From: Synergistota bacterium | Lineage (GTDB): Bacteria; Synergistota; GBS-1 | Length of the DNA: 64,000 nucleotides | Assembly: GCA_025060595.1 (NCBI GenBank) | Contig: JANXBX010000004.1 | Coordinates: 1 to 64,000 of the forward strand | Direction: 5' to 3' | Shown: positions 1 through 64,000 of the stretch, piece after piece | Layout: each line of letters starts with the position of its first letter | Numbering within the stretch: the first letter of the stretch is position 1 | Program-made: the position numbers and the translations under genes | Notes under the pieces: model-generated | What the model was told of the DNA's origin: nothing | The model's input: the letters and a program-made list of their open reading frames with translations, nothing else | Database searches by the model: none

Positions 1-1383
1 GTATCTGTGCCTATGTCTTTCATATATAACTTCCTCTCCATATGCAAGAAATGCCTTACTATCTCTAACCAACTTGCAAGGGTAACTTCCCAATCTCATG
101 GTTCCACCGAGATCCCTAAGCCCCTTCTGCCCAGGTAAAAGGTCTATAACAGGATAAGGAGTACAAGGATCTACCTCTGTAGTATTGGCTTCTTTAAGAC
201 CACACACATTTCTCGCAAACTCAATAACAGCACACTGCATACCAAAACACAAACCTAAGAAAGGTATTTTCCTTTCTCTAGCATATTTTATTGCTCTCAT
301 CTTCCCCTCTATCCCACGAAAACCAAAACCGCCAGGGACAAGTACTCCATTAACTCCTCTTAAAACTTCTTCCTCCATTCCCTCCTTTATCTCCTCAGCA
401 TCTACCCATTGTATGTTCAATCTCCTTTTCCAATAGACAGAAGCATGCGTTAGAGCTTCTACCACACTTATATAAGCATCTTTATGTCTGACATATTTAC
501 CAACTATAGCTACATTCAACTCACCAATAGGATTAAGCCATGATTCTACAAAATCGGCAAAAGCTGATAAATCTGGGTCCCTTAATAAAAAACCAAGCTT
601 CTTAGAAATAAGTTTTCCTATCCCTTCTCTCTCAAGATGCAAAGGAACCTCATAAATCAATCTCGCATCCCTGGCTTCTATAACCGCATCAGCAGGAAGG
701 CTAGAAAAAAGAGCTATTTTCTTAATCGCCTCTTCCGACAAGGCTCTTTCAGTTCGGCAAACCACTATATCCGGTTGAATACCTATCCTCCGAAGCTCAT
801 TAACACTATGTTGTGTAGGTTTAGTTTTCGCCTCTCCTGCAGTCTTAAGATAGGGAACAAGAGTAACATGAACATAAACCGTATTTTCTACACCCTCCTC
901 AACCCTAAATTGCCTTATCGCTTCAAGGAAAGGTAGCCCTTCTATATCCCCCACTGTACCACCAACCTCAACTATTAGCACATCAAAACCTTCCGCTACC
1001 TTTCTTATTCTACTCTTTATTTCATCAGTTACGTGAGGAATTACTTGGACTGTAGCTCCAAGAAATCTGCCCTCCCTCTCCTTCGCTATAACTGCTTGAT
1101 AGACCTTACCCGCAGTAACATTATGATCAGAGGTTAAATAGACATCCATAAATCTCTCATAATGCCCCAAATCAAGATCAGTCTCAGCACCATCCTCTGT
1201 AACGAAAACCTCTCCATGTTGATAAGGATTCATGGTCCCAGCATCTACATTAAGATATGGATCAAACTTCAAAGCACTTACATTTAACCCACGAGCCTTA
1301 AGTATAGCTCCTATCGAGGAAACAGTTATACCTTTACCTAAAGATGAACAAACACCACCTGTAACAAATATATACTTAGCCAA
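1..1383 (-). CDS. pyrG: CTP synthase (3' end cut off by window edge)
   Basis: Converts UTP to CTP using ATP and glutamine, the last step of de novo pyrimidine nucleotide synthesis. The 461 visible codons carry the synthetase P-loop segment SSLGKGI near residue 14, the family stretch around residues 38-75, and the glutamine amidotransferase nucleophile in GLCFGMQ (Cys379). The family is about 530-550 residues, so roughly 75 C-terminal residues, including the His-Glu part of the triad, lie outside the window. The start is a TTG at 1381-1383, with an AAAGGAGG ribosome site 8 nt upstream; no ATG fits the family N-terminus [11 protein letters not shown]. It follows the HEAT-repeat gene by 4 nt, so the two are probably co-transcribed. 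Confidence 0.96.
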
Positions 1384-1387
1384 AGCC

Positions 1388-1822
1388 TTATCCTCCTTTC
1401 GCTCTCTGAATGACGCTTAAAAGTCGCGTCTTCATTTCAAGAATTCTAAGAGCCTCTTCAGCATAATGCCTAACAAAACCATCCTCATCTTCCCGTGCTT
1501 TTTTCAAGGCTTCTATTGCACGAATATCTCCTATCTTCCCTAACACCTTAGCAGAAAACCCTCTTACAAACGCATCAGGATCATTAAGTAATGCAATCAC
1601 TAGAGCTTCTATCACTTTACTATCAGCTGATTCAAGCTCCTCAAGAATTTCAGTAGATTTTATTCTAACCAATCTGTCCCCAAAATTAAGTAAGAAATCC
1701 AAAACCTTCTCTTTTACTTCCTCTTCCCTAATAAAAGGTTTAAGGCTTCCTAACAATTCTAAAACTATTGATGTCTCAGATTCTTTATTAAGCTTTTCTA
1801 ATACCCCTTCCCATTCCTTCAT
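1388..1822 (-). CDS. HEAT-repeat protein of unknown role
   Basis: A 144-residue, all-helical, acidic protein. It shows at least two HEAT/PBS-lyase type repeats: one near residues 80-100 ([20 protein letters not shown]) and one near 100-130 ([20 protein letters not shown]). Such repeats form protein-protein scaffolds. There is no signal peptide or membrane segment, so it is probably cytoplasmic. It lies between the LysM/M23 peptidase gene and pyrG in the same run. The partner and function cannot be read from the sequence. It could be a degenerate phycobilin-lyase-like repeat protein in the broad sense, but there is no sign of a pigment pathway. Confidence 0.75.
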
Positions 1823-1839
1823 TTTCTAAACAAACCACC

Positions 1840-3033
1840 TCAACGAAGATAATAAAGCGGATTTACCGGTCTACCATTATTTCTTATTTCAAAATGAAGA
1901 TGAGATCCTGTAGTTCTACCAGTGCTTCCCACCCTCCCTATTATTTCCCCTTGTCTAACATATTGTCCCTCTCTAACGTTTATTCGACTACAATGAGCAT
2001 ACCAAGTTTCCCACCCATCTCCGTGATCTATAACAATCAATAAGCCATAACCTGATTGCCAACCCGCATACACAACCCTACCAGCTCGAGACGCTCTCAC
2101 ATATTCCCCTGCACTTCCATCTATATCTATACCACTATGAAACTCCCTACGTTTCGACAAAGGGTCTCGCCTCCAACCGAAATCAGAATTAATAGTTCCC
2201 TCCAAAGGCCATATAAATCTCTGAGAAGTTCCACGAGAAGCAAGCCATCGAGGCCTAGAAGGCTGCTTTTCTTCAAGAAGCTTACCACCCGGAATAAAAA
2301 CTAAAGTACCTACTTTCAACTCTTTAATATCCTCATTATACTTTTTTATGTGCTCAATATCGACATTATAAGTTTTAGCTATTTTCTCCAAGCTTTCATC
2401 TTTACCAACTTTATGAAAGACACCAGACACATTAGGAACCTTTATAACCTGACCGATTTTAAGTAAATCAACGCTTTTAAGATCATTTGCACTTATAATT
2501 GTATCAAGGGTTATATTAAATTTTTTTGCTATGTCCCATAAAGTATCCCCAGGCTTAACAACATAGGGAGAAAGCTTTAAAATAGGCTCTTTATGTTTCG
2601 AGAAAAACTCCCCCCTAATGTTTAGGGAAAAACTTCCTCCTCTGCTTATCCCAGCCTTTAAAAAAGAGTTAAATCCCATCGTAAACACCCTGCTAAGTTT
2701 ATCAACAGATATGGCCATACAAACACCCCTTCCATATTTTCCCTCAATTCTATAAATTACAAAAGGAATCCTTTTAATTTCAGGAAGGGGTGGAACCTCA
2801 AAAGATCCTACCAGAGATAAACCAGCCTTTATAAACATTTCCCCACCAACAAGTTCATAAGGAGGTTCTTTTATACCCATCTTTATCCTCTCTTTCTCTA
2901 GATCGTACTTTGTCTCCTCATAAAACTCTTTTTTCAAGATCCACAAGGTCCTACTTTCTCTCCAAGCTAAGAAGGAAAACAAAACTGAAATTCCCACTAC
3001 CAAATAAACAAACTTGGAGAAAGAGAACCTCAA
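1840..3033 (-). CDS. LysM-M23 cell-wall metalloendopeptidase
   Basis: A 397-residue envelope protein. Residues 8-24 form an N-terminal membrane anchor or uncleaved signal. Two LysM peptidoglycan-binding domains (about 156-200 and 206-249) precede a C-terminal peptidase M23 (lysostaphin/LytM) domain at about 275-395. The zinc ligands are visible as H299-x3-D303 and the second His of HLH (H380), with the catalytic His in WYAH (H347), so the enzyme looks active rather than a degenerate activator of EnvC/NlpD type. It would cut peptide cross-links during growth or division. The region at 60-150 matches no domain I recognise. It sits between rho and the HEAT-repeat gene. Confidence 0.92.
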   Translation of the reverse strand: MRFSFSKFVYLVVGISVLFSFLAWRESRTLWILKKEFYEETKYDLEKERIKMGIKEPPYELVGGEMFIKAGLSLVGSFEVPPLPEIKRIPFVIYRIEGKYGRGVCMAISVDKLSRVFTMGFNSFLKAGISRGGSFSLNIRGEFFSKHKEPILKLSPYVVKPGDTLWDIAKKFNITLDTIISANDLKSVDLLKIGQVIKVPNVSGVFHKVGKDESLEKIAKTYNVDIEHIKKYNEDIKELKVGTLVFIPGGKLLEEKQPSRPRWLASRGTSQRFIWPLEGTINSDFGWRRDPLSKRREFHSGIDIDGSAGEYVRASRAGRVVYAGWQSGYGLLIVIDHGDGWETWYAHCSRINVREGQYVRQGEIIGRVGSTGRTTGSHLHFEIRNNGRPVNPLYYLR

Positions 3034-3046
3034 AAAAGCACCCCCT

Positions 3047-4288
3047 TTACTTAATTGCCTTAAGAAACTCTACGTTACTCTTCGTCTCCTGTAATTTCTT
3101 AATCAAAAGCTGCAAAACTTCCGCTTCATCAAGGTTCGCTGTCCTTCTCCTTAGAAGCCATATCTTCTGTAAATCCTCTTCAGGCAGTAAAAGCTCCTCT
3201 TTGCGAGTTCCAGACTTTTTAAGATCTATAGCCGGAAAGATTCTCTGTTCAGCAAGTTTTCTACTTAAATGAATCTCCATGTTTCCCGTTCCCTTAAACT
3301 CCTCGTAGATTAAATCATCCATCCTGCTACCCGTATCTATCAGCGCTGTAGCTATTATAGTTAAACTACCACCTTCTTCAATATTTCTAGCTGCTCCTAA
3401 AAACCTTTTAGGATAGTGAATAGCAACAGAATCCATACCACCCGAAAGGGTTCTACCACTTGGGGGAACGGTCAAGTTATAGGCTCTTGCTAGACGAGTC
3501 AAGCTATCTAGGAGTATTACAACATCCTTTCCATACTCCACTAACCTCTTAGCCTTCTCAAGAACTAACTCAGCAACCTTAAGATGCTCATTCACAGGTC
3601 TATCAAATGTAGAACTTACAACTTCTCCTTTAACAGATCTTTGCATATCCGTTACCTCTTCAGGTCTTTCATCAATAAGGAGAACTATAAGAAAAACCTC
3701 AGGATGACTAGCTGTTATGCTGTTAGCAATATTTTTTAATAGAGTAGTCTTTCCTGCCTTTGGAGGGGAAACTATGAGACCTCTTTGTCCCTTCCCTATA
3801 GGAACAAATAGATCTACCAAGCGAGTAGATATTTCCTCTGGATCATTTTCAAGTTTAAACTTCTCACAAGGATAAATTGGAGTAAGCTCATCAAAGTAAG
3901 GTCTACTTCTTGCTTTTTCTGGATCTTCAAAATTAACTACCTCAACCCTTAACAAAGAATAGTAATGCTCTTGCTCTTTAGGTGGCCTTGTTTGCCCCCA
4001 AACTATATCCCCTGTTCTCAAATTAAACCTCTTTATCTGCGAAGGAGAAACATAAATATCCGATGAACTTGGAAGATATCCATTTGTTCTTAAAAAACCT
4101 ATACCTTCCGGAACTATCTCAAGAACCCCACCTCCAAAAAGAAGTCCTTTACTCTTAGCCTGTGCCCTGAGAATCTCAAATATAAGTTCTTGTTTTTTGA
4201 GACGAGAAAATCCCGTTACTCCCAACTCTTTTGCTATAGACTGTAGCTCCGATAATGTTTTCGTACTTAATTCGCTAAACTCAAACAA
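3047..4288 (-). CDS. rho: Transcription termination factor Rho
   Basis: Hexameric RNA-dependent ATPase that ends transcription of untranslated RNA. The 413 residues are collinear with standard Rho: an N-terminal Rho_N helical domain (about 5-43), a cold-shock-like RNA-binding domain (about 50-115), and a RecA-type motor with Walker A PPKAGKT (175-181), Walker [17 protein letters not shown], and the Q/R-loop region before the C-terminal [15 protein letters not shown]. There is no long N-terminal insertion of the kind seen in some Actinobacteria and Firmicutes. The start is TTG with GGGGG 8 nt upstream. It lies 3 nt after the CaCA exchanger gene. Confidence 0.97.
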
Positions 4289-4291
4289 ACT

Positions 4292-5203
4292 TTATACCCC
4301 CTTACCGAGAATAAAAATGGTTATAAGATAGATACTAACCGGCAGTAACCTGAGGTATCTTACAGAAAAAAGAGTAGATATAACCAAAATTAGACTAACG
4401 CAAAGCAAGCTTAAAACAGTAAACATATGCATGTTAGAAGAGAAACTAACCATTGAACCTTTAAAAAATAAATCCGCTATAGGAAGTATGAAAAAATTTA
4501 AAACGTTGCTGCCCAAAATGTTTCCCAAACATAATCCATGAGCTTTTCTTAAAATGGCAGCTAAAGAAGTAGAAAGCTCCGGAGCTGACGTTACAAGAGC
4601 TATAAAAAGGGTTCCTATGAAGGTATCAGAAATACTGGTAATCCTTGATAACCACCCACCAGCTACTATCAAAAAGTAACTTGATATAAAAACTACCAAT
4701 ATACTGAGAATAAAATATATAGCGAAATCTCTCTCATTCGCTCTTTCCTCTAAAGTCTTGCTTTCGTCAGATCTTTCAAAAATCCGAAAAGCTATTAATG
4801 GATAAACAAGAAAAATCCAGAATAAATTCAATTTAAAGTTCAAAGCAAAAATCATAACTACAGTAAACGCTATACTCCAACTTATCAGCTCAATGAATAC
4901 TTTACGATTAATGCAGCTAAAGAGGTCGTACCACATGAACGAAAAGAAGGAAAAAACCGCTATATTAAACAGATTACCACCCAAAATGTTTCCAACTATC
5001 ATATCTGAATAACCCTTTAAAGCACCACTTATAGCTACACCGAGCTCCGGAGAGGAAGTCACAATAGAGAGAATCAAAAAACCCGCCCACTCTTTGGTAA
5101 CACCTTTTCGTTCTGCCCACTCTTCTGTAACTCTCTCTAGAGCAATACCTCCACCTATTACCCCGAGGGAAGAAAGAAAAAATACGATTAACCAAAAAAA
5201 CAT
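4292..5203 (-). CDS. CaCA-family Na+/Ca2+ (cation) antiporter
   Basis: A 303-residue integral membrane protein with about ten hydrophobic segments. It has the two inverted alpha repeats of the Ca2+:cation antiporter family. The first carries LSIVTSSPELGVAISGAL followed by GNILGGNLFN (about 45-85). The second carries LFIALVTSAPELSTSLAAIL followed by GNILGSNVLN (about 195-240). The acidic TSxPE glutamates that bind the cation are present in both. The length and a short hydrophilic centre fit the YrbG/MJ0091 branch. It probably exports Ca2+ in exchange for Na+ or H+. It is packed 3 nt from the genes on both sides. Confidence 0.9.
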   Translation of the reverse strand: MFFWLIVFFLSSLGVIGGGIALERVTEEWAERKGVTKEWAGFLILSIVTSSPELGVAISGALKGYSDMIVGNILGGNLFNIAVFSFFSFMWYDLFSCINRKVFIELISWSIAFTVVMIFALNFKLNLFWIFLVYPLIAFRIFERSDESKTLEERANERDFAIYFILSILVVFISSYFLIVAGGWLSRITSISDTFIGTLFIALVTSAPELSTSLAAILRKAHGLCLGNILGSNVLNFFILPIADLFFKGSMVSFSSNMHMFTVLSLLCVSLILVISTLFSVRYLRLLPVSIYLITIFILGKGV

Positions 5204-5206
5204 CTT

Positions 5207-5857
5207 CTATTTATTTTTAAAGGACTCCCAATCTTTAAGAAACCTCTGAATTCCTATATCTGTAAGAGGATGAACAAACATCCCTTTTAAGACATTAAAA
5301 GGAACTGTAGCTATATGGGCTCCCACTAATGCACAATCTCTCACATGTTTAGTATGTCTTATACTTGCAGCTATAACTTGAGTCTCAAAAGAGGCCTTTT
5401 TAAAAGCCGTAACTATGTCCGCTACAAGCCCAACACCATCTCCTCCGATATCATCCAACCTTCCTATAAACGGGCTAACATAAGTAGCTCCTGCATTTGC
5501 AGCTAAGATTGCCTGTTCGAGAGAAAAAATAAGAGTAACGTTAGTCTTTATACCCTCCTTAGCCAGAACGGAAACAGCTTTCATGCCTTCTGGCGTCATA
5601 GGAATTTTAATAACCACATGCTCACTTAAAGAAGCAAGCTCTCTTGCTTCCTCAATCATTCCATCAGCATCTAAACTAATTACTTCCGCACTAACAGGTC
5701 CTCGAACAAGGTCACATATTTCTCGAATAAGAGTGTGAAAATCCCTTCCCCTTTCTCTACTTACAAGAGTAGGGTTAGTAGTAACCCCTGAAATTATTCC
5801 CCAACTCAAAGCTTGTTTTACTTCTTCAATATTCGCAGTATCTAAAAAAAGTCTCAT
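5207..5857 (-). CDS. Transaldolase / fructose-6-phosphate aldolase, TalC type
   Basis: A short (216-residue) class I Schiff-base aldolase of the TalC/FSA group. The start [16 protein letters not shown] and the catalytic lysine in [15 protein letters not shown] (K near residue 86) are diagnostic. [17 protein letters not shown] at the C-terminus is also typical of the group. It may transfer dihydroxyacetone between sugar phosphates in the non-oxidative pentose pathway, or act as an F6P aldolase. Sequence alone does not separate these in this subfamily, though most bacterial enzymes of this length are annotated as transaldolase. It is 3 nt downstream of fructose-bisphosphate aldolase, so the two are likely co-expressed in sugar phosphate metabolism. 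Confidence 0.93.
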
Positions 5858-5860
5858 CCA

Positions 5861-6715
5861 CTATGCCCTCCCCTCAGAACCAAAGGCTTTTATTTTTTCT
5901 TTAACAGTCTCTCTAACCGCATCTCTTGCCGGCCCTAGAAACTTACGAGGATCTATCTCCCCTTTTTTAAGAGATATCATCTCCTCAAGTTTAATCCTAA
6001 ATGCTAACCTTAAATCAGTATCAATATTAATCTTACATATACCTAAAGATATGGCCTTCTGAAGATCGTTTAATGGGACCCCTGAAGCACCGTGGAGAAC
6101 AAGAGGTATATCCACTTTCCTTTTTATATCATAAAGTCTATCAAAGTCAAGCTTAGGTTCCCCCTTATAAACTCCATGAGCCGTGCCTATAGCTACAGCA
6201 AGAGAATCTACTTCCGTCAATTCAACAAACTTTGCTGCTTCATCTGGATCTGTAAAAAATGCTTCTTTATCTGAGACTTTAATGTGTTCCTCTGTTCCTA
6301 CTATTCTACCAAGCTCTGCTTCAACAGAAACTCCCACAGAATGAGCAATTCTAACAACTTCTTGAGTTATCTTAACGTTCTCCTCAAAGGGTTTGCTTGA
6401 AGCATCTATCATTACAGAGGTAAATCCAATCCTTATAGCAGAAAGAATCGCATCCAAGCTCGAACCATGATCAAGATGAATAACAACAGGTATTTCTACC
6501 CTATAAAGAACGCTTTTTATAAAACCTTCTAAAAAAGGAAGTCCCATGTATTTCATTCCACCCTCACTAACTTGAAGTATTACAGGTGAACGCATTTCCA
6601 TCGCAGCCTCTAATATAGCTTGAAGAAATTCAAGATTATTAAAGTTAAAGGCTCCTATGCCAAACCTCCCTTCCTTAGCCTTTTTTAATAAGACATTACC
6701 CGCAAGCAAAGGCAT
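5861..6715 (-). CDS. fba: Class II fructose-1,6-bisphosphate aldolase
   Basis: Zinc-dependent aldolase interconverting FBP with DHAP plus glyceraldehyde-3-phosphate. The 284-residue sequence has the class II landmarks: GAFNFNNLEF near residue 20, the zinc/catalytic HLDHGSS near 80-86, VSVEAELGRIVG, IGTAHGVYKGEP with a zinc His near 178, LVLHGASGVP with a zinc His near 206, and INIDTDLRLAF near 230. The length fits the GatY/FbaA-like short bacterial group; tagatose-bisphosphate aldolase is the main alternative. It is 3 nt downstream of the Kce-like gene and 3 nt upstream of the transaldolase gene. Confidence 0.94.
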   Translation of the reverse strand: MPLLAGNVLLKKAKEGRFGIGAFNFNNLEFLQAILEAAMEMRSPVILQVSEGGMKYMGLPFLEGFIKSVLYRVEIPVVIHLDHGSSLDAILSAIRIGFTSVMIDASSKPFEENVKITQEVVRIAHSVGVSVEAELGRIVGTEEHIKVSDKEAFFTDPDEAAKFVELTEVDSLAVAIGTAHGVYKGEPKLDFDRLYDIKRKVDIPLVLHGASGVPLNDLQKAISLGICKINIDTDLRLAFRIKLEEMISLKKGEIDPRKFLGPARDAVRETVKEKIKAFGSEGRA

Positions 6716-6717
6716 AC

Positions 6718-7512
6718 CTATCCCACCTTTCCAAGAATCTCAGAAGCCTCTTTAGGAGTAGCGGGTTCCATATCCAAAGAAGACGCTATCTTTAACACTT
6801 CGTCCACCATCCTTTCGTTGCTTAAACCTATATTCTCTCCTGAATCCTCCAAACCTACTCTTACATTACCGCCAAGCTCTAAAGCTACAGCAATTAATGC
6901 TTTTGATGGTCTACCCTTCATACTTAAAAACCATTTACTATTTTTCGGAAGAAGCTTATACATATAAACTAAGTTCTCAACCGTTGGAGGAAAATAATCT
7001 TCACTTAAGAAAAGAGTAAATATATAGGGCGGGGTCAGTTCTTTCTGTTCTATTAATCTTCTCAAATATATAATCATCGAAGGAGAAAAAACTTTAAATA
7101 CAGGTTTAACCATAGCTTCTGAGCTAATTTGAAGGACAAAATGTATATAACCAATAGGATTGTATATAATATGATCATCCATGTTAAGTGAACCAGGTAT
7201 AATTTCTATAAAATCTGGTTTTAAAACTAAAGGTGAAACTCTTTCCTCTAAACCATGTTTTAGTGTCCCCCATGCAGGAAACTCTATAAGTAAATCGCTG
7301 CTTTCCCTTAACCAAGCCATAGCTTGAGAATAGGCCTCTATATTATAATTGAGCTGGCCTCCTGAAAAAACGCTTCTGAAATGCAATATAGACAAACCTT
7401 TTGCTCTTACACGCGAAGCCTCCTCAACCACCTCAAAAGGGGTAACGAATCCTTTTTCACCAACGGGAGCCAGCATAAGAATAAATTTCCCTTTCCCCAC
7501 TTTAACTCCCAC
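6718..7512 (-). CDS. Divergent Kce/BKACE (DUF849) family protein, active site incomplete
   Basis: A 264-residue TIM-barrel protein. It resembles the 3-keto-5-aminohexanoate cleavage enzyme (beta-keto acid cleavage) family: TPFEVVEEA, LHFR, LKPDFIEIIPGSLN, GNVRVGLEDS and ATPKEASEIL all align by eye. Key positions differ. The HxHxR zinc motif is ILHFR, so the first His is Ile42 and only His44 remains. The serine motif (STGG in Kce) is FPAWG at about 78-82. The acidic PEVEVYE stretch is PVFKVFS. Arg218, Glu222 and Asp223 are kept. Either the substrate has changed or activity is lost. The start is GTG with GAGGG upstream, overlapping the lipoprotein gene by 11 nt. Confidence 0.72.
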   Translation of the reverse strand: MGVKVGKGKFILMLAPVGEKGFVTPFEVVEEASRVRAKGLSILHFRSVFSGGQLNYNIEAYSQAMAWLRESSDLLIEFPAWGTLKHGLEERVSPLVLKPDFIEIIPGSLNMDDHIIYNPIGYIHFVLQISSEAMVKPVFKVFSPSMIIYLRRLIEQKELTPPYIFTLFLSEDYFPPTVENLVYMYKLLPKNSKWFLSMKGRPSKALIAVALELGGNVRVGLEDSGENIGLSNERMVDEVLKIASSLDMEPATPKEASEILGKVG

Positions 7513-7951
7513 CTTTACCCTCTATTTTAAAATTTAAAACTTTTACTATCCTTCCTTTAAACATTACTCTTACCTCATAATCCCCTTTTGGAAGAGACTC
7601 CCCTGAAGCTAAGAAAAAATAGTAAGCTTTTTTACCATATCCGCTATCCAAATAATAACTTACTTGATGAACGAACACTCCTTGATAATACCATCTTATC
7701 CTTAAAAGTGCTACCTCCCCATCTACATATCTATATCTAAAGAAAAGACACACCCTTTTAATTCCATAATCGAAGCGATTTCTCACATCAATAGGATTCA
7801 AGTCATCATCCACATCCATGCAAATATAAATCTCCTCTATTTCAAGATCACCCGTATAGTAATAGCTTCTCCATCTACTTAAACCAATACAACCAAATAG
7901 TGGAAATATCATAAAAACGATAATAATAAGGATTAGAAATCTTCCAAGCAA
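7502..7951 (-). CDS. Small predicted lipoprotein
   Basis: A 149-residue secreted protein. A hydrophobic signal (about residues 3-19) ends in the lipobox LFGC, so Cys21 is the likely lipidated residue. The mature part is rich in Tyr, Arg and beta-type residues and resembles a small beta-sandwich; I recognise no family. The start is TTG at 7951 and the reading frame overlaps the D-glutamate cyclase gene by 19 nt. It sits between that gene and the Kce-like gene. A role as a surface or periplasmic accessory is possible but not shown. Confidence 0.72.
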   Translation of the reverse strand: MLGRFLILIIIVFMIFPLFGCIGLSRWRSYYYTGDLEIEEIYICMDVDDDLNPIDVRNRFDYGIKRVCLFFRYRYVDGEVALLRIRWYYQGVFVHQVSYYLDSGYGKKAYYFFLASGESLPKGDYEVRVMFKGRIVKVLNFKIEGKGGS

Positions 7952-8796
7952 CTTGCTATTTCTCTTAACTTCTTACTCAATGTATCCCCAGAAACCCCAT
8001 CTACAGTTTCAGCGGTTTTTAAAGTAACCCCGTCCACACTACCACTCTCAACTATAACCTTTAAGAAAAGTTTTTCTTCGCTCGGATCAGGAAGCATGTT
8101 TCCCTTTCCGCTCAACTTAGCTAACCCAGCAAGAAGCCCATAAGCTCCCCAATTAGAAACCCCACTAATAATAAGAGAATCCACCTTAACTATACTGAAT
8201 ATATTGCCCTTACTTGGAAACCTATTCAAAAGCTCTCCCCTTATATTACCCATGCCAATTTCATTTCCTCCATCTCCTATTCCAATAGTAGGGATATTTT
8301 TCCTTCCAGCTTCTATAAAGAGTTCATCTAGAGGAGAAACATAACAAGATATATCTTCATTGCGAGAGCTATAATACTTTCCATCAATAGCTCTACCAGG
8401 TCTTTCTACGGAAATCAAAAGATCAAATCCTTCCTGCCAAAACAAGCCCAAAAAATTACCACTCCATTTAAAGGGGACACCATAAACTGGAACATTCACA
8501 CTGAGAAAGTTTATTCCTTTCCTTAAAACATCTGCATAAATGTCATCAGTCCATATAGAAACTCGCTTACCTAAATCTAAAAGACCTCTTGCAAGAAAAA
8601 CCGCTCCTACAGGGCCATCAGTCTCGCATTTTATTAAAGGCATTATAGTAAACCCTGTGAATATAGCAATATTACTTGAGGACATAGAAAATTCTACCGC
8701 TCGCCTAAGTTCATCAGCTGAAGCTAAATCATTAATTCCCCTACAGGCAGCGTCTTCAGAAATCAAACTTTTAAGTCGCTCCCAAAAAGTCTCCAT
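7933..8796 (-). CDS. D-glutamate cyclase-like protein (DUF4392)
   Basis: A 287-residue cytoplasmic protein with DUF4392 hallmarks. These are GFTIMPLIKCETDGPVGA near 47-64, LLISVERPGRAIDGKYYSSR near 128-148, and the glycine-rich TIGIGDGGNEIGMGN near 175-190. The family includes mammalian DGLUCY, which converts D-glutamate to 5-oxo-D-proline. Activity of the bacterial members is inferred from that relation. It follows the DegT aminotransferase gene by 3 nt and precedes a lipoprotein gene with overlap. With the racemase and dicarboxylate/amino-acid symporter about 7-9 kb away, it hints at handling of D-acidic amino acids. Confidence 0.85.
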   Translation of the reverse strand: METFWERLKSLISEDAACRGINDLASADELRRAVEFSMSSSNIAIFTGFTIMPLIKCETDGPVGAVFLARGLLDLGKRVSIWTDDIYADVLRKGINFLSVNVPVYGVPFKWSGNFLGLFWQEGFDLLISVERPGRAIDGKYYSSRNEDISCYVSPLDELFIEAGRKNIPTIGIGDGGNEIGMGNIRGELLNRFPSKGNIFSIVKVDSLIISGVSNWGAYGLLAGLAKLSGKGNMLPDPSEEKLFLKVIVESGSVDGVTLKTAETVDGVSGDTLSKKLREIASCLEDF

Positions 8797-8799
8797 TAT

Positions 8800-9921
8800 C
8801 TATACCCTCTTTCTATAAAAACTAGCGATAGCCTCAACTATATATTCTTGCAAACTCGGAGAAAGCTCTGGATACATAGGGAGAGCTAAAACCTCTCCAC
8901 ATATTCTTTCAGCCACTGGACAATAACCTGGTTTATAACCCCATCCTCTAAAACAAGGTTGAAGATGGAGTGGAACAGGATAATAAACTTGAGTGGATAT
9001 ACCCTTTCCACTAAGGTAATCTTTAAGTTTATCTCTATCTTTTGCTCTAATCACATACTGATGATAAACATGGTAACAATTTTCAAGTTCCACAGGAGTT
9101 TTAACAAACTCCTCTAAAAGGCTTTCCTTAAAAAGATAGTTATAATATTTAGCTCTACTTCTTCTCTCCTCATTCCACATATCTAAATATTTCATCTTAA
9201 CTAAAAGAACAGCCGCCTGAATTTCATCTAAACGACTATTTATACCTACAATCTCATGATAGTAACGACTTGAACTACCATGTACTCTCAGCATTTTAAT
9301 TAACTCAGCTAAAGAATCACTATTAGTCAGAACAGCTCCACCATCTCCGTATCCACCCAAATTTTTAGACGGAAAGAAAGAAAGACAGTTAATTAGACCA
9401 AAGCTACCAACCTTTCTACCAGCAAATTTAGCACCTATCGCCTGAGCCAAATCTTCTATAATTGGAATTCCCGTTCTGTGTGATATGTCCATGATCTTAT
9501 CTATCTCAGCAGCCTGCCCAAAAATATGAACAGGAACTATAGCCTTAGTATTCGAAGTAACCCTTTCTAAAAGAGAATCAATGTCAACATTAAATGTGTC
9601 CTCTCTAATATCAGCGAAACATACTTTTATTCCCAAGCGAGCAGCCGAACCCGCAGTAGCAAAAAAGGTAAAGGGGGTTGTTATAATCTCATCCCCACTC
9701 TTTAGCCCAAGAGCCATATAAGCTAATAGAAGAGCATCACTTCCAGAAGCTACTCCTATAGCATGCTTAACCCCAATGTATTTGGATAACTCACTTTCGA
9801 ACTCTAAAACCTTTTCTCCTAAGATGAACTGTTGACTATCCAAAACAGAGGTCACCGCTGATATTATCTCATTTTTAATGCGTTCATACTGAGCCTTAAG
9901 GTCAACTAGAGGTATTTTCAA
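8800..9921 (-). CDS. DegT/DnrJ/EryC1/StrS family PLP aminotransferase
   Basis: A 373-residue sugar-aminotransferase type enzyme. It has the N-terminal IPLVDLKAQY, the substrate loop GVASGSDALLLAYMAL, IIEDLAQAIGA with the PLP-ring Asp, and SFFPSKNLGGYGDGGAV with the Schiff-base Lys (near 185). Members put an amino group on nucleotide keto-sugars for surface glycans; some are regulatory. No nucleotide-sugar dehydratase is adjacent, so the substrate is open. The start is TTG with GGAGGAG 5 nt upstream. It is 15 nt downstream of the nicotinate phosphoribosyltransferase gene. Confidence 0.92.
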   Translation of the reverse strand: MKIPLVDLKAQYERIKNEIISAVTSVLDSQQFILGEKVLEFESELSKYIGVKHAIGVASGSDALLLAYMALGLKSGDEIITTPFTFFATAGSAARLGIKVCFADIREDTFNVDIDSLLERVTSNTKAIVPVHIFGQAAEIDKIMDISHRTGIPIIEDLAQAIGAKFAGRKVGSFGLINCLSFFPSKNLGGYGDGGAVLTNSDSLAELIKMLRVHGSSSRYYHEIVGINSRLDEIQAAVLLVKMKYLDMWNEERRSRAKYYNYLFKESLLEEFVKTPVELENCYHVYHQYVIRAKDRDKLKDYLSGKGISTQVYYPVPLHLQPCFRGWGYKPGYCPVAERICGEVLALPMYPELSPSLQEYIVEAIASFYRKRV

Positions 9922-9936
9922 AACTACTCCTCCTCT

Positions 9937-10965
9937 CTACAACATTCTCTTAAGACGCGGATTAAATGCTCTTCCCGGTATTCTTCCTCTTTTCGCAAGA
10001 GGTTTACCCATTACTTCTTTAAGATCCATTGTCATATCTATATAAACTCCATGGACTATATAACTTCCAACACCAAAACCAGCTACAGGTGTCTCTCGTA
10101 AGGAAGCTATCCTTTCAGGTGTTAAGCCACCGGAAACAAATATTTTAACTTGGTTAAACCCTGCTTGGTCTAATCTTGCCCTAACCTCCCTAACAAGATC
10201 TGGAGTTACCCCCCCTCTTTCATCCGGAGTATCTAGTCTTATTCCCGTAAGCTTTTCCCTCAAAACTTGAGCCACTCTTATTGCTTCTTCAGCTTCATCT
10301 TTAAAGGTATCTACGAGAACGATCCTTGGCTCATCTTCAGGCATAATTTCGTCATAACTTTTAGCAAAAACGACTGTATCACCCGCTATTAAAATACCCG
10401 CATGAGGAATTGTCCCTTTAGGCTCCCTTCCTAAAAGCTTGGCTCCAAGAATACAACTTGCAGCATCAGCACCACCTATAAGCGCAGCTCTCTCCATTAC
10501 TGGGGCCACTGCTGGATGAACATGTCTTGCTCCAAAACAGAGCACCAATTTATCACCTGCTGCTTTTTTACACTCGCGAGCAGCAGAAGCCCAACCCGAA
10601 GCACTAGCAAGCATACCCAATATAGCTGTTTCCAAAGGCCCAAACTCACAATACGGTCCTTCTATTTGCATAACTACTTCTTTTTTTTCAAATTCCTCCC
10701 CTTCTTCTAGAGACCAAACTTTGATACCTTTCTTATCCTCCAAAAGCTTTAAAACTTCTTTCACTCCCACCAAAACTCCTGAACGCCTGGGGAATATATC
10801 CGCAACAACATTAACCGATTCGAGCCCAAGATGTTTCAATATTTCCAATGTTTTAATAAAGTAGATATCCGTAGTTAATCCTTCTTTAATCTCTTCATGA
10901 GTTGCAGAATGTAAGCGCTCCAAATTTATTTTCAATTCCCTAACTTCCTTAAGGCTACTTATCAT
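9937..10965 (-). CDS. pncB: Nicotinate phosphoribosyltransferase (short form)
   Basis: Makes nicotinate mononucleotide from nicotinate and PRPP for NAD salvage. The 342-residue length fits the short archaeal/thermophile-type branch rather than the roughly 400-490-residue PncB. Visible features are GLTTDIYFIKTLEIL near 28-42, the FGARHVHPAVAPVMERAALIGG phosphate/substrate region, GTIPHAGILIAGDTV, VLVDTFKDE, and the C-terminal phosphate-binding VSGGLTPERI then GFGVGSYIV. Quinolinate phosphoribosyltransferase is a distant relative but lacks the TDIYF start. The ATG has a GGGGG site upstream. Confidence 0.9.
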   Translation of the reverse strand: MISSLKEVRELKINLERLHSATHEEIKEGLTTDIYFIKTLEILKHLGLESVNVVADIFPRRSGVLVGVKEVLKLLEDKKGIKVWSLEEGEEFEKKEVVMQIEGPYCEFGPLETAILGMLASASGWASAARECKKAAGDKLVLCFGARHVHPAVAPVMERAALIGGADAASCILGAKLLGREPKGTIPHAGILIAGDTVVFAKSYDEIMPEDEPRIVLVDTFKDEAEEAIRVAQVLREKLTGIRLDTPDERGGVTPDLVREVRARLDQAGFNQVKIFVSGGLTPERIASLRETPVAGFGVGSYIVHGVYIDMTMDLKEVMGKPLAKRGRIPGRAFNPRLKRML

Positions 10966-10980
10966 GACAATCCCCCACTT

Positions 10981-11208
10981 TTACCTATAGAAAACCATTA
11001 AAAAAGAGGTAACCATAAAAATTATTCCTAAAATAGCGGTTAACTTCGTGAGAAAAGGAAGCTTCTTCCTCTGACCCCCGCTCATATCAGCCAAAGTTCC
11101 TCCTCCAAAGATACCAGAAAACCTAGAACTTTTTCTGCCCTGAAACATGATCACAGAAATCAATACTACTGCTATTAAAAGATGAGCTACAATAATTAGC
11201 AATTTCAT
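10981..11208 (-). CDS. secG: Preprotein translocase subunit SecG
   Basis: A 75-residue protein with two membrane segments (about 3-22 and 53-73) joined by the SecG loop FQGRKSSRFSGIFGGGTLAD. It assists SecYE-A protein export. Its length matches bacterial SecG. It lies 15 nt upstream of pncB and 12 nt downstream of a small membrane-protein gene. I see no translation-coupling overlap. Confidence 0.93.
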   Translation of the reverse strand: MKLLIIVAHLLIAVVLISVIMFQGRKSSRFSGIFGGGTLADMSGGQRKKLPFLTKLTAILGIIFMVTSFLMVFYR

Positions 11209-11220
11209 GATTTTCCCTCC

Positions 11221-11490
11221 TTAAAAGAGAAATTTAATTAAATCTATAAAAGCAGACAATCCCCACAAACATCCAACTATTGCTATAGCTATAGCCAAAA
11301 CCCGCCATACTATGGAAGTACCCTTTATAACAGAAGATCCTCTTTCTTCGCTCTCTTCTTTAAGAACATCAGCTTTATCCCAAAATATAAAAGCTAGTAC
11401 AGTAGCAACTAATATTATGCCTCCTCCTACCAGTAAAGCTAGAAACACTCTTCCCACATACATCCCCAAATCCCAAAATAGGAGCTTCAT
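11221..11490 (-). CDS. Small two-pass membrane protein, unknown
   Basis: An 89-residue protein with one hydrophobic segment at about 12-36 and another at about 60-88, separated by an acidic, charged loop (KADVLKEESEERGSS). I recognise no family. It sits tightly between the DUF115 gene (2 nt away) and secG (12 nt away), so it is most likely translated. A role in the envelope is all the sequence allows. Confidence 0.62.
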   Translation of the reverse strand: MKLLFWDLGMYVGRVFLALLVGGGIILVATVLAFIFWDKADVLKEESEERGSSVIKGTSIVWRVLAIAIAIVGCLWGLSAFIDLIKFLF

Positions 11491-11492
11491 AA

Positions 11493-13322
11493 CTATCCCT
11501 CCCTGAGCAACTTTATAGAAGTATCTATTGCCTCCTCATATTTTAATGCCATATTCTTCACTCCAGTAAAAAGAAAGACATAAGCTTCATATTCTCTAAC
11601 TAAAGAATTTTCGGGAGGCATTGTTCTACTTTTTTCAATCTCCCTATTAAAGGAAAGAAAATAAGGCAAAAACACATCCCCTAACCATGGATGTTCTTTC
11701 CACAAAAGCTTTAGTTCTCCCTCTGTATTTCTTACACCTTCAACTATTTTATCACAACATCTTTCTAGGAGAGATAGTTTTTCTTCACAAAAAGACTTTA
11801 TTTTCCTTACTTTTCCTTTGAGGGAATTAATCTCCTCCAAAATAACACTCTTAATCCTTTCATTCCTTCTAAACGGTGTCCACCTTTTTCTAATAACTGA
11901 TAAACTATCAAAGGTGTCTCTTAAAACCCTATTAGCAATGTCCACAAAGTTTACAATTTTTACCTCTTCTTTCAAGATTCCACCTTCTGTAGAGTTTACA
12001 AACAAACCTTTTGTCTTTCTAAAAAACTGGCCTAGCCAATCTCTATAAGCAACCATGTTCCTTGCTGTCCAAACCTCTCTACCCCAGAGATCTCTATCTT
12101 TGATCAAACCCTCACCTTCCGGATCCACTAAATTATTAGTAGTTTCATCAATCCATGTATAAGAAGCATATCTTCTAAAACCAGTATAAGCTAAATCCTG
12201 CCCAATCAATATTAAAGGATCACAACCAAATTCATAAGCAAGGCTTATAGCTACTGTAGACACAGAGCCCCAAACAGTAAGTCTTCCCACTTCTCCTAAA
12301 AGACCCTTAATCCATCTCATTATTTCTGAACCGAAGTCACATATAAAAATACCTCCTTTCCAAAAATCAAATATGAGGGAAGAAACTCGAAGATCAGCAA
12401 CTAAGAATATATTTTTTGTTTCCTCAGGATCAATAATTCTGAAATGATCAAAATTAGCTTCCTGAGGGTCACCAGCAACAACTATGTGTGGCCTGATATT
12501 CCTAACTATAAGAGGCCTTAATGCTGTGTCTACAGCTATTAATAAGGCCTTATCCCGAACCTCCTTTAAGTAATCAATATTCTTATCTAGGGAAGGACCA
12601 GCACAAACTATTACAGCTGGTTTCCCACTAAACGCTCTAAAAAGATTCTTTACAGGAGAACTTAAAAGTAGGTACTTAAGATTCAGCAAAGTGTTTTTCT
12701 GATCTCTAAAGCTAAACTGTAAGGCAGTTATCAAGTTCACAAGGGATATCCTAATAGATTCTGAAAGCTCCCTTTCTAACTCTGAAAAATAGTTAAAAAG
12801 CAACCTATAGTACACAGGATGCTTTAAAAACTCTATTGCTTTTAACTCAGAGGGATTTAAACTCTTCATTATGGCTTCAACAGCAACTGAAGGGGAAAAG
12901 CCCACTATTAAATTCAGATTAGGAAAAGATAAAATTTCACTCCAGTCAATAACTTCCAAAACTTTTCTAAAGAGAGATATATCAGGTTCAACAGCATAAA
13001 CCTTAACATTCTCAGGAACTTTCTTAAGAATTGGTATTAACTGATAACCACATCCTAATCCTAAAACCACTACATGAGAAACACCAACCCAATTGATCTT
13101 AGAAGCTACCTCTTCTACTTCAGCCAATGGATCGTAAGCACTATGAAGAAGATACCTTTTACCATCCTTTCCTAAAACTTGAGCAACAAGTTTTCCTGTC
13201 TTTGATAGAATAAAAGAAACATATGGTGCCTCAGGCACTTTTTTTAATCTACTATAAAGCTCTCTGTCCTTATGCTTAAGAAGCTGAAGGTTCTTCGAAA
13301 AAAAATCCATCCTAACTCTCAA
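11493..13322 (-). CDS. DUF115 / MptE-like (motility-associated factor, Maf) glycosyltransferase-type protein
   Basis: A 609-residue cytoplasmic protein. The N-terminal ~200 residues include a Rossmann-like VVVLGLGCGYQL motif. The central DUF115 domain (about 235-420) has AVIVCAGPSLDKNIDYL, LIAVDTALRPL, HIVVAGDPQEAN, VWGSVSTVAISLAYEFGCDPLILIGQDLAYTG. A helical C-terminal tail follows. This architecture matches the Maf family, which adds nonulosonic sugars to flagellin in Campylobacter, Helicobacter and Aeromonas. No flagellin is in the window, so the target is unknown. The adjacent genes encode an unknown coiled-coil protein and a degenerate HD-GYP protein, which suggests a motility or surface context. 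Confidence 0.83.
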   Translation of the reverse strand: MRVRMDFFSKNLQLLKHKDRELYSRLKKVPEAPYVSFILSKTGKLVAQVLGKDGKRYLLHSAYDPLAEVEEVASKINWVGVSHVVVLGLGCGYQLIPILKKVPENVKVYAVEPDISLFRKVLEVIDWSEILSFPNLNLIVGFSPSVAVEAIMKSLNPSELKAIEFLKHPVYYRLLFNYFSELERELSESIRISLVNLITALQFSFRDQKNTLLNLKYLLLSSPVKNLFRAFSGKPAVIVCAGPSLDKNIDYLKEVRDKALLIAVDTALRPLIVRNIRPHIVVAGDPQEANFDHFRIIDPEETKNIFLVADLRVSSLIFDFWKGGIFICDFGSEIMRWIKGLLGEVGRLTVWGSVSTVAISLAYEFGCDPLILIGQDLAYTGFRRYASYTWIDETTNNLVDPEGEGLIKDRDLWGREVWTARNMVAYRDWLGQFFRKTKGLFVNSTEGGILKEEVKIVNFVDIANRVLRDTFDSLSVIRKRWTPFRRNERIKSVILEEINSLKGKVRKIKSFCEEKLSLLERCCDKIVEGVRNTEGELKLLWKEHPWLGDVFLPYFLSFNREIEKSRTMPPENSLVREYEAYVFLFTGVKNMALKYEEAIDTSIKLLREG

Positions 13323-13328
13323 TTAAAA

Positions 13329-13865
13329 TTAAACCATAAAGTTTAAAAATATGGCTCCCATAAAAGGGACCCCTAGTTTTGTATCTAATAACGCTATAAG
13401 TCTTTCAATTTCTTTTATCCTTCTTTCTAAGTTTCTTATCTTAAACTCTTTTTGATCTAAATCGAGGGATGTATCCCTCCTTATCGCCTTTTTTCTTTGT
13501 TCTAAAAGCTCTTTTTTTCTCTCCAAACTAAATTTCATTCTCTCTCTATTCACATCTGGATCCTCAATCCTTTCTAGAACTATTCTGCCCCCGCTTTTTT
13601 TATAAATAACTCTAACCTCAGACTTACCAGCTCTCGCAGCCAAAAATGACCCCTCAAAAGCAAGGTCAAGAGAAACGTTTTTGTATATCACAACCCCTTC
13701 TCTCTGAGCTGCTTCTGCCTCAAATCGACGAATATTAGCAACTTCATGAGAAGAAACACGCAAAATACTCTCACTCGCTCTAGCAGGAATTGCTAATCCC
13801 ATTTCTCCTGGGTCAAGTCTGTAATAAAGTATGGGATTCTCTATAAAAGAGTCTATTCTCAGCAT
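13329..13865 (-). CDS. Unknown protein with C-terminal coiled coil
   Basis: A 178-residue protein I do not recognise. Residues 1-95 are mixed alpha/beta (DPGEMGLAIPARAS, SHEVANIRRFEAEAA, VSLDLAFEGSF). Residues about 105-165 are a strongly charged heptad-like coiled coil rich in Lys, Arg and Glu, followed by a hydrophobic tail (VPFMGAIFLNFMV) that could be a short membrane or hydrophobic anchor. There is no signal peptide. It lies 6 nt from the DUF115 gene and 4 nt from the HD-GYP gene, so its job is probably tied to theirs. Confidence 0.6.
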   Translation of the reverse strand: MLRIDSFIENPILYYRLDPGEMGLAIPARASESILRVSSHEVANIRRFEAEAAQREGVVIYKNVSLDLAFEGSFLAARAGKSEVRVIYKKSGGRIVLERIEDPDVNRERMKFSLERKKELLEQRKKAIRRDTSLDLDQKEFKIRNLERRIKEIERLIALLDTKLGVPFMGAIFLNFMV

Positions 13866-13869
13866 TCTT

Positions 13870-14982
13870 TCACTCCTCTAACATAAGCTCCTGTTCCAAA
13901 TTTAAATCGTACTTACTTTCATCCAAAACCTCAGCTATAAAATATCTATGTGCTGATTCCTCAGCCAGGTTTAGCCTAATAACCTTTTCAAGAGGCTTCC
14001 CATATTTATCGAAAATTATGTTTACCTTAGGTCTAAAGGGGTTATGCGTTGAAGCCGCAATCCTACCTATTTCACCTGTGTTAAGCCTGACCAAACTTCC
14101 CAAAGGATATATAACCATCACCCTCATCAGCGCTTCTACCACCTTTGGATCAAAAGCCTCTTTAGTATTAGAGAGTATGTACTTCATGGCCTCAAAAGGA
14201 GAAAGCCTTCTATCGCTAGAGAGAGGAGAAGTTAGTCTTTCAAAGAGCTCAGCTACAGCAACTATCATAGCCTCTCTTGATATTTCTTCTCCCTTAAGAC
14301 CATAAGGAAAGCCACTACCATCTTTCTTCTCATGATGTTGTAATATTATGTTGCCAATTACGGGATGAAATCCTGGTACAAGGCTTTTAACTACTTTAAA
14401 ACCAATATCAGGATGTTTAATATCAGCTTCATTGAATTTCCCATCAGTTTCGTAGTATAATTTAACGAGACCTATATCATGAAGCAGAGCACCTACCCCT
14501 ATAAGTTCAAGTTCCTCTTTGGTATAACCTAGATAGCTCGCTATTGCTAAGGAAATCGTCATAGAGTTAACAGCGTGGGGAAATAGATGCTCATCTTTCC
14601 CTTTAAGGTATGTCGAAATTATTAACAATACATCCCTATTTATGGAAAGATTTTCCACCGCATCTATGACAAGTCTCCCAATTTCCTCCCTTTTGACTTC
14701 AACATTACGGGAGAAACGTTCCCAAATATTTTTAGAATATTCAACAGCATTACGATGAGCTTCCCTAAAAACTCTAACTAATATCCTTTCCTGTTCTAAT
14801 TCTCTCTCAACTTCATCATATCCTTCAACAAAGACTTCCACTACTTTCCATTCACAAAGCTTATCTATATCTTCAGCGCTTAGTACCTTACCTGCCTCTA
14901 ACAGTATCTCTCCACTACTCAAATAAACTGGCCAGGCGAGTTTATCACCAGGCTTAAGCTCATCTACATATACCCTCTTCAT
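13870..14982 (-). CDS. HD-GYP domain protein, probably degenerate
   Basis: A 370-residue protein. The N-terminal ~110 residues resemble the domain that often precedes HD-GYP in single-gene sensors (PGDKLAWPVYLSSGEILLEAG). The HD-GYP fold covers about 125-300: H136, H168-D169, H190, H216-H217, DGSGFP at 221-226. Active enzymes of the family hydrolyse cyclic di-GMP. Here HDIGK is HDIGL (Leu172), GYP is GFP, and the late metal Asp (AD in the usual aDxfD) is Glu245. It may be a c-di-GMP receptor or a weak enzyme. No receiver, PAS or membrane segment is seen. It overlaps the zinc-ribbon gene by 4 nt. Confidence 0.82.
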   Translation of the reverse strand: MKRVYVDELKPGDKLAWPVYLSSGEILLEAGKVLSAEDIDKLCEWKVVEVFVEGYDEVERELEQERILVRVFREAHRNAVEYSKNIWERFSRNVEVKREEIGRLVIDAVENLSINRDVLLIISTYLKGKDEHLFPHAVNSMTISLAIASYLGYTKEELELIGVGALLHDIGLVKLYYETDGKFNEADIKHPDIGFKVVKSLVPGFHPVIGNIILQHHEKKDGSGFPYGLKGEEISREAMIVAVAELFERLTSPLSSDRRLSPFEAMKYILSNTKEAFDPKVVEALMRVMVIYPLGSLVRLNTGEIGRIAASTHNPFRPKVNIIFDKYGKPLEKVIRLNLAEESAHRYFIAEVLDESKYDLNLEQELMLEE

Positions 14983-15239
14983 TTCTTCCCTTCCTTCCCC
15001 CCATATAAATCCTCAATAAGCTTAACTTTTATATTTTCTTCTCGAAGTTTCTCTATAGATTCTTTTATTACATCCTCCTTTTCTTCTTTCTTTTTTAGCT
15101 CCTCAAGAACAATCAACTTCTTTAGACAATCCCAACATAGAGCTTTACCCATCTTTTGAGTAGTGTATTCCCTTTCAAGCTCACTTATAACTTTTTTAAG
15201 ACACTCTTGACAAAAGAATATCCCCTCTTTCAAAGCCAA
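14979..15239 (-). CDS. Small zinc-ribbon-like protein
   Basis: An 86-residue protein with two CxxC knuckles (C10-x2-C13 and C35-x2-C38) that probably hold one zinc. A highly charged Lys/Glu helix follows (about 44-86). The family is not recognised; such knuckles often serve nucleic-acid or protein contacts. Its stop overlaps the start of the HD-GYP gene by 4 nt, implying translational coupling, and it sits 11 nt after the racemase gene. Confidence 0.65.
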   Translation of the reverse strand: MALKEGIFFCQECLKKVISELEREYTTQKMGKALCWDCLKKLIVLEELKKKEEKEDVIKESIEKLREENIKVKLIEDLYGGKEGKK

Positions 15240-15250
15240 CCCTCCTAAAA

Positions 15251-15961
15251 TTAACTTGCGATACTCACTACTTTCTTAGCCAAAGCCAAAGTGGCATCAA
15301 TCATTAAAACTTCTTTATGACAAGTTCTATCAAAAAGAACAGGTAGTTCAGTGCAACCTAGAATTATAGCTTTAACTCCAAGAGCTTGAAGTTCTCCCAG
15401 TGGTGCTTTTATCCACTCCCTTGCTTCTGCAATTCTACCAGCTTTAACTCCTTCGTATATACACTTCATTACAAGCTTTTGCCTCTCATCAGAGGGAACA
15501 ACAGGCGTGAAACCTTCTTTCTTTAAACTTTCATGGTATATTCCAGCTCTAATAGTCCCATCTGTGGCAAGAATTCCAACCCTAGCTGGTGGAGACACCC
15601 TTTCCTTAAGCTCTTCCAAAGCAGCATCAATTATACTTATAAAAGGAAGACCTGTTTCCTTTTCCAGCCGCTTCAGAAAATAGTGAGCTGTATTGCAAGG
15701 CATGATAATAAAGTCAACCCCGGCTCTTTTCAAATTAAGCGCTGTTTCTAGCAAGGCGGGGAAGGGGTCTTCTCCCTTCCCCAAAATATATGCAGTTCTA
15801 TCAGGAATCTTAGGATTAGAGTCTATTATAACACGTATATGATCCTGATCTTTCAGAGCGGGTGTCAACCTTATTATTTTTAGAAATAGATCTGCCGTTG
15901 CTTCCGGACCCATTCCTCCAAGTATTCCTACAATCTTACTCCTATTTCCACCTTGATTCAT
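15251..15961 (-). CDS. Aspartate/glutamate racemase family protein
   Basis: A cofactor-independent racemase of about 236 residues. It has both catalytic cysteines in their motifs, MPCNTAHYF (about 82-90) and [11 protein letters not shown] (about 198-208), plus the N-terminal [15 protein letters not shown] typical of the aspartate racemase branch (RacD/YgeA) rather than MurI. It would interconvert L- and D-aspartate or a related acidic amino acid. It overlaps the dicarboxylate/amino-acid symporter gene by about 20 nt, so substrate uptake and racemisation are coupled. The chosen start is the ATG after a GGGAG site; a TTG one codon earlier is also possible. Confidence 0.9.
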
Positions 15962-17201
15962 CAAGCTCCCTCTCAGATTTACTCACAATAACCGTTCCTA
16001 CAAGATCTCCTGTAACATTGACCATTGTCCTACCCATATCAAGTATTGCATCTATACCAAGTATCATAGCATAAGCCATAGCCGCAGGACTACCTTCTGT
16101 AAGTTTTATTCCTATAGAATCTAAAACCATTAAAAGCATTATAGCACCAGCTCCAGGAACTCCTGCAGTTCCTATAGAAGCTAAGACAGCAGTTAATACC
16201 ACCACAAGCTGCTGTGAAAAACCAAGGGGCATCCCTATAGCATTTGCGACAAATAAAGCACATACTCCTTGATAAAGAGCAGTTCCATCCATGTTAATTG
16301 TAGCACCTAAAGGAAGAGTAAAAGAGTAAATCCCTAAAGGAAGCCCCATCTCCTCGTGAGCAACTCTCATTGTTACAGGAAGAGTTCCGCTGCTACTCCT
16401 GGTAACAAAAGCTGTAAGCATAGCATCTTTAGCCTTAACCAAAAACTTTAAGAAGCTTACCCCGAAAGACTTCAAAAACCCTCCGTATATTAATAATATG
16501 TGAATCAGAAGCCCTAAGTAAACTGTGATGATAACTGTAAGAAGAGGTCCAGCAGCTTTAGCTCCCTGCCTTCCAAACACAATACCAACGAGAACAAAAA
16601 CCCCAATAGGAGCATATTGAAGAATTCCACCTACTATTTTATATATAGCATTAGCGAGAGCATCAAAAATTTTGATAGTTAGTTCAGCAGAGCTTCTTAT
16701 CCCCTCTTGTTTGCTTTCTTTAAGCACTGAAAGCGCTATACCTAGAACAATACCGAAAAATATGGTTGGTAAAACTTGACCTTTAGCAAGAGCTTCAAAT
16801 GGATTGGTTGGAATAATACCAAGAAGAACTTCTACTAAAGGAGGTGGTTGTAAGGTAACACCTTTACCTGTCACACCAGCAAGATTAAGTCCTAACCCCG
16901 GTCTAAATATAGCAGAAACAACTAAACCAATTGCAACCGCAACAGCCGATGTGAAAAGATAATAAAGCATTATTTTAACTCCAACCTTACCTAATCGCGC
17001 AGGCTCAATGCTTGCAGCACCAACAATTAGAGAAAATAAAATAACAGGCATAACTATCATTCTTAAAAGGTTCATAAATATATCTCCTAAGGGCTTTAAA
17101 ACCTCAATCTTAGGTCCTATTATAAGGCCAAATATTACACCAAGGATTAAACCAATCAGTATTTTGGTGAGTACACTAATCTCCAGGTAACGCCTCCACA
17201 T
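15942..17201 (-). CDS. Dicarboxylate/amino acid:cation symporter (DAACS, GltP/DctA type)
   Basis: A 419-residue transporter of the Glt family, with about eight membrane helices and two re-entrant hairpins. HP1 carries the serine-rich [12 protein letters not shown] (about 268-280) and TM7 carries [11 protein letters not shown] (about 305-315). HP2 is glycine/alanine-rich ([16 protein letters not shown]). TM8 carries [16 protein letters not shown] with the substrate-binding Asp, Arg and Asn. It takes up aspartate, glutamate or C4-dicarboxylates with Na+ or H+. It is the first gene after a strong promoter and a terminator, and is coupled to the racemase gene. Confidence 0.94.
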
Positions 17202-17240
17202 AGCGTATCACCTCCTATATTAAAGGACACCTTAAATAAA

Positions 17241-17269
17241 ATTATAATCCTTTTAAGAAAATAAAACAA
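17241..17269 (-). promoter_or_regulatory. Sigma-70-type promoter for the symporter-racemase unit
   Basis: On the minus strand TTGTTT (17264-17269) is followed by a 17-nt spacer and a perfect TATAAT (17241-17246). It sits about 40 nt before the symporter ATG, right after the hairpin terminator of the upstream gene. A GGAGGTG ribosome site lies between it and the ATG. Confidence 0.75.
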
Positions 17270-17277
17270 GATAAATT

Positions 17278-17309
17278 AAAAGGACCCCATCAGTTGATGG
17301 GATCCTTTT
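17278..17309 (-). terminator. Intrinsic terminator after the calcium-motif protein gene
   Basis: A 14-position stem with one mismatch (AAAAGGA.CCCATC against GATGGG.TCCTTTT) and a 4-nt loop, followed on the minus strand by TTTTAATTTAT. It begins 4 nt past the stop of the 301-residue gene. The symmetric A/T arms would also let it work in the other direction. Confidence 0.85.
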
Positions 17310-17312
17310 AAA

Positions 17313-18218
17313 TCACCTAAGGTAACTTAAAATTACATCACCAACTTTAAACTTTTCTTTGTTTAAAGCAGTTCTATAAGAAGAAATGGCTATAATTTTG
17401 TCAGTTTCATTTAACTTTATATCGGTATAATTATAAAGAAGATCAATTTCTATCACTCCTGCTTCGAATAAAGAACGATTTTCATACGTTTCTACCTTTT
17501 TATTCTTATTTAAATCCTGAAATATATAAAGGGAGCTATAAACAGGATCTTTCATCGTTATCTTATTATCTTTATCAATATCAAAAGCTTTCAGCATTTC
17601 AAAGCCATTTTTAAAGCCAAAATTATCTCCTACGAGTTCCCAACCATTATCTAGAAACTTATTCATATTAAGATCTAAGAATAAAAAAGCATCATCTCCC
17701 TCAACAAAGCTAACCTTCTCTTTAAAGCCGTCTCCATCTATATCAAAATATACAGGGTTCTCAAGACCACTTAATCTTATCCCATCTCCATGTATATCCA
17801 GAACTATAGGATCCATCCTCTTAGGTTTGGCCAGATTACTATTAAACCCAACTGCAATTTCCAATACTAATCTTGTAGAAATAACATTCCCTTCCTCGTC
17901 CCCTAGCTCCTCTGCCACAACTATCCTAAGATCAATCTCAAAGAAAAGATCTACCCCTTCACGATTTCGCCGCATTGACATTTGCTTCTCCAATTTCAAA
18001 GAACTCTCAACTACATTAAGAAAATGCTCAACCACATCAGGATCAATTTGCCTAAGAAAGGAAACAACTATAAGGAAATTTTTCCCTAAAGTCGCATCCT
18101 TACCTTTCAAAGCTTCATAAATAACACTTATTCTGTCCTTTTGAGAAAATCCTTCAAATGATAAACTTACCTCATACCTTGAAAAACTCCTTAAAGTCAA
18201 ATAGTTAACAGCATCCAT
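17313..18218 (-). CDS. Orphan protein with tandem calcium-loop (EF-hand/dockerin-like) motifs
   Basis: A 301-residue protein with no signal peptide or membrane segment. The N-terminal ~130 residues match nothing I know. Residues about 136-245 carry five Asp/Asn-rich loops: DIHGDGIRL, DIDGDGFKE, DLNMNKFLD, DIDKDNKIT and DLNKNKKVE. They are spaced as in the calcium-loop domain found in RTX-type and other secreted proteins of many bacteria. It is probably a Ca2+-binding module; whether it is exported without a signal (type I-like) or acts inside the cell is open. It has a good AAGGAGG site, lies 66 nt downstream of proS, and is closed by a terminator. Confidence 0.65.
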   Translation of the reverse strand: MDAVNYLTLRSFSRYEVSLSFEGFSQKDRISVIYEALKGKDATLGKNFLIVVSFLRQIDPDVVEHFLNVVESSLKLEKQMSMRRNREGVDLFFEIDLRIVVAEELGDEEGNVISTRLVLEIAVGFNSNLAKPKRMDPIVLDIHGDGIRLSGLENPVYFDIDGDGFKEKVSFVEGDDAFLFLDLNMNKFLDNGWELVGDNFGFKNGFEMLKAFDIDKDNKITMKDPVYSSLYIFQDLNKNKKVETYENRSLFEAGVIEIDLLYNYTDIKLNETDKIIAISSYRTALNKEKFKVGDVILSYLR

Positions 18219-18284
18219 GCCGTTTTCCCCCTCCTTGGGAAGAATCTATAAGTTACTTATCTATCGGCAAAGGAGAAAAGAAAG

Positions 18285-20024
18285 TTAAACCCCTTCTCTT
18301 ATCTCCCTATTTATCTCAGAAATTATAACATCAGATATATTTTCTACAAGATAATACCTACTTTCCTTCGTCCTCCTCCATCTAAGTTCTACCTTACCTT
18401 CTTTAAGAGCTTCCCCTACTGTAACTCTTAAAGGGAAGCCTATCAAATCGGCATCCTTAAATTTGACACCGGGTCGCTCATTTCTATCATCAAGGACCAC
18501 TTCAACCCCTTTACTTTGAAGCTCTTCATATATCTTTGTCGCTACTTTCATCTGCTCTATATTACTATATTCCACAGGAACTATTACAACATGATAGGGA
18601 GCTATAGACATAGGCCATATTATTCCATCTTCATCATGATTCTGCTCAATAGCTGCAGCCATAGTCCTTCCAACTCCTATTCCATAGCAACCCATATAAT
18701 AATATTTCTCCTTACCATCACTATCAACAAACTTTGCATTCATAACTTCACTATACTTGTGTCCCAACTTAAATATATGTCCAACTTCTATACCTCTCGT
18801 AACCTTAAGCTCAGCACCACATTTAACACACTTATCACCAGACTTAGACAACCTTATATCTACTACTTCCCCCAACTCGAAATCCCTTCCAGGATTAGCA
18901 TTTATGAAATGATAGTTTTCCTCTCCCGCACCTATAACAGCATTTCTAAGCCTATGAACAGTAATATCAGATATAATCCTAACCCCTTTAAGATTTACTG
19001 GACCAACAAAACCAACCCTACACCCTGAAATCTTGCTTATCTCCTCTTCCTTTGCAAGATTGAGATATAAGCATCCCAAATAATTCTTAAGCTTAGTTTC
19101 ATTAACATCATAATCTCCCCTAATCAAAACAGCTACCATTTCCCACTTATCTTTAGTATAAATAGCCTCATAAAAAAGGGTTTTAATGGTCCTCTTTTTC
19201 TCTATCCCCAGAAAGCTGGCCACCTCTTCTATCGTCTTAGCATCAGGTGTATACACCTTTTCTAATCCTCTTTCCTCTTCATTCGAAGAAAAATCAATAT
19301 CAGGGACAACGCTCGTAGCTTGATTAGTATTAGCCGCGTAGTCACAATCATCGCAGTAAATTATCTCCTCTTCACCTGTTTTAGCTAAAACCATAAACTC
19401 GTGAGAGCTGGTTCCCCCGATAGCACCAGGATCAGCCTCAACCACTTTAAAAGCTAAACCACACCTTTTGAAAACCCTACAGTAGGCATCATACATAGCT
19501 TCGTAAGACTTTTTCATCCCCTCTTCATCTCTATCAAAACTATAAAGATCCTTCATTAAAAACTCTCTAGCCCGCATAACACCAAAACGAGGTCTTATCT
19601 CATCCCTGAATTTGGTTTGAATCTGATAAAGAAGCAATGGAAGTTCTCTATAAGACCTAACATTCTCACTAACTAATGTAGTTATAACCTCTTCATGTGT
19701 AGGACCTAAACAAAACTGCCTACCATTTCTATCCGTCAATCTCATTAACTCAGGGCCATACACATCCCACCTTCCGCTTTGTTTCCAAAGCTCAGCAGGC
19801 TGCAAAGCAGGCATGAAAACTTCCTGCCCACCTTTAGCATCCATTTCCTCTCTTATTATCTGCTCGATCTTTCTAATTACCCTATAACCTAAAGGAAGAA
19901 AATTATAAACGCCAGCTGCTACCTTTCTTATCAGACCAGCCCTTAGCATTAGCTTATGACTTATAGTTTCGGCCTCCGCAGGATCCTCTCTTAGAGTTGG
20001 AGCAAAAAGCCTACTCATCCTCAT
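18285..20024 (-). CDS. proS: Prolyl-tRNA synthetase, bacterial type
   Basis: Charges tRNA-Pro. The 579 residues match the bacterial class II form with the editing insertion. Motif 1 is near residue 60-80 (EMDAKGGQEVFMPALQPAELW). Motif 2 is near 140-155 (FRDEIRPRFGVMRAREFLMKD). The INS editing domain is about 225-405 and contains the GTSSHEFMVLA lead-in. Motif 3 is GIGVGRTMAAAIEQNHDEDGI (about 440-460), followed by the anticodon-binding domain. It overlaps ispG by 14 nt at its start, placing it in the isoprenoid/lipid run. Confidence 0.97.
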   Translation of the reverse strand: MRMSRLFAPTLREDPAEAETISHKLMLRAGLIRKVAAGVYNFLPLGYRVIRKIEQIIREEMDAKGGQEVFMPALQPAELWKQSGRWDVYGPELMRLTDRNGRQFCLGPTHEEVITTLVSENVRSYRELPLLLYQIQTKFRDEIRPRFGVMRAREFLMKDLYSFDRDEEGMKKSYEAMYDAYCRVFKRCGLAFKVVEADPGAIGGTSSHEFMVLAKTGEEEIIYCDDCDYAANTNQATSVVPDIDFSSNEEERGLEKVYTPDAKTIEEVASFLGIEKKRTIKTLFYEAIYTKDKWEMVAVLIRGDYDVNETKLKNYLGCLYLNLAKEEEISKISGCRVGFVGPVNLKGVRIISDITVHRLRNAVIGAGEENYHFINANPGRDFELGEVVDIRLSKSGDKCVKCGAELKVTRGIEVGHIFKLGHKYSEVMNAKFVDSDGKEKYYYMGCYGIGVGRTMAAAIEQNHDEDGIIWPMSIAPYHVVIVPVEYSNIEQMKVATKIYEELQSKGVEVVLDDRNERPGVKFKDADLIGFPLRVTVGEALKEGKVELRWRRTKESRYYLVENISDVIISEINREIREGV

Positions 20025-21078
20025 GATCCTCTACCTCCTTCATTAACTCAAGAAATCTATCTACTAAATGTGATTCATCCACCGTTTCAATAATCTTTCC
20101 TTTCCTAAATATAACCCCCTTTCCTCTACCACCAGCTATCCCTATATCCGCATCTTTTGCCTCACCAGGACCATTCACAACACAACCCATTATCGCTACT
20201 TTTAAGCTCCTTTTTGAGGACTTAATCCCACTTTTAACTTCCTCAACTATTCTTTCAAGATCTATTTCACATCTACCACATCGGGGGCAAGAAACTATCT
20301 CTATCCCTCGCTTTCTCAAACCCAAAGCTTTTAATATCTCATATGCAACTTCGACCTCTTTAAGGCCATCACCGGTAAGTGAAACTCTTATAGTATCTCC
20401 TATTCCCTCTGCAAGGAGAATCCCAAGTCCTACAGCAGATTTTATAGCTCCTTCAAACACTGGACCAGCTTCAGTTATTCCAAGATGAAGGGGATAATCA
20501 ATAAGCTTAGATACTAATCTATAAGCTCTAACAGTTGTCATAACATTAGAAGCTTTAAGGGAAACCTTTATATCTTTAAAACCTTCCTCTTCCAAAAAGG
20601 CAATCGTTTCTAAAGCTACATTAACCATAGCTAAAGCATCATCTTCATAAAGCTTTCTTTTATCCTCAGGAAGACTCCCTAAATTAACCCCTACCCTAAT
20701 AACTTTGCCTTCCTCTCTTGCAACCCTAGCAAGTTCCTTTAAATATTTGGTATCTCTCATATTCCCAGGATTTATCCTAACACCATCAGCTCCACTAAGA
20801 AGAGCCTTGATAGCAAGAGCAGGAACATAATGAACATCAGCAACTAATGGAGCCTTTATTTCCTTTTTGAGCCTAAGCAGGTTAGGAAGCTGATCATCCG
20901 AAACCAAGGCTACTCTTATTACCTCACATCCTCCCTCCAATAGGCGAAGGGATTCAAAAACACAGCTTTTTAAGTCATCTAGTGAACTTCTTAACATAGA
21001 TTGAACAACTATAGGGTTTCCTCCCCCTATGGGAAGGCCACCAAGATAAACTGTTTTTTTACTTCCCAAAATGATCAC
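20011..21078 (-). CDS. ispG: 4-hydroxy-3-methylbut-2-en-1-yl diphosphate synthase
   Basis: Iron-sulfur enzyme of the MEP isoprenoid pathway, which turns MEcPP into HMBPP. The 355 residues hold the N-terminal TIM-barrel (VQSMLRSSLDD, RVNPGN-type RINPGNM near 100, SLKASNV) and the C-terminal 4Fe-4S domain with CPRCGRC (C near 262/265) and MGCVVNGPGEA (third Cys, near 297). It overlaps rseP by the ATGA type and proS by 14 nt. With dxr and uppS nearby it feeds undecaprenyl carrier synthesis. Confidence 0.96.
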   Translation of the reverse strand: MIILGSKKTVYLGGLPIGGGNPIVVQSMLRSSLDDLKSCVFESLRLLEGGCEVIRVALVSDDQLPNLLRLKKEIKAPLVADVHYVPALAIKALLSGADGVRINPGNMRDTKYLKELARVAREEGKVIRVGVNLGSLPEDKRKLYEDDALAMVNVALETIAFLEEEGFKDIKVSLKASNVMTTVRAYRLVSKLIDYPLHLGITEAGPVFEGAIKSAVGLGILLAEGIGDTIRVSLTGDGLKEVEVAYEILKALGLRKRGIEIVSCPRCGRCEIDLERIVEEVKSGIKSSKRSLKVAIMGCVVNGPGEAKDADIGIAGGRGKGVIFRKGKIIETVDESHLVDRFLELMKEVEDHEDE

Positions 21079-22085
21079 CTCAAACTCACCACATCACGAT
21101 AGGTCACAAAAAGCATCAAAGCTATAAGTATTATAAAACCTATATAATGAATGATCCCCTCATATTTAGGATCTAAACGCTTGTGAAAGAAAATCTCAAA
21201 AGCTATGAAGAGAAGTCTTCCTCCATCAAGAGCAGGTAAAGGAAATAGATTTATAAAAGCAAGGTTAACGCTTATTATACCAATAAACGATAAAAAGTTA
21301 AACCAACCGCTCTTTGCCGCCTGTCCAGCAAGCTGTGCTACAGCCACTGGTCCCCTTATATCGACCCTTTCCTTTCTTAAAACCATCCTACCTATAGCGT
21401 TTAACATAAAATAGCTAACACTCAAAGTGTATTTGGTCGAGTAAAGCATAGAACCTAAAAAGTTATATTTCTCTATCCATGGAGCCACACCTATTAATCC
21501 AACCCTTAGGTTAGGATTATACTCTGGAGTGACTTCGATAAAAAGCTTTCTTTCCTTTCTCAAAACCTCAAGTCTTAGCTTTTCACCAGGTTTGCTATGA
21601 ATTATCGTAGCCAGTTCTTTCCATTTCGAAACTTTAATATTATTTACAGCAATTATCTCATCACCAGGCTTTAAGCCAGCTTTTTCCGCAGGACTGCTAG
21701 ATAGAACCTCACCTACTTTACAAACGTTAAGGTTAGGATAGCCGTTAAATAGAAAAACCAAGTAAAACATTAGCAAAGCTAAGAGAAAATTCATCAAGGG
21801 ACCAGCACCTATTATCTTAAACCTTGACCAAGGAGAGCTTTCTAAGAAACTACCCTCTCCGCTTTCTTCAGGAGTTTCACCAAAAAGCCTAACAAAGCCA
21901 CCTAAAGGAAGTAATCTTATAGAATAAAGCAAGTCTCCCTTCCTCTTAGAAAAAATAATTGGACCAAACCCTATTGCAAACTCCTTAACTTTAACCTTCT
22001 CAACTTTAGCAACCCAGAAATGCCCAAGCTCATGAAAAACAACTACAATTCCTATAACGACCAAAAAAGCTAACACAGTTAACAA
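21075..22085 (-). CDS. rseP: RseP-type site-2 metalloprotease (M50) with one PDZ domain
   Basis: Intramembrane zinc protease. The N-terminal membrane segment carries HELGH (about 18-22) and the C-terminal part carries the third ligand in LFPLPALDGGRLLF. There is one PDZ domain (about 120-185), as in Firmicutes RasP, where E. coli RseP has two. The 336-residue length matches. It would cleave anti-sigma factors or remnant signal peptides. The gene sits between dxr and ispG with 7-nt and 4-nt overlaps, a common arrangement with cdsA, dxr and proS. Confidence 0.95.
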   Translation of the reverse strand: MLTVLAFLVVIGIVVVFHELGHFWVAKVEKVKVKEFAIGFGPIIFSKRKGDLLYSIRLLPLGGFVRLFGETPEESGEGSFLESSPWSRFKIIGAGPLMNFLLALLMFYLVFLFNGYPNLNVCKVGEVLSSSPAEKAGLKPGDEIIAVNNIKVSKWKELATIIHSKPGEKLRLEVLRKERKLFIEVTPEYNPNLRVGLIGVAPWIEKYNFLGSMLYSTKYTLSVSYFMLNAIGRMVLRKERVDIRGPVAVAQLAGQAAKSGWFNFLSFIGIISVNLAFINLFPLPALDGGRLLFIAFEIFFHKRLDPKYEGIIHYIGFIILIALMLFVTYRDVVSLR

Positions 22086-23218
22086 TTCCTTGAAACCTCC
22101 TCCGCAAATTTTCGAGCCTCTCTATCCCAAAAAAATATATCCTCTGGAGAGTCGAGATCCTCCCTAGGGAAGTAAAAGAGAACTTTTCTTATAAATTTAG
22201 GAATATCGCTGAATTTTAGCCTATAAGATAAAAAAAGCGAAACCGCAACTTCATCAGCAGCATTCAAAATCACAGGGAGATTCCCCCCAACCCGGGCAGC
22301 ATAATAAGCATAACTCAAACAAGGATACTCTTCAAAATCGGGCTCCTCAAAGCTCAGATTTACCTTACCATTAAATTCAATCTTAGGCAGGGCAGGATTT
22401 TCTAAAATCAACGGATGTAAAAGAGCTTCTTGAACAACTATGCGCATATCAGGATAAAAAAGTAAAGCTTTCACTGAACCATCCAAGAATTCAACCATAC
22501 CATGAACGTATCCTTCTCTATGAATCAAAACTTTTATACTATCTAAAGACAAACCAAAAAGATGATAAGCTTCTATAACTTCAAACCCTTTATTCATCAA
22601 CGTTGCAGAGTCAACTGTAATCTTTTTCCCCATATTCCACACAGGGTGTTCCAAAACCTCTAAAGGAGAAGCCCTTCTTCTTTCCTCATGTGAGCGATCT
22701 CTTAATGCTCCACCAGATGCTGTAAGGAAAATTCTTTTAACTTCCCCTCTTAAATCTAAACAAGATAATATAGCCCAATGCTCACTATCTAATGGAATTA
22801 ACTGTTCTTTAGACTTTAATTCGGTTATTATAAAACCACCTCCCACAACTAGAGCTTCTTTTGTAGAAAAAAAAACTCTCTTGCCTAACTTAACAGCCTC
22901 ATAAATCGGCTTAAAACCATGAATACCAGATACGCAAACCACAATTGCATCAATATCATCATAATATTTCCATATGTCTAAAAGAGCACTATCTCCCGAA
23001 TAAACATTTACACCTAATCGCTTTTCAAGATCTTCTGCCGCTGGCTCAAAAAACATCCCAACCCTTTTAGGCCTAAATTCCATAAAAAGCTTTTGCATCA
23101 AGTCCACATTTGAACCCCCAACTAAAACAACAGGAATTAAAAAATTAGGAAAAAGCCTAACAATATCCATAACAGCCTTACCAACACTTCCCGTAGCACC
23201 AAGAACAGCAACCCTCAT
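22079..23218 (-). CDS. dxr: 1-deoxy-D-xylulose 5-phosphate reductoisomerase
   Basis: NADPH enzyme making MEP from DXP, the second MEP-pathway step. It has the Rossmann start MRVAVLGATGSVGKAVMDIV, the STKEALVVGGG segment near 110, the metal/substrate motif LDSEHWAI (near 140), SGGALRD, HPVWNMGKKITVDSATLMNKGFEVIE split across 195-225, and the late LNAADEVAV. I place the start at the ATG whose first bases overlap the rlpA stop (ATGA), because the family begins at that glycine-rich strand. A longer form, starting 57 nt upstream and preceded by GGGAG, would add 19 unrelated residues. Confidence 0.95.
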   Translation of the reverse strand: MRVAVLGATGSVGKAVMDIVRLFPNFLIPVVLVGGSNVDLMQKLFMEFRPKRVGMFFEPAAEDLEKRLGVNVYSGDSALLDIWKYYDDIDAIVVCVSGIHGFKPIYEAVKLGKRVFFSTKEALVVGGGFIITELKSKEQLIPLDSEHWAILSCLDLRGEVKRIFLTASGGALRDRSHEERRRASPLEVLEHPVWNMGKKITVDSATLMNKGFEVIEAYHLFGLSLDSIKVLIHREGYVHGMVEFLDGSVKALLFYPDMRIVVQEALLHPLILENPALPKIEFNGKVNLSFEEPDFEEYPCLSYAYYAARVGGNLPVILNAADEVAVSLFLSYRLKFSDIPKFIRKVLFYFPREDLDSPEDIFFWDREARKFAEEVSRNC

Positions 23219-23841
23219 TTGTATATCGCTACAACAAAAGCATCTATCCCTCTCTTCATAAAAAACTTTCTCCATTTGTCTCCCTCATCCTCTCTTTTGA
23301 ACCTACCCACTAGCACTTTATATAGTTCCCCTTCTTTTCTTATGAATAACGGAACATCTATTCTCCACCACATCAAACCTCTAACTTTGCCCTTCCAAAC
23401 CCTAGCGTTATTTAACTCCCTAAATGCCCCTACCTGAACCGAGTAGTAGTCAGGGTCAGGAATGGTTTCCATCCCTGGAGGTGGTCGATGAAGCTCTAGC
23501 TTGACTCTGGCTATTCCACTTTTAATAATACCGATCTTTTTAGCAGCTGCATATGATAAATCTATTATTCTACCTTCCTTAAAGGGACCTCTATCATTTA
23601 CTTTAACAACAACTCTTTTCCCATTAGATAAGTTGGTGACAAGTACCTCCGTCCCAAATGGAAGGGTCCTGTGAGCTGCAGTATGATCATACATATTGTA
23701 AACCTCACCACTTGCCGTCCTTCTTCCATGCCACTCAGAACCATACCAGGAAGCCAAACCATACTGAATGAAGCTCTTAGAGTAAACAACATCTGTAAGA
23801 AGAAAAAGAAGAAATAACTTAAAACAAAGAAGCTTTTTCAA
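23215..23841 (-). CDS. rlpA: RlpA-like septal lytic transglycosylase with SPOR domain
   Basis: A 208-residue exported protein. The signal peptide is about 1-21. The double-psi beta-barrel RlpA domain (about 26-115) has YGLASWYGSEWHGRRTASGE, AAHRTLPFGTEVLVTNL, VNDRGPF and GRIIDLSYAAA. A C-terminal SPOR-type domain (about 130-205, YSVQVGAFRELNNA) binds denuded septal glycan. There is no lipobox cysteine, unlike E. coli RlpA. It lies directly after cdsA, with no gap, and its stop overlaps the dxr start. It suggests septal peptidoglycan remodelling linked to the division genes elsewhere in the window. Confidence 0.93.
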   Translation of the reverse strand: MKKLLCFKLFLLFLLTDVVYSKSFIQYGLASWYGSEWHGRRTASGEVYNMYDHTAAHRTLPFGTEVLVTNLSNGKRVVVKVNDRGPFKEGRIIDLSYAAAKKIGIIKSGIARVKLELHRPPPGMETIPDPDYYSVQVGAFRELNNARVWKGKVRGLMWWRIDVPLFIRKEGELYKVLVGRFKREDEGDKWRKFFMKRGIDAFVVAIYK

Positions 23842-24639
23842 CTAATCTATCACTCCTGTCCAGAAGAGGAAATAATATATCATAGGAGCATTAAAGAGGA
23901 AACTATCAAATCTATCTAGCACACCACCATGTCCAGGAATTAAGCCACTGATATCCTTCAAAGCCACTTCCCTCTTAAAAAGAGACTCTCCGAGATCACC
24001 AAGTTGTCCCCAAACACCCATAACAAAACCAAAAAGAAGAGTCCATAAAGGAGGAAGGGTAAAAAGCCATCCCATAATGCTTGAAAACAACACAGCTCCT
24101 AAAACCCCACCCCAAAAACCCTCAACAGTTTTATTAGGACTTATGCTAGGTGCTAATTTTCTTCTACCCATTGTTTTACCAACGATGTAAGCCATCGTAT
24201 CAGTAGACCAAGTAACAAGAAGAAGTACTATCGTCCAAAATCTTCCCTCCTCAAGGTTTCTCAAAAGTATTACATAGCTTATTAGCCAAGCAACGTAAAA
24301 GAAACCTAGCAATGTAGCACCGACTGATATCAGAGGCGAACCTTTCTCTCTTTTTAGAACCTGAGCAACAATAAGGAATAAAAAAAGGAAAGTCGGAACA
24401 ATAACTTTTTGCTCATTATCAAAAAACGCACATGTAAGAAGAATTATAGTAGCAATTATACCCGCTCCACGAGAAGCTTTAACACCTTTATAAGCAACTA
24501 TATCATAAAATTCCATAAGTCCTAAAATTCCAACACTCATAACAAACCCTAAAAATGGGTATCCTCCCCACCAACAAGTAAAAAGTATTACAGGAGCTCC
24601 AATAAGAGCAGATAAAACCCTTTTCCCCAGTTCTCTCAT
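23842..24639 (-). CDS. cdsA: Phosphatidate cytidylyltransferase
   Basis: Makes CDP-diacylglycerol from phosphatidate and CTP. The 265-residue protein has about eight membrane segments. It carries the CdsA signature near the C-terminus, KREVALKDISGLIPGHGGVLDRFDS, plus the conserved SPNKTVEGFWGG. Its product enters phospholipid synthesis, and the CTP comes from the pyrG product. It overlaps uppS by 4 nt. Confidence 0.96.
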   Translation of the reverse strand: MRELGKRVLSALIGAPVILFTCWWGGYPFLGFVMSVGILGLMEFYDIVAYKGVKASRGAGIIATIILLTCAFFDNEQKVIVPTFLFLFLIVAQVLKREKGSPLISVGATLLGFFYVAWLISYVILLRNLEEGRFWTIVLLLVTWSTDTMAYIVGKTMGRRKLAPSISPNKTVEGFWGGVLGAVLFSSIMGWLFTLPPLWTLLFGFVMGVWGQLGDLGESLFKREVALKDISGLIPGHGGVLDRFDSFLFNAPMIYYFLFWTGVID

Positions 24640-25334
24640 ACTATCCCTCCAAACCTCCGCTCACGCCTATTATAATCCGCAATAGCAGCATCTAAATCAT
24701 CTTCTCCAAAGTCTGGCCAAAGAGTTTCAGTAAAGTAAAGTTCAGTATAAGCTATCTGCCAAAGCAGGAAGTTGCTTATTCTTTTCTCTCCACTTGTTCT
24801 TATAAGCAAATCTGGTTCTGGAACATCAGGTACATATAAGTAAGGCCTTAAGTCTTCTTCACTCACCAATGAAGGGCTCTTGCTTAATATCATAGAATTA
24901 ATTGCATCTATTATTTCTCTTCTACCACCATAATTAAGATATATTATAAGATGAAGTTCCTTATTGGATTCAGTAATCTCCATAGCTCTCTTAATAAGCT
25001 CAACTATATCAGATGAAAGCTCCCACCATCTACCACCAAATCTAATCTTAACACCAGCCCATTTCAGTTTCTCGATCTTAGTCAAAAAATAAATTTTTAA
25101 TATACTCATTAAACTATCGATCTCTAACCTTGGCCTTTTCCAATTTTCTGTGGAAAACGCAAAAAGCGAAAGATACTTTATTCCCCTTTTTAATGAAGCA
25201 TAAACTACTCTTTCAACAGCTTTAGCTCCCTCTTTATGTCCAGCAATCCTTGGCAAACCCCTAAATTTAGCCCATCTTCCATTTCCATCCATTATTATGG
25301 CAATATGCGCAGGAATTATAGTAGCCAAACCCAA
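24636..25334 (-). CDS. uppS: Undecaprenyl diphosphate synthase (cis-prenyltransferase)
   Basis: Builds the C55 lipid carrier for peptidoglycan and glycans. The 232-residue sequence has the catalytic-Asp motif IIMDGNGRWAK (about 13-23), LSLFAFSTENWKRP (about 63-76), INYGGR-type LNYGGRREI, and the C-terminal DLLIRTSGEKRISNFLLWQIAYTEL (split here as IRTSGEKRISNF and LLWQIAYTEL). A 19-nt overlap with the yjbQ-type gene precedes it. Confidence 0.97.
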   Translation of the reverse strand: MGLATIIPAHIAIIMDGNGRWAKFRGLPRIAGHKEGAKAVERVVYASLKRGIKYLSLFAFSTENWKRPRLEIDSLMSILKIYFLTKIEKLKWAGVKIRFGGRWWELSSDIVELIKRAMEITESNKELHLIIYLNYGGRREIIDAINSMILSKSPSLVSEEDLRPYLYVPDVPEPDLLIRTSGEKRISNFLLWQIAYTELYFTETLWPDFGEDDLDAAIADYNRRERRFGGIV

Positions 25335-25717
25335 ACCTCCCTACTCCGAGGACCATCAAACTCAGCAAAAAATACTGATTGCCATTTTCCCAAAGAGATT
25401 TTGCCATTTTCGACAGGTAGCAGTAAACTAACACCTACAATCGAGGACCTTATATGAGCATGGCTATTCCCCTCAAGATGACTATAACTCAAACCAGAGG
25501 GAATCAATCTTCTTAAAGTATCACCTATATCCTTTAGAACAGAAGGGTCATAACCTTCATTAACAAACACTGCTCCTGTTGTATGAGGAACAAATAGAAA
25601 GCAAAAACCGTCCCTAGCTCCAAATTCTTTAACAACCTGATTTACCTTATCAGTTATATCGATGAATTCCTCTTTAGAAGAAGTTCTTAAGTTTATCACC
25701 CTTTTAGCTCCTGCCAA
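25316..25717 (-). CDS. YjbQ/UPF0047 family protein
   Basis: A 133-residue single-domain protein of the secondary-thiamine-phosphate-synthase-like (UPF0047) family. It has the hallmark HTTGAVFVNEG (about 46-56), NSHAHIRSSIVG (about 83-94) and the C-terminal GKWQSVFFAEFDGPRSREV. Members show weak thiamin phosphate synthase activity; the true role is unclear. It overlaps the uracil-DNA glycosylase gene by 22 nt and uppS by 19 nt. Confidence 0.93.
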   Translation of the reverse strand: MAGAKRVINLRTSSKEEFIDITDKVNQVVKEFGARDGFCFLFVPHTTGAVFVNEGYDPSVLKDIGDTLRRLIPSGLSYSHLEGNSHAHIRSSIVGVSLLLPVENGKISLGKWQSVFFAEFDGPRSREVWVWLL

Positions 25718-26295
25718 GTTCTTTTAACCTCCTTTATATCCTCCCAAGTTAACCATCTTGGGCTTCCTTTCTCTTTCGAAAGGTTCCTTAAAAGAAAACT
25801 CGGATGAAACATGGGAAATACCTTTATTCCACCTACCCACTCAAACCATCTACCCCTGAGGTTTGTTATAGATTCTTTAGTTTTTAAAATAGCCTGTGTA
25901 GGAACACTACCCAAGGTAACTATTATCTTGGGTCTTATAATAGCAATCTGAGCCTCAAGATAAGGCCAACACATTCCCACCTCCTCAGGCGTGGGATTTC
26001 TATTACCCGGAGGTCTACATTTAACAACATTAGTTATATAAACTTCATCCCTCGATATACCAGCAGAACTTAGTATTTTTGTTAGGAGCTGACCTGCTTT
26101 TCCAACAAATGGCCTTCCCTGTTGATCCTCTTCTGCGCCAGGAGCTTCACCTATAAACATGAGTTTAGTATTTATTTGACCTTCCCCAAAAACAACTTGG
26201 GTCCTCAGCCCTGAAAGAGGACATTTTTTACACTTAAGGCAATGATCTTTAACTTCCTCCATAAGCTGTAACCTTTCTTCTAAACTCAATACCAA
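25696..26295 (-). CDS. Family 4 (4Fe-4S) uracil-DNA glycosylase
   Basis: Removes uracil from DNA. The 199 residues carry the N-terminal cluster cysteines (HCLKCKKCPLSGLR, about 18-31), GEAPGAEEDQQGRPFVGKAG (about 49-68), TNVVKCRPPGNRNP with the third Cys, CWPYLEAQI with the fourth, and the C-terminal MFHPSFLLRN. This form is typical of thermophiles and many anaerobes. The TTG at 26295 has GGGG 7 nt upstream, but an ATG 33 nt inside is also plausible; the longer form overlaps the P-loop/Asp23 gene by 47 nt. Confidence 0.94.
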   Translation of the reverse strand: MVLSLEERLQLMEEVKDHCLKCKKCPLSGLRTQVVFGEGQINTKLMFIGEAPGAEEDQQGRPFVGKAGQLLTKILSSAGISRDEVYITNVVKCRPPGNRNPTPEEVGMCWPYLEAQIAIIRPKIIVTLGSVPTQAILKTKESITNLRGRWFEWVGGIKVFPMFHPSFLLRNLSKEKGSPRWLTWEDIKEVKRTWQELKG

Positions 26296-27097
26296 TTTTT
26301 ATCCCCACCACCTCTATATTTACCTCATTAATTACCATCCCAGTGATCTCTTCTACCCTGTTCTTAAGGTAAAACTGTAAACCCTTTAGCAAAACCTTTA
26401 TAGAAACACCATATACAACTTCCACTCTCAAATCAACCTCTATACTTCCTTCCTCAGGAAACCTTAAACTAACGTTTTTTAGTAGAACATAAGGAGAGTG
26501 CTCTTTTATTAAAAATCCGATCAGACTTTTAAGAGCATCCTCTGTTATGGATAACCTTCCATATAAACTAAAAGGAGGTCTTACAATTACCTTCTCTCCT
26601 ACTTCCTCTCTTTTCCCAGAAAAAAACAATCTTATCCTACCAACAAGCTGCCCTCTAAAACCTCTTTCTACTTCTACCAAAGGAACAGGTATGACATGCT
26701 TACCACTTCTTTCTCTCTCTTGCCTAGCTTGGCTTATTTCTCCAGGGGAGGCCACATCATATATATAAATTATGCTATTTGGATCAGGAAGATTTAAATT
26801 CCTACATATCTTCTGGGCCATCTCTTCCGAAGTAGCTATTATGAGGATTTTTTCCGGGGATTCCTCCTTAATTTTACTAACAACAGCTTCCCTATGATCT
26901 TCAAATTGAAAAAGCGCTCTTCTTATAGCTCTAACTTTACTTAACTCACTTTTAGCGGAAACACCAGCAATAATTCTACCATCTTTTATTAATAAACCAT
27001 CATCAATAATATACCTAATATTGTAACTTAAAGCCAGAGGCAAGGCACGCTGACTTTTTCCAGTACCACTAGGACCTATAAAAGCATAAACCTCCAA
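26249..27097 (-). CDS. P-loop NTPase fused to an Asp23/Gls24-like domain
   Basis: A 282-residue protein. The N-terminus is a P-loop NTPase with Walker A GPSGTGKS (8-15) and a likely Walker B near KILIIATSEE (about 103-112). The C-terminal ~100 residues read like an Asp23/Gls24 (alkaline shock, DUF322) domain: LSITEDALKSLIGF, EVVYGVSIKVLLKGLQ, VEEITGMVINEVNIEVVGI. Asp23 proteins sit under the cell membrane in Firmicutes; the NTPase part is of unknown purpose. It lies between murA (15 nt) and the glycosylase gene (overlap). Confidence 0.75.
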   Translation of the reverse strand: MEVYAFIGPSGTGKSQRALPLALSYNIRYIIDDGLLIKDGRIIAGVSAKSELSKVRAIRRALFQFEDHREAVVSKIKEESPEKILIIATSEEMAQKICRNLNLPDPNSIIYIYDVASPGEISQARQERERSGKHVIPVPLVEVERGFRGQLVGRIRLFFSGKREEVGEKVIVRPPFSLYGRLSITEDALKSLIGFLIKEHSPYVLLKNVSLRFPEEGSIEVDLRVEVVYGVSIKVLLKGLQFYLKNRVEEITGMVINEVNIEVVGIKIGIEFRRKVTAYGGS

Positions 27098-27112
27098 GCT
27101 AAATCCTCTCCT

Positions 27113-28375
27113 TCAATCCTCCTCCCTCTCAATTTTTGCCCCTAACAATTTCAGATTTTCAACAAATTTCTCGTAACCCCTATCTACATGTTCAGCCTTA
27201 GACACTATTGTAACACCCTTAGCTGAAAGCCCAGCCAAAACTAAAGCAGCACCAGCCCTGAGATCCGTTGCAACAACTTGAGCACCGCTCAAGGATTCTA
27301 CTCCCTCCATAATAGCGTTTCCACCTTCTACTCTTATGTTTGCTCCCATTCTTCTCAATTCTGGAACATGCATAAACCTATTCTCAAAGATAGTTTCCGT
27401 AATAAGACTCGTACCTTCTGCTATAGAAAGCAAAGACATCATTTGTGCCTGAAGATCGGTTGGGAAACCAGGATAAGGAAGCGTAGTTATCCTAACCCCT
27501 CTAGGCCTTTTAACAAAAGACGCTTCAACCCAATTTTCACCTTGCTTTATATCTATTCCCGATTCCAGCAACTTAGAAAGCAATGCTTCCATATGACAAG
27601 GATTAATTTTTTCAACTCTGACTTTACCTCCGCTTATAACACCAGCTATTATGTATGTTCCTGCCACTATTCTATCTGGAATAACTGCAACCTCCGCCCC
27701 ATGAAGACTTTCGGAACCATTAATCACTATTGTACTTTCTCCGTCTCTACCTATATCTAATCCCATCTTGCCAAGGAGGTCTATAAGATTACCTATCTCT
27801 GGTTCTCGAGCTGCATTCTCTATAACAGTAGTGCCTTTAGCAAGAGCAGCAGCCATAATAATGTTTTCAGTGGCTCCAACGCTTGGAAAATCAAGGTAAA
27901 TCCTTGCCCCCCTTAACCTTCCTTTAGCCTGAGCTTCTATATAGCCATGCTTAATAGATATCTCAGCACCCATCAAAGAAAAACCCTTAAGATGAAGATC
28001 TATAGGCCTCGTTCCAATAGGGCAACCACCAGGCATGGGCAAAGTAACTCTACCCTTTTTAGAAAGTAAAGGTCCTAATATCAGAATAGAAGCTCTCATT
28101 TTCCTCATAAGTTCATAGGGAACGTCCTCTCTTATTTCTCCTGTATTAGATATAATAAGCGTATCCCCTTCCATTGATACAGAAAAACCAATAAAAGACA
28201 AAATTTCGGCCATTGTACTTACATCCTTAAGAGAGGGCACATTATTTAAGGAAAGTTTTTCCTTATCCTCTAACAAAATAGAAGCAGCCATAAGCGGAAG
28301 CGCTGCATTCTTAGCCCCCTGAACCTTTAAAACACCATTGAGTGGAACCCCGCCTTCTACAATTATTTTGCTCAT
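27113..28375 (-). CDS. murA: UDP-N-acetylglucosamine 1-carboxyvinyltransferase
   Basis: First committed step of peptidoglycan synthesis, adding enolpyruvate to UDP-GlcNAc. The 420 residues contain GAKNAALPLMAASIL near 20-34, the catalytic loop PMPGGCPIGTRPIDLH with Cys (the fosfomycin target) near 115, GATENIIMAAALAKG, and YPGFPTDLQAQMMSLL near 305. Cys rather than Asp at the loop predicts fosfomycin sensitivity. It lies 12 nt after wecB. Confidence 0.97.
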   Translation of the reverse strand: MSKIIVEGGVPLNGVLKVQGAKNAALPLMAASILLEDKEKLSLNNVPSLKDVSTMAEILSFIGFSVSMEGDTLIISNTGEIREDVPYELMRKMRASILILGPLLSKKGRVTLPMPGGCPIGTRPIDLHLKGFSLMGAEISIKHGYIEAQAKGRLRGARIYLDFPSVGATENIIMAAALAKGTTVIENAAREPEIGNLIDLLGKMGLDIGRDGESTIVINGSESLHGAEVAVIPDRIVAGTYIIAGVISGGKVRVEKINPCHMEALLSKLLESGIDIKQGENWVEASFVKRPRGVRITTLPYPGFPTDLQAQMMSLLSIAEGTSLITETIFENRFMHVPELRRMGANIRVEGGNAIMEGVESLSGAQVVATDLRAGAALVLAGLSAKGVTIVSKAEHVDRGYEKFVENLKLLGAKIEREED

Positions 28376-28387
28376 ATTACACCTCCT

Positions 28388-29494
28388 TCAAGAAAAATAT
28401 GCCTCTAATATAGTAGCAATTCGCTCTGACGCCCTTCCATCACCATAAGGATTAGTAACCCTTTTCATTTTACCATAGGCCTCTTCATTTTCAAGAAGTA
28501 AAGAAACTTCTTCAATTATCTTATCCTTATCCCTTCCCACAAGCTTAACCACTCCTGCTTCAAGAGCTTCGGGACGCTCAGTTTTTTCCCTTATGACCAA
28601 TACGGGAACACCTAAGGAAGGCGCTTCCTCTTGAATCCCTCCAGAATCGGTCAAAATCAAATAAGATTTCCTCATAAGATGAACAAAAGGAATATAGGGA
28701 AGGGGATCCACAAATAGAAATCGTTTTCCCCTAAGAACCGACAAGGCAACTTTTCTAACCTCGGGATTAAGATGTAAAGGGATAATTATAAGAAGATCCT
28801 TGAATAGATCGTGTATCACATTCAAAGCCGAACATATTCCTATCAAAGGCTCGCCCCAGCTTTCTCTTCTATGAAAAGTTACTAATACAATTCTTCCATC
28901 CCAAGAATCTATTATCTCAAGTTCCCCAGAAAATTCAAATCTTATCGAAGCAATTTTTAAAAGCGCATCAACCACCGTATTACCCGTTATAAAAACCTTG
29001 CTTTCGCTTATCCCCTCTCTTAAGAGATTTTGGGCTGCCCTTCTAGTTGGAGCAAAACACAAGTCTGAAAGCACATCAGCTACTATTCTATTAAACTCCT
29101 CTGGAAAAGGATTATAGATATCCCCTGTTCTCAAACCAGCTTCCACGTGTCCCAAAGGTATCCTTAAATAATAGGCTGCAAGACTACCAGCTAGTGTAGT
29201 AGTAGTATCACCATGAACAAGAACTACATCAGGGCGTTCTTTTTCAAGCACCTCAACTATACCAACCAATGCCTCTTTTGTCACATATGCCAAGGTTTGT
29301 CTTTCTTTCATCAAAGAAAGATCATAATCTGGTTTTATAGAGAATATATTAAGAACAGAATCCAACATCTCTCTATGTTGAGCAGTAACCAAAACCTTAA
29401 CATCAAAAAGACCTCTTTTTTTTAAGACTTCATACACTGGAGCCATCTTTATTGCTTCCGGCCGCGTTCCAAAAACTAGAACAACTTTATTCAT
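28388..29494 (-). CDS. wecB: UDP-N-acetylglucosamine 2-epimerase (non-hydrolysing)
   Basis: Interconverts UDP-GlcNAc and UDP-ManNAc for surface polysaccharides or teichoic-acid-like linkage units. It has GTRPEAIKMAPV at the N-terminus, LVHGDTTTTLAGSLAAYY, HVEAGLRTGDIYNPFPEEFNR, TGNTVVDAL, TFHRRESWG, and LTDSGGIQEEAPSLGVPVLV. I use the ATG at 29494 because the family starts at this strand; two GTG codons up to 29509 are also in frame and one is closer to the AGGAG site. It follows a WecA-like transferase gene, fitting a glycan pathway that starts from undecaprenyl phosphate. Confidence 0.95.
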   Translation of the reverse strand: MNKVVLVFGTRPEAIKMAPVYEVLKKRGLFDVKVLVTAQHREMLDSVLNIFSIKPDYDLSLMKERQTLAYVTKEALVGIVEVLEKERPDVVLVHGDTTTTLAGSLAAYYLRIPLGHVEAGLRTGDIYNPFPEEFNRIVADVLSDLCFAPTRRAAQNLLREGISESKVFITGNTVVDALLKIASIRFEFSGELEIIDSWDGRIVLVTFHRRESWGEPLIGICSALNVIHDLFKDLLIIIPLHLNPEVRKVALSVLRGKRFLFVDPLPYIPFVHLMRKSYLILTDSGGIQEEAPSLGVPVLVIREKTERPEALEAGVVKLVGRDKDKIIEEVSLLLENEEAYGKMKRVTNPYGDGRASERIATILEAYFS

Positions 29495-29496
29495 TC

Positions 29497-30327
29497 CTAA
29501 AAACACCACACTCCTATCAAAACAGACATTCCTTGAACTAAAAGTAGAACAATTAAAGCAGCTTTTCCTCCAAGCTTTCTTCTAAGAAAATGATGAATAT
29601 GTTTCTCATCCCCTACCATTGCAGGTTGCCCTTTAATCCATCTTCTTAATACAGTCCAAGTTATATCAATCAATGGAAATAATACCAAGAAAAAAATCTT
29701 AGATATAGATGGAAGAGAAAAATCTTTTAGAAGATTCAATGAGAGACTTCCTATAAGAAACCCTAAAAGATAAGCCCCTGCATCTCCTAAAAATATCCTA
29801 GCTGGTGGATAATTTAAAACAAAAAACCCTATACTTGCCCCTATTATTAAAAGAGCAAATTTTTCACCTTCTATAGCTAAGCCTATAGAAGATAAAATCG
29901 CAACTCCTGAAGCAAGGCCATCTATACCATCTATTATATTAAACGCATTGATAAGAACAACAATCCACAAAAGCCCACCTATGAAATCAAGAAAAGGATC
30001 CCCCAAAAGGACAAATGGCTTATAAATTAACCAAACTGTAGAAATCATAAACTGAAAAACAAGTTTAAGAAAAGCAGGTAGATCAAAAATATCATCCACA
30101 AGCCCAATCATAATAAGAACAGAGGAAAAAATAAGCAATTCATAAGGCCCACCTAAAATCATGGACGATAGAGTTAAAGAAAGAAAAATGGCCATCCCTC
30201 CTCCAAGAGCTACTGGAAAAGGGTGTCCCTTTCTCTCAAAAGGTATATCTAAAAATCCGTAACTATAAGCAAGCTTAGACAAAACAAAGCTTAGTAGAAA
30301 AGAAATAAAAAAAGAAAATAAAACCAT
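29497..30327 (-). CDS. Polyprenyl-phosphate GlcNAc-1-phosphate transferase (WecA/TagO-like)
   Basis: An integral membrane enzyme of the MraY/WecA superfamily. It transfers sugar-1-phosphate from a UDP-sugar to undecaprenyl phosphate. The family Asp-rich motifs are seen: GLVDDIFDLPAF (about 80-91 of this form), NAFNIIDGIDGLASG (about 125-139) and FLGDAGAYLLGFL (about 180-192). The late HIHHFLRRKLG is typical of the WecA/TagO branch rather than MraY. The start is the ATG formed in TAAGATG, just after the upstream stop. A form 36 nt longer would overlap the RpiB-Upp gene. Confidence 0.92.
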   Translation of the reverse strand: MVLFSFFISFLLSFVLSKLAYSYGFLDIPFERKGHPFPVALGGGMAIFLSLTLSSMILGGPYELLIFSSVLIMIGLVDDIFDLPAFLKLVFQFMISTVWLIYKPFVLLGDPFLDFIGGLLWIVVLINAFNIIDGIDGLASGVAILSSIGLAIEGEKFALLIIGASIGFFVLNYPPARIFLGDAGAYLLGFLIGSLSLNLLKDFSLPSISKIFFLVLFPLIDITWTVLRRWIKGQPAMVGDEKHIHHFLRRKLGGKAALIVLLLVQGMSVLIGVWCF

Positions 30328-30328
30328 C

Positions 30329-31426
30329 TTACTTTGTTCCAAAAATCCTGTCACCTGCATCACCTAACCCAGGAACTATGTAACCATGATCATTAATCCT
30401 CTCATCCAAAGCAGCTGTTAATATTTCCACATCAGGATGAGCTCTTTGAAGCCTTTCTACTCCTTCTGGGGCAGCTATAATACAAAGGAATTTAATGCTT
30501 TTGGGTTTATACTCCTTAACTAATTTCACAGCCTCTACTGCAGATCCACCAGTAGCAAGCATGGGATCAAGTATTACCACATCTCTTTCCGAGGTATCTT
30601 GAGGAAGCTTACAATAATAAGTAACAGGCTCTAATGTCTTAGGATCCCTATATAAACCTATGTGACCTACCTTAGCGGTAGGCATAAGCTTAAGTATACC
30701 ATCCACCATCCCCAAACCAGCCCTGAGTATAGGGACTAAAACCATTTCTTTGCCACTAACAATAAGAGCTTTGGCCTTAGAAATAGGAGTTTCTATCTCC
30801 TTCTCAAGAAGCGGAAGATCTCTCGTAACTTCAAACAACATCAAAGCCGAGACTTCAGATATAAGCTCTCTAAATTCCTTCACCCCGGTATTTTTATCCC
30901 TTAATATAGATAGTTTGTGCTGAATAAGGGGATGATCTACTATTATTAAATTACTACTCTTAACTTTTTCTTTTTTGAAAACCTTCTCCTCAAAAGACTT
31001 TATCTGTTGTATCCTTCTTAAATGCCTTCCACCTTCAAAGGGTGTTTCAAGCCATTCTCTAACTATTTCCTTCGCCAATTCTGGAGCCAAAATTCTACCC
31101 CCCAAAGCAAGAATATTAGCATTATTATGAGCCCTCGATGCTCGTGCGGTAAATATATCATGACACAACGAAGCGTAGACACCTGGTACTTTATTAGCCA
31201 CTATTGACATACCTATGCCTGTTCCACAAAACAATATCCCTCTTGAAAATTCCCCACTTGCTACAGAAATAGCAACCTTTATTGCTATTTCTGGATAATC
31301 AACTGGCTTGGCATTAAAAGTCCCAAAATCTTCAAATGAGTAATTCCTCTCGCTTAAAAAGACTTTTATCTCCTCTTTGAGCCTATACCCTGCATGATCA
31401 GCTCCAAGGGCTATTTTATCCACCAA
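30329..31426 (-). CDS. RpiB-Upp fusion: ribose-5-phosphate isomerase B / uracil phosphoribosyltransferase
   Basis: One uninterrupted frame joining two complete enzymes. Counted from a GTG codon 9 nt upstream, residues about 6-150 are Rpi[16 protein letters not shown], the active-site Cys in [13 protein letters not shown], and [15 protein letters not shown]. Residues about 162-368 are Upp: [26 protein letters not shown], the PRPP loop [14 protein letters not shown], and the uracil site [12 protein letters not shown]. The linker is a short Lys/Glu stretch. RpiB makes ribose 5-phosphate, the precursor of the PRPP that Upp uses, so the fusion joins supply and use in uracil salvage. The start is TTG, 8 nt after AGGGGG. 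Confidence 0.93.
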
Positions 31427-31451
31427 GAAAAGCACCCCCTAACATAAAGTC

Positions 31452-31484
31452 AAAAAAATAGCCAGTGACTTTAGTCACTGGCTA
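31452..31484 (-). terminator. Intrinsic terminator of the methylmalonyl-CoA cassette
   Basis: A perfect 11-bp stem (TAGCCAGTGAC with GTCACTGGCTA) and 4-nt loop is followed on the minus strand by seven T residues. It starts 22 nt past the stop of the decarboxylase beta-subunit gene and separates that cassette from the RpiB-Upp gene. Confidence 0.92.
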
Positions 31485-31505
31485 CAAAATATAAATATAC
31501 CCTCT

Positions 31506-32627
31506 CTATTTTAACACAGCCAGCATTACACCAGCTGCAACAGCAGTACCTATTACCCCAGCCACATTCGGACCCATAGCATGCATCAAAACAAAGTTAC
31601 CAGGGTTCTCCTTCTGAACCACCCTCTGACAGACCCTAGCAGCCATAGGTACGGCTGATACACCAGCAGCTCCTATCACAGGATTTATCTTAGTCCTCAA
31701 AAATAGGTTCAATATCTTGGCAAATAAAACCCCACCAGCAGTGCTAGCCATAAAGGCTATTAAACCCAAAAGTATTATCCCAAGCGTCCTTAAGTTCAAA
31801 AAGGTCCTGGCATCCATGGTAGCCCCAACAGTTAACCCCAACATTATAGTAACTATGTTTATTAACTCATTCTGCGCAGTCTTAGATAGCCTCTCCGTTA
31901 CACCACATTCCCTTAAAAGGTTCCCAAACATAAGCATTCCTATCAATGGCACAGCCGAAGGTAAAAGCAATCCCGTAACCACCATCGTCAAAACAGGAAA
32001 AAGCACCTTCTCAAGCTTAGATACAGGACGAAGCTGCTCCATCACTATGGCCCTCTCCTTAGCGTTGGTAAGTAAGTATATCACAGGGGGCTGTATCAAG
32101 GGAACCAAAGACATGTAAGAGTAAGCCGCTACAGCTATCGGCCCTAATAAGTGTGATGCAAGCTTCATGGTCAAATATATAGCAGTGGGACCATCAGCAC
32201 CACCTATTATCCCTATCGAGGCAGCCTCCTTTATGTTAAAACCTAAAAACATGGCACCTATCATGGAAATAAATACGCCAAGTTGAGCAGCAGCACCTAA
32301 AAGAAAGGTTATAGGGTTGGCAAGAAGCGGCCCAAAGTCCGTTAACGCACCAACACCCAAAAATATCAAACAAGGATATATCTCATGACGAGTCCCAAAG
32401 TAAATGTAGTAAAGTAATCCACCCTCATCCATTATCCCAGATAAGGGAAGGTTCGCTATGATGCAACCAGTACCTATGGGCACTAAAAGAAGCGGCTCAA
32501 AACCCCTACCTATGGAAAGATAAAGGAGTACCCCTCCCACAAGTATCATAAGTAGGTTGCCCCAAGTTAAACCAGAAAATCCAGAGGTCTTAAATACCAT
32601 CATAGCCTTACTCAAAAGTAACTCCAT
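31506..32627 (-). CDS. mmdB: Na+-translocating decarboxylase beta subunit
   Basis: The membrane pump subunit of biotin-dependent decarboxylases. It decarboxylates carboxybiotin and drives Na+ out. The 373 residues hold about ten membrane segments and the family stretches [20 protein letters not shown] (here [20 protein letters not shown]), [16 protein letters not shown] with the Na+-site Asp, [12 protein letters not shown], and [18 protein letters not shown]. The length matches MmdB/OadB. It is the last gene of the cassette. Codon use is strongly biased to GGT, GAG and AAG, as in its three upstream partners. Confidence 0.97.
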
Positions 32628-32643
32628 CTCCCCTTACCCCCCA

Positions 32644-33114
32644 TTAACCAAGCAATACAAGCAGATCACCAGTGTTTACTGAATCACCAGGCGATACAGC
32701 TACACGCTTAACTACCCCAGAAGAGGGCGCAAAAATCTCGTTCTCCATCTTCATCGCCTCAAGAATTAAAAGTAAGTCCCCCTTAGATACAGTCTCCCCC
32801 TCCCTAACGTTTACCCTCAATATCTTACCAGGCATGGGAGCAGATACCGCTAAACCACCAGAAACAGCCTGAGGCGCCTCCTCCCTCTTCACTTCCTTCT
32901 TAACAGTAGGTGTAGGTGTAGGCATAGGTGTAGAAGCAGGCGCTACAGAAGGCGATACAGGGGAAGAAACAGGCGCAGATGGTGAAACGGAAGGCGCCGA
33001 AACGGTAGACGAAGATGTAGTAGCTTGAACGGTAAGACCACCAAGCTCTTCCACCTCAACCTCATAAGTTTTACCATTGATGGTTATCCTAAATAGCTTC
33101 TTATTCATTCTCAT
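32644..33114 (-). CDS. mmdC: Biotin carboxyl carrier subunit
   Basis: Carries the carboxyl group on biotin between the carboxyltransferase and the membrane pump. The 156 residues have an N-terminal ~30-residue domain (FRITINGKTYEVEVEEL) and a long, low-complexity Pro/Ser/Ala/Thr/Val linker (about 31-90). A C-terminal biotinyl domain (about 92-156) carries the biotinylation site EAMKMENE. The flexible linker is normal for this subunit. It overlaps the OadG-like gene by 14 nt and lies 16 nt upstream of mmdB. Biotin supply may involve the bioY product at the right edge of the window. Confidence 0.96.
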   Translation of the reverse strand: MRMNKKLFRITINGKTYEVEVEELGGLTVQATTSSSTVSAPSVSPSAPVSSPVSPSVAPASTPMPTPTPTVKKEVKREEAPQAVSGGLAVSAPMPGKILRVNVREGETVSKGDLLLILEAMKMENEIFAPSSGVVKRVAVSPGDSVNTGDLLVLLG

Positions 33115-33487
33115 TCCCTCCCATCACAGATTCTGCCTTGGCACTTTCCCTCCAAGAGCTCCTTATAGGTCCAGTAACCCTCCACACCCTTAAAGGCACC
33201 CTAGTTGTAGCAGAAAAAGAGGCTATAGCCGCAGCTATAGCCACTAGCTCCTTATTATCCCCACCTCCACCAGAAGGTAAAAGGCTAGGCTCCTCCCTAA
33301 CCTCCCTCTCCTCCCTTAAAACCCCCTTAGGCTCCTCCTTAACCTTAAGCCTAGATGCCTCCACCAGCAAGGCTAGATACTTTATTAAAACCATCATTAA
33401 AGCCAGGCCACCTAAAACAGCAAACACTATGACCATGGCTATAACAGATAAGCTTAAGGCCCCAGAAATGGTGTTTAAGCTACCCAA
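33101..33487 (-). CDS. mmdD: Decarboxylase small membrane subunit (OadG/MmdD type)
   Basis: A 128-residue subunit that assembles the decarboxylase complex on the membrane. One N-terminal membrane helix (about 12-38, VIAMVIVFAVLGGLALMMVL) is followed by a charged, Pro-rich linker and a C-terminal VAIAAAIASF...RVWRVTGPIRSSWRESAK tail. That tail is characteristic of the OadG/MmdD delta/gamma family and contacts the carboxyltransferase. It lies 18 nt downstream of mmdA and overlaps mmdC. Confidence 0.92.
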   Translation of the reverse strand: MGSLNTISGALSLSVIAMVIVFAVLGGLALMMVLIKYLALLVEASRLKVKEEPKGVLREEREVREEPSLLPSGGGGDNKELVAIAAAIASFSATTRVPLRVWRVTGPIRSSWRESAKAESVMGGNENE

Positions 33488-33505
33488 AGCTAACCACCAC
33501 CCCTC

Positions 33506-35065
33506 TTAAACAGGCATTACCCCATGCTTCTTCCTAGGACGCGTCTCCCTCTTCGTTAAAGCCATAGCTAAAGATTCTATCAAGGCAGGCCTGGTCTCCT
33601 CAGGCTTTATCACACGATCCACAAACCCACGCCTGGCCGCTACATAAGGATTGGCAAACTTCTCACGATACTCCTCTATCTTCTGCCTACGCACCTCCTC
33701 AGGATTAGACGAAGATTGTATCTCCCTCCTAAATATTATGTTGGCAGCACCCTCAGCACCCATAACCGCTATCTCAGCCTGAGGCCAAGCCAGTACCACA
33801 TCCGCACCTAAATCCTTGCTACACATACCAAGATAAGCACCACCATAAGCCTTCCTCAATATCACAGTCAGCTTAGGTACAGTCGCCTCAGAGTAAGCAT
33901 AAAGCATCTTGGCACCATGCCTAATTATCCCACCCCACTCCTGAGAAGTCCCAGGTAAATAACCAGGTACATCCACAAAGTTCACTAAAGGTATGTTAAA
34001 AGCATCACAAAACCTTATAAAACGAGAAGCCTTGTCACAACTATCTATGTCCAAACAACCAGCTAAATGCTTCGGCTGATTCGCTATTATGCCTATAGAA
34101 TAACCACTAAGACGAGCAAACCCTATAACTATGTTGGGAGCATAATGCTCCTGTACCTCAAAAAACTCACCCCTATCCACCACAAGCCTTATCACATCCC
34201 TCACATCATAAGCCTTGTTAGGATTAACAGGAACTACACCCCTTAAAAGCAGGTCCATCCTACCAGGATCATCCCCAGTATCCTCATAAGGAGGATCCTC
34301 CATGTTGTTCTGAGGTAAATAGCTCAATAGCCTCCTAACTAAAGAAAAACACTCAGCCTCACTATCACAAGCAAAATGAGCTACACCACTCTTAACATTA
34401 TGAGTCATAGCACCACCAAGCTCCTCAGAACTCACATCCTCCCCAGTAACAGCCTTTATCACCTGAGGACCAGTTATATGCATCACACCTATACCCTTAA
34501 CCATAAAAACAAAGTCCATTAAAGCAGGAGAATATACAGCACCACCCGCACAAGGACCTACTATCACAGCTATCTGAGGTATTACACCAGAAGATATGGT
34601 GTTCCTAAAAAAAATCTGACCATAACCACTTAAAGAGTCCACCCCCTCCTGAATACGAGCACCACCAGAATCATTTATACCTATCAAAGGAGCCCCCACC
34701 CTCAAAGCTAAATCCGCTACCTTGCATATCTTCTTAGCATGCATCTCCCCCAAAGAACCACCCACAACCGTAAAATCCTGAGAATATACAAAAACTAACC
34801 TGCCATTCACCTTACCATAACCAGATACAACCCCATCAGCAGGAGCCTTAACACGATCCATACCAAACTCAGTACAACGATGCTCCACAAACATGTCAAG
34901 CTCAACAAAACTACCCTCATCCAAAAGAAGAGATAACCTCTCACGAGCAGTCAGCTTACCCTTAGACCTCTGCTCATCAACCTTAGAAGAACCACCCATA
35001 GATAAAACCTCTTGCCGCTTAACTTCAAGCTCATTAATAAGCTCCTCAATAGTCTTCTCAGGCAT
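33506..35065 (-). CDS. mmdA: Methylmalonyl-CoA decarboxylase alpha subunit (carboxyltransferase)
   Basis: Moves the carboxyl group from (S)-methylmalonyl-CoA to biotin. The 519 residues have the two crotonase-like halves of the acyl-CoA carboxyltransferase family. The first has QDFTVVGGSLGEMHAKKI, INDSGGARIQEGVDSLSGYG, VGPCAGGAVYSPALMDF. The second has NFVDVPGYLPGTSQEWGGIIRHGAKM, RKAYGGAYLGMCSK and WPQAEIAVMGAEGAANIIF. PCC beta is very similar, but the Na+-pump neighbours make the decarboxylase role more likely. Codons are almost all GAG, AAG, GGT, GTT and CGT, quite unlike the epimerase gene 3 nt upstream. Confidence 0.96.
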   Translation of the reverse strand: MPEKTIEELINELEVKRQEVLSMGGSSKVDEQRSKGKLTARERLSLLLDEGSFVELDMFVEHRCTEFGMDRVKAPADGVVSGYGKVNGRLVFVYSQDFTVVGGSLGEMHAKKICKVADLALRVGAPLIGINDSGGARIQEGVDSLSGYGQIFFRNTISSGVIPQIAVIVGPCAGGAVYSPALMDFVFMVKGIGVMHITGPQVIKAVTGEDVSSEELGGAMTHNVKSGVAHFACDSEAECFSLVRRLLSYLPQNNMEDPPYEDTGDDPGRMDLLLRGVVPVNPNKAYDVRDVIRLVVDRGEFFEVQEHYAPNIVIGFARLSGYSIGIIANQPKHLAGCLDIDSCDKASRFIRFCDAFNIPLVNFVDVPGYLPGTSQEWGGIIRHGAKMLYAYSEATVPKLTVILRKAYGGAYLGMCSKDLGADVVLAWPQAEIAVMGAEGAANIIFRREIQSSSNPEEVRRQKIEEYREKFANPYVAARRGFVDRVIKPEETRPALIESLAMALTKRETRPRKKHGVMPV

Positions 35066-35067
35066 GA

Positions 35068-35481
35068 TTACCCCTCTACCCCCCTTTCACATATTTCAAC
35101 CAAAACGCCACCTGTAGACTTGGGGTGAAGAAAAGCAATTTTAGCCCCACCTGCGCCTCTCCTTGGTTTCTCATCTATCAAACTAAAACCTTTTTCCTTC
35201 AACTCATTAATGGCTTCCTCAATATTTTTAACTCTGAAAGCTATATGATGTATCCCCTCCCCTCGCTTTTCTATAAACTTTGCCACAGGTCCATCAGGAG
35301 AAGTAGACTCCAGAAGCTCTATCTCAGTATCACCTATGGGTAAAAAAGCAGTTTTAACCTTTTGCTCAGAAACTTCTTCTATACCCTCGCACTTTATACC
35401 CAAAACCCCCTCATAAAACTTTAAAGCTTCCGATATACTATTAACAGCTATACCTATATGATCTACTTTAACAGTTTTCAT
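35068..35481 (-). CDS. mce: Methylmalonyl-CoA epimerase
   Basis: Converts (R)- to (S)-methylmalonyl-CoA, linking the mutase product to the decarboxylase substrate. The 137-residue glyoxalase-fold protein has [20 protein letters not shown] with a metal His (near 10), ELLES, and [15 protein letters not shown] with the second metal His (near 77-78), then a Glu ligand in VLVEICERG. The codon use is ordinary for the window, so the bias change falls exactly between this gene and mmdA. It overlaps meaB by 14 nt. Confidence 0.95.
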
Positions 35482-36430
35482 ACTTTTCTCCCCCTTTCAA
35501 TAGTCTATTCACTAACTCCTCAGCAATACTATAAGGATCCGTTTTCTTAGCCAGAACCAAACTCACATAGTTATCTATTAAATTATTATTTAGTTTAAGC
35601 ATAATTCTCCTCCTTATAGCATCTTCTACCGCCTTATCAATCTCCTCCATAGTCTTTACTTTTCTTCTCTTATCCAACTCTCCACTTTCGTGAAGGTACC
35701 TTTGATGCTTTTTTATCTCTTCTACAAGCTTATCAATACCAGCTCCGTCCTCAGCTATCGTCATCAAAACAGGAGGAATCCACGATCTACCCTTATAACC
35801 AAACTCAATCCAAACTTCGAGCTCCCTTACTAATTTTTGAGCACCCTCTTTATCTGCCTTATTAACAACAAATATATCTCCAATCTCCATTATGCCTGCC
35901 TTTATTATTTGAACCTCATCTCCCATACCAGGTACAAGAACTATTATAACTGTATCTGCTACTTTAACTACATCTATCTCATTTTGACCAGCTCCAACTG
36001 TTTCAACTATAACAAAGTCAAAACCACCTGCATCTAAAACCTTTGCAACGTTTATTGTCGTTTTAGCTAGCCCTCCTAAGGCCCCCCTCGACCCCATGCT
36101 TCTTATAAAAACCCCTGGATCAGTAGCATGTCTTTGCATACGTAACCTATCTCCAAGAAAAGCTCCTCCAGAAAAAGGACTTGATGGATCTACAGCAATT
36201 ACCCCTACCTTCTTATTTTCTTCCCTAAGATAAGTTATAATTTTATCCACTAAAGTGCTTTTACCAACACCAGGGGCTCCAGTAACACCTATATAGTGAG
36301 CTTTACCCGTAAAAGGATAGATCTCCTTCAATATCTTTTTCCCATTCTCTTCGTCATCTTCAACAATACTTATTAACTTAGCTATAGCCAAAAAATCTCC
36401 TCGCAGCGCTTTCTCTACTATATCCATCAC
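35468..36430 (-). CDS. meaB: Methylmalonyl-CoA mutase-associated GTPase MeaB
   Basis: G3E-family GTPase chaperone that guards mutase assembly with adenosylcobalamin and reactivation. The 320 residues hold the P-loop [14 protein letters not shown] (about 55-68), [19 protein letters not shown] (switch region, about 80-98), [16 protein letters not shown], and NKADKEGA for guanine. The C-terminal dimerisation arm is present. It overlaps the mutase small subunit by 4 nt (ATGA type) and mce by 14 nt. Confidence 0.96.
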
Positions 36431-36825
36431 CTTTTAACTACCTGCCTTATAAATTCTACCACCTGCGATATAGGAGTACCAGGACCAAACACCTCTGAAA
36501 CTCCTATTTCCTTAAGTGTAGGTATATCCTCTGGAGGAATAACCCCTCCGACGATCAAGATCACATTGTTTAAGCCCTTTTCTCTAAGAAGTTCGAGAAC
36601 TTTCCTACAGTAATACTCATGAGCACCTGAAAGAATGCTTAAACCTATCACGTCCACATCCTCTTGAATGGCGGCTTGAACTATCTGTTCGGGGGTTTGT
36701 CTCAATCCCGTATATATCACTTCCATACCAGCATCTCTAAGCCCTCTAGCTATAACCTTAGCACCTCTATCATGACCATCAAGACCAGGCTTAGCTATCA
36801 GAACTCTTATTTTGCCCTCATACAT
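36427..36825 (-). CDS. mcmA2: Methylmalonyl-CoA mutase small subunit, B12-binding
   Basis: A stand-alone cobalamin-binding domain of 132 residues. It has the lower-ligand signature [15 protein letters not shown] (DxHxxG, with His near 17), [17 protein letters not shown] and [14 protein letters not shown]. It pairs with the large subunit encoded 13 nt upstream to make a two-gene mutase of the kind known in archaea and some anaerobes, unlike the single-chain human and E. coli forms. No B12 riboswitch is evident near it. Confidence 0.95.
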
Positions 36826-36838
36826 TTCATTTCCCCCC

Positions 36839-38524
36839 TCAGAGAACTATCTTCTCCACATAAACTCCAAAAACATCCCTAAGAACATCACAGATTTCTC
36901 CTTCAGTAGCATATGCCTTAACCGCTTCTAAAAAATAAGGCATTAGATTAAGGCTTTCATCCGCTGCCGCCTTTTTCAAATCTTCCAGAACGTTTTTAAC
37001 CCTTATGTTATCCCTTTTCTGCTTAAGCTCTCTTAGCCTTTTCACTTGCTTCTCTGCTATAGAAGGATCCACCTTAAGAAGTTTAAGATTGCTCAAATCC
37101 TCCTCTATTTGAAACTTATTAACCCCTACTATTATACGTTCTCCCCTTTCAATCTCAAGCTGGTATCGATAAGCACTATCTTGTATCTCCTTTTGAATAA
37201 AGCCAGCTTCTATTGCTTCAATCATTCCACCAAGCTCATCTATCTTATCTATAAGCTTTTTAGCTTCCTCCTCTATCTTGTTTGTTAACCACTCTACATA
37301 GTAAGAACCCGCTAAAGGATCTATAGTGTTAGTAACTCCACTCTCATAAGCTATTATTTGCTGAGTCCTCAAGGCTATCCTTACAGATTCCTCCGTTGGC
37401 AAAGCTAGAGCCTCATCATAGGAATTGGTGTGAAGAGATTGTGTACCTCCTAGAACAGCAGCAAGAGCTTGTATAGCAACCCTAACTATGTTGTTTAAGG
37501 GCTGCTGAGCAGTTAAAGTAGATCCTCCTGTCTGGGTATGAAACCTAAGCATCATGGCTCGAGGATTGGTTACACCAAAGCGTTCTTTCATTATTTTAGC
37601 CCAGAGTCTCCTGGCCGCTCTAAACTTTGCTATTTCTTCAAGAAAATCATTATGAGCATTAAAGAAAAAAGAGAGCCTTTGCCCAAAAATATTCGGATCT
37701 AAACCCTTTTTAATAGCAGCTTCTACATAAGCAATTCCATCAGCAAGAGTAAACGCCACCTCTTGAACCGCGGTAGCACCAGCTTCTCTTATGTGATAGC
37801 CACTGATACTTATGGTATTCCACTTTGGAACATATTCACTGCCAAATTCAAACGTATCCGTAATCAACCTCATAGATGGTTTAGGCGGAAATATAAAGGT
37901 TCCCCTCGCTATATACTCTTTAAGAATGTCATTCTGAATAGTCCCCTCCAACTTATCAAAGGAAACCCCCTGTTTCTCCGCTACAGCCAAGTACATTGCC
38001 CATATTATAGCAGCAGGAGCATTTATGGTCATAGATGTACTAACCTTGTCAAGAGGAATACCATCAAACAAAATCTCCATATCTTCAAGAGAGTCCACAG
38101 CTACGCCTACTTTACCCACTTCCCCCTGAGCCAAGGGATGATCAGAGTCATAACCTATCTGCGTAGGAAGATCGAAGGCAATACTTAATCCAGTTTGTCC
38201 CTGCTCTAAAAGGTATTTGTACCTTTTGTTAGACTCTTCAGCAGTTCCAAAACCAGCATACTGACGCATCGTCCAGAACCTTCCCCTATACATAGTGGGT
38301 TGAATACCACGAGTGAAAGGATATTCCCCAGGAAAGTTTAAAGACTCGAGATATTCCATATCACTTATATCTGCAGGAGTGTAAAGTCTTTCTACTGTTA
38401 TATTAGAGCCTGTCTTAAATTCCTTTTTCATTTCTGGATTTTTAGTAAGAGTCTTATTAACGTTTTCCCTTTCCCACTCCTCTTTTTTAACTTTGATTCT
38501 TTCTAAAGCTTCTTTATCAAACAC
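36839..38524 (-). CDS. mcmA1: Methylmalonyl-CoA mutase large subunit
   Basis: The TIM-barrel catalytic subunit of the adenosylcobalamin enzyme that interconverts succinyl-CoA and methylmalonyl-CoA. The 561 residues carry [25 protein letters not shown] (here split at 50-75), [22 protein letters not shown], the substrate-contact [31 protein letters not shown] with the catalytic His near 235, and [21 protein letters not shown]. It lacks the B12 domain, supplied by the next gene. It is the promoter-proximal gene of the cassette. Confidence 0.97.
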
Positions 38525-38598
38525 ACCCCACCCCTCCCCGTTTGAGATTTACATAATTTATAATTCAAGTTAACTCTTTAGATATATCCTTAGAACAA

Positions 38599-38627
38599 TC
38601 CATACCTCAAAAATTCTAAAATGTCAA
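38599..38627 (-). promoter_or_regulatory. Candidate promoter of the methylmalonyl-CoA cassette
   Basis: On the minus strand a perfect TTGACA (38622-38627) is followed by 17 nt and TATGGA (38599-38604), a weak -10. It lies about 75 nt before the mutase ATG and just after the rtcB terminator. The imperfect -10 leaves room for an activator, or the true -10 may lie further downstream in the A/T-rich TATAAATTATG stretch. Confidence 0.5.
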
Positions 38628-38651
38628 TCTCTAAATAAATTAAGCTAAGCT

Positions 38652-38698
38652 AAAAAGAAAAGGGACTGCTTTTCTCTTTCTTAAAGCAGCCCCTTTTC
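38652..38698 (-). terminator. Intrinsic terminator downstream of rtcB
   Basis: A 16-position stem with one mismatch (GAAAAGGG.CTGCTTT with AAAGCAG.CCCTTTTC) and a 10-nt loop, followed on the minus strand by TTTTT. It closes the long division/rtcB unit about 110 nt past the rtcB stop. Confidence 0.85.
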
Positions 38699-38699
38699 C

Positions 38700-38804
38700 C
38701 TTCTCCCTTCAAAAGGGATTAGGACTACATTTTCTTCACCCTTAAAGGTTGCTTTCCTCTCTGGCAACAAAAAGGATTTAAAATGTTGCCCTTACGAAGG
38801 AAAG
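38700..38804 (-). other. Structured 3' untranslated region of rtcB
   Basis: Between the rtcB stop and its terminator, about 100 nt hold three complementary blocks: GGCAACA (minus strand, 38784-38790), TGTTGCC (38763-38769) and GCAACC (38747-38752). The middle block can pair with either neighbour, giving two exclusive hairpins. A short CCTTCGTAAGG hairpin lies next to the stop. I see no reading frame with a ribosome site and no riboswitch class I recognise. Confidence 0.4.
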
Positions 38805-38805
38805 C

Positions 38806-40248
38806 TTAACCTTTTATAACCCCAATAGGCTTTAGTCTAACTACTTTCTTAGATAGCCCTGCCCTATCAACAATATCTACGACTTTGTCTATATCCTTAT
38901 AAGCCTCTGGTGCCTCCTCATAGATAGTTCCTTTTTCTCTCGCTTTAACTTTAATTCCTATTTCCTCAAGCTCTTCTATTAAATCTTTTCCTTTCAAATC
39001 CCTTATAGCTGCATGTCTACTCATAACCCTACCTGCACCATGACAAGTTGAAGCAAAAGCCTCTTCTTCTGCCCTCTTTGTCCCTAAAAGCACATAAGAT
39101 GGGGTTCCCATACTACCAGGTATTATGACAGGTTGTCCCACATCTCTATAGATTTCAGGTATATAAGTAGAACCTGGTCCGAAAGCCCTTGTTGCTCCCT
39201 TCCTGTGAACGCAAACTTCCACCTCTTTACCATTCCACTTGTGTTTTTCTATATGAGCTATGTTATGAGAAACATCATAGAGAAGTCTAAGATGCGCATC
39301 ACTGCCAAACGTATTATAAAACACATCCCTAACCCAATGAGTTATAACTTCCCTGTTTGCAAAGGCATAATTTGTTGCGGCAGACATCGCTTGAAAGTAA
39401 TCTTCTCCCTCCCTAGACTTTATCGGAACACAAGCTAGCTGAGCATCAGGTACATTTATACCGTAAGCCTTCATCTTGTTCCTCATTATTCTTACATAAT
39501 CATCACAAACCTGATGCCCTAAACCTCTTGATCCACAATGAATCATCACCGTAACAATACCTTTTCTCAAACCCCATTTATTTGCAACATCCTCAAGGTA
39601 AACCTCTTCAATATACTGAACTTCTAAAAAATGATTCCCAGATCCAAGAGTTCCAAGCTGAGGCGCTCCTCTTTCTTTAGCCTTCTTACTAACTTTATCA
39701 GGATTTGCTCTTTTCATTCTCCCGCCTTCCTCTATACACTGAAGGTCCTTTTTATCTCCGTAGCCCATTTCAACGGCCCAGACAGCACCTTTCGAGAGTA
39801 CTTCGTCCAACTCATTAGGCTTCAAGCTTATCCTTCCCTTTTCACCAACACCACATGGAATAGCTCCAAAAAGCCTGTTTATAAGCAAATCTATTTTAGA
39901 TTCCACGTCCTTTTTCTCAAGCTGACTAACAAGAAGCCTAACACCGCAAGATATATCATATCCGACACCGCCTGGAGATATAACTCCATCCTCGACTCGC
40001 ATTGCAGCAACTCCACCTATTGGAAAACCATAACCCCAGTGAATATCAGGCATACCATAAGAATAGCCTATTATACCAGGAAGAGTAGCCACATTGGCAA
40101 CCTGATCATAGACTTGCTCTTTTTCCAACCCTTTTAATATTTCTCTATCAGCATATATTAGGCCCGGGACCTTCATCCCAGACTTATAGCTTTCAGGCAA
40201 CAACCATCTAACTTCATCTACCTTTTTAAGTATAGATTCTACTCCCAT
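38806..40248 (-). CDS. rtcB: RNA-splicing ligase RtcB
   Basis: GTP- and Mn-dependent ligase that joins 2',3'-cyclic-phosphate and 5'-OH RNA ends in RNA repair. The 480 residues show GGVGYDISCGVRLL with the metal Cys (near 100), the GTLGSGNHFLEVQ motif with metal His, MIHCGSRGLGHQVCDDY, DVSHNIAHIEKHKWNG, and TCHGAGRVMSRHAAIRDL with the His that takes GMP. No archease or RNA cyclase gene is adjacent. It is 15 nt downstream of the radical SAM gene, so it is expressed from the division-gene side. Confidence 0.96.
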   Translation of the reverse strand: MGVESILKKVDEVRWLLPESYKSGMKVPGLIYADREILKGLEKEQVYDQVANVATLPGIIGYSYGMPDIHWGYGFPIGGVAAMRVEDGVISPGGVGYDISCGVRLLVSQLEKKDVESKIDLLINRLFGAIPCGVGEKGRISLKPNELDEVLSKGAVWAVEMGYGDKKDLQCIEEGGRMKRANPDKVSKKAKERGAPQLGTLGSGNHFLEVQYIEEVYLEDVANKWGLRKGIVTVMIHCGSRGLGHQVCDDYVRIMRNKMKAYGINVPDAQLACVPIKSREGEDYFQAMSAATNYAFANREVITHWVRDVFYNTFGSDAHLRLLYDVSHNIAHIEKHKWNGKEVEVCVHRKGATRAFGPGSTYIPEIYRDVGQPVIIPGSMGTPSYVLLGTKRAEEEAFASTCHGAGRVMSRHAAIRDLKGKDLIEELEEIGIKVKAREKGTIYEEAPEAYKDIDKVVDIVDRAGLSKKVVRLKPIGVIKG

Positions 40249-40263
40249 TACTTAACACCTCCA

Positions 40264-41751
40264 TTAAGATTTTATCACATCTCTCCATGGTTTACCAAAC
40301 CTACCATGCAAATACGCATCAACATCAATATATTTTCTAAGATCTTTCATCGAAAGCTTGTCTCCAAGGAGGCAAAGAGCTTTCCCAACTTCAACGCCCC
40401 CTCTTGCAATTAAAGCTTCAAGTTGAGCAACCTTTAATCCATCCGTTCGAAGCTCTGCTCCTTCAATCCTAGCAAGTACCTTAAGTCTTTTCCGAATCTC
40501 ACCTATAGGTAAAAAAGGCTCTTCCTCAAAAGGGGTGAAAGGTTTAGGAACAAAAGGGTTGATGTTAATAACCATCTCAAGCCCCTTAAAGCTACCTCTA
40601 AACTTACTAATCATTTTTACTATACTTTCCACATCAGATATTTCTTCCATAGGTAAACCTATCATAAAATAAAGTTTAACCTTTTTGAAACCAAATTTAT
40701 AAACAAGACTTAGCTTCTCTTCTATAAGCTCGTTAGAGAAATCTTTACCTATTCTTTTTCTCAACTCTTCACTTCCCGTCTCGGGTGCTAACGTTATTAT
40801 CTTCTGCTCACTAGATTTAAGTAACATAAGAAGCTTTTCGGAAATTCCTTCCACCCGGAAAGAACCGAAAGACACTTTTCTTCCTTCCTCTAGGAGATAG
40901 TTTAATAAGTCATCAAAAAAAGGATGATCAGAAGCTACAGAACTTATAAGTCCAAGTTTAACGTCTTTAGGAACATCTTCTAATGACCTCTTTATACTAT
41001 CTAGAGACACAAACCTAAAAGGCTTATAACATTGACGTACAGGACAGAACAAGCAAGACCTGTTACATCCTCTACTTAATTCTACCAAAAGAGCTCCTCC
41101 AAACTGGTTCAAGGGAGTGTAAAGAGGCGCAACCAAGAAGTAGCTATTTAAGTCTTTAATCCATCTTCGAGCAGTAAATTCCTTAATATCAGGTACCAAT
41201 ACTCCCTCTAAATCCGCTAAATCCCTTAAAATAGATTCTTTCTTTTTACCAATAGAAGCTTTGAGAACGTTAGAAATTTCCTTAATAACTTCCTCTCCCT
41301 CACCACATACTATAAAGTCTGCTATAGGGAAAAGAGGAAATGGATTCATTGTAGGGAAAATTCCTCCTACACCAATAAGAGGCGATTTCTCCTCCCTTCT
41401 ATCCTCTCGAAGTGGAGGAATACCAGCAGCTTTAAGGATAGAAACTACGTTGATCAAATCCAATTCATAGGAGAGAGAAAAAGTAATTATATCAAATTCA
41501 TTGAGGCTTCTTCCTTCTTCTAAAGAAAGAGGAGGGAAACCATCCCACTTAAAAAATCTTGAAACAAAAATATCCTTATCCTCTACTAGTATTCCATAAA
41601 TGAGTAGAAAACCGAGATTAGATATTCCAACACCATAAAAGTTAGGATAAACCAGAGCCCACTTCAAATCACCCTGGGGTTTCCACAAAGACCTAAGCCA
41701 TCTTTCCTTCTCCTTATATTTTGATACTTCGCTTCTCCACTCCCAAAGCAT
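40264..41751 (-). CDS. B12-binding-like radical SAM protein
   Basis: A 495-residue protein. The N-terminal ~170 residues look like a cobalamin-binding-type Rossmann fold (DIITFSLSYELDLINVVSIL, GVGGIFPTMNP, DFIVCGEGEEVI). The radical SAM core has the cluster motif C229-x3-C233-x2-C236 and LAPETGSEELRKRIGK. Family members include tRNA/ribosomal-protein thiomethylases and many uncharacterised proteins; I cannot name the substrate. It overlaps the ftsZ stop by 1 nt and precedes rtcB by 15 nt. Confidence 0.88.
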   Translation of the reverse strand: MLWEWRSEVSKYKEKERWLRSLWKPQGDLKWALVYPNFYGVGISNLGFLLIYGILVEDKDIFVSRFFKWDGFPPLSLEEGRSLNEFDIITFSLSYELDLINVVSILKAAGIPPLREDRREEKSPLIGVGGIFPTMNPFPLFPIADFIVCGEGEEVIKEISNVLKASIGKKKESILRDLADLEGVLVPDIKEFTARRWIKDLNSYFLVAPLYTPLNQFGGALLVELSRGCNRSCLFCPVRQCYKPFRFVSLDSIKRSLEDVPKDVKLGLISSVASDHPFFDDLLNYLLEEGRKVSFGSFRVEGISEKLLMLLKSSEQKIITLAPETGSEELRKRIGKDFSNELIEEKLSLVYKFGFKKVKLYFMIGLPMEEISDVESIVKMISKFRGSFKGLEMVININPFVPKPFTPFEEEPFLPIGEIRKRLKVLARIEGAELRTDGLKVAQLEALIARGGVEVGKALCLLGDKLSMKDLRKYIDVDAYLHGRFGKPWRDVIKS

Positions 41752-42842
41752 TACCTGTGACCTATATTTGGTGGGCTTCCCTCTCTTCTTCTTCTAAGAT
41801 ATGGAGGGATATCGATATCCTCCGAATCTATTATCGGGCTAAACCCTTCAAGGTCCATTAAAGGTTTAACCTTGCTGGGTTTAGAACCAAAACCAGTAGC
41901 TATAACAGTAATCCTTATTTCATCATTCATTTCCTCCTTTATAACCGCACCGAATATTATATTAGCATCTCTGTCTGCTACTTTTGTTATTAAATCTGCA
42001 GCGTCATTAACTTCCTTAAGCGTTAAATCCATACCACCAGAAATATTAAGCAATATTCCCTTAGCTCCCTCTATAGAGCTTTCAAGAAGAGGACTTGATA
42101 TAGCAGCTTTTGCCGCCTCTACAGCTTTATTTTCTCCTCTACCATATCCTACTCCCATTAAAGCAGAACCAGCATCTTTCATAATAGTTTGAACATCAGC
42201 AAAATCCACATTTATAAGTCCTGGAACCATTATTAAATCAGAAATCCCCTGAACACCTTGTCTCAAGACATCATCTGCCATCCTAAAAGCCTCAAGAAGT
42301 GAAGTATTTTTATCAGCAACATCAAGAAGCTTATCATTAGGTATAACTATAAGAGCATCAACCTTCTCCCTAAGAAGTTTTATCCCTTCCTCAGCCTGAA
42401 ACATTCTCCTTCTACCTTCAAAGGAAAATGGCTTAGTAACAACACCAACAGTCAGTATGCCTAACTCCTTTGCAACCTCAGCAATAACAGGAGAAGCTCC
42501 TGTTCCTGTTCCTCCACCCATACCAGCAGTTATAAAAACCATATCTGATCCTTTAAGAACCTCAGATATTTTATCTCTGTCTTCCTCGGCTGCCTTCTTA
42601 CCTATTTCCGGATTAGCCCCCGCTCCTAACCCCCTCGTCAGCTTTTCTCCTATTTGAAGCTTAATGGGAGCCTTCGACAAACTAAGGGCCTGCAAATCAG
42701 TATTAACTGCTATAAACTTAACACCGTTTAAACCTGCCTCTATCATCCTATTTAGGGCGTTACTCCCTCCTCCACCAACACCTATGACCCTTATTTCAGC
42801 CCCGATTTTTCTCCCTTCTTCATCCTTTAATATCTCTATCAT
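41751..42842 (-). CDS. ftsZ: Cell division GTPase FtsZ
   Basis: Tubulin-like protein that forms the division ring. The 363 residues have the T1-T7 loops: [42 protein letters not shown], the GTP signature [19 protein letters not shown] (T4, near 110) and the T7 [11 protein letters not shown]. The C-terminus has a PPYLRRRRE segment resembling the FtsA/ZipA-binding tail (IPxFLR), then 11 further residues. It is the last division gene of the cluster, 29 nt after ftsA. Confidence 0.98.
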
Positions 42843-42871
42843 TTCTCATCACCCTCCAACATTTCACAACC

Positions 42872-44128
42872 TTAAAAGAATTCAACAAACATTCTTATCA
42901 ACTTTTCTTTCAATTTACTTAACCACCCTCCACCTACAACAGAATTAGTTTTTAAATTCTTTTCCCCGGAACCCCTTTGTTGAAAACCATATTTAACCAA
43001 ACCTACAACAGTAGAAAATATGGGACTCGAAATCATTTCCGATAATCCTCCCATCTCCCTTGGCTTACCAACCCTAACAGGTAAATCTAATATTCGCATA
43101 GCCAAATCATCTATTCCCTTCAAAAGAGCTACTCCGCCAGTTAAAACTACACCTGCTGGCAAATACATTAAACATTGGGATTTCTTCAGGTTTTCCTTAA
43201 CAAGAAGGAATATCTCTCCTACCCTGGCTTCAATAACATCACAAAGCTCCCTATGGGATATTTTACTTCCAGAACCCCCTTTCCCTAAAACAGTCTTAAG
43301 CTCTATATCCAATCCACTTTCAGCATGATCAACAGAAGCACAGCCATACTTTATTTTTATCTCTTCCGCCATATTGAGCGGAATCTTAAATATAGCAGCT
43401 ATATCACTTGTTATATGATCCCCACCAACAGGTATAACTGCAGCATGACGTATATTACCTTCAAAGAAAACAGCTATATCAGTAGTACCACCACCAATAT
43501 CTACAACAAGAGCACCAAGCTCTTTCTCGGTAGGAGATAAAACAGCCTCAGCTGAAGCTATCGGCTCTAATAACATACCCTCGAGGTTAAGCCCTGCTCT
43601 AGTTACACAATTTACAGTACTTTGAATGGAAGTATAAGAACCCAATATTATTAGAACTTCCGCTTCAAGCTTTATTCCAGCCATACCTACAGGGTCTTTT
43701 ATTCCTCTTTGTCCATCCACTATAAACTCCATAGGTAAGATATGTATAACTTTCTTATCCTGAGGAATAGAAACGGTCTGAGCTGCTTCCATTACTCTAT
43801 TTAAATCCGCAAAAGTAATTTCACGGGCCTCCCCACTTACTAAAGTAACTCCACGGTTACGCAATGTAGAAATATGCGATCCCGCCACACCTACATAAAC
43901 ACTTGTTACATTGACTCCAGATCTTTGAGATACTTCAGAGATAACCTTGCTAACCCCATCTATTACTCCATCGAGGTCCACTATTACCCCTTTTCTCATA
44001 CCTCTCGACCTAACAAGACTTAAACCTTTTACTTCAAGCTCCCCACTTTCATTAGGTTCTGCAACAAGAGCACAAATTTTTGTAGTACCTATATCAAGCC
44101 CAACTATGGCCTCCGGTCTTCCTCTCAT
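42872..44128 (-). CDS. ftsA: Cell division protein FtsA
   Basis: Actin-like tether and activator of the FtsZ ring. The 418 residues contain the ATPase phosphate-1 loop VGLDIGTTKICALV (about 9-22), SHISTLRNRGVTLV (1C domain), LGALVVDIGGGTTDIAVF (phosphate 2) and VVLTGGVALLKGIDDLA (adenosine). The last ~15 residues (LSKLKEKLIRMFVEFF) form an amphipathic helix for membrane attachment. It overlaps ftsQ by 4 nt. Confidence 0.97.
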   Translation of the reverse strand: MRGRPEAIVGLDIGTTKICALVAEPNESGELEVKGLSLVRSRGMRKGVIVDLDGVIDGVSKVISEVSQRSGVNVTSVYVGVAGSHISTLRNRGVTLVSGEAREITFADLNRVMEAAQTVSIPQDKKVIHILPMEFIVDGQRGIKDPVGMAGIKLEAEVLIILGSYTSIQSTVNCVTRAGLNLEGMLLEPIASAEAVLSPTEKELGALVVDIGGGTTDIAVFFEGNIRHAAVIPVGGDHITSDIAAIFKIPLNMAEEIKIKYGCASVDHAESGLDIELKTVLGKGGSGSKISHRELCDVIEARVGEIFLLVKENLKKSQCLMYLPAGVVLTGGVALLKGIDDLAMRILDLPVRVGKPREMGGLSEMISSPIFSTVVGLVKYGFQQRGSGEKNLKTNSVVGGGWLSKLKEKLIRMFVEFF

Positions 44129-44853
44129 CTTTCCCTCTCCCTTACTATTACCATATCACTAAATCTCAGATCAAAAATCAAACCCTTTCCTTTAGCAGGA
44201 AATTTACTACGTACCTTGTCTAATTTATACATGCTTAAGGAAACATCCCCACTTCGCGGGAGAAAAATTTCACAATCCTCCTTCTTAATCTGAAAACAAT
44301 TTTCCTTTATATATACTTCTTCAATCTTTTCCAAAAAAGAGAACAACTTCAACAAATTTATCAAATTCGGATCCTCAGTTTCTTTACCAGGAAACCAAAC
44401 AATTTCCTTATAATAAGTTACCACGCATAAGCCTTTTGGTAAGCTTTTCATGTATTCTTTTCCAACGCTTAAAACTGGCCAAAGCAATCCTCTAACACTT
44501 ATCAGCCATAAACCATTAGGAGCCCTTACAATAGCAATCGGAATCTGGTCCTCTAACCTTATAATCAAGGAAGAAGGATATTTTTTACGTATCTCTAAAA
44601 CCTTAACAAACCACCTTTTTTCTATTTCAAAAGCTATACTTTCTTCATCTATTAACCAAATATTCTCCCCTATAGGAAGAAGATGATTTTTCTTTAAGTC
44701 TTCTAAAGTTAACGAAGAACCATTTTTAAGCTCACAATTCTTTATTTTGAAATATTCCGATCTAAATAGAAAATAGTAAAAACCTACACCTAAAGTTATA
44801 AGAACAAATAGCTTAAATATAAATCGCAATTTCAGGTTCAAGCTCAATTCCAA
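44125..44853 (-). CDS. ftsQ: Cell division protein FtsQ/DivIB
   Basis: A bitopic divisome protein of 242 residues. It has a short cytoplasmic N-terminus, one membrane helix (about 10-28), a POTRA-type domain starting EYFKIKNCELKNGSSLTLEDLKK (about 33-100) and a beta domain. It connects FtsA/Z with the FtsLBWI synthase. The start is uncertain: TTG codons at 44853, 44847 and 44838 all fall inside the 3' end of murB, giving an overlap of up to 41 nt, and none has a strong ribosome site, so coupling is likely. Confidence 0.88.
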   Translation of the reverse strand: MELSLNLKLRFIFKLFVLITLGVGFYYFLFRSEYFKIKNCELKNGSSLTLEDLKKNHLLPIGENIWLIDEESIAFEIEKRWFVKVLEIRKKYPSSLIIRLEDQIPIAIVRAPNGLWLISVRGLLWPVLSVGKEYMKSLPKGLCVVTYYKEIVWFPGKETEDPNLINLLKLFSFLEKIEEVYIKENCFQIKKEDCEIFLPRSGDVSLSMYKLDKVRSKFPAKGKGLIFDLRFSDMVIVRERER

Positions 44854-45712
44854 ATTTTTCCCTTACTCTTTCTTTTATAACTTCCATTAGTTGAAGTACA
44901 TCCCTCGCTTTCGCTCCGCCAATATTTATTATAAAGTTAGCATGGCTTTCTGAAACTTTAGCTCCACCTATGACCATTCCCTTACAACCTGCTTGTTCTA
45001 TTAGTCTGCCGGCATAATCTCCTGGAGGATTCTTAAATATACATCCAGCACTTGGATAAGAAAAAGGTTGTTTTTTTCTCTTTTCCCAAAAGCTCCTTAT
45101 TCTCTTAGCTATATCAGCAGGGGTAGAAGGCTCTAAACGTAAGACTACTCTCCATATAAACCACTTTTTTTCTTGGAAGTTAGAATATCTATAAGAAAAA
45201 ACCATGTCTTTATCGAAAAGTTCGCTTATCTCTCCATCTTCCTTTATAACAGTTACCTTTTCCACAAGAGAACCTATCGCATGAGAATTCGCTCCGGCAT
45301 TTGTCCATATAGCCCCTCCTACAGAACCAGGTATACCTATAGCAAACTCTAAACCGGAAAGCCCTTTCTCTTGAGATAGGTTTATAAGCCTTTTAAGAGG
45401 AACCCCAGCCTGGGCCTCGATCCTAAACTTGTCAAGAAAACATACGTTTTGCAAATTTTTTCCTTCACTAAATTTTAGAACTATTCCCCTAAATCCATCA
45501 TCACCCACAAGAATATTACTCCCATGCCCAACAAACAAAAAATTAATACCTGCCTCATTGCAAAACGTTATCGTCCTCCTAACATCATCCACATCTTCAG
45601 GAATTATAAGGTAATCAGCCGGACCACCGATGCCTATTGAGGTATGATTAGAAAGAGCTTCTCCTTTTAATATAACACCCTTTATTTTACTAAGAAGACG
45701 TTCTATCTTCAT
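44813..45712 (-). CDS. murB: UDP-N-acetylenolpyruvoylglucosamine reductase
   Basis: FAD/NADPH enzyme that makes UDP-MurNAc from the MurA product. Seen are the FAD-site SNHTSIGIGGPADYLI (about 20-35), FVGHGSNILVGDDGFRG, GLEFAIGIPGSVGGAIWTNAGA, SAGCIFKNPPGDYAGRLIEQ with the proton-donating Ser/Cys region, and the C-terminal ESHANFIINIGGA with Glu ending in LEPEIAIYI. The type fits the short MurB II form without the Tyr loop. The ATG at 45712 has AAGGAGG 7 nt upstream and overlaps the murC stop as TGATG. Confidence 0.96.
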   Translation of the reverse strand: MKIERLLSKIKGVILKGEALSNHTSIGIGGPADYLIIPEDVDDVRRTITFCNEAGINFLFVGHGSNILVGDDGFRGIVLKFSEGKNLQNVCFLDKFRIEAQAGVPLKRLINLSQEKGLSGLEFAIGIPGSVGGAIWTNAGANSHAIGSLVEKVTVIKEDGEISELFDKDMVFSYRYSNFQEKKWFIWRVVLRLEPSTPADIAKRIRSFWEKRKKQPFSYPSAGCIFKNPPGDYAGRLIEQAGCKGMVIGGAKVSESHANFIINIGGAKARDVLQLMEVIKERVREKFGIELEPEIAIYI

Positions 45713-47046
45713 CAACAACCCTCCTTAAACTTAGCAAGTAGGGCTTTACTGAGTTTATATATATCTCCTGCTCCTATAGTAATAAAAAGGTCTCCACTTT
45801 TCAACTCCTCCATTAAAACTTTTTGTGCATCCTCTATATTTGAAAAAAAGTAAATATTCGGTTTCTTTTTAAAGCACAAAACTTCATAAATAAGCTTTCC
45901 GCTTATCCCTTCTATTGGCGGTTCAGAAGCAGAATATATCTCCATGACCCCGATCCAGTCAGCTAATTCTAACGACTCTGCCATTTCTTTATACATTCTA
46001 CTTGTTCTCGAATAGCGATGAGGTTGAAAAACAACAACCAATCTTCTATCCACCCATAAATCCTTCAAGGTCTTTAAAACTGCTCTTATTTCAGTTGGAT
46101 GATGAGCATAGTCGTCCATAAAGAGAATACCGTTAAACTCACCTAGCAATTCCATCCTTCTTCTAACCCCTTTAAAACCTTGAAGAGATTCTATAACCTT
46201 ACCATGATCTAAACCGATTTCTTTAGATAACGCTATTACCCCTAGAGCATTGTATAAGTTATGTCTACCAGCAACTGAGAGTCTTAAAGTACCTATTCCT
46301 TCCACAAACAAAGTACTTGAATCTATAACCTTACCTGTAAAGGATCCTCGAACAAATCCATAAGACAATCCTTTTAGGTTCATTCCATTTAATACTGGAT
46401 CGTCAGCATTATATATTACTAACCTTGAAACTCTCGCAAGCTGATGAACTTTATCCTTAAGATCTTCAAAATCAACGTAGTTTTCCAGATGCTCCTCTTC
46501 CAGATTTGTAATTATCAAGTAATCAAGCCTTGATAAAAAGAGAAAACTTCCATCACTTTCATCAACTTCAGCCACAAAAAATTCACCATTACCCATTCTA
46601 TAATTGCCACCAATATAAGGATAATCACCTCCTATCACACCTATAGGATCAAACCCCGAATCTATAAACAGCTTTATAACCATCGCTGATGTGGTCGTTT
46701 TACCATGTGTTCCTGTTACCCCCACTCTTCTATAAGAACTCATAAGAAACTCAAGCAGCTCAGCTCTATGCATTACCCTTAATCCTTGTCTGATAGCAAA
46801 AGATAGTTCTGGATTCTTTTTATCTATAGCAGAAGAATACACAACATTTTGGGCATCTCCTATATTAGAAGGATCATGGCTACGAAAAACTTTTATCCCT
46901 TTCTGAATGAGTTTCTCTAGAAAAGGGGATTCTCCAACATCGGAACCAGAAACACGGTAACCCATATCATGCAACATAAAAGCTAAAGAGCTCATCCCAA
47001 CTCCGCCTATGCCTATAAAATGATACCTATCTTTTTTTCCAAACAA
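45712..47046 (-). CDS. murC: UDP-N-acetylmuramate--L-alanine ligase
   Basis: Adds L-Ala to UDP-MurNAc. The 444 residues show the N-terminal FIGIGGVGMSSLAFMLHDMGY, the ATP site VGVTGTHGKTTTSAMV (about 107-122), the carbamylated-Lys region, FMDDYAHHPTEI and the VFQPHRYSRT motif typical of MurC. The start is TTG (47044-47046) with AAGGTGG 9 nt upstream, inside the last 20 nt of murG. Confidence 0.97.
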   Translation of the reverse strand: MFGKKDRYHFIGIGGVGMSSLAFMLHDMGYRVSGSDVGESPFLEKLIQKGIKVFRSHDPSNIGDAQNVVYSSAIDKKNPELSFAIRQGLRVMHRAELLEFLMSSYRRVGVTGTHGKTTTSAMVIKLFIDSGFDPIGVIGGDYPYIGGNYRMGNGEFFVAEVDESDGSFLFLSRLDYLIITNLEEEHLENYVDFEDLKDKVHQLARVSRLVIYNADDPVLNGMNLKGLSYGFVRGSFTGKVIDSSTLFVEGIGTLRLSVAGRHNLYNALGVIALSKEIGLDHGKVIESLQGFKGVRRRMELLGEFNGILFMDDYAHHPTEIRAVLKTLKDLWVDRRLVVVFQPHRYSRTSRMYKEMAESLELADWIGVMEIYSASEPPIEGISGKLIYEVLCFKKKPNIYFFSNIEDAQKVLMEELKSGDLFITIGAGDIYKLSKALLAKFKEGC

Positions 47047-48115
47047 GATTTAATACCACCTTTCCAAGAAGCTGTGCAGAATTCTCCCTATTTGCCCGCC
47101 TTATTCTATATTCCCTTTTTAGAAGTTCATAAAGCTTTGAAGAGGTTAATTCTTCATCTTTAATCAAAACAGCTTGTCCTTCTCTCTCTAAAAGGCGAGC
47201 ATTAAAAAATTGATGATTCCCAGTACTATGAGGGTAAGGAACAAGGATCGCTGGTAACCCTAAAACTCTAAGCTCTGCTACTGTGCTTGCACCTGCTCTT
47301 GAAAGAACCAAATCCGCTGCACCATATGCATCCCATATATTATCGATATAAGGTAAAACCCTAACGTACATCAATAAACTGCTTTTAACAAACCTAAGAG
47401 CTTCGTTAACTTCATCGAAGTTCTCCTTACCAGTAACAAGTATAATCCCCCAGTCTTCTAAAGAACCCTCGAAGCCTCCGTCCTTTAAAAAGCCCACTAT
47501 GGCATCGTTTACCCTTTTCGCACCCAGGCTTCCCCCAAAAGCAAAAAGGACCTTTCTCCCCTCTAGCCCCCACTTTTTTTTCGTTGCTCCAAGAGTAATC
47601 TTCAAAATTTCCTCCCTCACTGGGTTCCCAGTTACAACACACTTCTTAATCAAGTCTTTTCTTAGAAATTGCATTGTTTCTTCATAAGAGATAGATATTC
47701 TGTCAACAAGAGGTGCTAAAATTCTAGTTGAAAGACCAGGCTTTACATCCTGCTCATGAATAAGGGTTCTAATTCCTAACAATTTTCCTGCCAAAATAGG
47801 AGGAACCTCCCCATATCCTCCCATTCCAACTATAAGATCAGGCATGAAATACTTTATCAACTTAATACAGTGAAATACTGCTAAGCCTATTTTTAAAACT
47901 CTCTTCACATTCTCAAAACAGAACCTTCTATGCAAACCCCTATAGGAAAGTTCTTTGCAATTATATCCTTTCTCCACAATAATTTTACTTTCTCCCCTAT
48001 CAGAAGTCACAAAGAAAACATCTATTCCTTCTTTCTTTAGAAAATCTGCCAATGCCAAGGCTGGATAAACATGTCCACCAGTCCCAGCAGATGCTATTAA
48101 AACCCTACCTTTCAA
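47027..48115 (-). CDS. murG: Undecaprenyldiphospho-muramoylpentapeptide GlcNAc transferase
   Basis: Makes lipid II from lipid I at the inner face of the membrane. The 362-residue GT28 enzyme has the G loops IASAGTGGHVYPALALADF (about 7-25) and GMGGYGEVPPIL (near 95-106), LIHEQDVKPGLSTRIL, FGGSLGAKRVN (third G loop, near 193), and the UDP-GlcNAc site SRAGASTVAELRVLGLPAILVP. It overlaps ftsW by 11 nt and murC by 20 nt. Confidence 0.97.
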   Translation of the reverse strand: MKGRVLIASAGTGGHVYPALALADFLKKEGIDVFFVTSDRGESKIIVEKGYNCKELSYRGLHRRFCFENVKRVLKIGLAVFHCIKLIKYFMPDLIVGMGGYGEVPPILAGKLLGIRTLIHEQDVKPGLSTRILAPLVDRISISYEETMQFLRKDLIKKCVVTGNPVREEILKITLGATKKKWGLEGRKVLFAFGGSLGAKRVNDAIVGFLKDGGFEGSLEDWGIILVTGKENFDEVNEALRFVKSSLLMYVRVLPYIDNIWDAYGAADLVLSRAGASTVAELRVLGLPAILVPYPHSTGNHQFFNARLLEREGQAVLIKDEELTSSKLYELLKREYRIRRANRENSAQLLGKVVLNLVWKKR

Positions 48116-49199
48116 TTTTATCTTCCCTCCTAGATATACTCAGAAGGATGCCTACACAGGACATGTTAACTAGCATACTCGAACCCCCATAACTTAAAAA
48201 TGGAAGAGGCATACCAGTGCAAGGTATAAAATTCGTAACTCCACCTAAATTTATAAAAGCTTGTAGTAACATTAAAAAGGTAATTCCCATACCTAGAAGC
48301 TTACCAAAGGTGATGCTTGCCTTCCTCGCGATTTGAAACGATGTCCAACCTATCAAGCCATACAAGGTAAGAACTAAAAAGCTACCAACCAGACCCAGCT
48401 CTTCTCCCACTACAGAAAAAATAAAATCAGTGTAGGGTGCAGGAAGATAATAAAACTTTTGTAAACCTCTTCCTAACCCAGTTCCCCAAATACCACCTAT
48501 ACCAAAAGCCAATAAAGACTGAATTATTTGATATCCATATCCGTGAGGTGAAGACCAAGGATCCCAAAAAGCTAGTATCCTCATTCTCCTATAAGGCTCT
48601 ATCCATATGAATAAAACTCCTAAAGTAACCAAGAAAACTAAAATAATTAATATTCTTAAAGTACTTATTCCACCAACCCACCACAGTATAATACTAACTC
48701 CAACTATAACAACAGCAGTTCCCAAGTCTGGCTGAAATAAAACCAAACCCGCTGATACAAGCGTAATAATCAATAAAGGCAAAAGAACCTCTTTAAAGTT
48801 ATTCAATATTTCCTGCTTTCTTGTTAGGAAAGAAGCAGTATAAATCACAATACTAAGTTTTACAAGCTCAGCAGGTTGAAAGGTAAATCCCCATCCGATT
48901 TTAATCCATCTATAAGCCCCTCCCCTTGCTTCTCCTCCGTAAAACAAAGTAATCAAAAGCAAGAAAATGGAAACAAACATCAATGGTTTACTTAGAGCAA
49001 AAAGCTTTACATAATCCATTCTTATCAGTAAGTTCAAAGCAACTAAGCCAATTCCTATAGATATAAGATGTTTTTTAAAAAGGGCAAAACCTTCACCATT
49101 TCTACAGCCAGGAGGAGCTGTAGAGCTTAATATTTCAAGGGTGCTTATAACTAAAAGAATTGCTACGCTTACTATTAAAAGTCTTTCTGGAGATTTAAT
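48105..49199 (-). CDS. ftsW: Peptidoglycan glycosyltransferase FtsW (start codon unusual)
   Basis: SEDS-family septal peptidoglycan polymerase. Hallmarks are FQPAELVKLSIVIY, FQPDLGTAVVI with the catalytic Asp, SPHGYGYQIIQSLLAFGIGGIWGTGLG (split at about 218-240), PYTDFIFSVVGEELGLVG and PLPFLSYGGSSMLVNM. The first usual start codon (TTG at 49037) would drop the first membrane helix. Upstream, the same frame stays open and encodes KSPERLLIVSVAILLVIST, a good TM1, but holds no ATG, GTG or TTG before the stop at 49209-49211. An ATT at 49197-49199 inside the murD end would give 364 residues, the normal FtsW length. Confidence 0.9.
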   Translation of the reverse strand: MKSPERLLIVSVAILLVISTLEILSSTAPPGCRNGEGFALFKKHLISIGIGLVALNLLIRMDYVKLFALSKPLMFVSIFLLLITLFYGGEARGGAYRWIKIGWGFTFQPAELVKLSIVIYTASFLTRKQEILNNFKEVLLPLLIITLVSAGLVLFQPDLGTAVVIVGVSIILWWVGGISTLRILIILVFLVTLGVLFIWIEPYRRMRILAFWDPWSSPHGYGYQIIQSLLAFGIGGIWGTGLGRGLQKFYYLPAPYTDFIFSVVGEELGLVGSFLVLTLYGLIGWTSFQIARKASITFGKLLGMGITFLMLLQAFINLGGVTNFIPCTGMPLPFLSYGGSSMLVNMSCVGILLSISRREDKIER

Positions 49200-50533
49200 A
49201 CCGCTCGTTTAAATACCCTTCCCCTTTCCTCAAAGTTAGAAAACATATCAAAACTTGCACAAGCCGGTGAAAGAAGCACAATTTCTCCTCTTCTAGCAAC
49301 AGAATGAGCCAAACTAACAGCCTCTTCCATGCTTGACACAGAAAAGATTCTATCCTCAGAAAAACCCTCTCTCTGAACCGCTTCTTTTATAATCGGCCCA
49401 TCTTCACCAAGAAGAACAAGGACCCTTACCTTTTCTATTATCTTTTTAGCAAGTTTCTCATAACCCGCCTTCTTACCCCTTCCACCAGCTATTAAGATAA
49501 TAGGAGCTTCAAATGAATCGAGAGCCATTAAGGTAGAAACTACATTCGTTCCCTTAGAGTCATTTATATAAGTTACTCCATCGATCTCAGCAACGAATTC
49601 TAACCTATGTTCTAATCCAGAAAACTCCCTTAAAACTTTAGCTATAGCTTCCTTTTTTGCTCCAGCCTGATAGGCCATACCAGAGGCACACAGAGAATTT
49701 TCTAAGTTATGAGGTCCCTTCAATTTAATTTCGCTTACTTTAATAATCTCTTCTCCTAAAACAATCATCTTACTATCTATAACGCCAGCCCCTCGCTCCG
49801 GAAGCCCGTCTTTCCAAAAAAGGTACTTTTGAGAAACAAAATTAACATCTTTTAACAAGTTATCACTCGCGTTAACCCATATACTATCTTCTTCTTTCTG
49901 GTTAGAAGCAATTTTAAGCTTAGCTCTCAAATAATTTTCCATAGTTTTATGACGATCAAGATGATCAGGTGTCACATTTAGTATCGCTGCAATTTTAGGA
50001 GAAAACTTCTCTATAGTTTCAAGCTGGTAACTTGAAACTTCAAGAACATAACAGTCAGCATCCTGTTGCTCCAACACTGCCCTAGAAAAAGGATATCCTA
50101 TGTTTCCTGCTAAAATCGACCGCATTCCTGAAGCCTTCAACATCAGATCAAGAAGTGTTACTGTTGTACTTTTCCCATTCGTTCCAGTAACAGCATAAAT
50201 TGGAACGTTGGAAAACCATGAAGCCACCTCTATCTCCCCATAAATAGATATCCCCCTTTCCCTAGCTTCTGAAAGTATAGGAATATCAAGAGAGACACCA
50301 GGACTAACAGCTATAAAGTCAGCATCAAGCACTCTCTTACTATGCTCTCCGATTTCGAAGTCCACACCCAGCCTCTCTAATTCCCCTATAGAGTCCTTTT
50401 TCTCTAAAGAATTCTCACTCACAAAAACCCTAGCTCCTTTAGCTTTTAGAAGGTAAGCTAAACCTAAACCACTTCTCGAAGCTCCTATTATAGAAACTCT
50501 CTTACCTTCGATTTGCTTCATCATTTTCACCAC
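49175..50533 (-). CDS. murD: UDP-N-acetylmuramoyl-L-alanine--D-glutamate ligase
   Basis: Adds D-Glu to UDP-MurNAc-L-Ala. The 452 residues have the N-terminal SIIGASRSGLGLAYLLKA, the ATP site YAVTGTNGKSTTVTLLDLML (about 113-132), NVTPDHLDRHKTMENYLRAK, the LEHRLEFVAEIDGVTYINDSKGTN block (about 308-331), and SPACASFDMFSNFEERGRVF near the end. D-Glu use ties to the D-glutamate-related genes elsewhere in the window. It overlaps mraY by 7 nt. Confidence 0.97.
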   Translation of the reverse strand: MVKMMKQIEGKRVSIIGASRSGLGLAYLLKAKGARVFVSENSLEKKDSIGELERLGVDFEIGEHSKRVLDADFIAVSPGVSLDIPILSEARERGISIYGEIEVASWFSNVPIYAVTGTNGKSTTVTLLDLMLKASGMRSILAGNIGYPFSRAVLEQQDADCYVLEVSSYQLETIEKFSPKIAAILNVTPDHLDRHKTMENYLRAKLKIASNQKEEDSIWVNASDNLLKDVNFVSQKYLFWKDGLPERGAGVIDSKMIVLGEEIIKVSEIKLKGPHNLENSLCASGMAYQAGAKKEAIAKVLREFSGLEHRLEFVAEIDGVTYINDSKGTNVVSTLMALDSFEAPIILIAGGRGKKAGYEKLAKKIIEKVRVLVLLGEDGPIIKEAVQREGFSEDRIFSVSSMEEAVSLAHSVARRGEIVLLSPACASFDMFSNFEERGRVFKRAVLNLQKDF

Positions 50534-51477
50534 CCAAACTTATAAAACATTACTCCTAATATTGAAAGCCCCAACTCTATGCTCCAAAAAAATTTAACAA
50601 CCTTTTGTTCTTTCCACCCTTTAAGCTCAAAGTGATGATGAAGTGGACTCATAAGAAAAACCCTTTTCTTTCTAAATTTATAACTCGCGATCTGTATTAT
50701 CACACTAAGAGTGTCAATTAAAAATATCCCGCAAATAAAGGGCATCAGTATCTCAACTTTCAAAACCAAACCTAAGGAAGCTAGAACCCCTCCTAAAAAC
50801 ATGGCTCCCATATCCCCCATAAACATCTTAGCCGGATAACGATTATAGTAAAGGAATCCTACGAGAGACCCTATAAGTATCAGTATCAAGATAGCAATCT
50901 CTATCTTACCTTGCAGTAAAGATATAATAAGGAGAGCTGAAAAGGCTATTATTGAACTCCCACATGCTAAACCATCGAGTCCATCGGTTATATTCACCGC
51001 ATTCATACAGGCTAAAAATAAAAATATAACAAAAGGAGAATAAATTTCTCCAAAATTTACTTTAAACATAAAAGGAAAAAAAACTTCTGGGTCATAAAGA
51101 TTCGATTTAAAAAGAAAAATTAAACAAAACAATGCAACAACAGATTGAAGAAACAACTTTTTTCTTGGCTTAACTCCATCAGTTCTCTTTTTAACTTTAA
51201 CTATATCATCTATAAGTCCAACAAAAGAGCATAGGATCCCTGATATGACTATGTACACAACTTCTTTTATAGGAAGGTCCATTAAAAGAAAAACTCCTAT
51301 CAAAAAAGATAGAACAAAAGAAATGCCCCCCATTGTAGGTGTTCCAGTTTTAACAAAATGATTCTTAGGTCCGTAGTTTTTTATGGGCTGCCATATACTA
51401 AACTTTTTTAAATAAGCTAAAATAAGATAACCTAGAAATAACGAAATAAACAGTGATATAGTAAAAGCCTTTAACAT
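50527..51477 (-). CDS. mraY: Phospho-N-acetylmuramoyl-pentapeptide transferase
   Basis: Makes lipid I on undecaprenyl phosphate. The 316-residue membrane protein has about ten helices and MraY signatures: GTPTMGGISFVLSF (about 46-59), GLIDDIVKVKKRTDG, NAVNITDGLDGLACGS with the catalytic Asp region (about 160-175), FMGDMGAMFLGG, and MSPLHHHFELKGWKEQKVV with the HHH motif (about 277-295). It directly follows murE with an 8-nt gap where murF is found in most genomes. Confidence 0.97.
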   Translation of the reverse strand: MLKAFTISLFISLFLGYLILAYLKKFSIWQPIKNYGPKNHFVKTGTPTMGGISFVLSFLIGVFLLMDLPIKEVVYIVISGILCSFVGLIDDIVKVKKRTDGVKPRKKLFLQSVVALFCLIFLFKSNLYDPEVFFPFMFKVNFGEIYSPFVIFLFLACMNAVNITDGLDGLACGSSIIAFSALLIISLLQGKIEIAILILILIGSLVGFLYYNRYPAKMFMGDMGAMFLGGVLASLGLVLKVEILMPFICGIFLIDTLSVIIQIASYKFRKKRVFLMSPLHHHFELKGWKEQKVVKFFWSIELGLSILGVMFYKFGW

Positions 51478-51484
51478 TTTGACT

Positions 51485-52936
51485 TTAACCCCTTAATCCT
51501 AAGATCTTTTCTACAACCTCCCTATCTGAAAAATACCTTATCTGCCCTTTTATCTCAAAGTAATCCTCATGACCCTTCCCAGCAACTAAAACGACATCGC
51601 CTGGAGATGCTTCCTCTATAGCCTTTTCTATGGCCCTTTTCCTATTCAAAACTATCTCATACTTTCCACCAACTAATTTACAACCCTCAGCTATTTGCTT
51701 AGCTATGTCCATCGGATTTTCCCAGCGAGCGTTATCCGAAGTTATAAAAACCTTGTAGCACATGGATGCCGCTATTTTTCCCATAATAGGTCTATTATCA
51801 ACAAATCTATTTCCTCCTAAACCAAAAACACTAATGATCCTCTTAGGATTAAATCCTTCAATAGCCAGTAAAACTTTCTCAAGTGCATCGGGTGTATGAG
51901 CATAATCTATTACTACTGTAGGAAACCCTTCTTTCTTAAACACTTCCATTCTCCCAGGAACACCTTTAACAGCTTCAATACCTTCTTTTATGACCGTTAA
52001 ATCCAATCCCAAAGATATTCCGCAAGCAACAGAAGCTAAGATATTATAAACGTTAAACATTCCCATAAGAGAACTGCTTATATAAAGAACTCCTATAGGG
52101 GTTTCTATTTCAATATCCATTCCGCCAAACTTAAAATCAACTTTTTTTAACCTTACATCACTAAGAAAACTTTTTACACCATAAGATATGACTGGAGAAG
52201 CAGCTACATCTTTTATAAAAGAATAACTCTCATCATCCGCATTTAAAACCGATGATTTCTTGGTCTTTTTAAACAACTTAGCTTTTGAGTTTCTATAGTT
52301 TTCAAAAGTCCCGTGAAAATCAAGATGCTCTGGCGTTATGTTCGTCAGTATACCTATATCAAAATCTATAGAATCAACCCGATGAAGATCAAGAGAATGA
52401 GAGGAAACTTCCATAACCAGAGAATCATTTCCAGAATTTACTCCTTCACTTATAAATTCCATTATATCTGATGCTTCAGGAGTTGTTCTTGAAGCTGGAA
52501 TAACCCTATCTCCAAACCGATACTCTATTGTGCCAAACAGCATAGGTTTGTAGCCCGCTTTCTCTAAAATAGATTTAATTAAAAAGGTAGTTGTAGTCTT
52601 ACCATTAGTACCCGTAACCCCTATACATAGAAGTCCCCGAGAAGGTTCACCATAAACCCAAGAAGCAACCCAAGGAAGACTCTTTCTAACGGAATCCACT
52701 TTTATTTGAGGAATATCGCATTCGCAAAATCTCTCAACAAGTGCTGCTACAGCTCCTCTCTTTTTAGCATCTTCTATATAAAGATGTCCATCAGTAGAAA
52801 AACCAGGAACACAGGCAAACATGTATCCCTCTTTAACTTTACGAGAATCATGAGTGACCCCTTTAACATGCTTATCCACAAGTTCCCCTTTTACTTCTAC
52901 ATTTCCCAATCTTTTTGCTATTTCTGCTAATTTCAA
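51485..52936 (-). CDS. murE: UDP-N-acetylmuramoyl-L-alanyl-D-glutamate--diamino acid ligase
   Basis: Adds the third, diamino residue to the peptidoglycan stem. The 483 residues show the N-terminal domain GVTHDSRKVKEGYMFACVPG, the ATP site GVTGTNGKTTTTFLI (about 106-120), SRTTPEASDI and NITPEHLDFHGTFENYRNSK. The specificity loop reads DNARWENP at 401-408. Diaminopimelate enzymes usually have DNPRxE; the Arg is kept but the Pro is Ala, so meso-DAP is likely but not certain. It overlaps the PBP gene by 4 nt. Confidence 0.95.
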   Translation of the reverse strand: MKLAEIAKRLGNVEVKGELVDKHVKGVTHDSRKVKEGYMFACVPGFSTDGHLYIEDAKKRGAVAALVERFCECDIPQIKVDSVRKSLPWVASWVYGEPSRGLLCIGVTGTNGKTTTTFLIKSILEKAGYKPMLFGTIEYRFGDRVIPASRTTPEASDIMEFISEGVNSGNDSLVMEVSSHSLDLHRVDSIDFDIGILTNITPEHLDFHGTFENYRNSKAKLFKKTKKSSVLNADDESYSFIKDVAASPVISYGVKSFLSDVRLKKVDFKFGGMDIEIETPIGVLYISSSLMGMFNVYNILASVACGISLGLDLTVIKEGIEAVKGVPGRMEVFKKEGFPTVVIDYAHTPDALEKVLLAIEGFNPKRIISVFGLGGNRFVDNRPIMGKIAASMCYKVFITSDNARWENPMDIAKQIAEGCKLVGGKYEIVLNRKRAIEKAIEEASPGDVVLVAGKGHEDYFEIKGQIRYFSDREVVEKILGLRG

Positions 52937-54600
52937 TTTTTCACCCCCCAGCCGTAGATGTTAAATATAGCATTACCTATTTCTGCGAAAATAGGAGCAG
53001 CGACTTCTCCACCATAATATTCTCCTCCAGAGGGTCTGTCAATAATTACTAATATAATCCATTGCGGATCTTCCACAGGAAAATAACCAATGAAAGAAGA
53101 AATATATTCTCCTTTAAGATAACCCCCTTTTATTGGAATTTGAGCGGTTCCCGTTTTACCGGCCACCCTAATACCTGGAATGGAAGCTTTTTTACCTGTA
53201 CCCCTTTCAACTACGGCAATAAGCATTTCTTCAAGTATTTTTGCAGTATCTCTAGAAATTACCCTTCTGACTTCCGTCCTGCTAGCCCTATAAACAACCT
53301 TCCCGTTATCCCTTAACTCTTTAACTACTACAGGTTTAAGCAATACGCCTTTGTTTGCTATCACATTCATGGCGTTAACAAGTTGAATTGGAGTAACCCC
53401 AATGCCCTGGCCAATACCTATAACAGCCCTGCTTGATCCATACCACTGTTGAGGTTCCCTTAATAACCCCTTTTCTTCCCCTGGGAGATCAACGTTAGTA
53501 TAATCACCAAAGCCAAAACCTAATAAATATCTGTAAATAAGCTCAGGTGGCATTTTCAAAGCCAAACTTATCATACCCACATTGCACGACTCACTTACTA
53601 CATCCAATAATGTCAAAGCTCCGTGAGTTTTAATATCCCCTATCTTCCTATCAGCATAAACTATATATCCTGGGCAAAAAAACCTCATTCCAGGATAAGC
53701 TATATTTTCCTCTATTGCAGCCGCCACAATAAAAGGCTTTAAGGTAGAGCCAGGTTCCAAAACCCATGAAATAGCATCATTTCTCTCCTTAACTAATGGA
53801 TAAGTAGCCATAGCTAGAATTTCTGCAGTTTTAGATTCCAAAACTATAATACAACCACCTTTAGCTCTGTGTTTCACAATTGCATTCTTAAGTATATCTT
53901 CACATAAAGATTGAAGGATAGAATCTATAGTCAAAACAAGCTCTCTACGAGAAGTTCCAACTGGAAGTTCCAAAATCTTTTCATCAGGAATGGCTCCTCC
54001 GCCAGCATCTCTTCTCAAAAAGATTTCCTTTCTATCACCTCTTAAGAAATCCTCATAAGCATACTCTATTCCTGCTAAACCCTGATCATCTATGCCAGTA
54101 AATCCCAAAATGTTTAAGCCCATGTCACCATTAGGATAAAACCTTTTATCCTCTTCAACAAAGCCAAAAGATTTCAATTTTAATTCTTTAATTTTTTCTC
54201 TTATCTCTTCGGCCTCATCTTTAGGTATGTGCCTACGAACCCAAACAAACCTTCTTCCTTCCCCTATTTTATTTTCAAGTTCCTCAAGCGACATAGAAAG
54301 AATAAAAGCTATCTTCCTAAGTTTATCCCTATCAAGGCTTTCACCCGCAAATGGGTAGTAAAAAAGAGAATAATTTGGAACACTTAAAGCTAATATTTTA
54401 CCCCTTTTATCGTATATCTCTCCTCGCCTGGAAGAAAAAGAAACAACAGTATTATGCTCCCTCCATGCATATAGCTTAAGTTTTTCGGACTCAAGAACCT
54501 GAAGTGTAAAAACGTGACTCCCTACAACCCCAAGAAGTAAAAGAAAAAACAATAAAACAATAAAACCTCTTCTAGTTATCTTCCTATCATCATTCATCAC
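52933..54600 (-). CDS. ftsI: Penicillin-binding protein, FtsI/PBP2 class (septal transpeptidase)
   Basis: Class B PBP of 555 residues: an N-terminal membrane anchor (about 11-32), a dimerisation domain (about 55-220), and a transpeptidase domain. The active-site motifs are EPGSTLKPF (Ser of STLK, near 295), ESCN (SxN, near 352) and AGKTGTAQ (KTG, near 493). It cross-links septal peptidoglycan made by FtsW. There is no PASTA domain at the C-terminus. It overlaps ftsL and murE by 4 nt each, a tightly coupled run. Confidence 0.96.
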   Translation of the reverse strand: MMNDDRKITRRGFIVLLFFLLLLGVVGSHVFTLQVLESEKLKLYAWREHNTVVSFSSRRGEIYDKRGKILALSVPNYSLFYYPFAGESLDRDKLRKIAFILSMSLEELENKIGEGRRFVWVRRHIPKDEAEEIREKIKELKLKSFGFVEEDKRFYPNGDMGLNILGFTGIDDQGLAGIEYAYEDFLRGDRKEIFLRRDAGGGAIPDEKILELPVGTSRRELVLTIDSILQSLCEDILKNAIVKHRAKGGCIIVLESKTAEILAMATYPLVKERNDAISWVLEPGSTLKPFIVAAAIEENIAYPGMRFFCPGYIVYADRKIGDIKTHGALTLLDVVSESCNVGMISLALKMPPELIYRYLLGFGFGDYTNVDLPGEEKGLLREPQQWYGSSRAVIGIGQGIGVTPIQLVNAMNVIANKGVLLKPVVVKELRDNGKVVYRASRTEVRRVISRDTAKILEEMLIAVVERGTGKKASIPGIRVAGKTGTAQIPIKGGYLKGEYISSFIGYFPVEDPQWIILVIIDRPSGGEYYGGEVAAPIFAEIGNAIFNIYGWGVKN

Positions 54601-54893
54601 ATAGAATCAGAAGCCCATGCTTTCGTAAAGATTTCCTTCCTAATATCCAAGTAAACTACCTTACCTTTATCATAAAAAATAAATCCGTTACTTTTTGCAT
54701 ACTTCTTAATCTTATCAGAGGAAGTTAACTCACCCAACTTTAAAAGAAGTTCTTGTCTCTCTTTAGCGAGAGCATCCAACCTTTTCTGTAAAAGGTCAAC
54801 TTCATAACCAGCTTTAAGGCTTACAATTTGAAGTAGAACAATAACTATGCCGCAAAATATCAAGAGAATTATTAAAGCTCTTAAAAACTTCAC
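54597..54893 (-). CDS. ftsL: FtsL-like small division protein
   Basis: A 98-residue bitopic protein. It has a hydrophobic helix (about 4-26), then a heptad-like coiled coil (about 30-58, LLQKRLDALAKERQELLLKL) and a short C-terminal beta-type tail (NGFIFYDKGKVVYLDI). FtsL sequences are poorly conserved; size, topology and position between rsmH and ftsI make the call. Its 5' end overlaps the rsmH 3' end by 80 nt, which is long for this cluster but leaves the whole membrane helix intact. Confidence 0.72.
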   Translation of the reverse strand: MKFLRALIILLIFCGIVIVLLQIVSLKAGYEVDLLQKRLDALAKERQELLLKLGELTSSDKIKKYAKSNGFIFYDKGKVVYLDIRKEIFTKAWASDSM

Positions 54894-55776
54894 CCTCCTT
54901 CACTCTCCTTATTGCTCTTAACCTAGCACTCCTTGAACGTGGATTCGACAGCACTTCCTTCTTTGACGGAAACAGCGTTCCTTTAACTACAAATTCTGCA
55001 ACTTTTCCTTCACAAAGAGCTTTAAAAAGAAGTTTTACAATTCTATCCTCTAAAGAGTGATAAGATATAACGCAAATTACTCCTCCCACTTCTAAGAAAT
55101 CAAAAGATTTCCTTAAACCCTCTTCTAAAGAGTTAAGTTCATCGTTAACTGCTATTCTCAAAGCTTGAAAAACTCTCCTTGCAGGATGTTTCCCCATCTT
55201 CCTCTGCAAAGGTTTAGGCAAAGCTTTTCTTATAACTTCAACTAGATCTAAAGTGGTCTCTATTTTCTCTTTTTCTCTTCTTTCAACTATAGCTTTAGCT
55301 ATAATATAAGCGTTTCTTTCTTCTCCATAATCTTTAAAGAGTTTAACAAGTTGTTCTAAACTCGAATTATTAATTATATCTATCGCTTTCAATGAAGCAT
55401 CTGGTCCCATTCTCATATCTAGTGGACCATTTTTAATAAAACTAAATCCTCGCGTTTCATCATCTATCTGAAGGGAAGAAACCCCCAGATCAAAGAGTAC
55501 TCCTCTTACCTTCTTTATCCCTTGCGATTCGAGAACTACATCTATATCTCTAAAATTTGCCTGAATAAGCTTAACGTTATATCCACTTAAAAGAGTAGCT
55601 GCAATTTCAAGAGCTTTATTATCTCTATCTATCCCTATCAATAAACCATCAGGGAATATTTTCTCCGCTATCGCTTTAGCATGACCTCCTAATCCAACAG
55701 TAGCATCTATATAAATATCACCTGGTTTAGGGTCTAATATATTTATGACCTCCTCGAGCATCACAGGCACATGCAT
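54814..55776 (-). CDS. rsmH: 16S rRNA (cytosine(1402)-N(4))-methyltransferase
   Basis: SAM-dependent N4 methylation of C1402 in 16S rRNA. The 320 residues begin HVPVMLEEVINIL and carry YIDATVGLGGHAKAI (SAM motif, about 22-36), GVLFDLGVSSLQIDDETRGFSF, GPLDMRMGP, QALRIAVNDELNSLEEGL, and VISYHSLEDRIVK. The C-terminus runs about 30 residues past the usual RLRAIRR end, through the ftsL overlap. It starts 1 nt after the mraZ stop (TAGATG). Confidence 0.96.
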   Translation of the reverse strand: MHVPVMLEEVINILDPKPGDIYIDATVGLGGHAKAIAEKIFPDGLLIGIDRDNKALEIAATLLSGYNVKLIQANFRDIDVVLESQGIKKVRGVLFDLGVSSLQIDDETRGFSFIKNGPLDMRMGPDASLKAIDIINNSSLEQLVKLFKDYGEERNAYIIAKAIVERREKEKIETTLDLVEVIRKALPKPLQRKMGKHPARRVFQALRIAVNDELNSLEEGLRKSFDFLEVGGVICVISYHSLEDRIVKLLFKALCEGKVAEFVVKGTLFPSKKEVLSNPRSRSARLRAIRRVKEGEVFKSFNNSLDILRHSYCSTSNCKP

Positions 55777-56205
55777 CTAAAAAATCTCCTCTGCAACTTC
55801 CTCGAACCTAGGAAGCACATCGTTTTCATAAACGTCCCATCTATCCTTCGCCCAAATCTCCACCCTATTACCAACCCCTATTATGGCCACCTCTTTCTCA
55901 AGTTTTGCATACTCCCGAAGAGTCAGAGGAATTTGAATCCTACCTTGAGCATCAATAGAAACCATAGAAGCACCTGCCAAAAGAAGTCTTAGAAAAGCTC
56001 TGACCTCTTTTTTAGCAAAAGAAAGAGAGTTAAAGCTATTAACTATACCTTCCCACTCCTCTAACGGAAACAAAAACAAGCACCTATCAAGCCCCCGGGT
56101 TAGAACAGCTTCTTTCCCTAATTTTTCCCTCATACTTGCAGGGATAAAAACTCTTCCCTTATTATCCACACTAAAAAAATAAGCTCCTACAAAAGTTTTC
56201 ACCAC
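55777..56205 (-). CDS. mraZ: Transcriptional regulator MraZ
   Basis: AbrB-fold DNA-binding repressor or activator of the dcw cluster. The 142 residues hold two tandem SpoVT/AbrB-like repeats: FSVDNKGRVFIPASMREKLG (about 10-29) and VSIDAQGRIQIPLTLREYA (about 82-100). It is the first gene of the division cluster and binds direct repeats in its own promoter in known cases. The start is GTG; a second GTG follows directly. Three 10-nt repeats that look like its operator lie at and just upstream of the start. Confidence 0.95.
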   Translation of the reverse strand: MVKTFVGAYFFSVDNKGRVFIPASMREKLGKEAVLTRGLDRCLFLFPLEEWEGIVNSFNSLSFAKKEVRAFLRLLLAGASMVSIDAQGRIQIPLTLREYAKLEKEVAIIGVGNRVEIWAKDRWDVYENDVLPRFEEVAEEIF

Positions 56206-56228
56206 TTTCCACCACTTTTACCCACAAA
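56199..56228 (-). promoter_or_regulatory. Predicted MraZ operator: three 10-nt direct repeats
   Basis: On the minus strand three consecutive 10-mers read TTTGTGGGTA, AAAGTGGTGG, AAAGTGGTGA. The shared core is xxxGTGG with a 10-nt period. MraZ operators are known as tandem GTGG/TGGG-type boxes one helical turn apart (AAAGTG boxes in Mycoplasma, TGGGN5 repeats in E. coli). The last repeat covers the first two codons of mraZ, so binding would also sit on the start site. Confidence 0.65.
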
Positions 56229-56249
56229 GTTATCCACATGGGGATAAAA

Positions 56250-56615
56250 AAATAAAAGGCGGAAGCAACCCGTAAGCCGAGTTCTGTTTTAGGTAGCCAT
56301 CTATCTGGGGAACGGATCACTCCGTTCCTCAAGCAACCTACCCGAGGGAAGGGCGAGCAACCCTATCTCCCTCCTATTTGGTCTTGCTCCGGATGGGGTT
56401 TACCAAGCCTATCAGGTCGCCCTGATAGCTGGTGGGCTCTTACCCCACCTTTTCACCCTTGCCTCATTATAAAAATGAGGCGGTTTGTTTTCTGTGGCAC
56501 TTTCCTTGGGGTCGCCCCCACTGGGAGTTACCCAGCATCCTGCTCTGTGGAGCTCGGACTTTCCTCAAGGAGCAAATGGATCTCCTTGCGGCTACCCAGT
56601 TGCTTCCACCTTTTT
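56250..56615 (-). ncRNA. rnpB: RNase P RNA, bacterial type A-like
   Basis: Catalytic RNA that trims tRNA 5' ends. Minus-strand landmarks are the 5' GGTGGAAGCAAC, GAGGAAAGTCCGAGCTCC (universal CR-I), the P4 and J regions, and the 3' CAGAACTCGGCTTACGGG (CR-V). The ends pair to form P1 (GGTGGAAGCAAC with GTTGCTTCCGCC). A T-rich run (TTTTATTTTTTTAT) follows P1 and probably ends transcription. About 360 nt is a usual size. It lies between rph and mraZ. The exact ends are estimated. Confidence 0.95.
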
Positions 56616-56662
56616 ATATTTCAAGGTTCTAATAAGAATTGTAAACCAAGTATATACCCTAA

Positions 56663-56682
56663 CAAGGGACTCTTGTCCCTTG
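56663..56682 (-). terminator. Hairpin between rph and rnpB, weak terminator
   Basis: A perfect 8-bp stem (CAAGGGAC with GTCCCTTG) with a 4-nt loop begins 4 nt past the rph stop. The minus-strand sequence after it is TTAGGG, not a T run, so it may be an mRNA 3' stabiliser or processing site rather than a full terminator. Confidence 0.5.
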
Positions 56683-56685
56683 CTT

Positions 56686-57429
56686 TTAAGCGCTTATTTT
56701 CTCAGATATATCCCCTAAAACTCTTCTCTGAATTTCTATAATTTCTTTTATACCACACCAAGCCAAAGTTAATAGTTTCTCAAGAGTAGAGTGAGAAAAA
56801 GCTCTATGTTCAGCTGTTCCCTGAATTTCGATATATTCACCCTTATCATTCATGACCACGTTCAAATCAACCTCTGCTCTAAAATCTTCATCAAAGCAGA
56901 GATCCAAAAGAAATTCCCCATCGACTATACCCACGCTAACAGCAGCAACAAAAAACTTCACAGGGAACTCCTCAATAACTCCTTCCATATAAAGCTTATA
57001 TAAAGCTTCGGTAAGAGCAATAAATCCACCGTTTATAGAAGCTGTCCGTGTTCCACCATCAGCTTGAAGAACATCACAATCTATCCATACTGTCCTTTCA
57101 CCAAGCCTATCAAGATCAACAGCAGCCCTTAAGGCTCTACCAATCATCCTCTGTATTTCAAAAGATCTTCCAGACGCTCTCCCTTTAATCATATAATCTC
57201 TCGGTGTTCTAATTTGCGTAGATCTCGGCAACATAGCATATTCAGCTGTTATCCACCCTTTCCCAGAACCCTTCAGAAAAGGAGGAACCTTGTCCTCCAA
57301 ACTTGCTGTACATATAACTTGTGTATTTCCCATTTCTATCTTCACAGACCCTTCGGGATAAATCAGATACCCTCTTTCCATTTTGATAGGTCTAAGTTTT
57401 TCAGGACTTCTTCCATCTACCCTCGACAT
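56686..57429 (-). CDS. rph: Ribonuclease PH
   Basis: Phosphate-dependent 3' exonuclease that trims tRNA precursors. It has [20 protein letters not shown] at the start, [19 protein letters not shown], the active-site [41 protein letters not shown] and [18 protein letters not shown]. The ATG at 57429 matches the family start and avoids overlap with the GerMN gene; an upstream start at 57462 would add 11 residues. It is directly upstream of rnpB, so both tRNA-end processing activities are neighbours. Confidence 0.95.
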
Positions 57430-57449
57430 ATATACGACCACTCCCCCAT

Positions 57450-58055
57450 TTAAAATTTCCATATAGGTTCAAGAGGAAGAGATATATCTACATGACCCTT
57501 AAGGGTATCCAAGACCTTCCCATCTACTAGGAACTGAACCATTCTGATCTCTGGAAAACTCTTACAAACAGAATTAACTATGCTATATATTGTCATAAGC
57601 TCAGCATTACTTCCGCCAGGATGATTCTTAATGATTTCAGAAGAAAAATCCAAAAAAAGTACCCCCTTACCAACAAACACATGCTTTAATTCCACTCCTT
57701 GAGGAATTACCCTCTCTCTAGACTCAGACAGTATTTTAAAAAGATCCTTAACCATTTCCTCAATACTACTTTCAACTATCTCTCTAGTTCCCTCTACTAA
57801 TTTCGCATACTGAGAATCTGGCAAGTACAGATAGATCAGCTTTTTGGATACTTCGGCCCTTTTTTCCTCTATCGAAGCCTTCTCAATTGGCATCTCCTTT
57901 ACGGCTTTTTCTTCTTTTAGGAAAAACCTATGCTTAACCATGTAACCTACAAGGTGATATCCCCCCCAAATGGCTATAAAAACTATCGCTATAGCAGCTA
58001 TAACCCTTCCCCATAGTATTCTCCTTCTATATTTTCTTCTCTCCGATCTTCTCAT
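57450..58055 (-). CDS. GerMN-domain membrane-anchored protein
   Basis: A 201-residue protein. A basic N-terminus ([11 protein letters not shown]) and a single membrane helix (about 15-36) are followed by a GerMN (sporulation/spore-germination) domain at about 70-195: [50 protein letters not shown]. GerMN domains occur in many non-sporulating envelopes and often sit next to amidase genes, as here, with the amidase_3 gene 15 nt upstream. It has no lipobox. It is probably peptidoglycan-associated. Confidence 0.88.
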
Positions 58056-58070
58056 GACACTAACCCTCCA

Positions 58071-59711
58071 TTACCTTATAGAAGAAAGATAAACGTCTAA
58101 TCCATCAGCTAATAGCAAAGCTATCCTTTTTTGCCAAGACGAGGTTCTTAACAGTTTTTCATCCTTTGGATTACTCATAAAACCAATCTCTACCAACACT
58201 GCGGGCATCGCTGCTCCTCTTAAAACAAAAAACGGTGCTTGAGCCACCCTCTTTACAGGAGTTTCTAAGTTACCTTTACTCAAAGCCTTATAAACTTCCT
58301 CTGCCAATTTGGAACTCTCGTTTATTTTTACATTCTTCATCATGTCCTCTAGGATTCTAACAAGCATTTCCGTTTTACGCTTAACCTCCTCACTACCTAA
58401 GCCTACCTCCATATTCTCTCTCAAAGCCACAGCCATTGCAGAAGAGTCGCTCGGCAAAGACATGTAATAAACTTCACTACCATTAACTGAAGAAGAAAAA
58501 CTAGCATTGCAATGAATGCTAATAAAAACATCAGCCCTCAGCTTATTAGCTATTTTCGTCCTTTCTTCTAATGGTATATAAATATCTTTGTCTCTCGTTA
58601 AGGCTACCCTATATCCCCGCTTTACCAATTCTTCTCTCAGATAAAGAGATATACTAAGAACAACATCCTTTTCCTTAGTACCCATTGGTCCAATTGTTCC
58701 AGGATCTGCGCCCCCATGTCCTGGATCTACAACTATAAGAAACTTACCCTTGCCCTTAACCTCTGCTTCTTCAGATCGAACAGAAATTCCCTGGGAAGGC
58801 CTTACTTCTGTAGCACTGGGAACTGGCGAAACAACCGAGGGAGAAGGCGCAGGTTGCCCTTTTCTTAATACATCCAACACAAGGCGAGGCGGTTGCTCTA
58901 AAATAAAATCTCTATAGATTGGGGTCCCCTCAACACCAACCTTTACCCTTGTCACACCTTCTCCAATTAAAATCTCAACATCTTTAACAAGACCATCCCT
59001 TATCTTGTAGACTTCCTCTTTTGAAGCTCTAACGGCCTTCAGGTTAACTACTATGTATCCGCCTTCAACCGAAATAGTATATTCCGGAATTTTAGAAAGA
59101 TCAAAAACAATCCTAGTATAATTATTAGCAGAATAATATCTAACATTAGATAAAGAGAGAGACACATCAGGTTTGGTTGGAAGTATGCTAACTGGCGTTG
59201 CAGATGTAGACGGAGAAGGAGATACTTCCTCTACCTTACCAGGCAAGGGTAAAGTTGGCTTTTCAGATTGAGAACCTGAAAAAGAAGGCTCTCTTCCAAG
59301 AAACAGCAAATTTTTACTAGGGTCAAATTTTATAGATGTATTGCTCAAGATAAAACTAAGTGGGACGTATATTTTATTACCGACGGCTTTAGGAAAATTA
59401 TCAAGAAGTTTGATCTTACCATCAACAAGAGCTGTTGGGTTATTTACCTGAAGTTGAAAAACTTTCTTCTCAATAACAAAACTGAAAGATCCATTTGTAG
59501 GATTATATTTAAAGTTTCCTCCTATAGCTTTAGCTAAATCTTCTGCAGAAACATAGTTTATACCATCAGAAACTATAATAGAGACGTTCCCCTTTTTCTC
59601 TCCATCGACAAACAAAGAAAGCTCTTGCCCTAAAACCCTATAGTGGGAAGCGAGAGAAAACAATAAGATTAAAAAAATTAAAAAGCTTTTTCGAAGCACC
59701 AAGAAACTCAC
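58071..59711 (-). CDS. amiC: N-acetylmuramoyl-L-alanine amidase with AMIN domain
   Basis: Exported zinc amidase of 546 residues that splits the glycan-peptide bond during cell separation. Order: signal peptide (about 1-29), a copper-amine-oxidase-N-like substrate-binding domain (about 32-130), a Pro/Ser-rich linker, an AMIN domain (about 185-280, IVFDLSKIPEYTISVEGGYI), a second Ser/Pro linker, and amidase_3 (about 325-545). Catalytic motifs are VDPGHGGADPG, SIHCNAS and VEIGFMSNP. It overlaps the pmbA stop by 4 nt and pairs with the GerMN gene downstream. Confidence 0.94.
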   Translation of the reverse strand: MSFLVLRKSFLIFLILLFSLASHYRVLGQELSLFVDGEKKGNVSIIVSDGINYVSAEDLAKAIGGNFKYNPTNGSFSFVIEKKVFQLQVNNPTALVDGKIKLLDNFPKAVGNKIYVPLSFILSNTSIKFDPSKNLLFLGREPSFSGSQSEKPTLPLPGKVEEVSPSPSTSATPVSILPTKPDVSLSLSNVRYYSANNYTRIVFDLSKIPEYTISVEGGYIVVNLKAVRASKEEVYKIRDGLVKDVEILIGEGVTRVKVGVEGTPIYRDFILEQPPRLVLDVLRKGQPAPSPSVVSPVPSATEVRPSQGISVRSEEAEVKGKGKFLIVVDPGHGGADPGTIGPMGTKEKDVVLSISLYLREELVKRGYRVALTRDKDIYIPLEERTKIANKLRADVFISIHCNASFSSSVNGSEVYYMSLPSDSSAMAVALRENMEVGLGSEEVKRKTEMLVRILEDMMKNVKINESSKLAEEVYKALSKGNLETPVKRVAQAPFFVLRGAAMPAVLVEIGFMSNPKDEKLLRTSSWQKRIALLLADGLDVYLSSIR

Positions 59712-61054
59712 TCCCCTCCAATCATTACATCCGAAACAAGTAAGGTGACTCCCCCCACATTACCGAAAAATATAAGATCTTTTCCCACATCCTCAATCTT
59801 ACTAAAAAGCTCTAAAATGTTTCCAGCTATACTAATTCCCTTAACCGGGAAAACCATCTCACCATTCTCTATCCATAGTCCAGAAACCCCTAGAGAAAAA
59901 TCTCCAGATATCAAGTTTACGGTATGCAAACCCATTACATCTACGACATACAATCCCCTTTTTACGCTTCTTAATATCTCCTCCGGACTTTTATCCCCAG
60001 GCATTACAAATAAATTAGTAATACCAACAGAAGGGACAGAGGCATACCCCCTTACAGCGTTACCCGTAGTTTCAACACCATCTTTAGATGCAGTATAAAG
60101 GTTATGGAGATAGGTCTTTAAGATGCCTTTTTCTATAACTTCCTTTCTCTTGGTTGGGAATCCTTCTCCATCAAATGGACTGCTACCCATCCCTCTATTT
60201 ATTGTTCCATCATCTATTAGAGAAAAATGACTAGAAGCAACTTTATCCCCTAACTTATTCGCAAGTAAGGATTTACCTTTTTGAACGTTTTCAGCTGAGA
60301 GAAGGGTAGCAAACAAAGATATAAAATCACAGGAAACCTCAGGAGACAACACTAAGGGAAGCCTCTGACTTTTTATACGTTTCCCCCCAAGCAGGTTTAC
60401 CGCCTTCTCAACAGTCTTTTCAACAACCTCAGACAAGTCCAAATCCTTAAAGAATCTCTTCTCTTGCCCATAATATCCCATCTCTTTTTCTCCTTCCCCA
60501 GAAGCTAAAACAGCAAGACCTACAGAAAAGAAGGTTCCCTCCTTACAAAGTAACATTCCTTCCGTATTAGCTAAAGCTATTTCGTATACACCATCATCGT
60601 ACTCCGCTTTTCTAATTTTTTCGATTTTGGGGTGAGATCCCTTAGCTCTTTCATAAAGTTCCTCAACAACAGAAACTTTTTCTGACTCACGAAAGGAGAA
60701 TATAGACCCATCAAAAATACATACCTCTGGATAATCCCCCGATGGAAATAGGAACTTTCTAAAAGGATCCGGAGAAGAAAGAGAAACACGTTTTAACGCT
60801 TCATCAGCTATACTTCTTAAAATATTAGGGTCAAAACTATTCGCGTGAGCAAAGCCCATTTTTCCATCTTTATCAATAACCCTTATTCCAACTCCTCCCC
60901 CTTTAGATTTCTCAAGATGCTCAAGACCATCATCACTTAAAGCAGCAGAAAAAACATCCTCATATACAACATAAGCTTCCGCAAAAAAAACGTTTTTAGT
61001 TTTTAAATAGTCCAAGATACTCGTTATCAAATCTAAATCTATCCACCTTGCCAT
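59708..61054 (-). CDS. pmbA: PmbA/TldE family protein
   Basis: A 448-residue member of the TldD/PmbA family, which act as a heterodimeric peptidase on unfolded peptides and microcins. GVGIRVIDKDGKMGFAHAN, AYDDG-type segments, ISGDFSLGVSGLWIENGEMVFPV and the C-terminal DVMIGGE fit PmbA (TldE). The HExxxH zinc site of TldD is absent, as expected for TldE. A TldD partner is not in the window. It overlaps the threonine aldolase gene by 16 nt. Confidence 0.9.
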   Translation of the reverse strand: MARWIDLDLITSILDYLKTKNVFFAEAYVVYEDVFSAALSDDGLEHLEKSKGGGVGIRVIDKDGKMGFAHANSFDPNILRSIADEALKRVSLSSPDPFRKFLFPSGDYPEVCIFDGSIFSFRESEKVSVVEELYERAKGSHPKIEKIRKAEYDDGVYEIALANTEGMLLCKEGTFFSVGLAVLASGEGEKEMGYYGQEKRFFKDLDLSEVVEKTVEKAVNLLGGKRIKSQRLPLVLSPEVSCDFISLFATLLSAENVQKGKSLLANKLGDKVASSHFSLIDDGTINRGMGSSPFDGEGFPTKRKEVIEKGILKTYLHNLYTASKDGVETTGNAVRGYASVPSVGITNLFVMPGDKSPEEILRSVKRGLYVVDVMGLHTVNLISGDFSLGVSGLWIENGEMVFPVKGISIAGNILELFSKIEDVGKDLIFFGNVGGVTLLVSDVMIGGE

Positions 61055-62088
61055 GATGATTCAACCACCTCTTTTATAGCTTCTGCAGCTTCAATAACGT
61101 CCTCCCTTGTAACATCTTTATGCGTAACAAGTCTAACCCTTCTTTTAGAAACCACACTTATCTTTATTCCTCTCTCCAAAAGCTTTTTAGCAAGCGTATA
61201 TGCATCTATTATACCAGGGAAAAGCATAAAATATACCATATTCGTTCTAACGGCCACAGGCTCTACAATTATTCCTTTTACCTCTGAAAGTTTTTTAGCA
61301 AGTATTTCTGCATTTTCATGATCCTCTTTCAATCTCTCGATCATCTTAGTCAAAGCTACTATACCACAAGCAGCTATAACGCCGGCCTGTCTCATCCCTC
61401 CACCCAAACGTTTCCTCATTTTACGAGCTTTCTCTATAAAATCTTTTCTACCAACTATCACTGATCCTATAGGAGCACTAAGTCCCTTAGAAAGACAAAA
61501 CATTAGCGCATCTACACGCTCTACCATTTTCGCAGGTTCTATACCTAAAGCAATGCAAGCATTAAAAATTCTAGCTCCATCAAGATAAAGCGGAATATCA
61601 TATTTGTTCGCTATATTAGCAACCTCATCTATATATTCCTTAGAGAGTGCAGTTCCACCAGCTCTATTATGCGTATTCTCTAACGTTATCAAAGCAGTTC
61701 GAGGAAAGTGAATGTTTTCAGGTCTTATAGCTTCTTCAAGCTCACTCAGGTTAAACATACCATTCTCATCATTAAGAGGGAAAACCTGGACCCCCGACAA
61801 AGCAGCTATAGCACCAACTTCGTAATTATATATGTGAGAGTTCTTGCCAACTACTATCTCATCTCCCCGCTGAGTATAAGTCATAACGGAAACCTGATTA
61901 GCCATTGTGCCAGAAACAACGAATAAAGCTGCTTCCTTTTTAAAAATAGAAGCTGCAAGCTCCTCAAGTTCATTAACTGTGGGGTCCTCTCTATAAACGT
62001 CATCACCAACCCTGGCTTTCATCATCGCTTCTCTCATTTCATCCGTAGGAGTAGTAACCGTATCACTTCTTAAATCTATTACTTTCAT
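61039..62088 (-). CDS. ltaE: Low-specificity L-threonine aldolase
   Basis: PLP enzyme that cleaves threonine or allo-threonine to glycine and acetaldehyde. The 349 residues show IDLRSDTVTTPTDEMREAM at the start, VGDDVYREDPTVNELE, ENTHNRAGGTAL, LDGARIFNACIALG and the Schiff-base Lys in CLSKGLSAPIGSVIVG (K near 203). It overlaps rarA and pmbA by 4 and 16 nt. It fits an amino-acid-using lifestyle. Confidence 0.96.
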   Translation of the reverse strand: MKVIDLRSDTVTTPTDEMREAMMKARVGDDVYREDPTVNELEELAASIFKKEAALFVVSGTMANQVSVMTYTQRGDEIVVGKNSHIYNYEVGAIAALSGVQVFPLNDENGMFNLSELEEAIRPENIHFPRTALITLENTHNRAGGTALSKEYIDEVANIANKYDIPLYLDGARIFNACIALGIEPAKMVERVDALMFCLSKGLSAPIGSVIVGRKDFIEKARKMRKRLGGGMRQAGVIAACGIVALTKMIERLKEDHENAEILAKKLSEVKGIIVEPVAVRTNMVYFMLFPGIIDAYTLAKKLLERGIKISVVSKRRVRLVTHKDVTREDVIEAAEAIKEVVESSWQGG

Positions 62089-63290
62089 CCTTTTACTCCT
62101 CCTTTATTTTTCTCCCAATAAGATGGAAAATAATAACACTTTTTCTTAACCATATATTCTTGGTTTACCCAACCTTCAGGATAATCATGAGGATATTTAT
62201 AATTTTGAGAACCAGGACGAAGATGCTCTGGAACGGGCTGTATTTCTCCCTTTTTTATATCCTCAAGTGCACTCTCAATACCCTTATAAGCAGAGTTACT
62301 TTTAGGAGCTAAAGCTATATACAAAGCAGCCTGTGCCAATGGAATTTTAGCCTCGGGCATTCCTATCCTTTCAACAGCTTCCATAGCAGCTGTAGCTACC
62401 AAAAGCGCCATAGGATCCGCATTACCTACATCTTCAGCAGCACATATCGCTATTCTTCTAGCTATAAACCGAGGGTCCTCACCACCAGAAATTAATCTTC
62501 CTAACCAATAAAGCGTCGCATCGGGATCACTACCTCTCATACTCTTTATAAAAGCAGAAATAACTGAATAATGCATATCCGCATCTTTATCATGAATTAT
62601 ATTAGCTCCTGAAGCAATATCTACATGAGCTTTTTCTATAGTTTTACTACCTTCAGACTTAGCTATGTAAAAAGAAAGCTCTAACCTATGCAGTAATGCC
62701 CTTGCATCACCAGCGGAAAGCCTAACAAGAAGATCAAGCGCTTCATCGCTTAGAGATACCCCTCTTCCACCCAATCCTCTTTTATCTCCCATTGCCCTTA
62801 GAGCTAATTCTCTTAACTCATCAGGAGATAATAACTCAAAATTAAAAACTATAACTCTCGATATTATAGGAGCATTAATCTCAAAGAATGGATTGTGAAC
62901 AGTTGTAGCTATAAAGATAAAGTCACCCCTTTCAAGATAAGGCATTAGTATATCCTGCTGAAGCTTATTAAAATGATATATTTCGTCTATAAATAATATA
63001 GACCTCAAACCCATCTTTTTAAATGAGATAGCCTTATCTATAGCATCTCTCAGCTCCTTAACTCCTGAAGTAGCTGCATTAAGCTCTATTAGTTGAGCTT
63101 CAAACTCCGAAGATAAAAGTCTTGCAGTTATCGTCTTTCCTACACCAGGAGGACCGTAGAAAATTAAGGAAGGAAGAAATCCTTGAGAAAGAAAACCTTT
63201 AAGGGCTTTTTTAACAACTCTTTGCCCTATTATTTCATCAAGGTTTCTAGGAACAAACCTATATGGTAGAGGTTTTTCCACATGCTTCAC
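62085..63290 (-). CDS. rarA: Replication-associated recombination protein RarA (MgsA)
   Basis: Clamp-loader-like AAA+ ATPase acting at stalled forks. The 401 residues begin PLPYRFVPRNLDEIIGQ and show Walker A YGPPGVGKTITARLL (about 44-58), Walker B ILFIDEIYHFNKLQQD (about 98-113), the sensor-1 region FIATTVHNPFFEI, and the C-terminal tetramerisation part with PEHLRPGSQNYKYPHDYPEGW. It is the first protein gene after 6S RNA; a similar link of 6S RNA with rarA is known in several bacteria. Confidence 0.96.
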   Translation of the reverse strand: MKHVEKPLPYRFVPRNLDEIIGQRVVKKALKGFLSQGFLPSLIFYGPPGVGKTITARLLSSEFEAQLIELNAATSGVKELRDAIDKAISFKKMGLRSILFIDEIYHFNKLQQDILMPYLERGDFIFIATTVHNPFFEINAPIISRVIVFNFELLSPDELRELALRAMGDKRGLGGRGVSLSDEALDLLVRLSAGDARALLHRLELSFYIAKSEGSKTIEKAHVDIASGANIIHDKDADMHYSVISAFIKSMRGSDPDATLYWLGRLISGGEDPRFIARRIAICAAEDVGNADPMALLVATAAMEAVERIGMPEAKIPLAQAALYIALAPKSNSAYKGIESALEDIKKGEIQPVPEHLRPGSQNYKYPHDYPEGWVNQEYMVKKKCYYFPSYWEKNKGGVKG

Positions 63291-63302
63291 CTCTATTAAA
63301 TT

Positions 63303-63476
63303 AAAAACCCCGCGGTGCCGTATGCCCGAGGTTTTGAACCCAGTCCCCTCACGTGGGTGCCCCTTCTATTACTTCCGCGCCGAAACGCTTCCGCAATAGA
63401 AAGTAGGCTCCCTTTGGTTCTGGTGTTGGCTCAAAACCCTCAATCCCTACACACGAACACCGCAGGGATCAATTCT
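63303..63476 (-). ncRNA. ssrS: 6S RNA
   Basis: A roughly 170-nt RNA that folds as one long rod mimicking an open promoter and binds sigma-70 RNA polymerase. The 5' arm CCCTGCGGTGTTCG (minus strand near 63455-63468) matches the 3' arm GGCACCGCGGGG (63307-63318). GGTTTTGAGCC near 63430-63440 pairs with GGTTCAAAACC near 63333-63343, around the central bubble. The 3' end runs into TTTTTAATTT. No protein frame of interest lies here. The ends are estimated from the promoter and the T run. Confidence 0.88.
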
Positions 63477-63482
63477 AGATAG

Positions 63483-63511
63483 ATTTTAACATATATTTTA
63501 AAAAATTGCAA
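63483..63511 (-). promoter_or_regulatory. Sigma-70-type promoter of 6S RNA
   Basis: On the minus strand TTGCAA (63506-63511), a 17-nt A/T-rich spacer and TAAAAT (63483-63488) stand about 7 nt before the predicted 6S RNA 5' end. It separates 6S RNA from bioY. Confidence 0.75.
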
Positions 63512-63517
63512 GTAAAA

Positions 63518-64000
63518 CTAAGCTTTCTGCCTTGCTGTTACAAGAACTCTTAATCTCTCAGCAATTACAACCGCAAGAACAGCTTTGGCTATATCTACCC
63601 CAATAAACGGCAAAACCCCCACCTGAAAGGCCCTATAAAAATCGCCATTCATAAATAAAGCCAAACGCCACCATCCTAATAAATAAATCATTCCCAGCCC
63701 CAAAAAGCTCGAGAAAAATCTCTTTAAATATCCTTTCTTGCCGCTTCCTAATACACTTACTAGCATCGAAGCTATCGGGAAAGACCAAAGATATCCAGCT
63801 GTTGGTCCATAAAGATGAGCAACCCCCCCTTTAAACCCAGCAAATACGGGTAAACCCAAAGCTCCCATAAGAAGATATACAAGCTGACTAAACAAAGCTA
63901 ATCTAGGAGTAAGAAGCATGCCTGAAAGTAAAACAAAAAGAACCTGAAGAGTTATTGGAACAGTTCCAATAGGAATACAAATTTGCGCCCCTATCGCAGT
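63518..64000 (-). CDS. bioY: BioY-type biotin transporter (5' end cut off by window edge)
   Basis: Substrate-binding membrane subunit of an ECF biotin transporter. The visible 160 codons run open to the window edge; the N-terminal part reads GAQICIPIGTVPITLQVLFV, a strong BioY signature. LPVFAGFKGGVAHLYGPTAGYLWSF (split at residues 48-72) and the C-terminal PFIGVDIAKAVLAVVIAERL complete the fit. About 15-30 residues of the first helix are missing. Biotin is needed by the decarboxylase biotin carrier encoded elsewhere in the window. Confidence 0.92.
   Translation of the reverse strand, partial: TAIGAQICIPIGTVPITLQVLFVLLSGMLLTPRLALFSQLVYLLMGALGLPVFAGFKGGVAHLYGPTAGYLWSFPIASMLVSVLGSGKKGYLKRFFSSFLGLGMIYLLGWWRLALFMNGDFYRAFQVGVLPFIGVDIAKAVLAVVIAERLRVLVTARQKA

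Follow-up and report, generated by a model that had tools for sequence, protein, structure and literature searches.

A conserved ACG codon behind a Shine-Dalgarno sequence inside murD as candidate start of ftsW in a class of Synergistota

Results

The ftsW gene of a Synergistota bacterium (assembly GCA_025060595.1) has no standard start codon ahead of its first membrane helix, and non-standard starts backed by a Shine-Dalgarno (SD) sequence recur in other genes of the same class. FtsW is probably translated at full length through independent 30S initiation at an ACG codon (49208-49206), a reading that rests on sequence conservation and to which we assign a probability of roughly 0.6. The window analyzed here is a stretch of 64,000 nucleotides (contig JANXBX010000004.1, positions 1 to 64,000) from a genome of 1.86 Mb in 34 contigs that is 99% complete. 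It carries ftsW on the minus strand between murD and murG within the dcw cluster; ftsW and murD were assigned by family model, and the dcw neighbours were named from gene order and sequence. The class sample comprised four genomes from three genera. One of them, G003 ('bacterium GBS-1', LEKQ01000007.1), is listed at NCBI under unclassified Bacteria, and we take it to be a hot-spring Synergistota genome. The murD-ftsW junction is absent from G001, and its comparison covers the other three genomes.

Direct reading of the sequence showed that the ftsW frame runs from an in-frame TAA (49211-49209) through ACG (49208-49206), AGC, GGT and ATT (49199-49197) to AAA, and that the earliest ATG, GTG or TTG is a TTG at codon 58 (49037-49035). 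The original prediction, based on this stretch alone, of 57 codons without a standard start is borne out, as is the length of 364 residues that it gave for an FtsW starting at ATT; counted from ACG, the protein has 367 residues. The part of FtsW upstream of the TTG shares 67% and 63% identity with the two other class members holding the junction, and alignment with these sister genera and with the FtsW model also confirmed that this part encodes the first membrane helix proposed for it. The TIGR02614 (ftsW) alignment begins at residue 9 of the full frame. With a score of 348.1 bits for the full frame and 325.7 bits for the TTG-started form, the cut-off of 337.5 bits is passed only with the N-terminus included (PF01098: 327.6 for the full frame, cut-off 26.4). 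Judged from these alignments, the 57 codons ahead of the TTG are real FtsW coding sequence. Within the N-terminal tail (codons 2-11, counted by eye), 7/10 positions are conserved between our genome and G003 and 1/10 in G002.

The first helix is also kept in both sister genera, where the earliest standard starts are a TTG at codon 17 (G003) and a GTG at codon 14 (G002), both inside this helix. Because neither of them has a standard start ahead of the helix, the missing ftsW start is not a sequencing error: three genera agree, and a read-level indel near 49200 is ruled out as its cause. Orthologs without the first helix, the second finding that could have overturned the prediction, were not seen in these genera either. 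Outside the class, all FtsW loci with a complete 5' end (25/25) have a standard start ahead of helix 1. The alignment comprised 29 loci, of which three belong to the class and one (L013) is truncated by its contig; the G001 fragment was left out.

Table 1 Features at the murD-ftsW junction, in positions of the window
Feature	Position	Strand	Remarks
ftsW	48105..49208	minus	367 codons plus stop, counted from the candidate ACG
TTG, earliest standard start	49035..49037	minus	would cost helix 1 and the greater part of helix 2
First membrane helix, residues 10-29, LLIVSVAILLVISTLEILSS	49122..49181	minus	encoded and conserved
ATA codon 12, alternative coupled start	49173..49175	minus	overlaps the murD stop: TAATAG in our genome, ATAG in the sister genera
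murD	49175..50533	minus	GTG 50533, stop TAA 49177-49175; 34-nt overlap with ftsW if ACG is the start
ATT named by the original prediction	49197..49199	minus	CTT in G003, GTT in G002
11 murD codons NFEERGRVFKR	49205..49237	minus	9/11 identical across three genera; the last is CGA, giving the CG of ACG
ACG, proposed start codon	49206..49208	minus	first codon past the in-frame TAA; conserved in 3/3 genera
Putative SD block GAGGAAAGGGGAAGGG	49216..49231	minus	inside murD, 7 nt before ACG; GGGGGAGGG in the two sister genera

Of the near-cognate codons that precede the helix core, ACG (codon 1) and ATA (codon 12) are the two shared by all three genomes. As the in-frame TAA precedes it, ACG is not an internal ftsW codon, barring a start or a slip onto ACG itself. 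The putative SD is spaced 7-8 nt from ACG (GGGGAAGGG in our genome, GGGGGAGGG in the sister genera), and the GGAGG before ATG starts of our genome mostly lies 6-11 nt upstream (341 training genes). The SD energies at ACG amount to -7.8, -12.2 and -14.9 kcal/mol in the three genomes; the value for our genome, -7.8, is moderate and the weakest among the ten conserved non-standard cases described below. Like starts of the infC and ccpN type, ftsW combines a conserved non-standard codon, found in 3/3 genomes, with a strong SD at proper spacing. Predicted mRNA folds around ACG showed no consistency among the three genomes. Because a 16S gene is absent from all four assemblies, the usual CCUCC was taken as anti-SD; this assumption agrees with the GGAGG before ATG starts. 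The rare start codon of the original prediction holds as the best reading, but not as ATT, the conserved and SD-spaced candidate being ACG at 49208.

The putative SD and the ACG lie inside murD, and therefore the amino acids are fixed there while the codons are free to vary. As a background, identical codons across the three genomes account for 26% (591/2303) of the conserved columns in 11 dcw genes and for 72/278 in murD. Among the 394 windows that contain ten or more conserved columns, NFEERGRVFKR is the only one that reaches nine or more identical codons; among 1243 shorter windows (at least eight conserved columns), only the murB start region is as constrained (7/8). The murD block varies at two codons, GGA/GGG within the purine run and GTA/GTT/GTC within the spacer. 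CGA represents 3.5% of the Arg codons (AGA and AGG together 87%), and of 108 columns that are Arg throughout, only the one supplying the CG of ACG has CGA in all three genomes. Past this CGA, synonymous changes in murD resume and the constraint stops at ACG. Thus, the codon comparison shows the putative SD, its spacing and the candidate ACG to be conserved at codon level.

The second conserved codon, AUA at codon 12 (49175-49173), would leave helix 1 nearly intact, and FtsW might be started there through termination-reinitiation after murD. Both the AUA and its overlap with the murD stop are conserved in 3/3 genomes, the AUAG of the sister genera and the UAAUA of our genome corresponding exactly to the widespread AUGA and UAAUG overlaps. 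Further, AUA starts are found elsewhere in the class (permease 4/4, DedA-like gene ATA/ATA), and in many relatives outside the class the ATG precedes the AUA position by three to four residues. However, the codon overlapping the murD stop is AUA in all three genomes and in none of them a standard start, and this AUA has no SD (-1.2, -5.9 and -0.6), whereas the other AUA starts show values of -11 to -18. Conservation of the ATA needs no special explanation because ATA accounts for 61% of the Ile codons and, in the sister genera, also contributes to the murD stop UAG. A start at AUA also does not account for the codon-level constraint on SD, spacer and ACG, and we consider it unlikely, although it is the strongest competitor of ACG. 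The coupling to murD offered by the original prediction keeps some standing through the conserved overlap, but the missing SD speaks against it.

A frameshift from murD had been proposed as well. Since ftsW sits in the -1 frame of murD, a slip near the murD end could produce a MurD-FtsW fusion or feed ribosomes into ftsW, and SD-like sequences and slow codons, which are able to stimulate frameshifting, are both present there in the form of the SD-like block and the rare CGA. Nevertheless, the three genomes share no slippery heptamer in phase (TTT AAA is preceded by A, T or C), a -1 slip on AAA runs into UAA, and the in-frame TAA directly before ACG stops earlier frameshifts; the product would moreover combine a soluble enzyme and a membrane protein in one chain, which makes this reading very improbable. 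Initiation at ATT 49199, as originally proposed, has precedents in the class (QueA, infC and a KOW-domain gene), but the position is not conserved in either sister genus, the SD before it reaches only -3.4 kcal/mol and the purine block is 16 nt away, so that we give it hardly any weight. Finally, FtsW could be short and start at a late standard codon such as TTG 49037 (in G002 GTG14, in G003 TTG17), with the upstream frame being open by chance. These codons are placed differently in the three genomes, the upstream stretch can be aligned position by position to both sisters and the FtsW model, and the TTG-started form falls below the FtsW cut-off; model score and alignment make a short FtsW very improbable.

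The start-codon survey was run within the class, and comparisons with other bacteria are drawn from papers. In a simple gene model built for our genome (1.836 Mb, 1730 genes, 1719 with closed frames), 32/1719 genes show coding signal over 12 or more codons ahead of the earliest standard start. For 18 of these 32, a CTG, ATT, ATC, ATA or ACG was found at an SD energy of -7.5 or lower, while 5000 frequency-matched codon sets gave a mean of 7.5 (sd 2.7) and none reached 18. With a stricter SD limit of -10 the test is weaker (12/32, a number reached by 22/5000 frequency-matched sets). CTG alone was seen six times, compared with 0.51 expected.

In addition, we compared ortholog pairs between our genome and bacterium GBS-1. 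After 16 of 670 pairs had been dropped (cut frames, identity below 40% or no conserved block), 593 of the remaining 654 shared a standard start column and 61 shared none. The 29 candidate rows consist of ftsW and nine conserved non-standard starts, six standard/non-standard pairs and thirteen rows left uncertain. Row-by-row reading showed that at least nine genes besides ftsW have a non-standard start with a strong SD in both genomes: CTG in PolX and HisB, ATT in QueA, infC and a KOW-domain gene, ATC in an RNase Y-like gene, ATA in a permease and a DedA-like gene, and ATA/ATC in a GntR regulator (apart from ftsW, murD and infC, gene names come from sequence reading and not from family searches). 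Across the four genomes, CTG is found in 4/4 for PolX and for HisB, ATT in 4/4 for infC and ATA in 4/4 for the permease, where it immediately follows an in-frame stop, as in the ftsW layout. QueA has a near-cognate codon in 3/4 genomes; G002 has TTT at this place and GTG two codons before. For infC and the RNase Y-like gene, in-frame standard codons are also located inside the SD itself. The six further pairs show a standard codon in one genome and, at the corresponding SD-backed position, CTG in the other. No ACG case other than ftsW came up in this class survey. Altogether 484 pairs have a good shared standard start, with ATG (314), TTG (118) and GTG (52) as codons in our genome. The ATG starts have a median SD of -11.3 and the ten non-standard cases one of -14.05; as these ten were chosen partly by SD, the comparison no more than hints that strong SDs compensate for weak codons.

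Because the initiator tRNA is ordinary and KsgA is present, no relaxed initiation machinery was found among these two components. The stretches examined contain 45 tRNA genes, three of them with CAU, and one of these three is an ordinary initiator with three G-C stem pairs (stem read by eye). No altered initiator tRNA was seen in these stretches, and a loss of KsgA is ruled out by its presence in 21/21. Matches to RsmD were likewise obtained in 21/21, but with only 2/21 above cut-off they carry no information on a loss of RsmD.

Discussion

We propose that 30S subunits would bind a strong SD concealed within the final murD codons, whose placement may let the initiator tRNA be accepted on ACG despite a mismatch at the second base, a feature that speaks against an ACG start. 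Further points against it are the lack of other ACG cases, the comparatively weak SD of our genome, the N-terminal tail that is hardly conserved in G002, a junction present in only three genomes, the weaker codon-set result at -10, and the ordinary initiator tRNA together with an intact KsgA complement. Methionine would be inserted at ACG, and the weak codon might keep the FtsW yield low relative to the dcw neighbours. The start of ribosomes at ACG, the insertion of methionine and a low yield as purpose are what we infer from the conserved arrangement. The same habit, a strong SD combined with CTG, ATT, ATC or ATA, recurs in other genes of the class. Whether the class as a whole has a widened start-codon repertoire, with CUG, ACG, AUU, AUC and AUA accepted as first-, second- and third-base variants of AUG wherever a strong SD is present and the essential divisome enzyme FtsW set by the weakest of them, ACG, in every genus seen, is a more tentative matter, which we place slightly below even odds.

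Comparable arrangements are found in other systems. The infC gene for IF3 starts at AUU or AUA, with a mismatch at the third base, and is autoregulated by IF3. In our class it resembles ftsW in its conserved non-standard start behind a strong SD (ATT in 4/4), but in ftsW the mismatch is at the second base and no feedback is known. A poor start codon, AUU, reportedly also limits translation of E. coli pcnB, which differs from ftsW in its codon and as a single case. Plant organelle genes share ACG at the start position with ftsW, but there it is mostly turned to AUG through C-to-U RNA editing, and we know of no bacterial mRNA editing of the ACG-to-AUG type. All 64 codons are said to have been covered in a 2017 study in E. 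coli.

Conserved starts with extended SD motifs and a measured lowered yield were described for S. aureus cvfC1 (AUU) and ccpN (AUA) (PMC13009471). These resemble ftsW in combining a conserved non-standard start with an SD; however, they are third-base variants and concern few genes. For CUG, a further study gives 0.024% of bacterial initiation codons and 0.86% of AUG efficiency (PMC11497404), whereas CTG with SD is found here in at least 6/1719 genes (0.35%); this gap is only indicative because the annotation behind the published rate probably seldom admits CTG. A study on E. coli IF3 reports that it tolerates only Watson-Crick pairs at the first two start-codon bases (PMC10158994), and in an E. 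coli N-terminal study every one of the 688 annotated starts seen was ATG (628), GTG (50) or TTG (10) (PMC13245402). Since AUU and AUA starts with extended SDs as well as CUG starts have been published, the kind of start described here is already known; the differences lie in the conservation of ACG, its location within murD and how many genes of one class are concerned. Literature on non-standard or ACG starts, the ftsW/murD overlap and GBS-1, mainly in the form of titles and abstracts, held no report of an ACG start of ftsW.

If true, a conserved divisome ACG start would mean that a strong SD is able to overcome a mismatch at the second base, a possibility excluded according to the E. coli IF3 work. 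Gene callers restricted to ATG, GTG and TTG would then truncate or misplace perhaps twenty proteins per genome of this class, including FtsW, PolX, HisB and QueA. The fixed pairs of SD and codon would, in addition, offer a natural series on the trade-off between SD and start codon. A profile search of genome contigs, using a two-row alignment with a short second row as query, matched GBS-1 itself and one staphylococcal locus.

Non-standard start codons elsewhere in the genome

A permease gene resembles ftsW in its layout: in each of the four class genomes, an in-frame stop is immediately followed by an ATA start, with AAGGAGGT or a similar sequence upstream, which is the same arrangement as the TAA-ACG proposed for ftsW. 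CTG starts preceded by a strong Shine-Dalgarno (SD) sequence were likewise found in 4/4 genomes for both the PolX-like and the HisB gene; in the source genome, 87 codons separate the CTG of the PolX-like gene from its first standard codon (ATG, GTG or TTG).

In the source genome, LeuC-like, GntR-like and M20-peptidase-like genes also appear to start at CTG, with SDs of -10.6 to -15.2 kcal/mol. Ahead of the first standard codon, the only SD-backed starts of the PilZ-like (ATT) and NAD-kinase-like (ATC) genes in this genome are near-cognate. The 16S rRNA gene was found in none of the four class assemblies (G000–G003), so that the anti-SD could not be read from them.

Locations of the genes discussed (C, contigs of the source genome; L, loci)
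Gene	Start codon	Position	Strand	Locus
murB	TTG	window 44813-45718	minus	
Permease	ATA	C5:82234-82983	plus	L204-L207
PolX-like	CTG	C16:33212-34924	minus	L189
HisB	CTG	C16:11148-11717	minus	L197
LeuC-like	apparent CTG	C3:55603-56862	minus	
GntR-like	apparent CTG	C6:126349-127047	minus	
M20-peptidase-like	apparent CTG	C10:50355-51581	minus	
PilZ-like	candidate ATT	C15:33877-34506	plus	
NAD-kinase-like	candidate ATC	C1:198906-199748	minus	

TTG usage and codon constraint

Across the whole source genome, TTG accounts for about a quarter of the well-supported starts (118/484), and TTG starts are listed for murC, murG, murB, ftsQ and murE in the window. Within the dcw cluster of the three genera, codon constraint is highest at the murB start region and the murD-ftsW junction.
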